Positions 1 to 64,000 of a DNA stretch of 64,000 bases are shown in pieces. The stretch is from Umbilicaria muhlenbergii (taxonomy: Eukaryota; Ascomycota; Lecanoromycetes; Umbilicariales; Umbilicariaceae), in contig KK106984.1 in the NCBI GenBank assembly GCA_000611775.1, positions 92,364 through 156,363 of the forward strand, written 5' to 3'. Positions within the stretch are counted from its first letter, which is position 1, and the number at the start of each line of letters is the position of its first letter. Below the pieces are notes generated by a model. It saw only the letters and a list, made by a program, of their open reading frames with translations, did not search any database and had not been told where the DNA came from. A program made the position numbers and the translations under genes.

Positions 1-45
1 AGGGTCTCGACGTCCAGGGTCTCGACGTTCAGGGTCTCGACCCTC
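1..45. repeat. 15-bp tandem repeat, three copies
   Basis: Three copies of a 15-base unit starting AGGGTCTCGA run from the first base of the window. The array may continue to the left, outside the window. Nothing else is seen before the first promoter. Confidence 0.8.
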
Positions 46-415
46 GATTGATCAGCAACGCCACGCCCAGGCCCCCCCTCTCCTCATCTTGCCGTGAATC
101 AGCCTCCCCATGGCCCGATTGGGATCGAGGCGGACATGGTGAATGATGCATTTGGAAGCATTGCCGGAGTAGTGGGTGCGCTACCCCGCCATTCACGTCT
201 TGGCTCCGGGGCTATGGGTTAAGCTCCTTTGATGCGTTGCCGTACTCGGACTTGTACCACTATAAACAACGTCGTGTCCGCCAATCGACTGCACTTCCAC
301 CTTTTCACTCCCGTTGTTCAACCACTACTGCCCAGGTCCTAGTCTTTGCCTTCGACGACCATTATTGTCTCCCCTCCAGCAACCACCCGCCAGACCAACC
401 CTCACAACACTGACC
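46..415 (+). promoter_or_regulatory. upstream region of the GFA-domain gene, TATA box at 261-266
   Basis: This 370-base stretch has no coding signal. A TATAAA lies at 261-266, about 150 bases before the ATG at 416, and a pyrimidine-rich leader follows it. This fits a fungal core promoter. No specific activator site is recognised. Confidence 0.45.
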
Positions 416-1152
416 ATGCCTGAAGGAGGGTGCTTCTGCGGCAAGGTCCGAGTCAGCTACACCGGCGAGCCTCAGCTGAAAGTGCGCACTCACCTCTCTC
501 TTGCCTCAACCACCCTTTCCCGCCTCTCACTTCTCCCGTCCCATCTCTCCCCTTTCTCACCTTCCTCCATGCCCTCCATCCGCCATCATTCCTTCCTTTC
601 CCCTTCCTTCCCCTAATTAACGCCCCCGACAGGCACTCTGCCACTGTCTCGACTGCCGCAAAATCTCCGGCTCAACCTACAGCACCAACATCGCCGTAAA
701 AGAAGACGGCTTCAAACTCCTCTCCGGCACTCCGAAATCCATCTCCAAAACCCCCGACTCCGGCAACACTATCACGTCGCACTTCTGCCCGGACTGCGGC
801 ACCACGTTGTGGCGAGACGGGAAGAGCTTCGAGGGGCTGAAGATCATCAAGGTGGGTTTTTCTCTTTCACCGTCGTGTCGGGCCGGGTTGCGAGTCTCGG
901 CGGGTTGTTTCTTCCGTCGTCAGTAGTGGGACGGGGTGAAGCGTAGAGAAGAACAATCCGGAAAGACGGAATCGGAATCGACGTCAAGAACCCCCCGCTA
1001 ACGAACCCACTCCATCTGATATGCAGGTCGGAGTCATGGACGACATCTCAGCCCTCGCAGCCGCGAAACCAGGAGTGGAACTGTACGCCGGCACGCGCGT
1101 ATCCTGGGTGCCAGAAATCCCCGGGGCGAAGCAAGCGCAGGGAATGTCGTAG
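416..1152 (+). CDS. GFA-domain (CENP-V/GFA family) zinc protein
   Basis: A small zinc-binding protein of the glutathione-dependent formaldehyde-activating (GFA) family, 136 residues, the usual length for a single-domain fungal member. There are three exons (416-481, 633-851, 1027-1152) with in-frame GT-AG junctions. The zinc ligands are all visible: C6 and C8 (CFC), C25, C27 and C30 (CHCLDC), and C74 and C77 (CPDC). The core RKISGS follows the second cluster. The ATG was chosen because MPEGGCFCG is the standard family N-terminus. The family name comes from a bacterial enzyme. Most fungal members have no proven substrate, so true formaldehyde-glutathione activity is not claimed. It converges with the GDSL esterase gene. 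The protein is probably cytosolic, as no signal peptide is seen. Confidence 0.9.
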
Positions 1153-2293
1153 CAGGCGCCGAAGCATGCCGCAAGCACGATCGGGTCGGAGGCGTTTGGC
1201 CGAAGTAGATCAGACGCGTTAGGCCCAAATAATACTCGTGCAATGTAGATAGATAAGCTCTCCCAAAACCCGGGGCTGGCAAGATGGATCGATCGAAAAT
1301 CATGTGGCTGAGCACCTCCACGAGCGTGCACGCGCAGTTCAAGTACCAAAAACCACCAAGTGCATAAGCGTTCGCTGTGCCCGTGCGAGCGTTTTCCTGC
1401 CAGCCCGGTACATGCGTCCTTGCACAGAAAGCAAGAACGATGTGGGTAGCCCAGTGCCCCCTGGTTGGTTGGCCCGCTGCGAAGTACTTGAACAATACAA
1501 GTATTGATGCCGTGGAGACCAAGTAACGCACCTCGACACACATGCGCCGTTGGAGCGGTCCGAGAGCGGAGAAAGCCCAGAGCCCAGAGAGCCCAGGGGA
1601 GGGGTCCGGCCGCCCGCACCCACCAATAACGGGGATCGGCGCGTCCCTGCAAACGACACAAAACGGCCTGCCTGCCTTGATAACGCTGTACCACCACACC
1701 AACACCACCCTCCACAGGGTACCTAACGACTACTACCGCGCAACCTGACTGGTACGAGTACTGCGAGCGCTGCCTACCCTACGACCTGGCTGCACCACCA
1801 CACTCCACCACACCAAGCGACACACAAGGTACGAGTGGCACAACGACCGCACCCACCCCCCAGCTGCTGCAACCTGCAACCTGCACAACCACAATACAAT
1901 ATTGCCTAAACTCCATTCCGGCTAAAAAAAGGATTCCCGGGGAGGGGGGGAAGGGGGGGGGCTCGTATTAATTACTTAAACACACATTAAATCGGAAGCA
2001 ACCACCGTCCGCACGCACGCACGCACGCACGCTCGCTCGACTTCCCATAAAAGAATTTGGAAAAAAAAAAAAAAAAAACGGGAAACCCAATCACCACCCC
2101 GCGCATACGCCGGAATTCCCAGTTTCCCACAAATTCCCGCACCGCCATTTCGTTAGATTTCGTCATGGGCTTCGTTAATTACCTCCACCACATCGGCACA
2201 CGCGCGCCCCCCCCCCCCCTTCCCCCTGGGGCCACTACCCCCCCACCAGCCCCCCCCGGGGCTCCCACTCGGACCCAAATAAAACACTAAACA
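1153..2293. other. convergent intergenic region with simple repeats
   Basis: No gene is supported here. The stretch holds G-rich runs near 1935-1962, a (GCAC)n/(GCTC)n microsatellite at about 2010-2036, an A18 run near 2061-2078 and poly-C tracts at about 2205-2265. These are probably 3' UTRs and spacer for the two converging genes. Long antisense open frames at 984-1715 have no family resemblance and arise from GC bias. Confidence 0.6.
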
Positions 2294-3559
2294 TTAGTAA
2301 TAAGTAGCATAAGCAGAATTCCCATTCAGCACGCCCACAAACTCCTTGGCGACCAGCCGCTCGAGCTGTTCGCTGGGATGCAGCTCGTCGTACCAGAGGA
2401 ACGAATCGGGCGAGTCGGCTTCGAACAGGGTGCACGAGCTGTCGTCGACGGCGCAGTGGCGCTCGTATCCCGTCACGTTGGCCGGGGCGGAGCCGTTCAG
2501 GTACGAGTTCGGGTTGTTGTAGATGTCGAGGAACTATTGACGAGAGGTTAGCCGAGTAGGGGGGAACGAAAAAGCCCGGGGGCCCCCGGAAGGGGGCGGG
2601 GGGTTGGGGAAGGGAGAGGGGGGACGGACCAATTGGAAGACATTAAGCAGGGCGAAATTCGCTTCGGGGTAGCGGTTGGCCACCGTGCTGGGCAGTTGGT
2701 TCCAGTAGTCGTTGTTGACGGTCGAGACGAGGCCGTACATTTTGTTGGAGATGTCGTCGAGGTCGGACGGCTTGTCGGGCCAATAGTGGCTGGCGGTGAC
2801 GCCGTCGTTGGCGACGCTGGCGTACTGCGGGGCGAGGTGCAGGGGCGCAATGTTCAAGAGGACGAGGTAGCGGGCCCCGTTGGCGTACAGCGAGTCGAAG
2901 GCGCTGAAGACGCAGTTGACAAAGTCTTGGAGCGTGACGCCCGAGTTCTGTTGGTCGGTGAGGAACTCGCCGTTGCCGAGGTCGTTGGTGCCGATCCAGA
3001 TGGCGTAGACGGCGTTGTCGGCCGTCAGTGGGGGGTTGAAGAATTCCCCGCCGGTCCCGTAGGTGTTGATCTGGGAATCGGATATGAAGGTTGGGATTCC
3101 ATATTCCGTGACGGAGGGGAAGAGGAGGCCGTTCGGACCGGCGTAGTGAGGGGTCAAATTATTAGAGCAGACGCCGCCGGCGACGGCGTAGTCGTAGAGG
3201 GTCAGCTGGGTTTCGTTGTAGTCGCTGGTGTCGACGTACTGGACGACATAGCGGGCCCAGATTCGACCACCGTCGAAGCAGTCGGTGTTCTGCATCACAA
3301 GTCAGCGACGTCCGCCAGAACATTGTCGAGTGGAAGAGCGTGCCTCGGGCAGCATTGTCCCCGACGGCGGGGGGTTTCCATTATGGGCATAGAAGTAGTT
3401 GAGACGATTCTCGTCGGTGTAGCTGTCGCCAAAGGTAATTAAGCTGTTGAATTGCTGGAGGGACCAGGTATTAGTGGTAGTGGCATTGCTTGTATTCGTT
3501 ACGGGCAAGGCGCAGACAAGAGTAGCAAAGCAGAACGCGACGACGAGAAAGCAACGCAT
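2294..3559 (-). CDS. secreted GDSL/SGNH esterase (CE16-like)
   Basis: A secreted SGNH-fold acyl hydrolase of 371 residues, in the manner of fungal CE16 acetylesterases that remove acetyl groups from plant polysaccharides. Residues 1-18 form a signal peptide (FLVVAFCFATLVCALP). Block I is FGDSYTD with nucleophile S46, a block III-like IGTND follows mid-protein, and the C-terminal DELHP supplies the Asp-His pair. The exons are 3559-3344, 3289-2630 and 2533-2294. The second intron (2534-2629) is ordinary GT-AG with a CTAAC branch. The first (3290-3343, 54 nt) has a GC donor (GAG/GCACGC) with a CTGAC branch and CAG acceptor, and no GT donor nearby keeps the frame. Several N-glycosylation sequons follow the signal peptide. 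The exact substrate is not decidable from sequence. Confidence 0.88.
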
Positions 3560-5026
3560 TTTGGCCGTAACGTGCGGGAACTATTATGGGCTCGGTGGTG
3601 GCAACAAGACAACAATATCAACAGCATCAACGGGGAGGATTATATTATAGAAGGAAAACGAGTGTCATCCCCATCTTGACCGCTTCCGTCATGCTCACGT
3701 TCCTCGGATGTGCATTGCGCAGTGAGCAGGAATCTTTCACTTCCCGCCTCCTGCAGTAATATAAAGGATCCGCCTCTTTTGGATGATGTGATATCACCAT
3801 GCCTGATGAAGAAGGTAAACGAGGGCAAGGATTCCCCACTATGTCGCTCTGACGTGGATTGCATGTAGATTGATGTCGCGACATGGTCGTCCAATTGGCA
3901 GGGCTGTAGAGCAAGCCTTTGACGAAGGTTTGCTCGGATGGCATCCCTGGCGCACATTGGATTATTGACGGTGCCGTGGTTGCGAAGGAGGTGCTTCCGC
4001 TCGCCTGGTTGGTCGGGTCGTGGGGGGTGCATGGGGGGGGCATGGGTGGGTCAGATGAGCGCGAGGACTCCATCTGGTGATATCCTTTGGTCCTGCCGGG
4101 GGGGGGTGTCTCTGAAAGCTGAGGGTGCCCGTTCCAGTGCTCTGCCACGTTGGAGGCATCGGTCTTTCGACCTGGACCTGCATCCCGCAATCGCTATCGC
4201 AGTCGCCGTGACTATCTTGAGCATATGGGGCATAATGGGCTGATGATTTTCGGCACCGAGGCACACGCTTCCGTACGTTTGCCCTGATATGCCATCATAC
4301 GCAAAGAGATGCCCTGATCTTGCGCGAGGCTGGACGCTGGACAGCAGAAACCGGCAGCCGGTCGAACTCGAACAGTAGTTCAGCGGGAGGAGTTGCGCGA
4401 AGGTTCGCTCGCTTCCGCAAGTGCCCGTGACAGCCACAGGCCCACAAGCCCACACGCCCACACGCCCCCAGAGGCCTCAATGGCGCTCAGTGGACCGCCA
4501 AAGCCCGCCTGTAACTTAGGTACAGTAAGGTCAGCCTAAGGAGCGACCGAGGACCCGAGGAGCCTAAGGGCACGCCGAGCGAGGCTAAACCCCCGCGAGC
4601 GTGCCAGAACCGCGTTAGCGAGCGTCGGAGGACGGGAGCCTATCGCGGGGCTCCATCAGCGCGCTCGCTAGGGTGACATACTACGGTGATTGCTACGGTG
4701 ATTACCCACATTAGCTGCCCCAGGAGCCGCGGTAGCCCCCAAGTACACCGGCCGCGTTGGGTAACCGGCAGCTGCCTTTATCCGCTGCCAACTTCTGCCA
4801 CAACGCGGGTCGCACCAGTAGGCAGCGCAACCAACTCCGGAGTACACCCACCGTCGCCATGTACCGGCAGGATACGAGCAGCTGTCAAAGTCAAAGCCCT
4901 TCGGTCATCGCACCCAGCCGTGGCTGATAAGCCTCTTCAACCCACCCCGTCGACTCGCCAGCAACGCCACAGCAGTCCCACTCTGAAAATCCGGTCTACA
5001 AGGGGTCCGGAAGCAAAGCCTTCGAA
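3560..5026. other. divergent intergenic region; no supported gene
   Basis: This is the shared upstream region of the esterase (-) and the aldolase (+). Several 60-180 codon frames exist on both strands but none shows a domain, splice pattern or start context I trust. Bases 4500-4710 are GC-rich with repeated GCGAGCG/GCTAGCG-like words and a CTACGGTGATT direct repeat near 4681-4705, which suggests a short decayed repeat. CCTAAGG/TTAGGTA words occur at 4515-4545. Confidence 0.5.
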
Positions 5027-6216
5027 ATGGGAAAACTTCCAGGCAATAAAGCCATAGCCATGCTCGACGCCGCCGCAAAAGGCAAATACGGCATCCCGGC
5101 AATCGTCGTGGTAAGCACCCTACCCCCCCCCCCTCCAGGTCACATCATCTATTCACCGCCTTGGATTTTCCCTGCTTACCGGCACACTCCAATCCCCTTC
5201 TTGGCCATGATGCTCCACCTCTAGCTACCACGTCCACATGTCACCAGACTCCCACGTGCTCCGGCCCTTTCCCCCATTTTGCCCCCCACCATGCCTCTCC
5301 CAATCTGCTCCCACATGCCCATTCCCAATCCGATTCCCACATGCCCATCCTGTCGACTCCCACATGCCAGCCTGTGCCCCACAGCTGCGTGCGCCTGACC
5401 TCCGCCCGACACTAATGCCCGGCCCAGTACAACCTCGAAGCGACCATCGCCACCGTGCGCGCCGCCGAGCACAAGCGCTCGCCCGCCATGCTGCTGCTCT
5501 TCCCCTGGGCGCTCAGCTACGCCTCGACGACGCTGCTGGCGGCGTGTGCCCACGCCGCGCGCACCGCATCGGTGCCCATCACGGTGCACCTGGACCACGC
5601 GCAGGACGCGGCCTTGATCCGGCGCGCGGCCGACACGGGCCTGTTCGACAGCATCATGGTGGACATGAGCCACCGGCCCAAAGAGGCGAACCTGCAGGCG
5701 ACGCGGGAACTGGCGGCCTACTGCCACGGCCGGGGTGTGGCGGTCGAGGCTGAACCCGGCAGGATCGAAGGCGGGGAAGACGGGATCAGCGACACGGCAG
5801 ATCTCGAGGGCCTGCTCACGACGTCAGGCGCGGCGGGCGAGTTCGCCGCGACGGGCATCGATTGGCTGGCCCCCGCATTCGGTAACGTGCACGGAAGCTA
5901 CGGTCCGCGGGGCATCCTGCTCGACTACGATCGCCTCGATGCGATCGACAAGGCTGTAGGGCCCGACGTGCGCTTGGTAATGCATGGCACGGACGGATGG
6001 ACGGAGCAGATCTTCCAGCGCTGCATCGCCCACGGCGCGACCAAGGTCAACATCAACAAGGCGGTGAACGCGCTGTATCGGGAAGTGCTGCAGCAGGAGG
6101 GGCAGCAGGAGGGGCAGCGGGGCATTACCGGGTTGATGGAGAAGGGCACGCAGGTGATGCAGGAGGCGGTGGAGGAGCTGATGGATTGGCTGGGCAGCAG
6201 CGGGAAGGCGTGCTGA
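5027..6216 (+). CDS. class II (zinc) fructose-bisphosphate/tagatose-bisphosphate aldolase family protein
   Basis: A metal-dependent aldolase of the FBA II family (KbaY/GatY-like), 290 residues, cytosolic. The family cleaves ketose bisphosphates to dihydroxyacetone phosphate plus an aldehyde. Exon 1 (5027-5110) encodes MGKLPGNKAIAML; exon 2 is 5428-6216. The catalytic Asp and first zinc His are in HLDHAQD (D84, H85). The later zinc ligands sit in AEPGRIEGGEDG, NVHGSYG and MHGTDGW, and the phosphate-binding KVNINKAVN is intact. The 317-nt intron (5111-5427) is long for this genome and contains three copies of CCCACATGCC (5310, 5336, 5359). It is not the housekeeping yeast-type FBA1, which is longer, so the substrate is uncertain. 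It converges with the CFEM gene. Confidence 0.88.
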
Positions 6217-6632
6217 CAAGGCGTTCGCGGCTGATCCCACCTCCCACCCACCGACGTGTTCTGCTGCTGACCACATCACAAAGGAGCGTGTGATCCTCCT
6301 TTCTTTCGTCATACATGTCGTCTTTGCATATCCAGACGGCCGCGCTATTATTGTCAATGTCATATCTCGTATAAGCCCCGTGGACGCAGCTCAATGTCTT
6401 GTGAAACCCTCCGGACGCAGATAAAACCATACAACCCCCGCAATCAATGATCGTCTTTGCATATCCTCGCTGCATCTCCTCTTTGCATATCCCAAAAAAA
6501 ACGCCGCGCTCATGTCATGTCTCGTGAAGGCCTCTGACCCAGCTGACATGTCGTGAAGCCTTCTGACCCAACTCGCATGTCGTGAAAGCCCTCGGACACC
6601 CAGCTCACATTCTGCGAAGCCATCGGACCCAG
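6217..6632. repeat. degenerate ~30-bp minisatellite between aldolase and CFEM genes
   Basis: Six imperfect units of about 29-33 bases lie at 6361-6393, 6394-6426, 6516-6546, 6547-6575, 6576-6607 and 6608-6638, with core CATGTCGTGAAGCC..CTGACCCAGCT. The last unit runs into the stop codon of the CFEM gene. A second copy of that stop-codon segment (about 40 bases, ending CCCCGCAATCAA) is at 6412-6447. The word CTTTGCATATCC recurs three times (about 6322, 6453, 6481). Confidence 0.75.
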
Positions 6633-6913
6633 CTAAAACCATACAATCCCCGCAATCAACCAGACCGTCAACCCGAAGAGACTGCCCGCGTCCTTCCTCG
6701 TGCCCGTGCCCTGCATGCCCAACGGAGCACCCTCTGTCTTCACCGCCGAATCCGACCCCGCACTGTTGCTGTGGGAGGTAGCGTGACTACTCGAGGCTGT
6801 TGCGGTGCTACTCCCAGCAGCATCCGTTGGCCCGGTCTGACTCACTTGAGTTGCTGGAGTAGAGGTCGGTGCGGCAGCGCTCGTAGACGTCGAAGCCCCT
6901 TCCCCCGCCAGCA

Positions 6914-6947
<34 letters not shown>

Positions 6948-7607
6948 TGAAGACGACAACGATGGCGTAGCAGTAATACTGGACCAAGTCTGCGCCGCTG
7001 ACTGTTCCCCCGACGCACTCGCGCTCGAACCGCCTACCGTCACCGTCGTCGCGGTAGCGGCATCGTCTGTCAAGATCACGGAAGTAGCGGCGACGACGCC
7101 TCCTGCATCACTAGCCGTCGTGTACAAATAATCCGACACCACCGCCGCCGAACTCGCCGCGCTCTCGGCCGCTGCGAATACGGAAGCGGGGATGGGTTTG
7201 CCGACACCGCTGCAGACCCCTCGAAGAATGTCGAGGGGGAGAGAGGAGGTAAGGAAAGAAGGACACGTGTCTTGAACGCAGATGATGGCAGTAGTGATGA
7301 AGGACTTGGACGTGGATGTGAGATCGCAGATACCTGGAGAGAGACGAGTGAGTCAACATCCCAGGAACGGCGACGAGAGGAGATGGAAAGGGAAGAGAGA
7401 CGAGGGCTTACATGAAGTGTAGGCGTCGACAGAATGGTCGGATTCGAGCGAAGAGCGATCGCAACTGGAGCCGCTGCTGGTGTCGAGGCAATTTCGCCAG
7501 CAGGGCGAGAGGCCAGAGAAGGCGTCGTTCTGGGAATCAGCGAAGGCGGTGGAGGTGAAGAGCGCGCAGGCCAGTACGGTGTGGACAAAGGCCGAAAGCG
7601 AGTGCAT
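6633..7607 (-). CDS. CFEM-domain GPI-anchored cell-surface protein
   Basis: A 298-residue cell-wall/plasma-membrane protein. Residues 1-23 are a signal peptide ending TAFA. A CFEM domain follows, with all eight cysteines in family spacing: C36, C40, C49, C66, C68, C84, C89 and C106, including the CxC pair (SCICDL) created exactly by the splice junction. The rest is a Ser/Thr/Ala stalk with a pure serine run coded by a GAC-type microsatellite on the plus strand (about 6913-6947). The end is a hydrophobic tail (LFGLTVWLIAGIVWF) typical of GPI signals. Exons: 7607-7412 and 7333-6633; the intron is 78 nt with a TTGAC branch. CFEM proteins are known in haem/iron capture, wall structure and host interaction; which applies here is not shown. 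A palindromic TATA (7717-7726) lies about 110 bases upstream. Confidence 0.9.
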
Positions 7608-8230
7608 TCTGACTGGGATATTTTCTCGACCGGGCAAAGGGCTGGTAAGTGAGTGTCGGCCGGCTATGGTCGCAGAAGCTGCCCGCTCGGCATCTGACAA
7701 CGGGTATGGCCAGGGGTGTATATACAAAAGCGAACGACCGCGCACAGCAAGCCTTCATACAAACCCACGGATTCAAGATCCACGAAGACGAAACCGAGGA
7801 AGAGGCACGAAGGGGAAAAGCACCGCCTGTGCCATAGTTTGGATGGATTGCGCACAAGGCAGGCTGTCGTGACCTCACGGCGTCCAACCGGGGCCCGCGG
7901 GCGGAGAGATGTGCTAGCGGGCAGGGAACTGGTGTGTTGGTGTTTGGATAGAGCAGCGCACGGTGATACGTGTCCTGCATGATTCCAAGTTTCGCATTGC
8001 CGCTTTGTGCCAAGTGCCTGTTTCAAAGCCTGTTTGCCCGACGCCGCCTAGCGTGTTTGGGGCAGGTCGAGCCGGCTGAGCTTGTTCGGGGAGGCTTATC
8101 GGTCTCGGCTGGCATGCGGGGAAGTGGTGTGACATCATTGAGGATTGGTTGAGTACCTTAAGGTAAGGTACAGAAACCGTACATCTGCACTGGCTTTTGT
8201 TTGTTTACTGTAGACTGTAGCATACTTGTG
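7608..8230. promoter_or_regulatory. CFEM promoter region and 3' flank of the RraA-like gene
   Basis: TGTATATACA at 7717-7726 is a likely TATA element for the minus-strand CFEM gene. A TACCTTAAGGTAAGGTA palindrome-like word lies at about 8154-8170, and related CCTTA/TAAGG words recur elsewhere in the window. No coding region is supported. Confidence 0.45.
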
Positions 8231-9169
8231 TTATGGCTTCTTGACTGAAGCTCTATGCGCCTTGGACGCCTCGGCAAATGTTTTGCCTTGCTTGATATCC
8301 CGCGCTATTCGCTCATCAGCCTTTACTTGCGAAGTCATCAAGCCGACCGCTTTCTCCGCCAAGCCTTTTGGTAGGCAAACAACGCCATTAAGGTCTCCAA
8401 TTAAATAATCCCCAGGATGGATGATAACTTCCTGCTCGTCGCTGTTCAACCGAACGGGTACATTGATCTGTAGAAAGCATTAATCGGAATATCTCCAAGG
8501 GGGTCGCAATGCTCGAAGGGTAGGCCTAGACACACCTCGCTGACTCGGAGAATCTCCGAGGGCGATGTCGTCCCTATGTCTCTGGCGAACACAGGGTAGC
8601 CTAGATCACGGTGCTCTTGAAGATCTCGGATCCGCCCATCCACGATGGTGCCCACGGCCCCGGAATATTGGGCGCGAGTACTCATAAGACCACCGTAGAG
8701 GGCGTTGACAATCCTAGGAGGGGCTGATATGAAGACCACAGCGCCGGCCGGCACTGAATCGATCTATGAAAGCATTAGCCGTTATACTCATTCTTATACG
8801 GAGATCAAATTGAACTGAATTTGAGTTACACTGTGGTGCTGCAGCCTTTGCGTGCTTTGGGATTATAACAAATACCATGTTCACTCACATAATGGCCCTG
8901 GGGCTCTGGATCTGTGCCGTGATTCTTCCGTACGTACTTGACTGTATATGCAGGCCCAATAATCTTTGTAGTTCCCTCTTGACGTGCCGGAGACCAGAGG
9001 GTTAGGTTGCTAAGAAACCCTCCATACGGATGGTTCAATTTGAGTAAGGCATCAGAGACATCACAGCTATGAGCAGATAAGTGTTATGCCAACTGGTTAG
9101 GCGGCGGTAAGCATTTAACAAGTACCTGCTGAATTCTTGTAATGCCTGGATAATGGGATTGGAAGACAT
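8231..9169 (-). CDS. RraA-like protein (4-hydroxy-4-methyl-2-oxoglutarate aldolase fold)
   Basis: A 228-residue RraA/HMG-CHA aldolase family protein. Family members retro-aldol cleave 4-hydroxy-4-methyl-2-oxoglutarate or decarboxylate oxaloacetate using a divalent metal. Four exons: 9169-9126, 9066-8889, 8763-8536 and 8467-8231, all with in-frame GT-AG junctions. The N-terminus has the SSCDVSDAL family start, then PAYTVKYV, and GGLMSTRAQYSGAVGTIVDG. The metal/substrate motif GRIRDLQEH holds the diagnostic Arg-Asp pair. HPGDYLIGDLNGVVCLP is the conserved C-terminal strand-turn, followed by a Lys-rich helix. No targeting signal is clear. It shares orientation with the CFEM and Clr5 genes, without sign of co-regulation. 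Fungal members are mostly untested, so the reaction is by family only. Confidence 0.9.
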
Positions 9170-10114
9170 ATTCGCGTGATTGGATGACTGGGCTAAGAAG
9201 AGCCGGGCCTACACTAGTCGTGAGTGGTAAGGAGATAGGATCTTGAATTCGTAGGTACCTCGTTGCTTCATATGGAATATACAGGGAAGCCTTGGTACAG
9301 TATGCTAATTAAAGTTGTCAACCTTAATGCCCTAGGTCAGCCAACAAGCGCGATCTTGGCAAAACCTTAAAGCTCTGGATCCAGAGCTTCCATTGTTTAC
9401 GGAACGGCAAGCTCGGAGCCAATAGGGGCATCGACCCCTTTCTTTCTACCACTAACACATCTTAAGAGTGCAGTCACAATTGTTCCATTCACGTTACTAC
9501 CCTCTCCATCCATGTTTTTCTTGCAAGTCAAATTTTCCAGGTTTAGATATCTCCGCTATACATTGCGAGCATCCTCCACCGTCACTTCTAACTCGTTAAA
9601 GCCTTAAACTCTCATGTTTGTACAGCCATGGCGGATCGCATCCTTAGCGAGCACTTTTCAGGCTCACCGGAAATGTAGTTGTGAAATGTGTGCTAAGAGC
9701 ATGCCATGCGCATTGTAACTCGAGGTCTTCTAACTCAGAACGGCTAGAGGGCGGGGTTAGGGGCGGGTGGGGCCAGGGCAGGGGAAGGGGGGTTTTTTGG
9801 TACGAGGGACGTAGAGCACAAGTTATGGCTCTCCCATACGCTCGGGGAGAGCCACAGCGCCCATATAGCTGCTGAATAGTCACGAGTTGATTGGGATTGA
9901 AGATTGGGCTCTAGAGTTGGGGTTCGACATATACCCAGAGATTGCCCCGAAGCTGCAAAAGCGGGGGCTTACCGAGGTATTTATAGGAGAGAGGGGATTG
10001 GGGGATTGACAGCGGACACCACTGAAGAGCATCTCAGGGCAGATCGTGGAGGCTCGCTGGTGTTGGCTGTTGCACCCGATGTGGACCGTCATGTACCTCG
10101 CATATCTATCTAAT
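9170..10114. other. intergenic, no gene seen
   Basis: Contains the RraA-like promoter and the 3' flank of the Clr5 gene. A G-rich run (9760-9800) is the only notable feature. Short frames at 9644-9883 and 9880-10242 lack any family signal. Confidence 0.55.
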
Positions 10115-12922
10115 CTATAGCGCGGAATAGTAACTAGGATACCACGACTCCATCCGATCCTCCGGACTCTCAATATACGTGGATCGACTCCAATCCTCGA
10201 GATTGGAGAAGTAATGGGCGGAAGCCTCATCCACACGCACACAGCCTTCGTCTACGGCTTCGAAGAATCTGCCACAATCGCAGAATGGTTTCATCATCTT
10301 TTCCTCTACCAGCCCAATCCGTATCTCTCTTCCAGCATCCAGACTTGCCAGCAGGTCGTACATGTTGAAATTAGATGAGACCCACGAATCCCCTATCTCC
10401 AGACGTCTGTATGTCAATAACTCTGTCTGCACGGCAGCCCAAAGAGTCGCGAGGACTGTACTCTTCCCGAAGAAGTTCTTATGGTAATCGGCTTTGGTAC
10501 AGTCAGTGGGGAGATGCTCGTCGGCGGGCAGATCCTCATCGATGCTCATTTCATCGTCATCATATGCGATGAACTCACCGAATTCTGCGTTGTGCTCGTC
10601 TTCTCCTGGGCTGGACTGTCGATGAGAGTGTTTGGGATTCCATTCTGCTTGTGATTGTCGGAGGACGTGACAAAGAGTGTTCCAGCCTACTACGACCTCA
10701 GCAGACCAAGTTGACCGGAAGCCAGCTGGAACTCTATTTGTCAATTCAAGCGGGTCTAGCTCCTCGTGATCACACTCATCGGCTTGCTCAACTGTGAGGA
10801 GAGCCCGCCCCGAGACGTGGGCTTTCAGCAAAGGATTTGCTCCACGGCCAAGGAGACAGAGCAAACAAGCTAGGATGCCAAACAGAGTCTCGCCCTTGCA
10901 GCCATGTTGAGCAAGATGAAACGCCGTCACAACCAGAGTATGCAGCGGTAAGAGTTGCAGCTTGAGCCCACACTGTGAGCAACGTGTCACGAACAGCCCG
11001 CTTGGTGTGTTGATGTCTGGAGCCGACTCAGGCCCAAATATAGTCTCAATGCAATGGCATATCGTCTGGACCGATGTATGGCAAAACATGTGTTTCCATT
11101 CGAACGGTATGGCTGGGTTTCCATTCGCCAAGAGAGCGCGGACGCAGTTCGAGTCTGCGTCCCATCGTCCGCAGATATCCACCTCTTCTCCGGCAAAGCG
11201 TTTTTCCTTTTGGAAAATAGGATCGACCATGGATGGAACGCAAGATGTGTGGGCCTTTAAGATAGAGATCATTAGATTGTCGAGAATGGTGTGGCCGAGG
11301 TCGTTGAAGTAAAGCTTGCGGACGGGGAGGCTCCCAACCATAAGGCCGAGAACATTGCAGCAAGTCTTTGAGCCGCCTAAATAGCTGGTGGCGAGGTGGA
11401 AAGGAAAAAGCCCGCTAACATCAATATTTGCCTCGAAGATTTTATCAAGTAACTCGCAGACGAGGTCAGAATTGCCGGCCATGATGCTGAAGCCGAATGC
11501 TTCTTTGAGAAGCTCGTTCGGTGAGTGTCGTGCAGCTCTAACTACCTGGCTTACAGCTATTGGTAAGTCTTCAACTTTGACCCTACTGAAATCATTATTC
11601 TCGAGGCCATCTTGAAGTTTCTCCAAGAATAGTTGAGGGGCTGAAAAGGTAGGCCACTCTGTCCAGCTTTCCTCATTCTCAGGATCGAGATTAGCCGGTG
11701 GAATGGGCGGTGGCGATTGAATTTCCTCATAATCCACATAACTTATGTGAGTGCTCCATCGACAGAGGTCTGATGGTTTTGGTAAGATCCTCTGGGGACT
11801 TCCGTTGTCCGTTGCGTCGTCTCTCAGATTTGACCGCTGCCTTGGGCTATTCATCATCATACCCGGTGTACTAGGGGCGGAGAGCGTAAACCGTTCTTGA
11901 TAATCGTCGAATCTAAGAAGGTCCGCGGTCCAGTCTCGCGGTCCACGGCCCCAGTGTTTAGCGGTTTTGAAGGAAAATACCCAGAATTGGTACAACCAGC
12001 TTGATAGGGTCCTATGCAAGCTATCACTAAGAGTAATCAACGTAGGGATGTACTTGGTTACTCACACTCTCTCTTGCTTTTCCATCGACCTAAGCAGATC
12101 ATCATGCCTTCCCTCGACGAAGAGATGAGCCCTATCATTTGCGGCCTTTGTGATAAGGGCCACGGACATGGGAGACGGTGCGTTCGTCGGAGAAGGCCCG
12201 CCGCGCATGGACGATGGAGTAGCCACCATGATGTCGCTCGGCGTCGACGCTGCTACTCTAAACGGAGAGAGATGATCTACTGCTTTGGCTCCTGATGATC
12301 TCAGAGCTCCGTACGGCATGTTCCAATTCATGAATCTGAGCATTCAGTTACCACCTTTGTAGTTAACACTCAGTGCGGGTCCACTTACACCCTGTTGCCG
12401 AACTGTGGGACAGGCACAGAGAGCGGCCCCGTATCTCTGACCGCGCCACCTACTGTCGATCGCAAGGTAATGTCTCGTCTTGCCTCCGTTTTGAGATGCC
12501 TCCTTAACTTCTTCGTGTCGACGTCCTGTCCCTTGTACTTGGCAACTGTAGACTTTCCAGACTGTGCTCTTGATTGAATGGTTTTGCACAATGCTGCCTT
12601 CTTCGGAGTTGAGATGTTCTTCTTCAACTTCCATTTCTTGATGATCTGGTGCTTATACTGATGCTCACTGGTCAGAGAAGGTATGTATTAGCGTCCAGTC
12701 CCTCTCAGCCGCGTAGGAAGTGATCAACTGGCTGGTGCACAGGGTAAAGACTTACGCAGCATCAAATCCATACTGAGCCTTTACAGCATTAATGACATCG
12801 GGTAGCTTCTGGTTTTTACCAATGTACAGGTGTTCGATGATAGGTTTCAAGAGCTCCCATTTCTCGTTGAACGGGACATTGGGAAGGCGATTGGGAGGGC
12901 CCTGATGCACCCACTGATTCAT
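10115..12922 (-). CDS. Clr5-domain protein, ~870 residues
   Basis: A fungal protein with an N-terminal Clr5 domain, a short helical domain named from a fission yeast silencing factor and common at the start of large filamentous-fungal proteins. I assemble four exons: 12922-12756, 12667-12389, 12335-12066 and 12011-10115. The Clr5 region covers residues about 18-80, with EKWELLKPIIEHLYI, VKAQYGFDA and, across the first splice, EHQYKHQIIKKWKLKKN. A basic linker and a Ser/Pro-rich segment follow, then a long helical region with no domain I can name, several Cys/His-rich patches and an acidic stretch (DDDEMSIDEDLPADEHLP). The last intron can use either of two AG acceptors 15 bases apart (12012 or 12027), both in frame. 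The likely setting is nuclear, by domain association only. An alternative upstream non-ATG start is not favoured. Confidence 0.8.
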
Positions 12923-14050
12923 GGTGGAATCCAGGTCAAGACGCTGGAGGTAACACAATCAGCTTGATGAGGTATTCGTAGAATCCTTCGTAGAGTGCTT
13001 AAGAATTTACGTAGTACACCAAGCGCAGGCTTAACAGTAAGTAGAAGGACGGATGGATCCACTTAAGAGCTATGAAGTGGGCATTGTTTGAAGACGAGGC
13101 TGCCCAGGGCAGTGATCAGGTAAGGTAACTAGGCAAATTCGATGCAGGCGCAAGATCTGCCTATCGCGGGCGGGATGCCAAGGTAAGCAAAAGGAGACTG
13201 TCCAGTCCCAGCGAACCGTTTACCCGACGTGCAGAGAGAAGAACGAGGCAACGGCTCCTGTAAGGCAGCCTGCATATCAGTGCCTGCATGATGAGCTTAG
13301 CCGTATTAGCCTTGCTATATGCCAAGGCCAACAAAAGAACACCGGCCAATGATTGCGTACCTGGAGCACCTTCAGCCGGAAGTATCCTGAGAGATGTTAC
13401 GCTCGAAGTGTTGTTTCATCTGGTGTCATCCGCCCATCGCATGTCACTACACCACGGTGGCGCCATCTAGCCCCAAAATCCTGGATGCTAATGCAAACAA
13501 AAGTAGACTGACCAATGGTCTGGGAGTCGAAATGGTTCCGGGGATGGATGGTGTGTGAAACGGCAGCATGTGCATGGCAAAACGACACCGTAAGCTCTGA
13601 CTACCAAGATGAACAAAAGCATACCGCCCAATCGCAAAGCCCGCCAGGCAAGTCGAACACGCAATCTGTCCATGGCCGGCTGCAGATACGTGGAATCGAG
13701 GAAGATCACGAAGAATCTCCCTCCTAATCCCGCCTTTAGACCGTCCTAAAGGTCCGCACTCTCGTCGAACCATCATCAATTTGTGCCCACAATGGCCCTA
13801 CTTGGCTCAATACATGAGGCTAGCAGAGCCTATGAGAAAGATCCCTTCATACAGTCGCAGCGGCCTTGGTTGCCTTTCGTGCCTAGTACACTTTGTCCTT
13901 CCTGCTCTGTCTAATGTGAAAGACTACATAAGGTCAGTCAGATTTCGGTGAGGGCGTTCAATTACATACCTCAGCCGTTCCCTGAGCAGTAGCCAGTTCA
14001 AACTCCTCTTCGATTCCTACGTTGTACTTTCTCGTCGCAACTCCAAGTCA
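12923..14050. repeat. intergenic region with four diverged copies of a ~35-bp motif
   Basis: No intact gene is seen. A motif of the form GATGCCAAGG..A.CAAAAG..(g)AC.G.CCAAT recurs at about 13174-13211, 13318-13350, 13484-13520 and 13602-13635, spaced 144, 166 and 118 bases. On the minus strand each copy reads as a short Leu-rich stretch (for example LLLALAYSK, LLLFALAS), which could reflect repeated exons or just shared ancestry. Confidence 0.5.
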
Positions 14051-14723
14051 ATGTCTTCTAAGAGAAGCGGTCCGAAGCTCAACAGGTCGGTCATTCCCAC
14101 TCCTTCCAATAGTCCCCGCTTTTATGCGAGAGCTTTGCTTGCGGAGAGGACTAACAAGTTCTTCCAGGGACCCGTCCGTTCAGGGCCAGAGAAGTATTGC
14201 TGCAGAGACTCCGCCGTCCCACACCAGCGTCTCCACCTCTGGCGTTTCTAAAGAGACTCAGCACCAGAGGCTGAGAGGTCAGGCAGCCCCCGGGTCCTCC
14301 ACCAGCATCTCTAGGTACAGCCAATCAGCAGCCATGCGGGACGGAGCTCCGGGACCGCCGCGGTCTTCGACGAACACTTTTACCACGCATAGGTCCAACA
14401 GACAAGAGTATGACCTTCTCGGCTTGACCTCGCCAACGTCGAACACAAGCCAAGGGCAGTACCGGCCAGTCTTGTATCCAGCAGGGCACATGCAGCAGGC
14501 GTATGTCTGTCCGTATCATGGCCCGATTCTTCAAGGACGTCCGGCAGATCCTCGCTTGGGACCAGGACCGGGTCCGATTGATCGATACCTTGCTGAAGGT
14601 CCCTCGGAACAGCATGCTATGTTTTATCGAGCAGATACGGAAGGGTTGTCGACCAACAGGGGTTGTCGGTGCTATGAATTGATGCAGAGCAATATACCGG
14701 ACCCCAGAATGACACACAAGTGA
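14051..14723 (+). CDS. small disordered hypothetical protein
   Basis: A predicted 196-residue protein that I do not recognise. Two exons: 14051-14085 (MSSKRSGPKLN) and 14168-14723. The intron is 82 nt, GTCGGT...CTAAC...CCAG, and joins in frame (AG/G). The product is rich in Ser, Pro, Gln, Arg and Thr, probably disordered, without signal peptide or membrane segment. It contains a Tyr/His/Cys-bearing middle (YVCPYHGP), a Gly-Pro run (LGPGPGPIDRY), and a C-terminal RGCRCYELMQ. Evidence for reality is the consistent splice pattern and the long open second exon. An alternative non-ATG start upstream of exon 2 exists, but the spliced model is preferred. Confidence 0.5.
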
Positions 14724-15510
14724 GGATTGCAGCTGGTCGCAGCTTGTTGGTAGTTGACTCGGATGCTTACTGGCGCGAGCGGCTGTTTTCTTGTGGACCA
14801 AGGGAGAAGAACGCTAGCAAGCCATAGCCATAGCCTAGATGAGTCGCATGTTCTGCTTTTGCAATTGAATTCAACGGCGTATGACAGCTCCAGTATGGCC
14901 CGTCAAGGCATTAAAGTTGAATAACGTCGTGATCTCTCTTCGAATCATCAAACAGGCATAATGGTTGCAGTGCCAGTTGAAGGCAGAACTACCCATGCCT
15001 AGCTGAGGCTGGCCCTTCGAGACCACTTCCCTGATGTAACTTCATGCCAATTTCAAGCGACTTCATCCATTGAAGACATCATCTAGCTCTTCCGCACGAG
15101 CCTTCACTTTCCTTACCACCAACTTACACCTTGACAAAAGATCAGTTAACCATTGACCTTGATGCTCTGATTCTCGTGCTTTATCGCAGTCTCTTATCCA
15201 TTGACAAACATCGCTCATTCAACATCGCTTTGTACTCGCAGATGTCGCTGTGAAGTAGTTCCATTGCTTTCAACTAGCGCGCTTGTTAAAGCGAGGGGAA
15301 TAATTGACAGATAGCAATCTGGAAAGCAAGTTCCAAAGCTGTGAACTCTCGTTGTGATCCTCAGAATCACTTTAAATTCATCAACTTTCTTATACACGCG
15401 CAATGGCAAGATACTCCACGGCATCCCAGTTGTTAGTTATCCATCTTAAGCATCAATAGAGCGTCAAGTGATGATATAAGAACCACAATTTCAAAACACT
15501 TTGAGATCAT
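14724..15510. other. intergenic, no gene seen
   Basis: Probable 3' flanks of two converging genes. No recognisable coding sequence, RNA gene or repeat. Confidence 0.5.
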
Positions 15511-16496
15511 TTACTGCCACGCCGTCTTGTTCTCTTGCACCCATGCATCGAACGTTTGCGGAGGCCGTCCGGTCACTTTCTCCACGGCATCATTCATCCT
15601 GTCTTCCATTCCATTAGCACTTGCGACTTCAATGTGGGCAAGCAACTTTGCGTAGTGTTCCGGCAGGCCCGAGTCCAAGAACCGTTGAGCGCTTTGTTCC
15701 TCGGAGAGTTTGACGTGCACGACCTCGCGTCCCAGGCCGCTGCTGAACTTTGCCGCAATCTGCACGGAATGTCAGCGCCTATATTCACGTGAGGTTTCGA
15801 GGCAAAAAGGTGGCATACCTCATCGTAGGTCAACAGTTCAGGCCCCAGGACCCTATACTCGGTGTTGTGTAGCTTCGTACCAGTGAGCGCGTGAAATGCG
15901 ACGGCTGCAATATCGGTAGCGCTAACGAACGGGATTTTGCCGTCCCGGCAGGCGGTGTAGATCTTGCCCTCGTTCTTGATTGTGACAAGATGCTGCCGCT
16001 CTGAGAAGTTTTCTACTCCCTATTCATCAGCCGGAAGACTTTTGTTGCAATTCTGGAGCATTGGCAAAGGCGCACCCATGAACCAAGTAGCACGGAGCAC
16101 ACAATATTCGACACCAATATCAACCAAGTGCTGCCACAACCCTCCGACATAAGGTCCTCCTTTCTCCGCTGAGCTACCGGTCATGAGTACAAATCGCTTG
16201 AGACCATGCTTTTGGACTGCAAGGTCGACGAAGGCCGTCATCGATGGTACTGGATCCTGCACTTCGGGCGCAATGAGGTAGACTGCGGAGATGTTCTCTC
16301 CGCCAGGGAACTTATGTTGAAAGGGATTCTCGAAGGTCGAGGAGTCAAGCCAGTCGAACTTTACCGCCTGCATCCCGGGAGGGGCTCCAGCCTCACCCTT
16401 GCGCGAGGCCAAGAGAAAAGGGATCTTTGCATCTTGTAAGAAGCGCGCAATGCGTACGGAGGTCTTACCAGTGCCGCCTGTTAGAAGAATTGCCAT
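15511..16496 (-). CDS. NmrA-like NAD(P)-binding protein
   Basis: A 287-residue atypical short-chain dehydrogenase/NmrA-like protein. The Rossmann glycine motif TGGTGKTS is at residues 6-13; GLKRFVLMTGSSAEKGG and EYCVLRATWFMENFSE are family landmarks, and GKIPFVSATDIAAVAFHAL is the conserved segment after the cofactor domain. The C-terminal EVASANGMEDRMNDAVEKVTGRPP (split here by intron choice) closes the fold. Exons: 16496-16076, 16012-15819 and 15759-15511; introns of 63 and 59 nt, both with GCTGA-type branch sites. The family includes nitrogen-repressor NmrA and many NADPH-dependent reductases; the usual catalytic Tyr-Lys pair is not obvious, so a sensor or reductase role cannot be settled. 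Confidence 0.9.
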
Positions 16497-17909
16497 GAGA
16501 ACTGACTAAAAAATGGATCTCCCAATTCTGAATTATTGAGGCTAGCTGTTGGGTAGAATGTTATATCTACAGCTGTTATTATAAGAAAGATAGGTAAGGA
16601 AGAGATCGCAGCTAATCAGGGCCAATTTATGCTTAACCATACAAACGCCAACACCCTACTACGTAAATCCGAATGCCCTCGCGTTTCCCATTCGCAGTGT
16701 CGGTTTTAGCAGCCACACTGATGCTAATCTCCGTTAGAAAGATAACTGAGAGATCGCAGCTTGGCGGAACCAAAGAGATGATGGAGTCTGCGAGAAAGGA
16801 CTTCTACTATGGCGCGCAGGATGGCGATAATAGGGCATAGAAGATGTTCATCATAACTGCTAAGATGTGTGGTCTTATTGTGGAGGAAGCCATGCGAAAG
16901 GAGGCTGGTAAAGGGCTCTGTTTAGATTCTCTACCTTGTTAATTGGCAGAGAAAACTACTCAGCCTTGGGTTTAGTGAAGGATTTCTGACTGTGTAACCA
17001 TGTCCTACACCAAACAAACATAACGTGCTTATAAGATCTTACAGTACAACGTTATAAGAACAGGTTCCATGCTGTGTAGAAATCAACCCTCCTGTCTGAG
17101 GATTGGTGATCCATGACGGACGTGGCTCTTTCTTAAATTTTTGCGACTCTTAGTTACGGAATTACTACCATGCTTGAACCAATAATTGTGACGACAAATA
17201 CTCCATGAGAGACCATAGCTTTTTCAGTACCTTAGGCTAACAAAATCATCCTTAAGCGTTCTTGATCCGTTGCATGATCTGTGAAGCTAAGTATAACCGG
17301 TCCAGGATGGCAAAAATGTTCCTCGGCATGTGCAGTGAACATTTCTGGCAAGCCGTCTGGTAGGTGTGAGGACCAAAGAATTGACTGTCTTCCTTGGGAG
17401 TCCTCTCAACTACTTAACCACGAAGACCTATTACGAGGAATGTTCAATTGGAGAGATAGTAGAAGCCATAGATTTTTACGATATGCATTCTAAGGATGTA
17501 CTCATGTCATTCTCGTTATTGTGTAATAAAGAGGGTCCAAGAAATTGGATAACGATACACGAACTAATCCAGGCGAAAGGCTATCGCGGCCAGTGCGAGG
17601 GTTACACCTAAGACACTATAGAACAGTCCCCAGCTGGAGACTGCACCTACTATGTGCACACTGCTGGTTACATCCTCCTCAGCTTTGCGAAGTCGGAAAA
17701 CACGCCTGTCGAACAGCACTGACAGCCCGATATAGGAGCAGTGTCAAGGGCGGAGATTATTCCGCCTCGTCCACCTAAAAATTGGGCCCAGGGTCCAGAT
17801 CCCAGCCACCAGCACCTTGGCTTCATAGCATTCCAACAGCCAATCGATCGATCATGTCTCCACAATACGGTTCCAGTCTGTTCCTCGAGAACTAAAAGCC
17901 TGCAAAAAA
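16497..17909. other. intergenic; no supported gene
   Basis: The word AGAGATCGCAGCT(A/T) is repeated with flanking GAAAGATA at about 16577-16612 and 16735-16764, a minor direct repeat. An 81-codon frame at 17366-17611 has no family match that I recognise. The rest is unremarkable. Confidence 0.45.
17904..17909 (-). terminator. Pol III terminator of tRNA-Ser
   Basis: On the minus strand six Ts follow directly after the discriminator base of the tRNA. This is a standard RNA polymerase III stop and supports a live gene. Confidence 0.85.
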
Positions 17910-18043
17910 CGACGTTGAGAGGATTCGAACCTCTGCTCCCGAAGGAATATGATTTCTAGTCATACGCAATAACCACCTGATCGGTTAATTAGTTGATGTT
18001 CAAGTGATTACTCTGAAAGAATAACTCACTCTGCCACAACGTC
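17910..18043 (-). tRNA. tRNA-Ser(AGA) with a 53-nt intron-like insert in the D-loop
   Basis: After removal of 53 bases the gene folds into a perfect type II cloverleaf of 81 nt. Acceptor stem GACGTTG/CAACGTC; D-stem GCA/TGC; anticodon stem TATGA/TCATA with loop CTAGAAA (anticodon AGA); a serine-type variable arm TTCC..GGAG; T-stem AGAGG/CCTCT with loop TTCGAAT; discriminator G. The insert (about 17974-18026 on the plus strand) lies between tRNA positions 14 and 15, not at the canonical 37/38 site. It begins GTGAGT, carries CTAATTAAC near its end and finishes CAG, so it reads like a spliceosomal intron of normal fungal length. A 3-base GTG at both junctions makes the exact borders ambiguous. 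The B box is intact, the A box is only slightly altered, and a T6 terminator follows. It may be a functional split gene or a copy disabled by insertion. Confidence 0.85.
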
Positions 18044-19218
18044 CAATATCACCAGCTCCGCCTGTTGCTGAAAGAAACGTTCTTATAACAAAATATAGCG
18101 TAAGAATGTCAAGGAAAGCTCAAAGCCTAACACTTCCTAGTAGGTGAATAACCACAACACTCATAGCAAAACATAGCAGCCTCTCCACAAAACTTGAAAC
18201 ATGTATCAGAGCACAGGAGTTTGCTTGCTTCCGCAACTTGCTGCTGGCTTGAGATTCTGGAATCGCCTTGGGTTCGGCCGCCATAAAAGAAGTTGATATA
18301 GTACCACTTAGAGCCCTTAGTAGATTGATAAAGGGATACTATTTGGATTATTCGACCACATGTTGTAAAGCTCAATGCCTTTTGGCATTACCTCCGTATA
18401 AATTAGACGCTTCATGCAAATCACTCTCGGTTTTTTGGTGGTAAAAAGCCCCTAGGTTGAGGACTGCTACTTTGTATCCTTGCTCCTGATCATCGGCGCT
18501 TGTCTCCAAGAGTTGAGACGACGGTCTACATATCGAGTAGTATGTATAATGTATACCACGGGAGCCATGAAGGTTGGAATATAATAGCCGCTACTACTTT
18601 AGAAGCCCTGAGCGCTAAACTTGAGCTGGTCGTTATTACCTTACCATATAGCTAGTGTCATGATGGATGGGCACACATGACTTGGATTTAATCTGGAGTG
18701 TGACAGCTGCGTACGCTGGCTGATGCCTATTATGATGATAACCAACGATAATCTAATTTCTATACGGAACAAAAGAAGTTGCGTTTTCATCCACACGTGG
18801 CCCTAGATACGGGCTGCGATTGGTTAGGGCGACTCTACGATGGAGTGGTGTGCAACCTGTGGGTGTCGCAAGACCTGATCGCGTGTCCCCAAGCTACCCG
18901 TAGATGTACAACAGTACAGGATAATTATCACTATATTTACAATCGCCAGTTCCCCCGGAAATCCTCCGAATGTCGAGCTTCAGCTGGCATCCCATGCCTG
19001 TTCAAATCTCGGGCTAAATTGCCAAAACGGGTAGGGCTGAGCTCTTTTGGCAAGGCTGAAGTCAGGTTGATCACGCAGTTTGTCCGCCCCAGATACTACC
19101 CTCTGCGCCTTTTCTGGCTGGCAGATGTGGGGTCGGTATCGAGGACAGATTGTGTGCGCTTATCTACCTTGTTTTCCTCTGTACAGCTACTGAAGCAGTC
19201 TCCCAGGCATCAGAGAAG
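18044..19218. other. intergenic with one Cys-rich open frame
   Basis: Apart from the small frame at 18127-18375, nothing coding is convincing. The 170-codon frame at 18779-19297 lacks an ATG and merges into the Ppn1 start; it is probably leader sequence. Confidence 0.45.
18127..18375 (-). other. possible 3' exon of a small cysteine-rich protein
   Basis: The minus-strand frame ends with a dense cysteine tail: CSDTCFKFCGEAAMFCYECC followed by GYSPTRKC, eight cysteines in about 30 residues, a style seen in small secreted fungal proteins. There is no in-frame ATG near the start and no signal peptide, so an upstream exon would be needed; an AAAAG acceptor just before the frame is possible. I cannot name a family. 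Chance is a real alternative. Confidence 0.2.
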
Positions 19219-21438
19219 ATGCATAAGCCAGCACTTGCTCTGCTCTTGCTTGCTCTGGGCTCTGCCCACGCCGTCCCAGCTGTTCAGCAGCCTCTGATAC
19301 CTACAGACGGCGGGAAAATAGGTCTGGGTGGTTGGCCAAGCGATACCGCAAGTCGGAAGCTGCAGGGAAAGTTCCTGCACATTACAGGTATACCATGATC
19401 AGGGTTCTTTTCCCGCAGTTGTGCTGAAACGACATTAGACCTCCACCCCGATCCATTCTACAAATACCACTCATCCACCGAGGAAGAGACCGCATGTCAT
19501 CGAGGAGAAGGATCAGCCGGCATTCTTGGTGCTGAAACTACCGATTGCGATTCACCGATATCCCTCATCAACGCAACATTCAAATGGATCGACGAAAACC
19601 TCAAGCACGACATAGATTTCGTAATATGGACGGGAGACTCAGCACGACATGACAATGACGAGGAGATACCCCGGTCAGAGGAACAAGTCGTCCAACTCAA
19701 TGAGCTACTTGTGAACAAATTTGTGGAGGTCTTCGGAAAACAGGACAACATCAATGATACGGACCCAACCAATGACTTCACAATACCTATAATACCTACT
19801 TTCGGAAACAACGACATCCTACCGCATAACATCCTAACGAGCGGGCCGAACAGATGGACGAAAAAGTACAGCAGCATCTGGCGGAAGTTCATCCCCGAAG
19901 AGCAACGCCATGGCTTTGAAAGAGGGGGTGGTTTCTTCGTCGAAGTCATTCCCAACAAACTGGCCGTCTTCAGCCTAAATACTCTCTACTTCTTCGATTC
20001 GAATACTGCGGTGGATGGCTGCGCTGCCGAGTCTGAACCAGGCTACGAACATATGGAATGGCTGAGGATACAGTTGGAATTCCTCAGACAAAGGGGAATG
20101 AAGGCTATAATGACAGGACACGTGCCACCAGCGAGAACGGAAAGTAAAAGAAGCTGGGATGAGACATGCTGGCAGAAGTATACGCTATGGATGAGGCAGT
20201 ACCGAGACGTGGTGGTTGGGTCGGTGTATGGACATATGAACATCGATCACTTCTTGCTGCAGGACATCAAGGAGGTTAATACAGACGCCCTCAACGGCGA
20301 TTTCGACGAGTATGCTGTGTTCCGTGAGGCTTTCGATGATGAGCTGACCACCCAATCATCGGCCGAATATCTATCCGAGCTGCGCATTGAGTGGTCGCAT
20401 CTGCCAGATCCTGATAAGATCAAGCATCTTCTGACAGTTGGACTTGACAACGAAAACCAGTACAGAGGCCTTGCTACCAGCAAACGGAAAGGCAAGAGCA
20501 AGAAGCATGAGGAGTTCTTCCGGGAGGTCGGAGGAAGATGGGGCGAGCGGTATAGCTCCGCCCTCGTCAGTCCCAGCATCGTCCCAAACTACTTCCCGAC
20601 TATACGAGTGATTGAATATAACATCACGGGGCTTGACGTCTTGAATGCGGTGACTGCCACCTCCAATATCATGATAGATACTGAAAGATCCACCGTGCCA
20701 TACGAGACGTTTGATACCTACGATGATGAGCAAGCGGGGAATCAACTGGATCCTCAAGAGACCGATCTGAAGAGATCAGCCAAGGGAAAGAAAAAGGCGA
20801 GCAAGAACAAGCACAAGAAACCAAAGAGGCCCAACTTCACTGTACCCCACCCACCTTCTAAATCCGCGCCTCCCGGTCCAGCATATTCTCCTCAGACCTT
20901 GTCATGGTTGGGCTACTCACAATACTTCGCAAACTTAACCAAGATCAACAACGACTTTGTGTCCGAACACGGCGACGACATCGACGATGCGGGTTGGCGG
21001 AAAGGAAAACACCATGGCAAACACCCCAAAGAGAAAGGATCGAAGCCCCATACGAAACCATTCGTGTTTGAAGTCGAATACGACACGCGAAACGACAGCA
21101 TCTACAAGATGAAAGACCTAACCGTGATGAGCTACATCGATCTAGCGGCACGAATAGGGCATTACAGACCCGACAAGGAGGATCGAATCCAAGATGGCGT
21201 TCTCGACGGTCTTCACGAACCTAATCACGGCGACGACATGGACGGCGAAGCTACGGGGGACTTGAAAACGTTGAAAAAGGGCGGTAAGAAGGGCAAGAAA
21301 CATCGAAAGCACAAGAATCGAAAAGCTATCAACAAAGTTTGGTTCGCGTTCGTCAAGCGAGCTTTCGTCGGTAGTCGAGACGACTCCGAGCTGCACGAAG
21401 AATTCGGCCAGCCGGTGCAAGGGTGTGGGGTCGATTGA
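19219..21438 (+). CDS. PPN1: endopolyphosphatase (vacuolar, Ppn1 type)
   Basis: A 722-residue metallophosphoesterase matching fungal endopolyphosphatase Ppn1, which cuts long inorganic polyphosphate chains in the vacuole. Exons 19219-19387 and 19439-21438; the 51-nt intron splits the first metal motif. N-terminal residues 5-18 are hydrophobic (signal anchor, type II topology). Metal-site motifs in order: TDLHPDP (D57, H59), WTGDSARHDND (D123), GNND, TGHVPP and GSVYGHMNIDHF. The region around SPSIVPNYFPTIRVIEYNITG is characteristic of Ppn1 rather than acid sphingomyelinases. The C-terminal third has Lys-rich, low-complexity stretches common in the family. Yeast Ppn1 is delivered by the multivesicular body route and proteolytically activated; the same is likely here. 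Confidence 0.92.
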
Positions 21439-23305
21439 ATCCGCTCGCTTGCTGAAGAGGGTGAGGAGTAGATGTTGACTGGATTCTCCATCACGGCGTT
21501 TGGGGGGCGGCAGTATGGTTAGCATTCTACACGGCGTATGAGCATGGCGGATTTTGTGTTTTTTGCATGCAATTGTACGGACACCTGGGTTATGGGCGGT
21601 TGTAGCGCGCAGTGGGGGAGTTAGTCCTCCGTGGAGCGATGCTTGTGGTTGGGAAGGATCTCGAGAAGGCTAGGCAGTGTGTCTCCCTTGAGACATTCAT
21701 GCTCGTATATACCTCGCATGTGATGTACTGTATTTGCTCAGTACCATCTTCCCATAAATCACTTAGCTGCAAACCTGCCTATCCCTTTCCCCCAAGCACA
21801 TAATACACTCCCCCGTCTATCCATTCCAACACTAACTATAAACTCGCGCCCAACTTAACTTGGTGGACACAACACGGTTCCTTCAAGCCCCCAACAGAGA
21901 TTATACCGGATCTCGGGATGACATTAAATAGGACCCTGGCGGCTATAGTTGTGCTCACTTCCTCGACGCTATAAGATCTCAAACCTCACCCAAAACCAGT
22001 CATGCCAGCCGAGTTTTCAGTAACCTTCACCCTCGCAGCATGCTCTATCTATCCACAACCCCCACTCCCCCTCTCTACTTCCCCTCTCTCAATACAATTG
22101 AACAAACCACCCCCAACAACCCCACCCCTCAGCAGTACCCCATCCCTCCTATACACACTCGGCCTATCCTCCGCCCGATCCCCACTGTGGCAGTAACAGC
22201 TTCACTGCTCTAGCGCTACCTAGCTATTTCTCGTAGAAAATAGTGATGCTAGTGTCTTCCAGACGCCAGTCGAGGACTCGAGGTTGAAGACGCACCATTG
22301 AAAGTCGCAGGGCGTCATCAAGCTCACGTGACTACCACATCTCGACACTTACAACCACCGACTTTCTCATCAACGACTCGATGCGAAATGGCAATCAAGA
22401 AGCTTTTAATTTTCTTGACCACTCAGTCCGCCTACATGCATCGCTCGTTGCCTTGGCAGTTCTGCTGGCCAAACGCCCGTGAGTAGTTATGCTGGGGGAA
22501 GTGGGCGGTTGCCCAAAGGAGGCCGCCGTAAATGTTTTCATATATAGGGTATGCCTCACTAATGCCCATGACAGACACCGCCGATCTTCCTCGTGCGGTA
22601 CTCCGATGAGGCGGGACTTTGAGCATGAGCCAGCCTTCAGCAGAGCTTCCCGCCAGCCTGCAGCAGAAAATCGTCAGGCCACCCCCCCCATGACAGGCTA
22701 CGGGTGGGTAAGAGGTTCTTATTCGGCCGTGGAGGCAGTGTAAGACACAAGGTACCGTGCGCGGATCTGACATGCAGCGAAGCTGCAGCTTATATCTCCC
22801 CGTCTGGAAGCACTCCGGTGTGGTAAGCAGTGACGCATCGAAGCATGGAAGGCTGTGCCACAGGGGGCTATGCGGGCATTTGTCTGACAACCACAGCGGG
22901 TTTTTTTCAACGGTGGTGACAAAACCCCCACGACCCCTTACTACGCCGCTGGATTTATCAATAGATTCCGGGACTTTGTGCCACCCATTCGAGATCACGG
23001 ACCAATCATTCTTCTAGGAGGTACCCGGATGGCTGCCTTCTTTTCTATTAGCAGCGTTACATACATTGCTGTTGCCGCACATCGGCAGTCGGACATGTGT
23101 TGCGTTGTCCGTCCGTTACCTTTATTTCATCACGTAGCACCAACTCTGCCTGAAGTCAATGGAATAAAGGCAGCTCTAACAACCCAGTCAAGCGGGTGGG
23201 GTGTGAGTTTATTTTCATGTCTGCACGCTGTCCAGAAGTGCAGGCTTCTTCCATTCATCCTTTCTAGTCAGTTCGAGTCTATGTTTATTGTTGGCTATCT
23301 CCAAC
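21439..23305. other. intergenic; no supported gene
   Basis: A pyrimidine-rich run at about 22050-22180 is notable. Short frames at 22432-22998 and 22489-22743 lack domains. The upstream region of the membrane protein gene lies at the right end. Confidence 0.5.
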
Positions 23306-24559
23306 ATGTCGGTTCCTGCCGTAACCTCTGTTGTTCCTTTGAACGCCTCCATGGCGAATACCACACTCAGCCACGGCTGGGTCGGGCAAAGCAACCAACG
23401 CGGCACCCTCGACATCATCTGGTCCTGCTACTCCACCCTCTTCATCTCCCTCTGGGTAATGCTGCACCTGAACGTCCCCGCCCCCTCCGACGGCTTCTGG
23501 ACCTTATTCTGCCGCCGCATCCGCTGGCTCCTCCTCGGTGCCCTCGCTCCGGAAACTCTCCTCCTCAGCTCCGGCGGCCAGTGGGCGTCCGCCAAGCGCT
23601 CCCGCAGAGACATGACCGCCCTAGGCCACACGCATTGGACCATGACCCACGGCTTCTACGCCGACAGCGGGGGCTTCGTCCTGCACAGTCCGGATTGCCA
23701 CCCCTTCCCCGTGTCGGCGCGCCAAGTCTACTACCTGGTCAGGGAACACTACATCGCGGTCCCCAACGTGACGGAGAAGGAGCTCTTCGACAAGAGCAAG
23801 GCGGACATGTTCGCCAAAACGATCGCCTGCCTGCAAGCCGGCTGGTTCGTCACCCAATGCGTCGCGCGCGCCATCCAGCGCCTTTCCATCTCCCCGCTGG
23901 AACTCGCCACGGGCGCCATCCTGCTGTGCACGAGCACGACGTATTTCTTCTGGCTGCGCAAACCGCTGAATGTGCTGACGCCCAATGTGTTGACGACCGA
24001 GTCCCCCGTCAGCCAGATCCTCCTGCGCGCGGGGAAGGTGGCCGAGAAACCGTACTGGAACACGCCGCTCGACTTTGCGGAGCCAAAAGTCTACACGCTC
24101 GATCAGTGGCCGGGGTTTTCGTTGCGGGTGGGGCCGCATAAGAAGCCTTTGGTGCGCGTGCCGAATGATCGGAACCCGGAATTGTATAACTTCTGGCAGC
24201 GGGCGTGGTATGGGTTTGTGGTTATCTGTTTCTCTACTAGCAGTTTCTTGGCCTGGCATTTCCAGTTCCCGACGGAGCAGGAGCGGGTTATTTGGCGGGC
24301 GTGTTGTGTTGTGGCCGAGGCGTCGCTGTTTGTGCATGCGGTGTCGGAGGCGATTGGGCATCATAACCGACGGAAGAGTTATTTGTATGTGGAGGGGTAT
24401 AAGGTGCGGTGGCCGTCGAGTATGCTGTTTTTTGTTCCGGCTACTTTGTATTTCTTGGCGAGGTTGCTTTTGGTGGCCGTGGCGCTTTCGAGTTTGAGGT
24501 CGTTGCCGTTGGATTCTTATTTGATGGTTCAGTGGACTTCGTTCATACCGCATATCTAA
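23306..24559 (+). CDS. fungal integral membrane protein, unknown function
   Basis: A single-exon 417-residue membrane protein of a fungus-specific uncharacterised family. The first in-frame ATG is at 23306 (MSVPAVTSVVPLNAS). The hallmark of the group is the N-terminal RGTLDIIWSCYSTLF followed by LWVMLHLNVP. Other conserved parts are the RRIRWLLLGALAPE and WTMTHGFYADSGGF blocks, and a Lys-rich loop predicted between membrane segments. I count about five to seven hydrophobic segments, at roughly residues 38-55, 185-200, 210-225, 300-318, 330-345 and 370-395. The last third contains a His-rich EAIGHHNRRK loop. GC content and codon use match its neighbours. No reaction is known to me for this family. 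Confidence 0.75.
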   Translation: MSVPAVTSVVPLNASMANTTLSHGWVGQSNQRGTLDIIWSCYSTLFISLWVMLHLNVPAPSDGFWTLFCRRIRWLLLGALAPETLLLSSGGQWASAKRSRRDMTALGHTHWTMTHGFYADSGGFVLHSPDCHPFPVSARQVYYLVREHYIAVPNVTEKELFDKSKADMFAKTIACLQAGWFVTQCVARAIQRLSISPLELATGAILLCTSTTYFFWLRKPLNVLTPNVLTTESPVSQILLRAGKVAEKPYWNTPLDFAEPKVYTLDQWPGFSLRVGPHKKPLVRVPNDRNPELYNFWQRAWYGFVVICFSTSSFLAWHFQFPTEQERVIWRACCVVAEASLFVHAVSEAIGHHNRRKSYLYVEGYKVRWPSSMLFFVPATLYFLARLLLVAVALSSLRSLPLDSYLMVQWTSFIPHI

Positions 24560-24848
24560 CATAGAAGGAAGTCAATTTTCCAAGTCTGATACAGGATATT
24601 TGCGATGCATGTTGTAGGAGGAATACGTGGGTGGTGTAAATGTATCGTATTGGTAGGTGTAGGTTGCTAAGTTTGACTACGAAGCAGAAGTTGCTAATAT
24701 GGTAGTCTTGCTGACTAAGCCCAACAACGTGACTAAGGGAGATCTGCTCCGGCGGATCTGTTCTTTGAGCTGGATATGTCCCTGAATATCAAATGGTGGT
24801 ACACAGGGTTGTCCTGAAGACCTGAATCGGGCTTTGCCCACAGAGTTA

Positions 24849-26242
24849 TCAGAGCAAGGCAAAAGGACATCCTCCGCGGTCTGACTTCATTAACCGAGCC
24901 TGATCCTCGTCCATTTCCTCAACCCCCTTGTTCCGCAACGGACTGGGGCCAACCTCTGCAAAGAGAAACCCGCCTGGAATATATTTGTCCCCTTCGTCGC
25001 CAGGCAATGCACCGCCTCTGTACCAGGTCATCCAAGCCGACACACTCCATCGGTTCTTCAACGTAGGTTTCACGTACCAGGGATGCACGCGATACTTGAG
25101 CATGTTGAGCCGTCCAGAAGGGGTGGGAGCGGCCAGGTGACGCGTCTGGCGTCTCCGGGGAAGGCTAAGATGACGGAGAATTAGCTTCCGGATTGTTATG
25201 GCGGCGTTGAATATGCGAGGGTAGATTGGAGGCGGGTCATCGATCCTGAAGCAGGTTGTTAGCGCCACAGCAGGGAAATGTTTATGGTCTTACATCATTG
25301 CTGCACGGAGCCTGTCATCCAGAATTGTAGCTGCGACGTTTTTGCCCATGCCGTGGAGACCTTTTGGTACTTTCCACAAGAGAAGATCTAAAGTGGAGTC
25401 TGCGAGTCGCTTGTTGCTCATAGCAGGTACCATGTATTTTTCTTCATAAGCACTGCCCCATTCTTTCAACTCTTGCAGCCAATGCAAGCCATCTGTCCAG
25501 CCAGACCTGTATGATGGAAGCTCATTGTAGGGGATTTCGAAAGCATCGCCCATGCTTTTCCAGAATGTGCCGATTGCGCAGAGTTCCATTTCGGTCAGTG
25601 CTCGCCACTCGAATCTCTCCACCCATTTGGACGGCTCCAAGGCAAAGAGAGTCAGCGTGTATAGGAGATCGGGGTCGGTGATTGTTCCGCGTTTACGGTG
25701 GCGGTTGTGCAAATAGTTGATCCGAGCTATGGCGCGGATGGAGCGGTCTGATGTCGGTAGGTTGAGTACGGCTTCAAGCAGGAGTGCTCCTGTGTCGGCG
25801 TACCGCTTCGATGATGTGCCGGCGTTTGTGAACTGCCCGGTGGCTACTAGGAGGCTCGATATAGACGGTATACCATAGGCCTGTATAAGGGCGCCCGGCG
25901 CATCACGTCAGCTTGAATGGGCCCCATCTGTAAAGCAGTGTATGGGGGTGTTAGAGAATGGCGTACCTTGAAGAGCGCGAACATCGTAGCGGTCGAGAAG
26001 ACTTTGGGGAACTCAAGCTGGACAAGGTAGGTGTGAATGGCATGGGCGTCGTCCACGGTCATTGAGGAGAAGGATTCTCGAGTAGGATAGTGGAACTTCT
26101 GATGCATGGATTTGACACGCCGGTATCGAAATATCGACACGAGGTAGACGTATCCTAGCACAGTTGGGAGAAGGAGAAGAGGCCATGATTGAAGTATAGT
26201 GGGATGCCGAAGAACAGATTCGAATTCAACATGCGAGGTCAT
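24849..26242 (-). CDS. MpaB-like (rubber oxygenase/DUF2236) ER-bound oxygenase
   Basis: A 419-residue protein of the ER-bound oxygenase mpaB/mpaB' family, in the wider rubber oxygenase (DUF2236) fold, which uses a haem or metal centre for oxidative cleavage. In mycophenolic acid synthesis MpaB' cuts a farnesyl chain. Exons: 26242-25967, 25880-25294 and 25245-24849. A membrane segment near residues 20-40 (SWPLLLLPTVLGYVYLVSIF) would anchor it in the ER. Family landmarks are LFKAYGIPSISSLL, IARINYLHNRHR (key His), LFALEPSKWVERFEWR, and GTFWKSMGDAFEIPYNELP, ending in a Pro-rich HPWYVKP and YRGG tail. No prenyl-polyketide genes are nearby, so a pathway role is not implied. It converges with the membrane protein gene. 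Confidence 0.88.
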
Positions 26243-27506
26243 GGTCACGACTGACGCAAGCACAGCTCAGCAGTTTCGTAGTGCCCGCCAAGTTTTTGAA
26301 GATGCTTGGGATACTAGCGGAGCGAGGTGTGAATGGAAGAGATAGAAGAGAGAGGGACAAAGGGAGATTGCGAGGCCCTGGAGGCTCCCAGCACAACCAC
26401 AGCCTCGCCAAGCACTTGGTGGCGTCGAGGGTGCGAGGGTGCTGAGCGTCTCGGAGCGCACTGCATTAGTTGTGATAGCGTAGGACAAGACATGCTACCG
26501 CTGTTGGTGGAGTGTCATGAGCTATCTCGATCATGCAGCTTACCACACCTGGCGTGCCCTAGACTTGCATCGGAGCGTAAGGTATTTATATCGTCCCATG
26601 TGCCCTTGCATTTTTAGTCTCTTGGTTTTCTCGGGCAGCGGCGTTTCAGCTTGGCAGGCGCGGCAGGCTAGCGCTCAGGCGCACCGTCAGGCAGTCCATA
26701 AGGTACACCGTGAGGACCCCCGCCATCTTGACGTCGCAGCAAGTTTCGAGCTGCGCAGATCCTATATTAGAAAAGAAGCCACTGGGCTTTCTATCAACAC
26801 TCTTGCTTTACCTAATAAGCAAGTGCCTTTCTGTGATCGAATTGCTGCTGAGTATCCTCCAGATTTCTCAGTTCGAGACTACCACTTATCTTGCTGGTAT
26901 ACCTAAACCACGCTAAGGGTTGCTTCGGGAGCATGTCGCTACTTCCCCTCTTCGGTCGCTTTTCTCTGCGTCGCTCGTGCGCTGTTTTCCGGCTTTGCGG
27001 GGGAGTTCCCTCGGCTTCGTGTAAGATCATTAATGTCTTGTCTCGCTTGAGCTCTGATTGCCCTCCCGTTCACGTCTATTATCTCAATCGCGCCGTGTTG
27101 CTCTCCTTTTGGTCGCTGCTGGCCTTTCCTGCTTTACTTCAGGAAGGATAAAACAACTTGCGCCGCTCTTTTATTTGCGAGTATCTGTCCCGCCGACTAG
27201 TCGGAAGATATCACACCGTTCCCAGACTCGCCACCTTCAAAAGCTGCTTTCAAGCTTCTGTGGGCTCAGGACTATCACAGATTAAGAGCTTCCGTGTATA
27301 GAGATCCAGAGTGCCGACATAAGGAAGGTACGTTTTACTCTTTCCTTACAGCCGGATGGCTGTAAAGGACCTCTAATCAAAGTTGTTTAGTTGCCCTCTC
27401 CTTAAACCAAACGCTCTGAGACTGTTTCAAGGCTTTTTTTCACTTTTAGCAGCCATTAAAGGAAATCCTCCCTGTCCGAAGTAACTTCAGAGCCTTATCT
27501 TCTCCG
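26243..27506. other. intergenic; no supported gene
   Basis: Between divergent genes (MpaB-like and HET). Several overlapping 60-130 codon frames exist without domain resemblance. A near-perfect hairpin CTTACAGCC/GGCTGTAAAG is at about 27347-27368, in the HET upstream region. It may be leader sequence. Confidence 0.45.
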
Positions 27507-29885
27507 ATGGCTACTCCACCGGACGACGGTTTTGAAGGGGTAAAAGATTGGTTACTAGGATTTGTGGAGTCTAACCCACAAATTCGAGCGGCCCAGAACT
27601 CAGACGGTGTATCTCGATCCGGAGTGCAAACTTTCTAGGTCGCAGGAGAATCAGCTTTCCAGCCTGCGAGAGCCAAATCCAATAACAAGATCAACTTCTA
27701 ATCCCGATCCGAACCTGAAGTGGGAAGTCAAAACAAGCATCAACTCTGTGACAGTCATAAAACTATAGATTAATTGCATCTCCTTTCATCTGTCCGATGG
27801 CCCAAAGGGATGACGGATTTGGGTCATTTAAGTCAGATTCTCGCGAATAACGCTTGTCCCTTATGCCGCCTTGTTAAGCATACTCTCGAGATGATGGCCC
27901 GACCTCTGCTACAACATAGAAAAACTTTCACTGGCTGTCGCCTTCTACCTTTGCGCGACAACTATAGCTTGACCATGGCTATAGTTCGCGATCCGACTCC
28001 GAAGAACGTCCTGACAAGTACTATCTCCAGCTGATGCTAGACCGCCCCAGGAAGGTTGGTTATTCTCCGAAAATTGATAACAATTTGCGCGGGGGCTTAC
28101 AAATTGTTGCGAGCGATACACATTCCAATGGGTTCTCCTTTCAAATTCGACCGGTCAAGGACAGTATAGATATCAAACTCATATTGAATTGGTTGACAAT
28201 GTGCGAAAATCTTCATGGTCACCTTTGCAACAAAAGAGACGTTGCTCTAAAGCTCGAAACACAGAACAGTAGTCTCAGAGTCATTGATGTTGCACGTCGG
28301 ACGGTCGTGAACGCCCCCTTCGCTTACCGTTATCTGGCTCTGAGTTACGTCTGGGACCTCCTGGATTTCAAGCATTCAAATCTATGAGAAGAAATTCGAT
28401 GGATTCCTCTGGTCAGCTGAAAGATCTTGAGCTACCACATGTGTTACCTGCCACCATTGAGGATGCTATGCACTTGACTCTGGGACTACAGACTCACTAT
28501 CTCTGGGTTGATGTTCTTTGCATTGTCCAGGATGATCATGATCATAAGAAGACTCAGATCTCTCAAATGGGTAATATTTATGCTTCTGCTGACCTGACCA
28601 TTGTTGCAGCAGGCGGCGAAAATTTACAGGCGAGGTTACCAAGTTTGCAAGCAGGATCGAGGACTTCGCTGCAAAGAATTGAAGAAATCGACAACATGAG
28701 CTTCGCCAATATCCTCCCCAGAAGCAAGGATGCTATCGAATTATCGACATGGAACTCTAGGGCGTGGACATTTCAAGAAAGGCTTCTTTCCAGGAAATGC
28801 CTAATCTTCACATAGTTCCAAGTATACTTTACTTTCATGGTCTCCAAGAAGCATGGTGTAAAGACACTTTTGCAGAGAATATCTGCGTTAAGCCACTTGA
28901 TCACATCAGGAACATTTGGCGATTTACAGCTTTTTGACCTCTATTCGTCGATTATGAACTCTTACACGGCGGGGCAGCTATCTATGCCAGCAGATATACT
29001 AAAAGCTTTTCATGCAACTTCAATGATCATGGAGAAGTCTCATAATCTTAAATTTATCTACGGCCTGCTGTATCTCAGGCTCGATTTGGCTCTTCTATGG
29101 CAACCCGCCGAGCCACTGTTTGTACGAGCCTTTTCCGGTCCAACAGAAAGATTACATCGCGGACAGAATGACGCAATGCATCCCAGTTGGTCATGGGCAG
29201 CTTGGTGTGGCCAAGTCGAGTATGAGTCTAGTGGTTCGAACATATCTGAGATGCAGCAAAAGTTCACCTGGTTTAAGCGCGACGATAAGACCACGTTCAG
29301 AGCTCTGGGCACAACACCAAGTTCACCTGGTTTAAGCGTGACGATAAGACCACGTTCAGAGCTCTGGGCACAACACCAAGTTCAGATTATTACACTGTTT
29401 CCAAAGACTTGGTTGAGACAAGAATGGAACCGACGTTGAAGAAAGCAGTGCTCAAGTTCTGGACTACAGCAGCCAAGTTCAAGACCAGGTTTGGGGACGA
29501 AGTCTCACCTGAAGATGTTATGGGGTCAAAAGTATCATCGGATCCGCGAAACCTCGTCCGTAATGCCTTGCTTGTTGACACGCAAAACAAACCTGCGGGG
29601 GAAATCAGGCTTGACTCATCTCTGAAAGGTCATTAGGAAAGTGGTCTTCATGATTTCATAGTCATATCTCCGGCCAAGAAGATCAAACCACGATCTGGAG
29701 AGTTGGCTGGGGATGCGAAAGCGCGGACTCTTTGGAGATATCCGGTATTCCAGGGACTCCTAGTTGGACCGTGCGAGAAGTGGGCCCGCAGACGAAGCCA
29801 TGGTCCTATTTCAAGGTGATGCTGATCATCCAGAACGACCGGATTTCATACGGAGCTGAATTGGGACAATCAGCGTAAACGCTTG
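27507..29885 (+). pseudogene. decayed heterokaryon-incompatibility (HET) domain gene
   Basis: HET-domain hallmarks are spread along this stretch: the core FAYRYLALSYVW, then LPATIEDAMHLTLGL, the block YLWVDVLCIVQDD, then QISQMGNIYASADLTIVAA, and SRAWTFQERLLSRKCLIFT. A C-terminal part follows, with LSMPADILKAF and HPSWSWAAWCG. Intact members are single proteins of 600-750 residues that trigger cell death on non-self recognition. Here the homologous blocks lie in more than one frame and the gene looks broken in a few places, so I treat it as a fossil. A 59-bp direct tandem duplication lies in the 3' part (29261-29378). Introns could explain part of the frame change. Confidence 0.75.
29261..29378. 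repeat. 59-bp tandem duplication
   Basis: Two adjacent 59-base units (29261-29319 and 29320-29378) differ at one position only, so the duplication is recent compared with the decay of the surrounding HET gene. Confidence 0.9.
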
Positions 29886-30612
29886 GCATTCCGCAAGTCC
29901 AGTGTGGCAGCTTACTGAGCTGGCTTAGATGGTGTATTCCATTTAGTTGTGGTTCTGTTTAACGGACTTGAAGAGTACGGGAGCCTGGGGATATAATAGA
30001 ATGATGGCGCAGCCGAAGGGACGACAAGAGGAGTACTGAGGATCACAGAGGGTGACAAAAAGATCTGCTTGAATGAAAGAGCTCTATTTCAACAGGCGCT
30101 AGGTCGGAAGCTGCAGTTCTTCTCTCTGCATAATCATCTTGTTTTTCTCGGATCCCATCTCGAAAAACATCAGCAGTGCCCACTTCACGAGTCAAAGTTG
30201 GCCACACAGGCCATTCAAGGGGTGCGCGGTCAAACCGCCTTACCGGGAGTGTTACCTTCGTCCAGCAAGTGGCAGTTACTGTTGTGACGACCGATGTCGC
30301 TCCAGCGGGGGTGCGAGGCTGCACGCGAGGTGCACTCGGAGCAAGTGCAGCCGATGGCTGGCTTAGCGTGCTTGGCAAAATGTCAGGCCACTTCTTTCGG
30401 CTTCGTCGTCTTCCGGACGGCTGAAGCTGGGTCAGACCAGTTCATTCTGTACAAAGAAGAGGCCGAGCACGTCCAAACCACAACCCAGAAAGCAACGTGC
30501 CAGCAAGGCTATCGTATTCATATGGCAGCAACGTCCAGATTGACTATCTGCCCCTTGTCTCTTGGCCTTTGGCTACCCCGCCGCCGTTAGATCCACCTGC
30601 CGACCCGCCCTG
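29886..30612. other. intergenic, upstream of MFS gene
   Basis: No gene is supported. Frames at 30069-30424 are short and lack domains. This stretch probably holds the promoter of the MFS transporter. Confidence 0.45.
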
Positions 30613-32885
30613 ATGGGTCTCCTGCAGCGTGTCAAGGGACTTGCCGCGGCAGGTTCCGTACCTAGCACTGATCAACAGGCCGGGACCATGACGCCGTCCA
30701 TCTCATCACCAACCACTACCCCCGAGCCTGTGCGGGTGGAAATCGCACCGCTGACAGGGGAAGACAAGGTCATTGGACCTAATGCCTCAGTCCCGGACCT
30801 TGTGGCGAGCCAGCCTCCCGCGCCGTCAGAGAAGAACGTGCCCGCAGAGATCAGCGCACATGGGAACAGGGACAAGGAGCTACAAATTGCGCCGAACGAT
30901 GGTAATCCTGGAGAAAAGCAGGTAGCAGGAGCATCGAATGAGGAGACGAAAGATGAGGAGGAGGAGAAGGAGGATGAGACTGTCTATCCAGGAGGAGCGG
31001 CTCTGGCGATCCTGACTTTTGGCTTATGCATGGCCACCTTCGTCGTTGCTTTGGACAACACAATCATTGGTATTCGAACCCTGACGGAAGCGCGATCAAA
31101 CAAAATTATACCATACTGACCAAACCCCCAGCAACCGCCATCCCTCGAATCACCACCGTCTTCGACTCCCTCAACGACGTAGGCTGGTACGGCTCCAGCT
31201 ACCTCCTCACAACATGCTCGCTTCAACCGTCCTTCGGCAAAATCTACACCTATTTCGACGTGAAATGGACCTACATCGTCGCTCTCCTCATCTTCGAGCT
31301 CGGCTCCATCATCTGCGCCGCAGCAAAGAATTCCGTCATGCTGATCGTTGGCCGAGCTGTCGCAGGCGCGGGTGCAGCAGCGCTTTTCTCGGGAGGTATG
31401 ACGATCGTGGGCTTTTCGGTACCGCTCAGGAAACGAGCAATCTATATCGCAGCGCTGTCGAGTATGTTCGGCATCTCTTCGGTCATCGGGCCCATTCTTG
31501 GGGGCGTGCTGACGGATCGCGCGAGTTGGAGATGGTGTTTTTGGATGTGCGTATTCTTGCCAAAGCAGCGACCGAGATTCGAAATTCTGATAATATTGGG
31601 GGGATAGTAACCTGCCGTTCGGAGGCATCGCCATGCTGACCGTCTTCCTCTTCTTTAAGAACCCCGAGCGCAAGCACGGGAATATGACGTTTAGGGAGAA
31701 GATCCAGCAGGTCGATCTCCTGGGCGCTTTCTTCCTCATCTGCGCTATTGTCTGCTTGTTGCTGGCGCTACAATGGGGCGGCTCGCTTTACCCCTGGCAC
31801 GACTCGCGCGTCTGGGGCTGTCTCCTCGGGTTTGGCCTGCTCATCTCCATCTTCATCGCCCTGCAATTCCGACTCGGCGACCGGTACGTACTATACACAT
31901 CATTCTTCCCCGAGCCTGTCGATTTCGTGTCTGATATAGGAACTTCAGAGCCACCATACCGCCTCGCATCCTCAGCCAACGCACCGTCGGCGCCAGCTCC
32001 GCCTTCTCCTGCCTCCTGGCCATGGGTCTCTACACCCACATCTTCTACCTGCCCTTCTACTTCCAAGCCGTCAAGGGCACCACGGCCGAAGGGTCCGGCA
32101 TCCGCTCTATCCCCTACCTCGTCAGCATCACCATCGCGTCCATCGTTATCGGCGGCAGCATCACGGCGTTTGGTTGGTATACGCCCTTCATGTGGTTCGG
32201 CACCACCGTCTTTACCGTTGGCTGCGGCATGCTGTATACATTGCGCGTGGACAGTGGGGCCGGCAGATGGATCGGGTATCAGATCTTGACGGGAGTGGGG
32301 GCGGGGGCCGGGGTCCAGATCCCGTTTATTGCGGTGCAGGTCGTGCTCAGCGCGAAGGATATGCCGACGGGGAGTGAGTCTTTCCCTGATTTCTTCTCTC
32401 TACCACACCATGAACGGATACAAGCCCACCCCCCCCCCAACCCCCAGGGGCCTTTCGTCTGAAGCGGAGACGGCGACTGACGGACATTCACAGATGCCGT
32501 CGCCATCTTCTTCAATTCCCTCGGCGGCGCCTTTTCCATCTCCATCGCCCAGAACATCTTCTCGAACACGCTCATCCGCGAGATCCCACGCCACACCACC
32601 GGGGTCAGTCCGGCGGCCATCATCAAGGCCGGGGCGACGCATGTGAGGGATGTGACGCCGCCCGGTCAGTTGGCCGGGGTGCTGCAGGCGTACGAGTTGG
32701 CCATCAACCGGGCGTTTCTGTTGCCCATTGCGGTAGGGGCGGTGGCGTTTGGGTGCTCGCTTTTTGTAGGTTTTCGGCCTCTCCGTTCTCTGCTTTTCGG
32801 ATGACGGAGCTGACGCGGATTTTTTCGGTAGATGGAGTGGAAGAGTGTCAAGGGGAAGAAGTTGGCGGTGGGCGGGGCGGCTTGA
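30613..32885 (+). CDS. MFS multidrug/toxin exporter, DHA2 (14-TM) type
   Basis: A 635-residue major facilitator of the DHA2 drug:proton antiporter family, similar in layout to fungal toxin exporters. Six exons: 30613-31069, 31132-31546, 31608-31883, 31940-32373, 32494-32765 and 32832-32885, all junctions in frame. The first ~125 residues are a hydrophilic acidic N-terminal tail (EETKDEEEEKEDE). TM1 carries FVVALDNTII. Motif A-like GKIYTYFD follows TM2, and motif C, the antiporter signature, is SVIGPILGGVLTD, then WRWCFWINLPFGG. Later markers are GLYTHIFYLPFYFQAVKG, GVGAGAGVQIPFIAVQ and the end KSVKGKKLAVGGAA. Plasma membrane location is expected. No secondary-metabolite backbone gene is in the window, so the substrate is unknown. 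A second ATG at 30688 is possible. Confidence 0.92.
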
Positions 32886-33659
32886 TTGGATTTGGGTAGC
32901 TACATTCGCACGTTTTTTTTTTTCGCGCCCTTGGTGCGCTTGCATCGACTTGGAGATGTGTGTGGGGGGGGTGATGTTCTTCTTTTGTGCATACTTTGGG
33001 GAGCTGGGTGGCTGTGTACATTTTGATAGGATAGTTGTGGTCGAATGGTATTGATTGAACATCGCATACGTGTGTAGTCTTGATCCCTTACTACGTACGC
33101 GGTTTGGAGGGGAAGTGTAGAGTAAAGGCATGGTACATGGACGAAGGGGTCTTTGGGACCGTCGTGTTGCGACTAAACACTATTCGTCCAGCGGCACAGG
33201 CATATTCCAGCGTTACACGAAGTACACGAACACTATATATCTTGTACCCAAGTCAATTGATCCAAGTCTAGTGCCGCATGTCAGATGAAGCGCTGAAGAC
33301 TCTCCTTCCATGACTTTACACTCGTTCGACATTGTCGTCTTGAGCTTGCACCAGTGGGGCAGATTTCGAGGCCTCTTCGCGCGCTCATCCGGAACGCAAC
33401 CCAGGCCCGGCGTCCAGTCTTGAGCGACCATAGGATTCAACAACCACTGTGCTGATCATGTCGACGAAGAGTGCCGCGGGGATTTATGATGAGACAAAAA
33501 GGCAGCCATGGAGCTATCGGCTTAGGCCGAAAAGCTTGACAGAGAGGCTCGCGTATGTGCGGATCTTAAAGAGGCCCTTTCGAAAGGTATCCTATCTGGC
33601 TGCGTACCTTGGGAGTGTTTCGTGCACTCCCGCAAACCCATGGCCCTAGGATCCAGACT
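32886..33659. other. convergent intergenic region, no gene seen
   Basis: 3' flanks of the MFS (+) and acyl-CoA dehydrogenase (-) genes. A T-rich run at about 32912-32923 is the only notable feature. Confidence 0.5.
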
Positions 33660-35193
33660 TCAGAGTCTCGAAGATCCTTTCGGCCTTTCCAGCTGCTTCG
33701 TCTTGTTCTGGTAGTTCTTGACCAGCTGCCGTATAGCCAGATCCAACAGGACGTCTTCTGATCCGCCAGGAATCCTGGCACCTGGCACTTCTCGATATAT
33801 CCCTGCGGAGGGTCAGAACTAGGTTCGCATTCACGAGGCAACCCAGAATCGAAGACCTACGTTCGGCAATCTCTCCCTGCCCCGTTCTCGTAAATCCGTT
33901 GCCTCCAAAGAGCAATACGGCACACCTAGCACATTCGTCCAACACAATGCCCGCCTGAGCTTTACAGAGGCCAGTCAATCCACCCAATTCCACGTCAGCC
34001 TCCTCCTTTTTGAGCTTTGTCATCTGATAAACAAATTGCTCCACCCAAGCCCACTGTGTTTCCAACAACGCCCCCGCCTTCGCGAGCCGATGCCTTACGA
34101 CTGGCTGCTCTATCAACGCCTTGCCGAACGCCTCCCTTTTCATCACATACTCAAAGGCCGCCGCCAGCGCCGCCCTCGCCTGTCTCGTAACTCCAATACT
34201 AATGTATAATCTCTCGTGATTGAAGTTCGTCATCACGTATTTCATGCCCATGCCTTCGGTACCGATAAGGTTGTCGACGGGAACTTTGACGTCATCGAGC
34301 TCGATGAACGTTGTACCGCCGGAGATCTGACCGGCGACTTTCAGCCGCCGCATTGACACGCCGGGGTAGTTTTTGAGCGGAACTATCAGGAGAGATAGAC
34401 CGGAAGGGCCGGGGCCGGAGGTGCGGACGGCCATGGTGGTGCAGTCGGACCAGACACCGTTTGTAATCCTAGGGACGAGAGTTAGATCTCAAGGAGAGTA
34501 GGAGAGAGAAAAGAGTACCATTTCTTGGTGCCATTGACGATGTAGTATTTGCCATCATCCGATTTGGTAGCGGTCGTTTGTATATTGGCGACGTCGGATC
34601 CGGCTTCCGGCTCCGTGATAGCGATACAAGATCTCTTCTTGCCAAGTAATAGGTCTGGCAACCACCGTTCCTGCAGTCTCTTACTGCCAAACTTGATAAT
34701 AGGGGGGATGCCAAAAGCCAGTCCAGCGGTGAGAGAGCTTGGGGGACCGGCCAAGCCAAGTCGGTTCATCTGCTAGCGTTTAGTCAAAGCTGCCACAGTT
34801 GCCAATGAGATGAATCACCTCGTCTTGATAGATGAGCGTGTGAAAGTAATCGAACTCCTCCACCTTCACTACCCCCAGTATGTCGTGCACGCCCAACTTC
34901 TTCAACCATTCGACCGGTAAAGGGGAAGGCAGATTCGGTATCAGCATGTTGGCTTTGGCGAATATTCCGAAGACGTGTTCGGGGACCAGCTCTTCGCGCT
35001 CCCAGTCCATGGCGTACTGGAGGAGATGCTCTTGGATGAAGGCGCGGCATGCTTTCTGCCATCTGTGGTGATTTTCGGTCTGGAAGATGTTAGTATTTCA
35101 GATACGAACACGCTAAGACGTGGGATCTCTGACATAGTAAGGGGATGGTAGCCCGGCGAGGTAGGGTGGCTCAGAGAACGGGATTGGAGTCAT
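33660..35193 (-). CDS. acyl-CoA dehydrogenase
   Basis: A 440-residue FAD-dependent acyl-CoA dehydrogenase, introducing the alpha-beta double bond in acyl-CoA. Five exons: 35193-35134, 35079-34819, 34769-34519, 34468-33861 and 33802-33660; introns of 49-58 nt. Domain order is standard: N-terminal helices from ACRAFIQEHL, the FAD-domain signature CIAITEPEAGSDVANI, the beta-barrel IVNGTKKWITNGVWSD, then the C-terminal helices GIVLDECARCAVLLFGGNGF and ERIYREVPGARIPGGSEDVL. The ending lacks a clear peroxisomal SKL-type signal and the start (MTPIPFSEPP) is not an obvious mitochondrial presequence. Fungal members of this subgroup are often near catabolic genes. The acyl chain preference cannot be read. 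The catalytic glutamate is not assigned with confidence. Confidence 0.93.
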
Positions 35194-36000
35194 GATGGTG
35201 TGGGTTGGGGTGGTAGTGGAGCAAGTATGCAATATAGCTGGTTGGGGAGCGCTAAATGGGCCCTCGTAACCGCTGTGGTCAAGGTACGAAGTATGAGAAA
35301 TACTCGGAGAGCAAGCAGGATATCATCATGGCATCAAAGGACGCGTGGGAAGTAATCGGTCCTCGGGGTGGAACATTATGCGGGGAGAGCTTGGCGTAAG
35401 TCCGGAGGTCTCCAAGACCGAGGCCCGGCAGGGCTCCAGTCATGCAAAAATGATCCACCGTGAGGGGACCTCTCGCTTGAGGCATGTGTTGGGCGCCCAG
35501 TTGGGTTTGACTCGAGTTGAATGTTGTGTGTTGCACTAAGAAGCTTCCTCGCACTGGCCGCGATTGCCTTTTGCCTGGGTAGCTCAGTTGTGCAAGGTCA
35601 CGTTCAACTGGCCGTGTGTGGTCCCATCAGCTCCTCCTTTGTTTTCTGCATGAGCTTGCATGACTAAGCAAATAAGCGGACGGGACGACGAGTTTTAATC
35701 ACGTGCAGGCCATAGCCCTACCGGCTTTAATGTTATTCCCGCTAAACGTCATTATATACCAACCTCGGGGGCTGATTTTCATTTATTTTATATGTTTCAG
35801 GTTTACCCAATAGAGATTTTAGATAGATATGTAGATTGTAGCCTCATGGCATTTGAATTCAATTTTTGATGAAATTTTTCCAAGTGGCGCTAACCCTAAA
35901 GCGGCTAGCTCCCCGAACAGAGTGTTCGATGTTTGTTCGAAAATACGCGTTTTTAAACCACCAAACATCATACATCATGACGTCTTTTACAGTAAGTTAT
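35194..36000. other. intergenic; possible transposon terminus near 35883
   Basis: No gene is supported. Near 35883-35960 the sequence GCTAACCCTAAAGCGGCTAG, then CCCCGAACA and TTCGAAAATACGCG, resembles the start of pogo/Fot1-like DNA transposons that I recall from ascomycetes. No matching inverted terminus was found nearby, so this is weak. Confidence 0.3.
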
Positions 36001-36240
36001 AACCCCATTCTGCTGCCTGCCTCCGCCGCTGCCGCCTCCGCCCCTGCTGCCGCTACCCCTGCTGCCTCCGCCGCTGCCGCCTCCGCCCCTGCTGCCGCTG
36101 CCCCTGCTGCCGCTGCCGCTGCTGCCTCCACCGCTGCTGTCTCTGCTGTTGCTGCCTTTGCTGTTGCTGCCTTTGCTGTTGCTGCCTTTGCTGTTGCTGC
36201 TTTTTTTGCTCACTGTTCTGCTTGTTTTGCTCACTGTCCT
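36001..36240. repeat. compound Ala-coding minisatellite
   Basis: A 45-base unit of GCTGCC/GCCGCT/TCCGCC triplets occurs twice or more (about 36016-36110), followed by four copies of an 18-base unit GCTGTTGCTGCCTTTGCT (about 36145-36205) and two copies of a ~22-base GCTCACTG.TCTGCTTGT unit. Plus-strand frame 35866-36288 reads it as a poly-Ala protein, probably not a real gene. Confidence 0.75.
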
Positions 36241-36807
36241 GCTTGTGAGCATAAGCTAACAGGATGTAGCTCATCAACATCTCAGTGACACTTCACTCAG
36301 TGATGACATCTGATGATGCTCCTCCTCCTCCTCCTCCTCACAACAACAAGGGCAATCTGCCCGCTGACAAGGTCATGCTGCCTGATGCAGATGATGAGGA
36401 GGAGGAGGAGAGTGACATCATTGTGATGACAAAGAAAGCTCCTGAGCCTCTCATATCTCAGGCTTTCAAGAGAAAAGGCAAGTGAAAGTGAGCCTCTACT
36501 GTGATGATCTCAGGTGTGATGCTTGACTGAGCAAGTTGAGTTGTACCTTGATGAAGCTACCTATTTACTCAAGGTACGCACTTATGTACTATGATTCATG
36601 ATAGGCCCTAGCGTAGTTATAGTCAGATCATAGTGAACACTCATTCATTGCGTGGAAGCATCAACCACTGCTTCAATCACATCAGATGAGTGAGTATCAT
36701 GCTTCTGATGATAGTCAAATGGGACTTTCTCTACAGAGCTTTTTGACAAGGGACTGTTGTAGAACGGTTCTTTTACAAAGCATGATGTATGTTGCTCAAT
36801 CCTCTGG
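36241..36807. other. CpG-poor stretch, possible decayed repeat
   Basis: From about 36240 the base texture changes: CpG becomes rare and TGA/TCA/ATG words dominate, as in the 41-57 kb block. A 66-codon frame (36285-36485) with a Pro run and an Asp/Glu run is seen, without known family. It looks like a hypermutated repeat fragment abutting the GFAT remnant. Confidence 0.4.
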
Positions 36808-37783
36808 GTAACAAAGCACACTCATGTATGGCTGTCAGAGGCACCTTTGAGGAAGTCACAGAGGTGCTCATCACCATTGAACTGGCTTCCAGCTTTGAGG
36901 ATTTTCAGCCCCTGATTTTCCGCAATGATACCTGCGTCTTCGTCTCCCAGCGAGGTGAAACGACTGATCTCCTTATCGCGCTGCGCTATTGCCCAGAGCG
37001 AGGTGCCCCCTCTGTCAGCATTATCAACGTGCTTAGGTCCTTGATCTTGACCCTTACGCATTGCGGTGTCCACATCAATCCTGATCTTGAGATTGGAGTT
37101 GCTTCTACGAAAGTGTACGTGTCTCAGTTCGCAACGTTGGTCATGTTTCGCACTCTGCCTGAGTGAAGACCGCCCCTGCAAGCAGAAGCGCAAAAACGAA
37201 ATCATCAAAGGATTTGCGAATCCTCCCGACCGGTCTAAACAGGTCTTGTGACTGCACAAAACGATTCGTGTGCTGTGCGCCAAGTCATTGCGGAATTAAA
37301 AGTGGCTTCTCTTGTTGTTAAGCCAGTTCCCACTGCGCTCAAGGGTACGTCTGCCCTAACCGCCATATGCTTTTGAACACCGCCAACCCCTCCCGCAGGC
37401 ACGCTCTCAATCAGAGAATTATCCTACCTGCACCGCGAAGCCATCCGTTCCGACGAGCTCAAACACGGCGTCGTCGCCCTTGTCAACGAAGAAATGCCCA
37501 TCTTCATGATCCCAACCCAAGGGCCAAGACGACGATTCCGTCAAATTGATGAACGCTTAGAACAAGTCATTGCTCGCGGTGGCCGTCCGATCATTCCATG
37601 CAACCGAGGCGCTTTTGAACCGTCGGGAAGGTGCGAGGATGTGGAGATCCTGAGGACTGTTGATGGTTCGCAGGACCTGCTGAATGTTACTCCCCTCAGC
37701 TTATGGCGTATTGTCTCGCGGTCGCAGAGGGCCTGGATGTGGTATGGCCAAGAATTTTGGCGAAGGCGGTTACGGTCGAGTGA
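36808..37783 (+). pseudogene. C-terminal half of glutamine:fructose-6-phosphate aminotransferase (GFAT), decayed
   Basis: Homology to the isomerase (SIS) half of GFAT, the first enzyme of UDP-GlcNAc/chitin synthesis. Readable blocks: MAVRGTFEEVTEVLITIELA, DTCVFVSQRGETTDLLIALR, ERGAPSVSIINV, THCGVHINPDLEIGVASTKV, then after a frame change a SEDR..KQKR segment, GTLSIRELSYLHREAI, DELKHGVVALVNEEMPIFMI, and QVIARGGRPIIPCN, ending near VAEGLDV and LAKAVTVE plus a stop at 37781-37783. A GT-AG intron (37345-37398) sits where it would join ALK and GTLSIRELSY, so the copy arose by DNA duplication, not from mRNA. The N-terminal glutaminase half is absent. There are at least three frame changes and diverged residues in SIS motifs. 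The functional gene must lie elsewhere. Confidence 0.88.
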
Positions 37784-38419
37784 GGTGGGGTCACTGCCGG
37801 CTATGATGCTTTCCGCTCGGTAGTGGTGCGGAGGGGTCGCAGTAATAATAATGACGCAGCTCTGGTGGCAGGTTTTTTGCGCCGGCGTCTGTTCGGTTGG
37901 CGTTCAGGGAGTGGATGGGAGTTCTTGTTGCTTGGTCCGGCATCTTGCCAGGGCCGACGAGGCCGGCAGTCAATAGGATTGGGGCGTTGTGCGGAGCGTA
38001 CCCAAAGTTGTGTGTTTATTGTTGGTGTACGCAGGCGACTTGGTGCTACTGTTCAAAGGCTAAGCCAGTCGGCACACCTGGAGAGCTCCCTTGTATCAAC
38101 ATATTCAAGTCTCTTGGCCAGGTTCGGGCGTGATACCGTCAGATTGATCGCTAATCCAAACATAGTCCGACCGTTACATACAATGTTGCATGTTACTGCG
38201 TTCACTCGAGTTCCGACCTTGTATGCATCCCAGCTCCGCTCTCTCCATCACCAAGCTCAGCTCTAGCCCGTTCATGATCTCCTTCAAGTTCGTGTGTATT
38301 CGCTGAAGTCTCAAGCTCCCCCGTATTCGTCCATTTCTTCTCATCAATTTTGCGTGGATCTTTCAGCGCACTTTTGATATTGCTCTGACAGGAGCCATTC
38401 CTGCCCACTGCCAAGCAAA
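37784..38419. other. intergenic; no supported gene
   Basis: Sequence between the GFAT remnant and the HNH gene. Short overlapping frames lack domain signals. Confidence 0.45.
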
Positions 38420-39406
38420 CTATATATCTTGAACGGCAGTCAGACGACTGAACAGCTCAAACTCCATCCTTTCCTCCGGCATTGGGCCGTCACGTATGTC
38501 TCCAAGTATGTCCGAACCAGGCGGGAAGTCGTGCTCGAAGTGCGGTACGCCATTGCCTCGCATGTTAGCCAGGACCGACTGTCTGAAATGCCAACATAAC
38601 AGCTGATCAACAGGTCGGTCAGGATTGTTGAGGAATCTCTGATCAAGATGTTGGCCAGCAATATTCTTTCCATCTCGCGCAAAGAATGTGATCCGATGGT
38701 CATCCTATAATGATTGTCAACCATTGCAACATTGTAAAAGAGTCTAAAAAAAATTGCATACGTCAGGATTGATTGAGACTCCATAAGTGTCAAATAACTG
38801 ATGAATATCACTTCGAAGTAACAGTCCATTCTGCACAGAATTGATCGATCCTCCCTTGACTGATGGCTTGGTGATCCAGCGATCAAAGTTGTGCTGTTTC
38901 CAGTAACCCTCATAAGCTAACGGAAAGATATGCGCGGCGTCAAAGCCTGTCCAGGACCCAACATCAGCATTGATGGCCTCTTCCCCTGTTATGACACATC
39001 GAGGATCTCGTAAACGGATAGCATCACGAAAAGCTGGAGTGCGAGTTCCAGTTGAGTGCGAAATGGTACGGACAAGCCATGCCTCATCACTGACTGAGAA
39101 GGAACCTGCTTTGATAACTTAGCTACTGGAAACATCAATAAACAGTTGTTGGTGTATGAGCTCACAGGAAGTGATGATGTAGTAATTCCCTGCTTGAAGC
39201 GGATCCCCGTTCCTTGGAATTGTTGCGTCGGCTTCATTGAGCTGCAGTTCAAAAGTGGTTGTGAAGATGAATAGGATTTCTACCATGAAGTAGAAGTTTG
39301 CATTCGTGACACCATTCGTCAGGACTAGCCCTCCAAGCACCTTGGTTGGATCCTTAGAATCGTAGATGAAAACATTCCGTCCTGCTGAACGGTTGGCAGC
39401 AGGCAT
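38420..39406 (-). CDS. fungal HNH endonuclease-domain protein
   Basis: A 289-residue protein of the fungal HNH (HNH_2-type) family. Exons: 39406-39166, 39105-38762 and 38704-38420, joined in frame with 60- and 57-nt introns. The N-terminal half has the family block RNVFIYDSKDPTKVLGGLVL and NGVTNANF, then DPLQAGNYYII. The nuclease half starts at FRDAIRLRDPRCVITG; the HNH residues fall in DAAHIFPLAYEG (His), SVQNGLLLRSDIHQLFD (Asn and His), then RFLNNPDRPVDQLL and PHFEHDFPPGSDIL. Such genes are abundant and variable in filamentous fungi and are often found near repeats. Whether the protein cleaves DNA in the cell is unknown. It sits just outside the transposon-rich block. Confidence 0.87.
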
Positions 39407-39862
39407 AGTTTCCAGGCGGAGAAGAAATGAGCTGCGTAGGTTTGAGCAGAAGCGCGGCGGTGACAGCTCACAAGAATGAGGTACACGTTACCTGACAACA
39501 GATTCAGGCCTAAGGTTTAAGGGAGTACTTCTGGGCAGAGTACCATATTGGTCCAATGTTATTGCGACGGTGATGTTGTTCGAGAATGCTGGCGACTCAC
39601 AATGGAAAATACGAAATACGGTATGACATGATAAGAGTGTGTGTCTACCTTACCTACCTTACCTAAGTTAGCGGCCGCTCATGCTTCGCTAACACTGATC
39701 CACCACCTTGCCTTCCGGTGTATCAAAGACGTTCTCCTCTCTGCGCCTACAAGTCACCCTGATGTGACTTGCACATTCGCGCAATACTGCACTGCTAGGC
39801 GCAAACATTTGCTATGCAATTCTTGGTGTCCTCCTTCGTTCCACCTAGACCCGCACGTACAA
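39407..39862. other. intergenic with CCTTACC repeat words
   Basis: TACCTTACCTACCTTACCTAAG lies at about 39648-39668. An open frame without ATG continues into the IPK1 gene and may be the remains of its 5' part. Confidence 0.4.
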
Positions 39863-40623
39863 ATGGCTGAACCCCCTATAAAGATAACTTCCTACACCTC
39901 GAGATCACGCGCTCTTTTGCTGGTTACGGACATGACACCCGCAGGTAATCAAGGATCAGTCGTCATTGAGTTCAAACCAAAGTGGCTCACACCGTCGCCC
40001 TCAGCTCCTGCGGGATCGAGAAGATGCAGGACCTGTGCACTACAAGCAATGAGAAAGGCATCTAGCACCTACAAGGATACGCTGTCCTCTGATCACCACC
40101 TCCAGTGTGCGCCCTTGAACCTTTGCCCGCTGGATCTTGTGTCAGAAGACTCGCACAGGGTGCGCTTAGCTGTGAAAGCTATCATGGACGATTCAAAATG
40201 TCCACCTTCAATAAGATCGTGGGTTGAGTATCGCCTTGCAGAATTCTTCACAGGGAGCCCGATAATTCGCCTACTGCAGTCTTTGCAGCAACAATTGGAT
40301 CCCAAGGGCATCCTTCAAGTTGATACGAACAACCCTGAATTTCTGACTGCGACGACGCTTAGAGACTGTACTATGTTCGTTGTGGTAGGTTTGTCGTGTT
40401 AGTTGCCCGGTAATAGAGCTGAATGTGATACTAGGTTCCTTCTCAAGGCTACGGGGATGTGCACGCTCGTCTCGGTGACCTCGATTGGAAAACGCCGGGT
40501 GGGAGAAAGGCCGAGTATTGGCTGGACACGGAGAGACGACTGATTGACGAGGGCTGGTATACGGGAACGGAAGAGAGTGCTACTCGTCATAGAGTTCAAG
40601 ATGAGCAGTGGTGTAACGTCTGA
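39863..40623 (+). CDS. inositol-pentakisphosphate 2-kinase (IPK1), N-lobe apparently missing
   Basis: Homology to the C-terminal lobe of Ins(1,3,4,5,6)P5 2-kinase, which makes phytate (IP6), a cofactor in mRNA export. Visible landmarks: LLVTDMTPAG, VIEFKPKWLTPSPSAP (the EFKPKW box), RRCRTCALQAMR (Cys pair), CPLDLVS, TLRDCTMFV, and after a 50-nt intron (40385-40434) GDVHARLGDLDWKTPGGRKA, AEYWLDTERRLIDEGW. Two exons give about 236 residues from the first in-frame ATG (39863), while fungal IPK1 is usually 350-480. The ATP-binding N-lobe and its glycine-rich loop are not found upstream, so the gene is probably 5'-truncated and perhaps inactive. Missed upstream exons cannot be excluded. Confidence 0.7.
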
Positions 40624-41428
40624 GACTTCGCCGGCTTTATGGGTCTTGTCTGAGCAGCCCATCATACTCTGCAGTGGATACCAGGTCATAATCCAAGGGC
40701 TCATTACGCACTTGACTCTGGACCGTCGTGGTACGCTGTAAAGGGCCAGGCGTCTGGGGTGTCATGCGAGGACTTGGCTACCTCCAAGATTGCATGGTAT
40801 CTGCTGGCTCAACCTGCTCCTTGAACAGAGGCGCATTTGTTCCAAAGCTTCCACCCTCATGCTCGAACTGCCAGAAGTACTTCAAGACTCCCAACCGCAT
40901 GCATGTGACGTTTCCCACATCGCTTCCACACCCAAAACCCACTGAGAATACTTCTCTCTTACCCTCCGCACCCAGTCCTCTCGCTTCGTCTCGCAGTCCA
41001 CGCTCACTTCCCGCATACTCGCTCAAACGTCCCCATCTGCTTTCGAGGTATATCCGCCCTACGCCACACGGAGGCTGCCAGCCCATTTTGCGCTGCTCAC
41101 CCGATGCCGGAACTGGCTGGTGGATAAGCTGAGCCTTGATAGATAACCAAGATAGGTAAGCCTGGCGGTGTCAATGGGTTCCCTTGTATGAGTAAAAGGC
41201 ACAATGAAGTAGCATAAGAAATGGGAGCACAGACTGCACAGCTCATGCGGGCACAAGATGCCTTACCTTACCTCACCTTGTCTTGCACGGTACGGTACGC
41301 TAAGGTACGGTAGGTATTACAGGTACCTTAGTACTTTACCTTACCTTAGAGGCCGTACGCCAAGTTAGTCCACTGTAGTTAGTCAGTTATGCAACAGTCA
41401 TTTAATAATAGCGGTTATTATTGTAACG
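40624..41428. other. intergenic; TACC/CCTTA-rich border of the AT block
   Basis: No gene seen. At 41266-41352 a dense cluster of CCTTACCTTACC, ACGGTACGGTACG and AGGTACCTTAG words forms an imperfect palindromic patch immediately before base composition shifts to AT-rich. Confidence 0.55.
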
Positions 41429-42543
41429 GGTGGTGTCGTAGTGACCGGAGTAGTACTATCGTTCAATGAACTATAGGTATGGTTCAATGAACTAGACAAG
41501 GTTCAATGAACTATCATGATCATATAATGATCTTAGGGTTAAGATCAAGTGAGGGAACTAGTAGTCGTAGACTTAAGAGATTGCATTTGATACATGAGTT
41601 GAGCATGAACTTCTAACTATGAATCTACCTGTGATTATATAGACTATAGGAGACTCATGTGCTCAGTGTACTCATCATGCTCATCACAGTGAGCAAGGTG
41701 AGCAACATGATGTAACACTTCATGCTCATCATGCTCAACAGGTGAGCAAGGTGAACAGTATCATGTGTACATTCACACTGCATACTTTGCTAATATTATA
41801 GTGCAGGAGCCTTAACATTAGCTTCTCTCTTAAAATTTCTGTCCTCAAAAATTTAAACATCTTCATGTTTTTTTTCTGAGTGCAAAAGAAACTGAACTCC
41901 TCTCAGTGATGTCATAATCTTCTTCATAAACTCAACCTCACTCCTTTTGTCATGTGATCATGTAGGTGATGTGTTGATGATGTGAAAGATTACTGCATGA
42001 ATGATGATTTTGAAAAGTGTGTTACTTATGTTCAGACTGAAAAGTCCTGTGATCTTTCTTTTAGTAATGCTGACTGAGAAAAGGTGAAAGCTGAATTAAC
42101 TTTCTTGAAGGAAAAGACTTCTGCTGCTGAGGAAATAATTATTGCTGAGGCATCAGCTAAATTAATCTGTTTGTGCAAACAGAAAAGACTGTTGCAACAC
42201 TGTCAGAAAGACTTCATCTCTCATGAGTTCATAAATATTAAAGAGTTGAAGGTGAAGAAGAGCAAGCAAGCAGAGGTTTCAACTTTAATTATTATTTTCA
42301 AACTTTTTAACTTCTTAATGTTGAATGACTTCTGAGGTCTGAGTTCTGTTGTTGAAATTAATGTAACTTCACTGCATAATGAGTAAGATTCTTTTCTGAT
42401 TCTCATGTGTTTCCTGCTGTGTTGTACCCTTTTCACTTAATTAAATAATAAAGCTCATCATTAACTTTCTGTTGATTCAGGATCTTCTTTATCTTAAACT
42501 CAGCATCTTGACTCTTCAAGTTAATCTCTGATGAATTCATCTG
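41429..42543 (-). mobile_element. Ty3/Gypsy fossil, antisense, left part
   Basis: Left remnant of an antisense Gypsy element whose right part continues at 50848. It begins with an LTR-like TGTAACGGGT at 41429. Three copies of GGTTCAATGAACTA (first with C) occur at 41460-41513. The element is heavily decayed and was split by insertion of the element at 42544-50842. It is old and has many breaks. Confidence 0.5.
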
Positions 42544-42824
42544 TGTCAGGGCCACCATATAATAGTATGACAGTACAACACTAGTACGACACTATAGTAC
42601 GACACTATAGTACGACATTATATAGATATGATGACTCAGCGCCTAGCACCTTGGCATCAAGTGAAAACTCTTCACAAGGAGGTTTGGAAACCTGCTTCCT
42701 CAGTGATCAGTTTTGCCACTGAATAAAAGATGTATAACCACTGCATTGACTCTATCGTGACTTTTGCCTATGATACCCCGTTCAAACATCAGTATGATGA
42801 CTGTTGTACACTCAGCTCCTTACA
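42544..42824 (+). repeat. 5' LTR
   Basis: 281 bases, TGTCAG...TTACA, same length as the copy at 50562. It contains ACACTA/TACGAC short repeats in its first third. Confidence 0.92.
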
Positions 42825-45800
42825 TACTGATCGCTCAGTACCTTCAGGCGAACGGTCACGTCAGAAGCATAAGACATGATGGCATCAACACTTCAATCTT
42901 GTCAGGTCAGTGAAACAGTCAACAATCAAGCTGAGGCAGGCCCTTCAATTAGCAGGTTTACATTATCAGTTGTTGATACCCCTACTTCTGACATCATTAA
43001 TGATGATGAACATATCACTGCAGGCAACCTTAATGACATCATTGAAGACCTTGAGGCAGTCACTGCTCATAATCAGGAGGTCATCAAGCGTCAGTGATTA
43101 CAGTTATGACACATATGACAAGAAATTAAGTTTGAGGACAATAAAAAGGAGCTTCAAGAGCTTAATCAACATCTGCAAGAAGATCCTTCAACTATGATTA
43201 CAGCAAACTCAGGGAATAACACAGGTTCATCACATGAATTATGATGTTGAGTTATGACAGACATCACACCTCCCTCTTTTCAATGCCTCATAAAGTCATG
43301 AGAGCCTCACCTCTATGCAGGAGGTGTCAAAGTCATGAGATGAAGACTTCAAAAATACCTGAATGAAATCAATCAGAATCAGAAGCTGATGTCAGAGCAA
43401 TTCTCTACTGAATGAGATTTCATCATCTGAGCAGGCACCTACCTTGAGAAAACAATCATGAGTGACTGATGAAAGCAAAAAGAGCAGCATGATCACACCT
43501 GAGTCATTTATGACAACTTTTTAAAGGTTCTAGAGAAGAACCTATCCCCTGATGAAGACATGAATGAACAAAATATCATCACTTTCAATGCAGCTGAATT
43601 TTGTAATCATGATACAATCACCTTCTGATACAATAAATTATCAGAACTCTACCGCTTCCTTTCAGCTTCACATAAGGAAATCAGTGAGATGCTCATTCAA
43701 GACTGCTGATGATCAAGGCTTCCTCATCACATTCTGACTGAACTATGACGTTGGGATCTGACGCAGGTTGCAAGACAGTCAGTGCAGGAAATCTCAGCAC
43801 ATCTTGACATCATCATTAATCATGAACTGTTCTGAAGCCGCTCAGACACCAAAAAGGATCATCAAAGCAAAACTGACAACAACAACAAAAGTATGACACA
43901 GACGTCATACTATGATAGAAAAGAATCTTCCACTGAACAACAAACTTCTCACCCTCAACAATTCAACTGCGGAAGAGGGAACAATTCATGAGGCTTTTAT
44001 CAAGGAAGTAGCCGTGACCAAAGTCAGAATTTAAATCACATATCAGTTGCGGAGAAAGTGATCATGACAACAACACAGACATTCACAGGACCCTCATGCT
44101 GACAAGAAGACTTTATTTCTAAGAATGAAGTGAATGCATGAAAAGCAGCAGGCCTCTGTATCAAGTGTGAAGTCATCAGTCATTGAACAAATGAATGTAT
44201 GACAGGATGATCAACAGCAGTCATTACTGCAGTTGATGTGAATAAATGATTCACAGTCAACCTTCAGCTCATCTTCTTACTTATCATTGATGATATCTCA
44301 CATCTGATATCAGGGCAGCTAAAGGTGAACTCTCATACAACAAGGGATGATCTGAAGAAAAAATACTCATATATTATTAACAATGACAGTCAAGGCAATA
44401 TTATCACATGATATGTTGTCAATGAACTGTCTTTACAAACTGAACCCTATGAAGCTCAAGTCAATGCATGAGGCAATATGATTGACTTGTCAGAATCCAT
44501 CATATTGACTATTACAGCATATGACATCAACAGTCAATCTTATCACTATAACAGCTGCTTTCTTGTCACATGAGACAACACATCAGCTCCTTTCATCCTC
44601 AGGTTATCATTCCTAGTCAATGCAAACCTGAATCATGAATATGACACGGGGAAATTCCTATGGAAAAAGGTGAGGCATATCACAGCACACTGAGTATTCA
44701 CTGTCAGTGAAAAGAAGGCGCTGAAGAACATTCTACATATGAACAACCTTTTCATTACAGAACACTTCATAGGACCGTCAGACTTAATGATTGATATGAA
44801 AAAATATACTCTACAGATGAACTCATTGTGATATGACAAAGAATATGATAATGTCTACAACAGTCTACCTCCTGAATATCATGACTTCACAGACATATTT
44901 CAGGCAGCTGAGAAGCAGTCTTTATCTGAGAGAGGTTCACATGATCATGCCATTGACTTGAAATCAGAGCAGCAACCTTCATTCAGAAAGTTATACTTGA
45001 TGTCTTCAGCTGAGCTCAATGTACTGAAGGTATATCTAGATGATGTTATGAAGACAAGCATAATCTGTAAATTAATATCATCTGCAGCTTCACCTGTTAT
45101 GTTTGTATCAAAATCAGACAGCAGCCTATGACTAGTCATTGATTATAAACGCTTGAATGATATTATCATTAAAAATCACTACTCACTACCACTTATATCA
45201 GACATGCTGAATCATCTTCAAGGAGCTAAGAAGTTCACTAAGCTGAACTGCAAGAATGCATATAATTGAATATGAATCAAGGGTGAAGATGAGTGAAAAA
45301 CAGCATTCTGAACATGATTCAGCCTGTTCAAATATCTTGTCATGTTTTTCAGTCTCACAAATGCTCCTGCTATGTTTCAAGCATTCATTGATAAGGCTCT
45401 TAATGAGTTCCTTAATATAATATGCATGATTTATCTAGATGATATCCTGATCTTCAGCAAAGATGAATTCAAACATGAGGAGCATGTATGACAAGTATTA
45501 ACTGCATTATAATGTCATGATCTTCACCTTAAGATCAGCAAATGCTCCTTTAATGCAATGAAAGTGAACTTCCTGAGGTTTAAGATCAATACCAAAGGCA
45601 TACATATGAGTTCAGAAAGGATTCACGCTGTTGAAGAATGACTACCCTCAGAGAACATTCATGAATTGCAGGTCTTTCTAGGCTTCATCAACTTTTTCCA
45701 AAGGTTTATAAGAGATTATTCATGAATTGCAGCACCACTGTTAAATCTCCTGAAAACAGGAAAGAATAAAAAGAAGACTGAGGATACATCATCCTCTCCT

Positions 45801-46610
45801 CTTCAGTCTCAATGAACTGCTACTAAAAGAAAGCAGAACAGCCTGACCTCATTGTGAAGATTTAATACAAGGTATTCAGCATGCAACCTGCAAGTCAGAG
45901 GAAAGTTACAACAAGAAAACATCATACCTGCCTCTTTTTCACTCTCAGAAGTTGCATTGAAAGCATTTAATGCTCTGAAGGAGACCTTCATGAGTGCTTC
46001 ATTACTACACTACTTCAATGAAAACAAACTCATGAGGGTTGAAATGAACGCCTCTGAATTCACAATTGACAGAATCTTGATGCAACACTTTAAGATTAAT
46101 GATCAATTGCACTGATTATCAGTTACTTACTACAGCAAGAAGCTGCTAAATACTGAGACCTGATATGATACAGGTGAGCAAGAACTCCTTGTCATCATGA
46201 AAGTCATGCATCATTAATGACACTACTGTCAGGGTGCTAGACATCAAATTGTCATACTGACTGATCATGCAAACCTTGTTTGATTCATGACTACCTCAAA
46301 CCTCACATGAAGGCAGCTCAAGTGAGCTGAAAAGCTCACTGAGTATGACTTTAAGGTCACATATCAAGAGGGCAAGAAGAATCCTGCTGACAGTCTATCA
46401 AGATGACCTGATTATGAACTGCTGAAGGCTGTCAGTACCTCAACTGCCACTGAAATAATGTGACAGTCCTTTCATTTAGGAAGCAAGGACTATAAGTCAG
46501 TGCAGGAGAAATTATACACGCTTGTCATAATGATGCTGCAGTCAAGACACTCAGTATGACAGGAGCTACAACAAGAGAACATCATATCTGTCACAATGAA
46601 TACTACTGAT

Positions 46611-46866
46611 ATGATGAACACTGAAGATGGCAGTCTCATCAGAACATCAGCAGTGCAGAATTTATCTGCTCAAGAAGAAGTAAATCATGATGAATATGTC
46701 AATATGATGAATACTGAAGTCAGCAGCATGACTGAAACATCAGCAGTCTGTGACCTACATGCTCAAGAAGCAAGCCGTGATGAATATATCAGTATGATGA
46801 ATACTGAAGCTGATGATACAACTGAAACATCAGCAGTCTGTGACCTACATGCTCAAGAAGCAAGCT
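46611..46866 (+). repeat. 90-93 bp tandem repeat inside the Gypsy element
   Basis: Units at 46611-46703, 46704-46793 and 46794-about 46866 each begin ATGATGAA.ACTGAAG. All lengths are multiples of three. They sit between the RNase H and integrase regions. Confidence 0.85.
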
Positions 46867-48696
46867 GTGACTGAATAAGAAGATCTAAATATGCAGAGCC
46901 TCAGCAGCACTCAATCAAGGATAACTCAGCAGACACTGCAGTTATGAATGATGACACAAGTCATGTTCTTATTAACCTTCAAATTGAGGATAGCGCTTCT
47001 GCTGACACTGTTGAAGCACTTCAACTCATGTCTACTCACTCACCAATAGGTGAGAAGATAACAGCTTATACAAGGATGTCTATTGAACAACTTAAACATG
47101 TGATTCATACTGAGCAGTTGAAAGACAGTTTGATATGATGAGTATGACAGAGATTAACTACCCCTTTCAAGGATAGAAACAACTTGACAGAGTCTGAGAT
47201 GACAAATATGAATATAGACATGAACTCTGAGATGATCATGACATCAGAAATGCAGCCAAATATGGCATCTATACTGTCAGATATATGAAAATGTTGGCAA
47301 GAAATAGATGATGTCATACACTATGATGATAAGATCTACATTTCACAGAACCCTGCCCTCCACAATGCAGTGATCAGTTGATTTCATGATGATGTTTTTG
47401 CAAGTCATTTCAGGAAGTCAAGAACTGCAGAATTGATGTGATGATCTTATGACTGACTTGACACTGTCAGAGACGTATGATGTTACTGTCATGACTGTGT
47501 TGAATGTCAAAAGGTGAAGCCAGCTCATCACAAATCATATGAGTTATTGAACTCATTATCAGTCCTGGAAGTGCCATGACATAAAATGACAATGAACTTC
47601 ATTACAGACCTGCCACTGAGCAGCACATATGAAAGTACAACATGAGATTCAATCCTCATCATAATTGATAAGTTGACCAAAATGGCTCATTATATTTCAG
47701 TACAGAAGACAATGTCAGTTGCTGACTTCATTAAAGTGTTTATTCAGGACATTATCAAGCATCATGATGTGTCAAAAGTCTTAATCACAGACAGAGATAA
47801 GTTTTTTATGTTGAAGCAATGAATCAGCTTCTGCTTCCACATGCAGTGTCATCATAACATGTCAACAGCTTTTCACCTGCAAACTGATGATCAAACAGAG
47901 AGGCAGAACCAGTCTCTGAAGGTGTATTTACACATATTTGTTGATGAGCAGCAAGAGGACTGAGTCAAGCTTCTACCCTGCACAGAGTTCTCATACAACA
48001 ACTTCATACATGCTGCTACAGAAAAGAGCCCCTTTCAGCTTAACTTAAAGTGAGACCCTCAGATGAGCCTAAGTAGGCCACTTATACAGCACTCACATGA
48101 ACAAATAAGACCTTATGCAGATGCACAGCAGCTTCAAGATCAAATTGCAACAGCTCAAGAGCAGCTATGACAGATCAACAAGATATATGCAAATTATTAT
48201 AATCAGCGCTGAATGAAGATAACATTCAAAGAAGGTGATTTAGTACTGATCAATGAAAAGAATGTGTCAATGAACAAACAGATGAAGAAACTGCATTGAA
48301 AAAAGCTCAGCTCATTCATGATACAACATGTGATAAGTCAATCATCATACAAACTTGACCTCTCAGAGGATCAAAACATTTATAACATATTCAACATCAC
48401 TCTATTGAAGTCATTTCAAGGCACACATCATGTGTTCTCTGCATTAGCAGGAAAAGACCTGCTACTCAACTGAGATGATGAGTGAGAAGTCAAGGCAATT
48501 GTGAATAACTGTATTCATGATGACAGGCTTCAATACCTCATCAAATGAAAGTTGACAGATCAGGTGTGAGATGACATATGAGAGTCAGCACACTTCATCT
48601 GTAATGCAAAGGCAAAAATGTGAAAATTTCATGCTGACAATTCTGATAAACTGAAATTCAGGTGAGCTGTATGACATGACTCTTCAAGATTGATTG

Positions 48697-48786
48697 AGAA
48701 GCTGTCACAAAAGCCATGAGCCTTAAGAAAGCTGTCACAAAAGTCATGAGCCTTAAGAAAGCTGTCACAAAAGTCATGAGTCTTAA
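48697..48786 (+). repeat. 30-bp tandem repeat, three copies
   Basis: Units at 48697-48726, 48727-48756 and 48757-48786, core AGCTGTCACAAAAG, just after the chromodomain region of the Gypsy fossil. The copies are nearly identical. Confidence 0.9.
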
Positions 48787-50561
48787 GAACTGAAAACCTT
48801 GTCAGCCTTGTTAACCTGATCTCTTATGATGAAGCCTGTGCTTTACAACAAGTATGACAGGAGCTATGATGCTATGATGTTATGATGAGATCTTTAATAG
48901 AATTACTGCATGAACTACATTATCACAGACGTGTCACATTGCAGAGAACACTTAAGCACAGAAGCATTTCATTTCAGGTCTGAAGATCAAAATGAACTTG
49001 AGATCAACACCTTGCACTCAACCCCTCATCAGTGCTGCATCAAGTCATTCTCATTTATCTACTTGTCTTCTGCTGTCTCAAACTTTTCTTCACTGTCTGA
49101 TGAAGCCTCTGACCTCATCTCCTCAACGTGGTGCTGCTCACAGAGTTTGATATACTCTTGATGATGATGAGATTGATGAGTGTTGAGGATGCAGAGAGCA
49201 TGGGCAGTGCTCTTCAACAAGACAGCAAGAGCCTGAATGAGCTCCTCAGGACTACTGAATTAGCACATTTCAACTCAAAGGAGTCAAGAAACTCATGTTG
49301 AGGAGCAGCTGCAGAGGGCGTGAAGGATGTCAGTAGTGACTGATAAGAGGTGACAGCATGAGGAATTGATCAGCCATCAAGTGCTATACAACAATTAGCA
49401 TATCAGTAGTACAACAGTGCAACAGTACAGCAGTATGACAAAATGTTGTATGTATGACAGTATGACAAAATGTCATAGATACAACAAGTACATCATATTC
49501 ATACTAAATGAAACAAAATGAAAGGGGATTAGGAAAGGCAGACTTATGATGTGTCATCACCCCTCTGGCCACCATAGACATGCGCTGGGACAACAACATC
49601 AGAGCTCTCAGAGTCAAGAGCAGTGATGATCAGAGGCTCTGCCGTGCATTGCTCATGAGGGTTGCAGAGAGATATGCAACATGTGCAGGCTCCTCTGTCT
49701 GACACAAAGCAGTGATCAACTCTGACTCTTATACAAGAGCCACAATGAGCAGTATCTGACAACGTGTGACTGAGGTTCTCTCAAATCACACGTTCATGAT
49801 GATGAGCCTGCTGCACGCAAGCCGGCAGCAAGGTATCATCATGACATCACACAGAGCAGGAATCACTGCTGAAGACATCACTCAGAGGTAAATGCCTGAC
49901 TCTCTTCAAGCGCTGAACAGTCAGTTTTATCATCCTGTTTCCTCATCTCTTTCTGAAGGTGTTGACCATCACAGTTTCATTCACTGACTCTGACTCAGAG
50001 CCCTCCTCATCACACTGAGCCTGAAGATCAACAGGCTTCCCTGATGAAGGTGGGTCTTCACTGTTGTTCATGACTGTGGGTTCAAGAGTTCAAGTATTGA
50101 TTGCCTATATATCATGTTAGCATCCATATGAAGTATGACAGGAAGTATGACATCACAAATGAGGCATGAGCTGCAAGCTTCATGACACTCCCTTCATGAG
50201 GTGAACACCTCTGCAATGAGGGATGACGTCATGAAGTCACCAGGTCACTCAATGAGCTGTGAAAAAGCTGTGAGAAGTACAATGACATGTCATAAGAGAG
50301 ATGATGAAGAAGAAACACAAGGGAAGGGTGTTTTGAACTTACAGTAAACATTTTGATTTCAATGTTTATGTTAGGAGGAACTTACTGCCAGGCGTGATAT
50401 CATAACAATTAAGCAAGGCATGTGATCAGCCTTACTTTAGTGCAGTTTCACATCCTCACCCTACATGATCAATCACTTATCAGGCCATCATGATGATGTC
50501 TATGATGATGAATTCAGAGTCAATTGACATCAGGGACGGCGCCATGAGAAGGGAAATGCTG

Positions 50562-50842
50562 TGTCAGGGCCACCATATAATAGTATGACAGTACAACACT
50601 AGTACGACATTATAATACAACACTATAGTATGACATTATATAGATATGATGACTCAGTGCCTAGCGCCTTGGCATCAAGTGAAAACTCTTCACAAGGAGG
50701 TTCAGAAACCTGCTTCCTCAGTGATCAGTTTTGCCACTGAATAGAAGATGTATAACCACTGCATTGATCTTATCATGACTTTTGCCTACGACACTCTGTT
50801 TAAACATCAGTATGATGACTGTCATACACTCAGCCTCTTACA
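50562..50842 (+). repeat. 3' LTR
   Basis: 281 bases, about 92% identical to the 5' LTR. It is followed by ATCTG, the copy of the target duplication that precedes the 5' LTR. Confidence 0.92.
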
Positions 50843-50847
50843 ATCTG

Positions 50848-52130
50848 TAATGATGTTTTCAGATCTGCTGATTCAAGTAGAGATACATGAAATACTGAGT
50901 GTATTCACATGAATGATGAAAGTTTAAGTTCATAGTTGACACTTTCTTTTTTATAACTTGAAAAGGTTTTAACTTCTTGTGATTCAACTTATTGCTTGAT
51001 CATGTTGTCTTGATGTTGTATTGTAAAAGGTATACTTTACTCTTCTCTTCAAGAGTAAGTCTCTTATCTCTTTTCTTATTATAATATACTGTTGACTTTT
51101 CTGAGGCAAATTTTATGTTTTATTATAATTTCTTATGAAGGTCCTTCAGTCAGTTCACTCATACTTTCACTTTTTATGTTATGACTTTCAGCCTCCTCAC
51201 TTCATTCATAGGTGAGTTGAATTTATAATTAATGTAAAATGATGATACCTTCATGAATTTTGTTATCACTGTGTTATAAGTTAATTAAGCTATCAGTAAG
51301 AGTTTTACTCAATTGATTTGTTGATAATTAACATAACAGCGCAAGTACTGTTTTAATATTTAATTTAATCATTCAGTTTACCTGTTCATCTGAGGATGAT
51401 ATGCTGTGAACAGCTTATGATGAATTCTTAATTGATTCATTAATGATTTTTAAAACTTGAAAGTGAAGAGTTTATCTCTGTCTGAGATTATTTCTTTCAG
51501 CAGCTCATGATTGATTGTTATGATTCTTAAAAATGTATATGTTAATTCTTCTGCTGATGATGACTTCTTATAAAGTATAAAGTATTCATACTTCATAAGT
51601 TAATCTGTTATGATAAGTATTGCATTATATAATACTTTTATCAGTGGTTCCTTTGACTGTGATAATTTTACTATGAAGTTCAGTGTGATGCTTGATTATG
51701 ATCATGATGATGTTGATGATGACTTCAACAATTCATATGATTTATGTCACTCAGCTTTGTTTTTTCAGCATGTGTCACATTTTTGAATGATCTCTTCAAC
51801 TTTTTTCCTCATGCATGAGAAATAATATGTTTTAATGAGTCATTTCACTGTTTTGTTGATTCCTTGATGATCATTCATCTTGCTGAAATGACTTTCTTCT
51901 ATCAGTGCTTCTCTTAAGCTGATTGAGACATAAATTAAATCTTAAAAAAGTAAGAGGCCTTCTTGCTCTTTAAAGTTTTCATGATCATTAATATTCTGAA
52001 GAACCTGTATTGACAGAAGATGAATCTCTACTCACTTCTTATTTTGTGACATCAGCAGGCATGATGTTCTGATTGAGAGAAAATGATTCAAGAAGATTAA
52101 AATATTGATTAATTATTTTAATCAAAAGCT
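50848..52130 (-). mobile_element. Ty3/Gypsy fossil, antisense, right part (integrase region)
   Basis: On the minus strand, integrase blocks can be recognised (zinc-finger region near 51.7-51.9 kb, core downstream to about 51.3 kb). The fragment is continuous with 41429-42543 if the nested element and one ATCTG are set aside. Many breaks; older than the element inside it. Confidence 0.65.
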
Positions 52131-53249
52131 GATTTGACCTGAGGAGGCTCAATATCAGGCAAGCAAGAACTTGATGATATCAAGATGAAAATTACAGCTA
52201 TCAAAAGTCAAATCAGAACATTAAGCAGATACTGAATGATGTAATAATCTGCATGAGGCAGCAACACTGACTCAGATCTTAAGAAGAGCAGAAAGAGATG
52301 AAATCATAATGATGTTTAACAAAACTGACCCTGAGGATACTGAACATTCAACAAGATTAAATGAGTGAAAGAAAAGATTTATTAAATCACTTAAAAAGTC
52401 AGTCCTGCAGCTACAGGCACAATCAAAGACATGAAGAGCTCAGCAGCCGGTCAACATCAATGAGATGAAAAAACAACTGAATGAAAAGAAAAGTTCAATA
52501 AATCACATGAGTAGTTTAATGAATGAAGGTCAAAGTTCATTGAATGTAAAAAAATTAAAGGATCATAAACCTCCTTTTTATCAAGGAGTGAATATTATAC
52601 TTCTGAAAGCAGAAAACTTCCTATGCAATGTCAGAAGAAAAGAGATGATTATTAATATCATTAATATTCATGAGGTCAATCACTTAATAAAAAATAAAAA
52701 GAACCTCTGTCTGCTGCTGCAGAATAAAGCAGAGCTGAATTAAAGAGTAAAGGAAAAATTACCTCATCAGTATTAAGAGTTTGTGAAGGTTTTCAGCAAG
52801 GCAGCATCAGATCAGCTGTCTTTACACAAGGAAAAAGTGAATCATGATATCATCTTGAAAGATGAGAACAACCTGACCTCAAGCTTCTTGTACAGTATGT
52901 CATTGAAGCAGTTAAAGTTAATCAAGGCTTATCTTGAAGATCATTTAAAAAAGAGTTTCATAATCCTTAATGATGCTTCTTACATGTCATCAGTTCTCTT
53001 TGCAAAGAAACCTGAAGAGGGGTGATGTTTTTGCATTAACTACTGAAAGCTCAATGCAATCATTAAGAAGGATAAGTACCTCTTGCCTTTAATTGAAGAG
53101 ACTCTAGCATGACTGGTTAAAGCAAAGGTTTTTATCAAGCTGAATGTTAAGCAGGTGTTTTACTGAATACAGATGAAGAAGTTTGTTGAGGATTTAATCA
53201 CCTTTTGAATGAGGTATGAACTTTACAAATACAAGGTCTTACCTTTCAG
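52131..53249 (+). mobile_element. Ty3/Gypsy fragment, plus strand, cut off at the inverted repeat
   Basis: The end of a protease/linker region and the first part of a reverse transcriptase are recognisable (about 52.78-53.25 kb). Similarity stops exactly where the 2.35-kb inverted repeat begins at 53250. Fossil with many breaks. It differs from the 42.5-50.8 kb element. Confidence 0.65.
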
Positions 53250-55597
53250 CCTTCATCAGCAATTTAGCAAGTTAGCTTTGAGTTAGTTTTTAACACTTTG
53301 AGTGCTCTGAGCTTCTGATCTCATGTCTCAGCTAACAGCCGCTCTTAGCACCCTTTGAGCACTTTGAGCTCAACCTTAAATCTTGAGCAGAACATCAAAA
53401 TTTTGTGATAATAAAATAATTATTAAAACAATTGTTTAAACAAGTACACACGCAGTGTTATAATAACAGTAAAATTTATAATAAGTAAACTTTTGCTAAA
53501 ATTCACTTTTCTGCAATAAAAAATCATGATTTGTTGAGTCTGAAAGCACTGTATAAGTGTTGAGTTCTGAATATTTAAAGAACTTCAAGATTTTCGTCAC
53601 TTAAAAATTTACACACTTTAATTACTTTTGCACCTCAACAGATATGAAGAAACTTTCAATGCATAAGTTATAAAGAATAGTATTTTTTATTAATGTTAAA
53701 TTAAAAGTTTCTTCATAACTGCTGTTGTTGTTAAGTTATATTTAATTCAAGTTTTCAATAGTGAAAAGTCTTTCAAAAAAAGTCACATACTTTGAATAAC
53801 TATTGCGCTTTTATACTTATGATATAACTTTCAGTTTATAAGTTGTAGAGAAGAAGCTATTAAACAGTTTTATAACTTAAAGTTTTTTTATAACTGTTGT
53901 TGTTAAAAAGTTACATTGATTTCAAGCTTTCAGTGATGAAAATCACAACATTAATAAATAGACTTTTAATGACTTTTTGAATAACTCATCAACAACAACA
54001 CATAAAAAGAAACTTTGTATAGGAAAACTCTTAAACAGCTTATTCTCTACAACTTATAAATTGAAAGTTATATCATAAGTATAAAAGCGCAATAGTTATT
54101 CAATATGCTAATATACTTATAATTAGTTAAAAGTTTTTTAATTCATAACTATTGCAAATTAAAACTTATGAAGAAATCTTTAGTTTGTAAAGTGTACAGA
54201 ATAAAGAGATTTAAAACTTTTCAATAAAAAGTTTTTTATTATTCATGAAGGTATAATAGTTATTTAAAGTGTAAGATTTGTATGAGCTCATTTACTGCTC
54301 AGAGAGTGCTCTGAGCGCATAAAGTCCTATTAACTAAAACCTTATTTTTGAGCAAGCTGTCAAGTTGCGGATGGCCTGCTGAGAATAAAAATCACAAGCC
54401 TGATGAGGGCAAGAAGAAAAGTAAATAAAATAATAAATATAAAAACAAATCACTGAAGGCTTCTGTAATAAAGCATCTGCAATTTGGCAGCCTGCTTAAA
54501 AATAAGGTTTTAGTTAATAGTACTTTATGCGCTCAGAGCACTCTCTGAGCAGTAAATGAGCTTATACAAATCTTACACTTTAAATAACTATTATACCTTT
54601 ATGAATAATAAGAAACTTTTTATTGAAAAGTTTTAAATCTCTTTATTTTGTACACTTTATAGACTAAAGATTTCTTTATAAGTTTTAATTTGCAATAGTT
54701 ATGAATTAAAAAACTTTTAGCTAATTATAAATATATTAGCATATTGAATAACTATTGCGCTTTTATACTTATGATATAACTTTTAGTTTATAAGTTGTAG
54801 AGAAGAAGCTATTAAACAGTTCTATGACTTAAAGTTTTTTTATAACTGTTGTTGTTAAAAAGTTACATTGATTTTAAACTTTCAGTGATGAAAATCACAA
54901 CATTAATAAACCGACTTTTAATGACTTTTTGAATAACTCAACAACAACAACACATAAAAAGAAAGTTTGTATAAGAAAACTCTTAAACAGCTTATTCTCT
55001 ACAACTTATAACCTGAAAGTTATATTATAAGTATAAAAGCGCAATAGTTATTCAAAGTATGTGACTTTTTTTGAAAGATTTTTCACTATTGCAAACTTGA
55101 ATTAAATATAACTTAACAACAACAGCAGTTATGAAGAAAGTTTTAATTTAAGATTAATAGAGAATACTGTTTTTTATAATTTATGCATTGAAAGTTTCTT
55201 CATATCTGTTGAGGTGCAAAAGTTATTAAAGTGTGTAAATTTTTAAGTGATGAAAATCTTGAAGTTCTTTAAATATTCAGAACTCAACACTTATACAGTG
55301 CTTTCAGACTCAACAAATCATGATTTTTTATTGCAGAAAAGTGAATTTTAGCAAAAGTTTACTTATTATAAGTTTTACTGTTATTATAACACTGTGTGTG
55401 TACTTGTTTAAACAATTGTTTTAATAATTATTTTTTTATCACAAAATTTTGATGTTCTGCTCAAGATTTAAGGTTGAGCTCAAAGCGCTCAAAGGATACT
55501 AAGAGTGGCTGTTAGCTGAGACATGAGATCAGAAGCTCAGAGCGCTCAAAGTGCTAAAAACTAACTCAGAGTTAACTTGCTAAATTGCTGATGAAGG
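53250..55597. repeat. large inverted repeat: two 1110-bp arms around a 128-bp loop
   Basis: The left arm (53250-54359) starts CCTTCATCAGCAATTTAGC; the right arm (54488-55597) is its reverse complement to the base, ending GCTAAATTGCTGATGAAGG. In the outer ~130 bases the arms match at about 94%, and the differences I compared are transitions. The inner ends match through CTATTAACTAAAACCTTATT. The loop is 54360-54487. Each arm also contains its own smaller inverted repeat (53792-53858 with 54037-54102 on the left). No coding frame is seen. A foldback-type transposon or a head-to-head duplication are both possible. No clear target duplication at the ends. Confidence 0.9.
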
Positions 55598-57230
55598 GGG
55601 GGTGACGCTTTTTAAGAGCTTTGCAGTTGAGCTCAACAGTCAATGCAGCTTCTGTTATGTGTATATAAATTTATTAAATCTGTTAGTTTGAGACCTGTAG
55701 CGTTCACTTTGAATTTTTAGTGAAGGGGCACAGAAAAGAGATACAAATTAAAAAAATTAAGCAAACTCAAAATGAAAGGAACGCTTTCAAAAAATTCAAA
55801 TCATGTTCAAACAGGCTGCAAAGTGACTTTGAAGGCAGCACTTAGATGTGTTTAGAAACCCTGTAAATATTAAAAACATCAAGGAGGTGAAGGGTGATTT
55901 GCTTACCTCTGAAGAGAAAGTTTATGACTTTTGTTGAATCATCATTACTCACTGCATTCTCACTCATTCAGGCTCAAATTTTGGCGTTAAACTCAGTCAA
56001 TAAAGTGCTTCAAAAGCGCCAGAGGGATTTAGTCTAAATAGTCTGAGAAAAATGTCAAGTTTTTCATTTTGAGGCATTCAGAGGTAAAGTGCCTCTTTGC
56101 TTCAGAGCTTTCAAAAATTCAACTTGACTTCAATCCTTGTGCAAAGTGACTCTGAAGTGAGGTTTATGTCACCTCTAGAAGAGCTATTAATCATAGAGTG
56201 ACTGAGGAGAGAAGAGACTCATTGTCATTAAGAACCTCAAGATCAAGAATGAAATTAAACACTTCAAAAGAAAAGTAGCAAAGCAATTTAAAAGCACACA
56301 CAAAAACAGAAGTAAGGGGTAAATCTGAAACATAAAACATAAAATAAAACTTAAAAGACATATCTTCATCTGCATAACTCACTTATACTCACCTGACAGC
56401 TGAGAACAGTAATCAATAAGGTCAACCTGAACCTGTTCATTGAGCTGAATCAACTTGATTGACATCAAAGGTGATTGAGTCAGAGACTTAGCTTGCAAAT
56501 TGCAATGACAGTAATTTGCAAGCACTCAGTTAACTTCTTTCTTGATAATGCTTCAGTAGTTGTCCTTAATGATGAGTCAGGTCTTGTCATGTTCAGCATG
56601 AAACAAATGATGATGCATTTCTGTAATCCTTTTATAAGCCTCCTCTCTCATAATGACAATGATAGTGTTGAAACTCTCATCAGGTGTAGGGTTCTCAACA
56701 GGCTTTCAGCAAAATTAACTCTTGCTGTTCAAGCAGAACTTCTGAAGAGCTTTGATACAGTTGTTCTGATCAGCTTGACCTTTGCATGATCACTTGAGGT
56801 CTTATAAAAAGGTGGTGTACTCCCTTCTCTGTTCAGGGGTAAGTCATTGTTGATTGATATGCTCTGAAAGTTGAATTCAGTCCAGAAAGGCTTCCTCCAT
56901 GAGGTCAACTTCAACTCAAGTCTCAGACGCGCCGGGTGCGTGAACAGCGTTTACAGGCATAATGAATGCAGGAAAATGAGAAGAAGTATGAATAATATTG
57001 AATTTAATGAGTTCTGAGGAGTTTTATAGAGACAAAGTCAAATTGACTGAGAAAGGAGGACTTCAATGATGCAAGAAAGAAGAACTTCAATGATGAGAGA
57101 AAGAAAACAGAAGAAGCAGAACAAGTGAGAGGTCTTATAAACCTTGAAAAGAAGGGAATTATTCCCCATGGCGCAGTGCACGGGGTTGGTATACAGGTTA
57201 GTACTCCGGTATACAATCTAGAAAATACAC
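55598..57230. other. AT-rich decayed repeat sequence
   Basis: No gene is supported. A ~47-base direct repeat (TCAAAAA-TTCAA...GCAAAGTGACT.TGAA) is at about 55787-55833 and 56109-56155. Short frames at 56187-56789 have no family match. Composition returns to normal near 57150-57230. Confidence 0.5.
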
Positions 57231-57625
57231 AACTTCAGCCCGTCAGCTGAAGCAGGCTTCATCAAGCTGATTACCGCTTCTGGAACACCTCCACCAGGGG
57301 GTGTTCCGCCTCATGAAAAGCGCCTCAAAAAGCAGCATTAGCTGGCTCATGAAGCAGCCAGTTCACTGATGAAATAGCTAGTCAATTCACGAAGAAGCAG
57401 TCATTTCATGAAGTATGAGGTGGTTTGTGAGCCAACTGAGGCGATTCACGAATCTTACATAATTCATGACTAGACTATAACATAGAATACGTTAAGTGGA
57501 TTTGAGGATATTATCAGAATTCTAGAGTGTAGACTAACTACATGTGGTTTAGCTTAGTCACATAATCTCGCTTGCAGTGTGCATGGCCCATAAGGGTATA
57601 TTAGACCATAATAACACCAACAACT
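57231..57625. other. right border of the AT-rich block; no gene
   Basis: Contains repeated TTCATGAAG/ATTCACGAA words (about 57320-57470) and an inverted pair CCACCAGGGGGTG near 57290-57303. No coding signal. Confidence 0.4.
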
Positions 57626-57800
57626 CTCCTCTCTTCGCCAGGTTCTTCACCTTGCCCACGATTCATCTTCTTCGCAGAGCCCGTGTTCTCCTCACTTCGC
57701 CAGGTTCTTCACCCTTCCCACGATTTGTTTTGTTCGCAGAGCCCGTGCTCTCCTTATTTCACCAGGTTCTTCATCTTTCCCACAAATGGCTTTCTTCGCC
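57626..57800. repeat. 62-bp tandem repeat, about 2.8 copies
   Basis: Units begin CTCCT..CTTCGCCAGGTTCT at 57626, 57688 and 57750, period 62. The array overlaps the 3' end of the minus-strand frame at 57692-58408. Confidence 0.85.
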
Positions 57801-58468
57801 ATCCTCATGGTGATGTCAACCCACCGTATCCGCCCGTCGCCGCGTCTCCAGGCCTCCAGGATCAGAGCTGATTTCCGCGCGCTGATGCTGCAGTTTCGTG
57901 AGGTCCGGTAAAGACAGGTTGTTGATAGGGTTTCAGGCTTCTGTAGTATGGTTCGCTGCTCCTCTTTGACTTCAGATGATATGTGCCATTGTCCATCAGC
58001 AATACTGAGGCCTTTGTCAATCTTCCATACAGTGAGTTGATGAATAAATGGCCGATTTGGGTTCCATGGGACTCTGAGGCCATGAACGAGACACTCAGAT
58101 TGATCGATCCCTGCGGAATACTTATTCTGGGAGGAGTCACGACTCAACTCAAGAGCTTCCTTCTTTAAGCTCTGCGGGACAACTAGCCTTTCTCGCTCAT
58201 CATGGTCAATTAGGTATAGAAGGTCGCTTTGGATATGAAAATCTGAAAAGGTTATGGGACTGCTGAGAATGAGTCTGTGGGCGAGGGCGTCTGGGACATC
58301 GCCATCATCCGCATCGACGACACATTGGATTTTGGCGAGAACAACACGCCTGAAAGTGACAGCCAGGTTAGCCACTACATTTCTAATGATGGGTGTGTTT
58401 ATAGTCACACCTGGTGGGAGACGGTTAGTGATGTTAGAGACTAGATTATTCAGGCACTTACAGAACTC
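57692..58468 (-). pseudogene. 5'-truncated gene remnant, unknown family
   Basis: A minus-strand frame of about 238 codons (58408-57692) that I do not recognise. It looks like real coding sequence: TPIIRNVVANLAVTFRRVVL, then KIQCVVDADDGDVP and ECLVHGLRVPWNPNRPF. Just upstream an intron can be read (GTAAGT ... CTAAC ... CACCAG, about 58409-58462), but the exon beyond it runs into a stop with no ATG. This suggests a gene that lost its 5' end. The last ~35 codons come from the 62-bp tandem repeat. Confidence 0.4.
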
Positions 58469-59414
58469 ATCACAGTGAACACGCTACAAATCCCCACCGG
58501 CAATGTTGATGCATGTTGGTGTTCATAAGGGTGCATATTTTAAGCTCTATATATCTCACCGCCCTTTGGGATTCTTAGGAGCGGCTCTCCTGCTATAATG
58601 TTGTTCGACTCAGCTCTGATCACATCAGGCTAATCGTACACAGATTAGCAACATTTAACTCCATGAGGGCTGGGAACTTGCCAGGATTTTGAAGTCTAGG
58701 TGCAGTCAGATTGACTAGTTGTATTCGTCGATCCGGGCTGACTGAATGTGTGTGGTCTGATGACCGCTGCATTATCGGCTGCTGTTTTTATATGATTGTG
58801 CAAAAGTCCAATCTGCCTTGTGGAAGGTCTTTGAATGTATAAAAACAAGTTCCATGCATGAGTAGATAGTGAAGTGGGTATAGGATTTGTATGCATAAGA
58901 GGTAAAAGTGCAATAAATGTCTTAACCTTATACAAAGAGCAAAAAGAAAAGACAAAACACCTTCCTCGTCCCCTTCCTTTTCATTCTCCCGCTTTCGCTT
59001 TCGGCTCTCATACGCAGACAGTCAGACTCCTTCGCCCTGCGCCTTTCCTTTTCGGCCGTGGCATCGACGAGGACAGACAGGTGACCCGTGTGCACTATAC
59101 AATGCCGGAACGGTCCGTCTCACGGCTTCGTGCAATGCTCTCATGCCCTCGGATGAGCGTGAGGTTATCGTGGCCCGCAGGAATAACGAGACCGTATTCC
59201 GAAAGACCTAAGTCACCGCCTGTACCTCAAGCTGTTACAATACTTTGTACTGAGAGGACTGATAATTACTTTCGTATTCTCCAAGATTGGCTAGCCCAGC
59301 GAAGCCCCCATGCACATCCAATGCGTCGACGTGGCTCTCGGTCCAGAGGTTGCCGAGAAGCGCCCTCATCGAATACGGCTCATCCTCCGTCATGTAGATG
59401 CACTGCTTGGCATG
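58469..59414. other. intergenic; no supported gene
   Basis: Plus-strand frames at 58874-59449 are open but show no domain and no splice logic. A pyrimidine-rich stretch occurs at 58960-59010. Confidence 0.4.
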
Positions 59415-60170
59415 TCACACGACGACGTGATGTTGATCGTGGGATTTAGAGTCCGCCAGCTTGCGAACGAATGCCACCACCCGCGTCATAATTCTCATGG
59501 CATTCTCCATCATATTCACCTGCAGGGATTGAGAGTATCCACCTGGCTGAAGATAGCCAGAGTGGTGTATGGCCTTGTTCGGGCGCTCCCGGCCCTCTTG
59601 GTGGTGGGTGCAGTAGCAGAATACCCCATAAGATCTGTTCTTTTCAATGTTATTGTCATCACGTTCTGGCATCTTCGTTCTGTCAAACTCTGGATGCTCC
59701 TTGATCCATAGTGAGTTTAGCGGATGCTGTTGTTTGTCAGGTGTAAACGGTGGTTCGACGTAAAACAGAAACTCAACGTCGTCTTTGATGTGTTGAGCCA
59801 CTTCGGCACTCTAAAATCACTGGAGGGCTTCGGGAAAAGACAATAGGGCGAACTTTCCCATATTATCAAGCATGATAAGGATCGAGTCTTTGGGAGAGTG
59901 ATCAAAAACTTTTTGTGCACCGGCCACCATAAAACCAGCCTCAAAATAGGACGCAGCTTCAAACTTGGCGCAAGCAGTCTGAGTCTGCTGTGATTGCGTC
60001 GGCCATCGCAGGGAGAATATTTGCTCTCCAGGTACTCAGCTGTCAAGTTTGCGTCAAAAAAAGATATAGGCAAAATCCAAACAACGTCTCGACCTAAGTA
60101 TAACTGACTGTTTGCATTGAATCCCATGTGTAGCATACTGACAATTTGGTCTTGCCTTGCCTGTGCCAGC
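59415..60170 (-). pseudogene. decayed gene remnant on the minus strand, unknown family
   Basis: Protein-like blocks lie in different minus-strand frames: GFMVAGAQKVFDHSP, then ILIMLDNMGKFALLSF, further VAQHIKDDVEFLFYVEPPF, NSLWIKEHPEFDRTKMPERD and HHSGYLQPGGYSQSL. They follow one another in order over 0.7 kb with at least two frame changes or stops, the pattern of a dead gene. I cannot assign a family. The upstream AGTGKA-like word near 60150 could be a nucleotide-binding loop, but this is weak. Confidence 0.45.
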
Positions 60171-63074
60171 AGTCAAGGTGATAAGCAGCGTGCATGCCTG
60201 TAGGTGACTTTCTCTTGTCGATGTGCGGCATCAAGTCAGCCCACAGATCCGCAATGAGGTGTCGCTCTGAGTCCGGTGCTGACGGAAAATGTGATCTGAT
60301 GCCTCTTTATGAAAGATTGCTGCTTGACGCTCAGATCAAGATTTTAATTTCTTAAAACCTTGATTTTTCAAAGAAGATGATCAACTTCAGGATCATGACT
60401 GCTGTAAATCACTTAATTGCAATTCAATTTGGAATTGCGCAGATGTGGAAGGATTAAGTACTGTATAAAAGAAGAAGGCACGTTGCCTGCTCAGTGCTCT
60501 CACCCGGGGAGAACTTTCAGCTGTATTAAAATGATCACTCAGCGTCACTGCTCAGAAGTTTTTGAAGAGAATTGCCACTTGCGTATGCAGATATGGAGTT
60601 TTATGATAATCCCAGTTCAGCCCCCAGAATTCTGGTCTCTATGGGTGGAAGTAGTAAGGTGGTGGCAATGTAAGCGTATATTGTGGGGTGGTATGTAACT
60701 AGCTAGAAAAGTGGAAGCCAGCTACATTCATTGCCAGAGGCCGAACTAGCCACTCTAGGCATTCATGCTCCACAGTGAGGTATGATCTCCGTTGGGTGGG
60801 ATGTCAGTTTGCCATGAGTGGCAGGAGAAGTTCACCGTCTGAAGCTGATAATCACAACTGAGTGAGCGTATATCCATGTTTGAAACAATCATTTACTAAA
60901 TCCACAAACTCTTGGATGAGCGCTTGGCTGAGATTTTTAGGACAATATCAAGGCGGGATGAAATCATCAGGGAAGAGGACTTCCATTTTCTCTAAACTTT
61001 TCAAATGACGTTGAATCTTGATGATGATATAGTAAACGAAAGTGTGACAATCTTGTATAGACAACACCTGCTTCTGAGCTTCTTGTCAGCGCGCAGGTTG
61101 CAGGGCTTGAGATATTTACACTAGACATAGCTATATGCGCTCGTAGATATTTCCTTAGGCGCCGGAAGTTGACGATCCTATGAAGGTTAAGAAGTCCATG
61201 GCATTCGCTGCCTGCAACTCATAGTACGTTGAACTAGCTATGCCTTGCTTGATGTTCTCTGCTGTCTCCTTGTTGTAAAGGCGTTGTTTTGCTCTGAGGT
61301 AGAAAAAGAGCAGAATCTAGCCATGCTTGTCTAATGCAATGTACCGGTCATAACATCTTGATCAGCGAGCAGGTACTTCTCGTCGGCGCCAGTGTAATAT
61401 GTCTCAATCTCCGCTACGGCGCCTCAGCGCTCGTCCAGGGAATGCTGTTCGAGATCCGGTAGTTGGGGCGGCTTGTAATAAGCGAATATCCTTAGGTCCT
61501 GCAAGATATGGTCTGCTGTCTGATCATCGTAAAGCCGCTGTGTGGGATACCATCATCCTTTCAATCATTGTTGGAAGCTGGGCCACTATATTGGCTCCTT
61601 CAGCTGGTTCCTCGTGGGCTCATGCTGGATGCATGTCCCATTGCGATTGAGATCCACGATAGTTGACACGAGAAGAAGTACAGCGAGGTAGGAAAAGCAG
61701 TGACAAGCCACACATCCATCTAGCTAGCTAGAGAGGCATGTGTAAGCAGAAACAGCATCGAAAGGATTGGAAGGCGACCGAGCCAGCCACATCAAAGCAT
61801 TCTGAAGCGCACATAAAACTGGCGGATAGCAGAATGATAGTGAGGAGAAAAGAAACCTAGATCTGAGACACGGCCAGAGCAGAATATATGGGAGGTAAGA
61901 GACAAAGATCGGATAGCCCAAACTAGCCATCCCGCTCCCTTAAAAGCGAAGAAGTCCACGTGAAGGATCAGCTGGGCCCAAAAGCATCATTGCCACGGCC
62001 AGCTGCCTCAACGCAGAGAGCAGACAAAACAAACTCCCATGTGAGCCAGAGCACATGAAGAGTCCGCATACACCAAGAGAGATAGAAGACGCATGACGCC
62101 GCAGAGTAATGTCATCAAAGGGGCCCCAAAGGCCTGAAGTCGGCCGTACCCACAAGCAAAGATACCAAGAAACCAAAAGCAAAGCCAGGAGGACAAGATA
62201 CGGGTATTTAAGAAGGCGGATGACATCTCAACCAGGGAATGCAACGAATGAATGGAGGGCCCCATTGTGTTCACAACGGAATGGATGAAAACAATCATGC
62301 ACTATGGTTGTGAAGACACAATAGAAGTAAAGGAAGAGGTGAGGCGCCGTAAGGGGAGGTCTGCCGAATTAAGCGGCTCTTTGCCTTTTTCGGCATCAAG
62401 CCCATGCACCGTCGGGCATGTGAGAGCCCGTGATGCCCGTGATGCCCGTACAACGTGGGATGTGAGACTATAGTGAACATGAGCCGGAGAGTTTGATGAG
62501 TTTGCTCTGTGATGTGCGGACTTTGGGAAGGCTTGGAGAAAGGTCTACGGACAGTTTGCGCCTGGTCGTAGAAGTCCTGGGTTTACTTTGCAGGTACACA
62601 ACCCGGAGAATATTCATCCGCCCCGGCTATGCAGCAGCCACGTATGCCCGAGTCGGGCATTGCCCGAGAGGCGCTCAGGTAGGCTAATAAGCCCTCGGTC
62701 ACTCTAGGTGAGCCCTCAGGAGGCTGAAATGAGGGGTATTTGGCATGCCCTCAAGTCTATGAGACTACTTTTCTGTACGTTTATTACTAGTCAATAATGG
62801 AATAATGGATGGAGTTTTAGGTAGAATTGATACATTTATTTGGCCTCTAAAATTGTTCTATGCAACCTAGGGTAGTACCACGATCAGGCGGTTTGCAGAA
62901 CTAGTGATCGATTCTGGGGGCCAGATTTCACGATTGGTCATACTTCAAGGTTTCCCGTAGAAGTTAAGTTACTACGTAGGTAGTCAAAGGGCAGTTTTGT
63001 AGGTGCGGGCGATCCGAGCTCCACTCCCAGACGTGATGATTGGAATATATATAATCATACTCATATTGTCTGTC
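60171..63074. other. gene-poor stretch with decayed sequence
   Basis: No intact gene. A minus-strand protein-like stretch at about 61650-61240 (YDDQTADHILQDLRIFAYYK, then DEKYLLADQDVMTGTLH) with stops may be another dead gene. At 62380-62460 and 62640-62680 there are repeated GCCCG words (GTGATGCCCGTGATGCCCG; GCCCGAGTCGGGCATTGCCC), a texture seen in subterminal regions of hAT-type transposons. A TATA-like ATATATATAATC at 63045-63056 belongs to the 5S gene. Confidence 0.4.
63045..63056 (+). promoter_or_regulatory. TATA element of the 5S gene
   Basis: ATATATATAATC about 20-30 bases before the 5S start. An upstream TATA is needed for 5S transcription in Neurospora, by established work on that family of genes. 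Confidence 0.6.
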
Positions 63075-63193
63075 ACATACGACCACAGACTCAAGAAAAC
63101 TGGGCATCCCGTCCGCTCTGCCATACATAAGCTTGAGATCGGCAGACTAGTAGTTGGGTGGGTGACCACCAGCGAATCCCTGCTGTTGTATGT
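63075..63193 (+). rRNA. 5S ribosomal RNA
   Basis: The sequence starts ACATACGACCACAGACTCAA, contains ATCCCGTCCGCTCTGCCATA and AGTAGTTGGGTGGGTGACCA, and ends CCTGCTGTTGTATGT, a full-length fungal 5S rRNA whose 5' and 3' ends pair. It is a single dispersed gene, as in Neurospora, transcribed by RNA polymerase III. A TATA element lies about 25-30 bases upstream, and T runs follow the 3' end. Confidence 0.95.
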
Positions 63194-63197
63194 TTTT
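63193..63197 (+). terminator. Pol III terminator of the 5S gene
   Basis: A T5 run directly at the 3' end of the 5S gene, with a second T run a few bases later. Confidence 0.8.
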
Positions 63198-63247
63198 GTC
63201 TTTTTGGCCCTCTAAGAGTTCTTTTGTCGAATAAAGTAACGATGATA

Positions 63248-64000
63248 TCAATGCTTCAACCGTTCTAACCAAACAACCATGCGTTTCTTAATGATTACCT
63301 GCGATCAAAGTCAGTATCAATCTCATCAACGAAGCCGCAAACTCCCGTCAACGAAGCCACACACTCCACAAGCAACTCACCCCAAGTAACCTGCTGGACC
63401 CCTCCTCAGTCACACAGAGATACCTCAATCCCAACTTCCCAAACATCTCCACCGCATACTCCATCGGCGCTTTGGCACAAATGGTCAAAGGCGTCCGATC
63501 GACAAACATAGACATATCAAACTCGCCCTCGTCCGCATCCCCCAGCAACCTCACCCTCGTACCCGCATCCGCCCATATCTTCCCCAGATTATTCAACCCG
63601 AAGTCCAATTCTCCTTCTGCAAGATAGCCCTGCAACATTCCATCCTGCACAAGTACCAAGCCCGCATCAAGCAGGCCTCTTCGTTTCAATTGCTCCAGCT
63701 TTACGTCCAAGACTCTGCGTGATATCAAGCCGTCTTTAGGAACCTCGACAGTGATTTCGTGCATGGTCTGTTCAGGCGGGATCAAGGTCTCGACGAGCTC
63801 ATTGGCGCTCTGAACGAGGCTCATGGCGTGGTCGAGGTCGAGGAAGGGGTGACCGAGTACTGTCTGCGCGAGATCATAGACGCCTTCACGTTCTAAAGCG
63901 TCGGCGACCCACTTTGCAACCATGATGGCGATCATGTGCGGAACGATGTCTAAAGAACGACGTTAGTAAACAGTTCGTGGGTGGAAGATCAGACGTTACA
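63248..64000 (-). CDS. CLC-type voltage-gated chloride channel/transporter, C-terminal part
   Basis: The 3' end of a gene that continues beyond the window. Exons seen: one base at 64000 (inferred), 63949-63381 and 63298-63248; introns 63950-63999 (50 nt, inferred donor) and 63299-63380. The start of the visible part, VPHMIAIMVAKWVADALERE, is the last helix of the CLC membrane domain, followed by GVYDLAQTVLGHPFLDLD and two CBS-domain halves (from ISRRVLDVKLEQLKRRGLLD to KAPMEYAVEMFGKLGLRYLC). The C-terminus is LLGVIIKKRMVVWLERLKH. In fungi such proteins sit in Golgi, vacuole or plasma membrane and affect ion balance and copper handling. The N-terminal channel part cannot be checked here. Confidence 0.9.

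Follow-up and report, generated by a model that had tools for sequence, protein, structure and literature searches.

Spliceosomal-type intron signals in a nuclear tRNA-Ser(AGA) gene and in other tRNA genes of a lichen-forming fungus

In 2000, Bhattacharya et al. reportedly described introns of the spliceosomal kind from nuclear rDNA in lichen-forming ascomycetes. In fission yeast and others, an mRNA-type intron also occurs in the gene for U6 snRNA, which is made by Pol III. The lichen rDNA introns are established as spliceosomal, and one of 57 bp from Cladonia grayi was correctly removed from yeast Pol I transcripts, according to the portions of PMC8527467 available to us. Ectopic introns in eukaryotic tRNA genes have been described from a red alga and from nucleomorphs, with splicing of the bulge-helix-bulge (BHB) type in Cyanidioschyzon merolae, in the sections available of PMC4090602 and PMC3978253. 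No spliceosomal intron in a tRNA gene was found in the open-access literature searched, and the term 'spliceosom' had 0 occurrences in PMC4090602 and PMC8450103.

Our study compared with these systems a tRNA-Ser(AGA) gene from the nuclear genome of a lichen-forming fungus, located in a 64,000-nt stretch of DNA (the whole stretch analysed, hereafter the window). The gene is interrupted in its D-loop by a 53-nt insert which, judged from its sequence, is very probably a spliceosomal (U2-type) intron in a functional gene. Like the lichen rDNA introns, it would be a short spliceosomal intron that a lichen fungus carries outside its mRNA, although the hosts here are tRNA genes, whose products are small, tightly folded RNAs and whose internal promoter is sometimes interrupted. 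It would share with the U6 intron the placement of a spliceosomal intron in a Pol III transcript, but U6 is a part of the spliceosome, and the one U6 match found in this genome covered the whole model and had no intron (47 of 2774 candidates scored). The 5S rRNA gene in the window (63075-63194, plus strand) is full length at 74.5 bits and also carries no intron.

The interrupted gene occupies 17910..18043 on the minus strand and is read from 18043 down to 17910; all further features of the gene are on the same strand. Exon 1 (18030..18043) contains the 5' strand of the acceptor stem, positions 8-9 and the 5' side of the D-arm to A14. The GT..AG insert of spliceosomal type (17977..18029) follows at 14/15, not at 37/38, the canonical site of tRNA introns, and exon 2 (17910..17976) supplies the remaining D-arm, the anticodon arm with the anticodon AGA (17955..17957), the long variable arm, the T-arm, the 3' strand of the acceptor stem and the discriminator G. 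The insert opens with the predicted 5' splice site GTGAGT (18024..18029) and closes with the predicted 3' splice site CAG (17977..17979), and between them it carries CTAATTAAC. In the branch-site motif CTAAT (17988..17992) the candidate branch A is 17989, which lies 12 nt from the 3' end of the insert; an alternative candidate, TTAAC, offers an A at 17985, at a distance of 8 nt from that end. A T6 run of the Pol III terminator type (17904..17909) lies directly downstream of exon 2, and TATA-like motifs are found upstream at -44 (TATAA, 18083..18087) and at -54 (TATAT).

Once the insert is excised, the remaining 81 nt form a type II cloverleaf, identified as tRNA-Ser(AGA) by ARAGORN, with cloverleaf, anticodon and T-arm all intact, and this cloverleaf is the energy minimum of the spliced RNA (-22.4 kcal/mol). 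The first-pass annotation of a tRNA-Ser(AGA) gene split by 53 nt at 14/15 was confirmed, and the GTGAGT start, CTAATTAAC, the CAG end and the T6 terminator were all present as it had described them. Unspliced, the gene was overlooked by ARAGORN at default settings, was wrongly called tRNA-Ala with the intron option, and scored 22 bits in Rfam, below the 29-bit cut-off. The boundary of the insert is ambiguous by 3 nt, as GTG is repeated, and one of the four equivalent cuts is GT..AG. Among 4529 deletions tried on the gene, 245 led ARAGORN to call tRNA-Ser(AGA), and GT..AG ends occurred in one of these 245. Candidate mRNA introns in the window, defined by motif and open reading frame, measured 45-88 nt (median 65, n=23; reversed control, 4), and one of these 23 is in fact the tRNA insert, ending at a later AG. 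The first-pass statement that the insert equals the protein-gene introns in length was therefore too strong, since 53 nt falls within this motif-predicted range rather than matching it.

A hairpin formed by AGTGAGTTA and TAATCACT (18003..18030), proposed at the 5' junction in the first pass, was recovered by folding. It hides the 5' splice site when the insert is folded alone (-8.0 kcal/mol) and is present in the centroid of the whole precursor, but the precursor energy minimum is a different fold, in which the 3' junction is covered by a 13-bp helix that pairs the insert with exon 2. Of 200 shuffles, 199 folded less well than the precursor (z -2.7). As modelled, this helix and the hairpin at the 5' splice site would both count against easy splicing.

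The same type of insert recurs in tRNA genes across the genome, which turns an odd single gene into a genome-wide feature. At least 14 tRNA genes, no two of which share an anticodon, have between them 16 complete GT-AG inserts, 50-61 nt long, at sites that span the acceptor stem to the T-stem and with lengths inside the 45-88 nt range of the motif-predicted mRNA candidates. Besides Ser(AGA) at 14/15, the sites, numbered by hand from spliced sequences, are Arg(ACG) 19/20, Phe(GAA) 24/25, Thr(TGT) 25/26, Ala(CGC) 23/24, Pro(TGG) 6/7 and 24/25, Leu(CAG) 30/31, Ala(AGC) 49/50, Gly(CCC) 28/29, Thr(AGT) 10/11, Leu(AAG) 20a/21, Asp(GTC) 26/27, Tyr(GTA) 8/9 and 20a/21, and Leu(CAA) 64/65. A second tRNA-Phe gene has its insert at the identical site. 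Another Arg(ACG) gene, readable in its 3' part (L144 1-130, G000:C3:1706628-1706757), has a GT..AG insert between 53 and 54 that splits the B box, and ahead of A14 this part starts with the apparent end of a further insert. An intron at 37/38 is present as well in 11 of the 14 genes; these canonical eukaryotic introns thus share genes with the inserts, but differ from them in position, length and ends. ARAGORN reported a full-length tRNA for 13/13 spliced genes and the hand-assigned anticodon for 8/13; the five exceptions, in which its 37/38 intron lay elsewhere, were Thr(TGT), Pro, Leu(CAG), Ala(AGC) and Thr(AGT). At least 18 tRNA genes lack such inserts (L003-L018, L045 and L139, the last two typed by hand).

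Loci were found by T-arm patterns and by the Rfam tRNA model; the inventory is partial and the gene counts are lower bounds. All 29 places with GGTTCRAATCC were fetched (control 20). GGTTCRABTCC gave 122 places (control 88), of which 100 were listed and 70 fetched, with a few more inside other loci, and GGTTCRANCCC gave 97 (control 92), of which 12 were covered in addition to those already in other loci; most places matching these patterns are chance occurrences. In the Rfam search, 63 of 1258 candidates were scored, with at least 19 matches among the matches listed. Ordinary 37/38 introns of up to ~43 nt were observed in an unusually wide set of tRNAs without the inserts (L006-L018, L045 and L139), comprising Arg, Ala, Glu, Asn, Ser, Gly, Leu, Pro and Val.

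The first-pass annotation had left open whether its single gene was spliced by an unexpected route or had been inactivated by the insert. An intact copy elsewhere was sought in 34,788,950 bases (34.8 Mb) on 7 contigs. The sole genome match of the 174-nt locus was the locus itself. The AGA anticodon combined with a T-arm pattern at tRNA spacing occurred at 7 places (control 10), and only the window gene had five-pair anticodon and T stems; the remaining 6 had at most 3 pairs in the anticodon stem when read without an intron. Longer spacing gave 3 places (control 5), the only readable one of which, in L106, had 1 anticodon-stem pair, again read without an intron, and a 4-pair T-stem. A Ser/Leu A-box pattern with at most one mismatch was found at 29 places (control 15). 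The 6 perfect ones comprised two in L142, the other four falling in Leu(TAG), Leu(CAA), Ser(TGA) and Leu(CAG) with one apiece, and among the 23 with one mismatch a single place, inside L142, was read. At the sensitivity used, no other Ser(AGA) gene and hence no redundant copy was found, and the 53 bases themselves, which would have recurred had they been a mobile repeat, occur once in the genome. A scan of a prokaryotic genome collection gave 0 hits.

BLAST with 13 spliced intron-bearing tRNAs likewise found no uninterrupted copy of any of them, Tyr, Asp and Phe included. A dead Ser(AGA) copy in the window is unlikely on these sequence grounds, given that no second Ser(AGA) gene was found and that the insert lies nowhere else; together with the BLAST result, the missing second gene favours the spliced reading. 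For the inserts as a whole, inactivation with intact copies elsewhere, or an artefact of assembly, is extremely unlikely. According to the available part of PMC4090602, a eukaryotic tRNA gene with a short insertion in its D- or T-arm is usually a pseudogene, one among many synonymous genes, and the assembly is probably a draft. Against these points stand not only the missing intact copies but also stems and anticodon loops that are intact save for single mismatches, and Phe exons that stay conserved next to a drifting intron: between the two Phe genes, 8 of 50 intron bases have changed versus 1 of 73 exon bases (Fisher p = 0.003). The change at the 5' splice site of this pair stays within consensus (GTGAGT/GTAAGT). 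Between the Arg(ACG) copies, the anticodon stem is kept by a compensated double change at 28-42. Nor do the inserts of different genes share any sequence, similarity being found only between the two Phe copies, which indicates that they are old or independent and do not stem from a recent repeat burst. A mobile repeat or introner was rejected on the same lack of similarity and on the single occurrence of the window insert. Group I and group II introns have size limits above 50-61 nt and were ruled out, the inserts being too short.

The strength of the splice signals was quantified. Because most genes had been chosen with GT..AG already noticed by eye, all deletions of 40-74 nt were scored by cloverleaf alone, blind to motif; canonical introns were removed by hand in 10 genes, and the other insert was removed in genes with two. 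GT..AG belonged to the top-scoring deletions for 12 of 15 inserts, compared to 3 for the next end pair, and came within 2 points of the best for 15/15, compared to 7. In Arg(ACG), Gly(CCC) and Ala(CGC), 1, 1 and 31 other cuts, respectively, outscored GT..AG by 1-2 points. For the 16th insert, in Leu(CAA), the single best deletion was GTAGGC..AACAG. When the second Phe and Arg copies are counted, 5' ends match GTRAGY in 13 of 18 inserts, one insert starting with GTAGGC, and 3' ends are CAG or TAG in 17 of 18. The position of the branch motif serves as an independent check: YTRAY with its branch A 10-12 nt from the 3' end is present in 14/18 inserts versus 105 of 4357 AGs in the window, and is missing at that distance in four, two of which are the Phe pair.

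A close parallel in layout is provided by C. merolae and the cryptophyte nucleomorphs, which likewise have introns at scattered positions, several per gene, interrupted A and B boxes and upstream TATA-like sequences. In the portions available, the C. merolae introns have BHB junctions cut by tRNA endonuclease, whereas the inserts described here have GT..AG ends and a branch motif; many nucleomorph tRNA introns are without a defined BHB (PMC4090602, PMC3978253). It could be argued from this parallel that the present inserts are, as in archaea and C. merolae, ectopic introns of the BHB type, cut by tRNA endonuclease, with an incidental GT..AG look. C. merolae is known to have multiple ectopic tRNA introns together with TATA-like sequences upstream (PMC3978253, PMC4090602, as available), the sites 25/26, 30/31 and 53/54 match archaeal sites listed in PMC4090602, many 37/38 introns occur in this fungus, and the energy minimum of the window precursor has a long helix at the 3' junction. 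A BHB score of at least 8/10 was reached by 0/15 inserts, but this is a weak test, since 0/10 canonical introns reached it either; mean scores were 4.5 for inserts, 5.8 for canonical introns and 3.7 for random cuts. GT..AG ends with a branch motif at fixed distance are not predicted by BHB cutting, and we consider this explanation very unlikely.

Transcription signals were compared between the genes with and without inserts. A run of T4 or longer was present within 40 nt downstream of 12/13 intron-bearing genes and 16/17 others, versus 14% of random window positions. A TATA-like motif was present within 60 nt upstream of 10/13 and 11/17, versus 15% of random positions, and was absent from 3/13 and 6/17. 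The insert splits the A box (positions 8-19) in the window Ser(AGA) gene, Thr(AGT) and Tyr, while the B box of Ser(AGA) is intact. The genome also has a match to the TFIIIC Tau95 domain, unlike C. merolae, for which factors binding the A and B boxes had not been identified according to the available part of PMC3978253. Given the T6 terminator, the upstream TATA-like boxes and the intact B box, Pol III would be the most likely polymerase for the Ser(AGA) gene. Spliceosomes normally work on Pol II transcripts, and the 53/54 insert of the second Arg(ACG) copy interrupts the B box itself. Both points would suit spliceosomal removal from a Pol II transcript, either stand-alone or longer, out of which the tRNA is processed. 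The enrichment of T-runs and TATA-like motifs near the tRNA genes relative to random positions and the Tau95 match speak against Pol II, however, and we regard such a route as very unlikely.

Our preferred reading is that of U2-type introns in functional tRNA genes, and it draws on the anatomy of the window gene, the recurrence of the inserts, the single copy at the sensitivity used and the splice-signal statistics. The Ser(AGA) gene would be transcribed whole, the spliceosome would take out the 53-nt intron, and the joined RNA would fold as a tRNA before the usual end processing. The same route may be taken by the transcripts of at least 13 further tRNA genes in this genome, and in 11 of the 14 the second, ordinary intron at 37/38 would presumably be cut by tRNA endonuclease after spliceosomal removal. 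L071, a tRNA-like locus whose stems are perfect, could be matched to no GT..AG cut and counts against this reading, as do the -44 location of the TATA-like box in Ser(AGA) and the intron-bearing genes that have no such box.

In a broader sense, the spliceosome is probably an obligatory machine of tRNA maturation in this fungus, for a large share of tRNAs that includes those from what are seemingly its only Ser(AGA), Tyr and Asp genes, and it would often act in series with tRNA endonuclease on one precursor. mRNA-type introns in many tRNA genes suggest that the machinery that edits mRNA may be needed for tRNAs too; with many tRNAs needing the spliceosome, all protein synthesis would directly depend on spliceosome capacity. 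If true, tRNA introns would gain a spliceosomal class beside those already known, the regular substrates of the spliceosome would include RNAs of tRNA size, and it would become testable in which order two splicing systems act on the same precursor. The idea of an intron-loaded translation apparatus in lichen fungi, described for rDNA in the available portions of PMC8527467, would then extend to the tRNA set. The noncanonical-intron search of tRNAscan-SE 2.0 is described for the archaeal model (PMC8450103, in the part available), and together with the window gene, missed or miscalled by ARAGORN, this suggests that similar genes may lie unseen in other genomes.

Several other loci were observed during the searches. 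L071 (G000:C1, around 5609920) has perfect acceptor, D and T stems, a TATA-like box and a T10 run; its anticodon stem is extended to 9 bp, T33 is absent, and no single GT..AG cut fits it. L142 1-451 (G000:C1:6091350-6091800) contains a repeated tRNA-Leu-like A-arm, TGGCCGAGTGGTTAAGGCGCCAGGTTTGG, and was rejected as a Ser/Leu gene, having no T-arm. L029, L020 and L046 are tRNA-like in appearance. A dispersed tRNA-like element resembling a SINE was seen in L036, L055, L058, L060, L067, L073, L078, L094 and L101; its 3' part is conserved, mostly with the T-arm GGTTCAATTCC followed by GGCGCTACTTTTGTGG, and two neighbouring copies lie on C2 near 6093525. Within the window, 42001-56000 is AT-rich, with 28-41% GC in 2-kb bins compared to 42-64% elsewhere, and looks like a decayed repeat region. 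The window also contains an endopolyphosphatase gene, the best named protein match of which is from Lasallia pustulata (82%).
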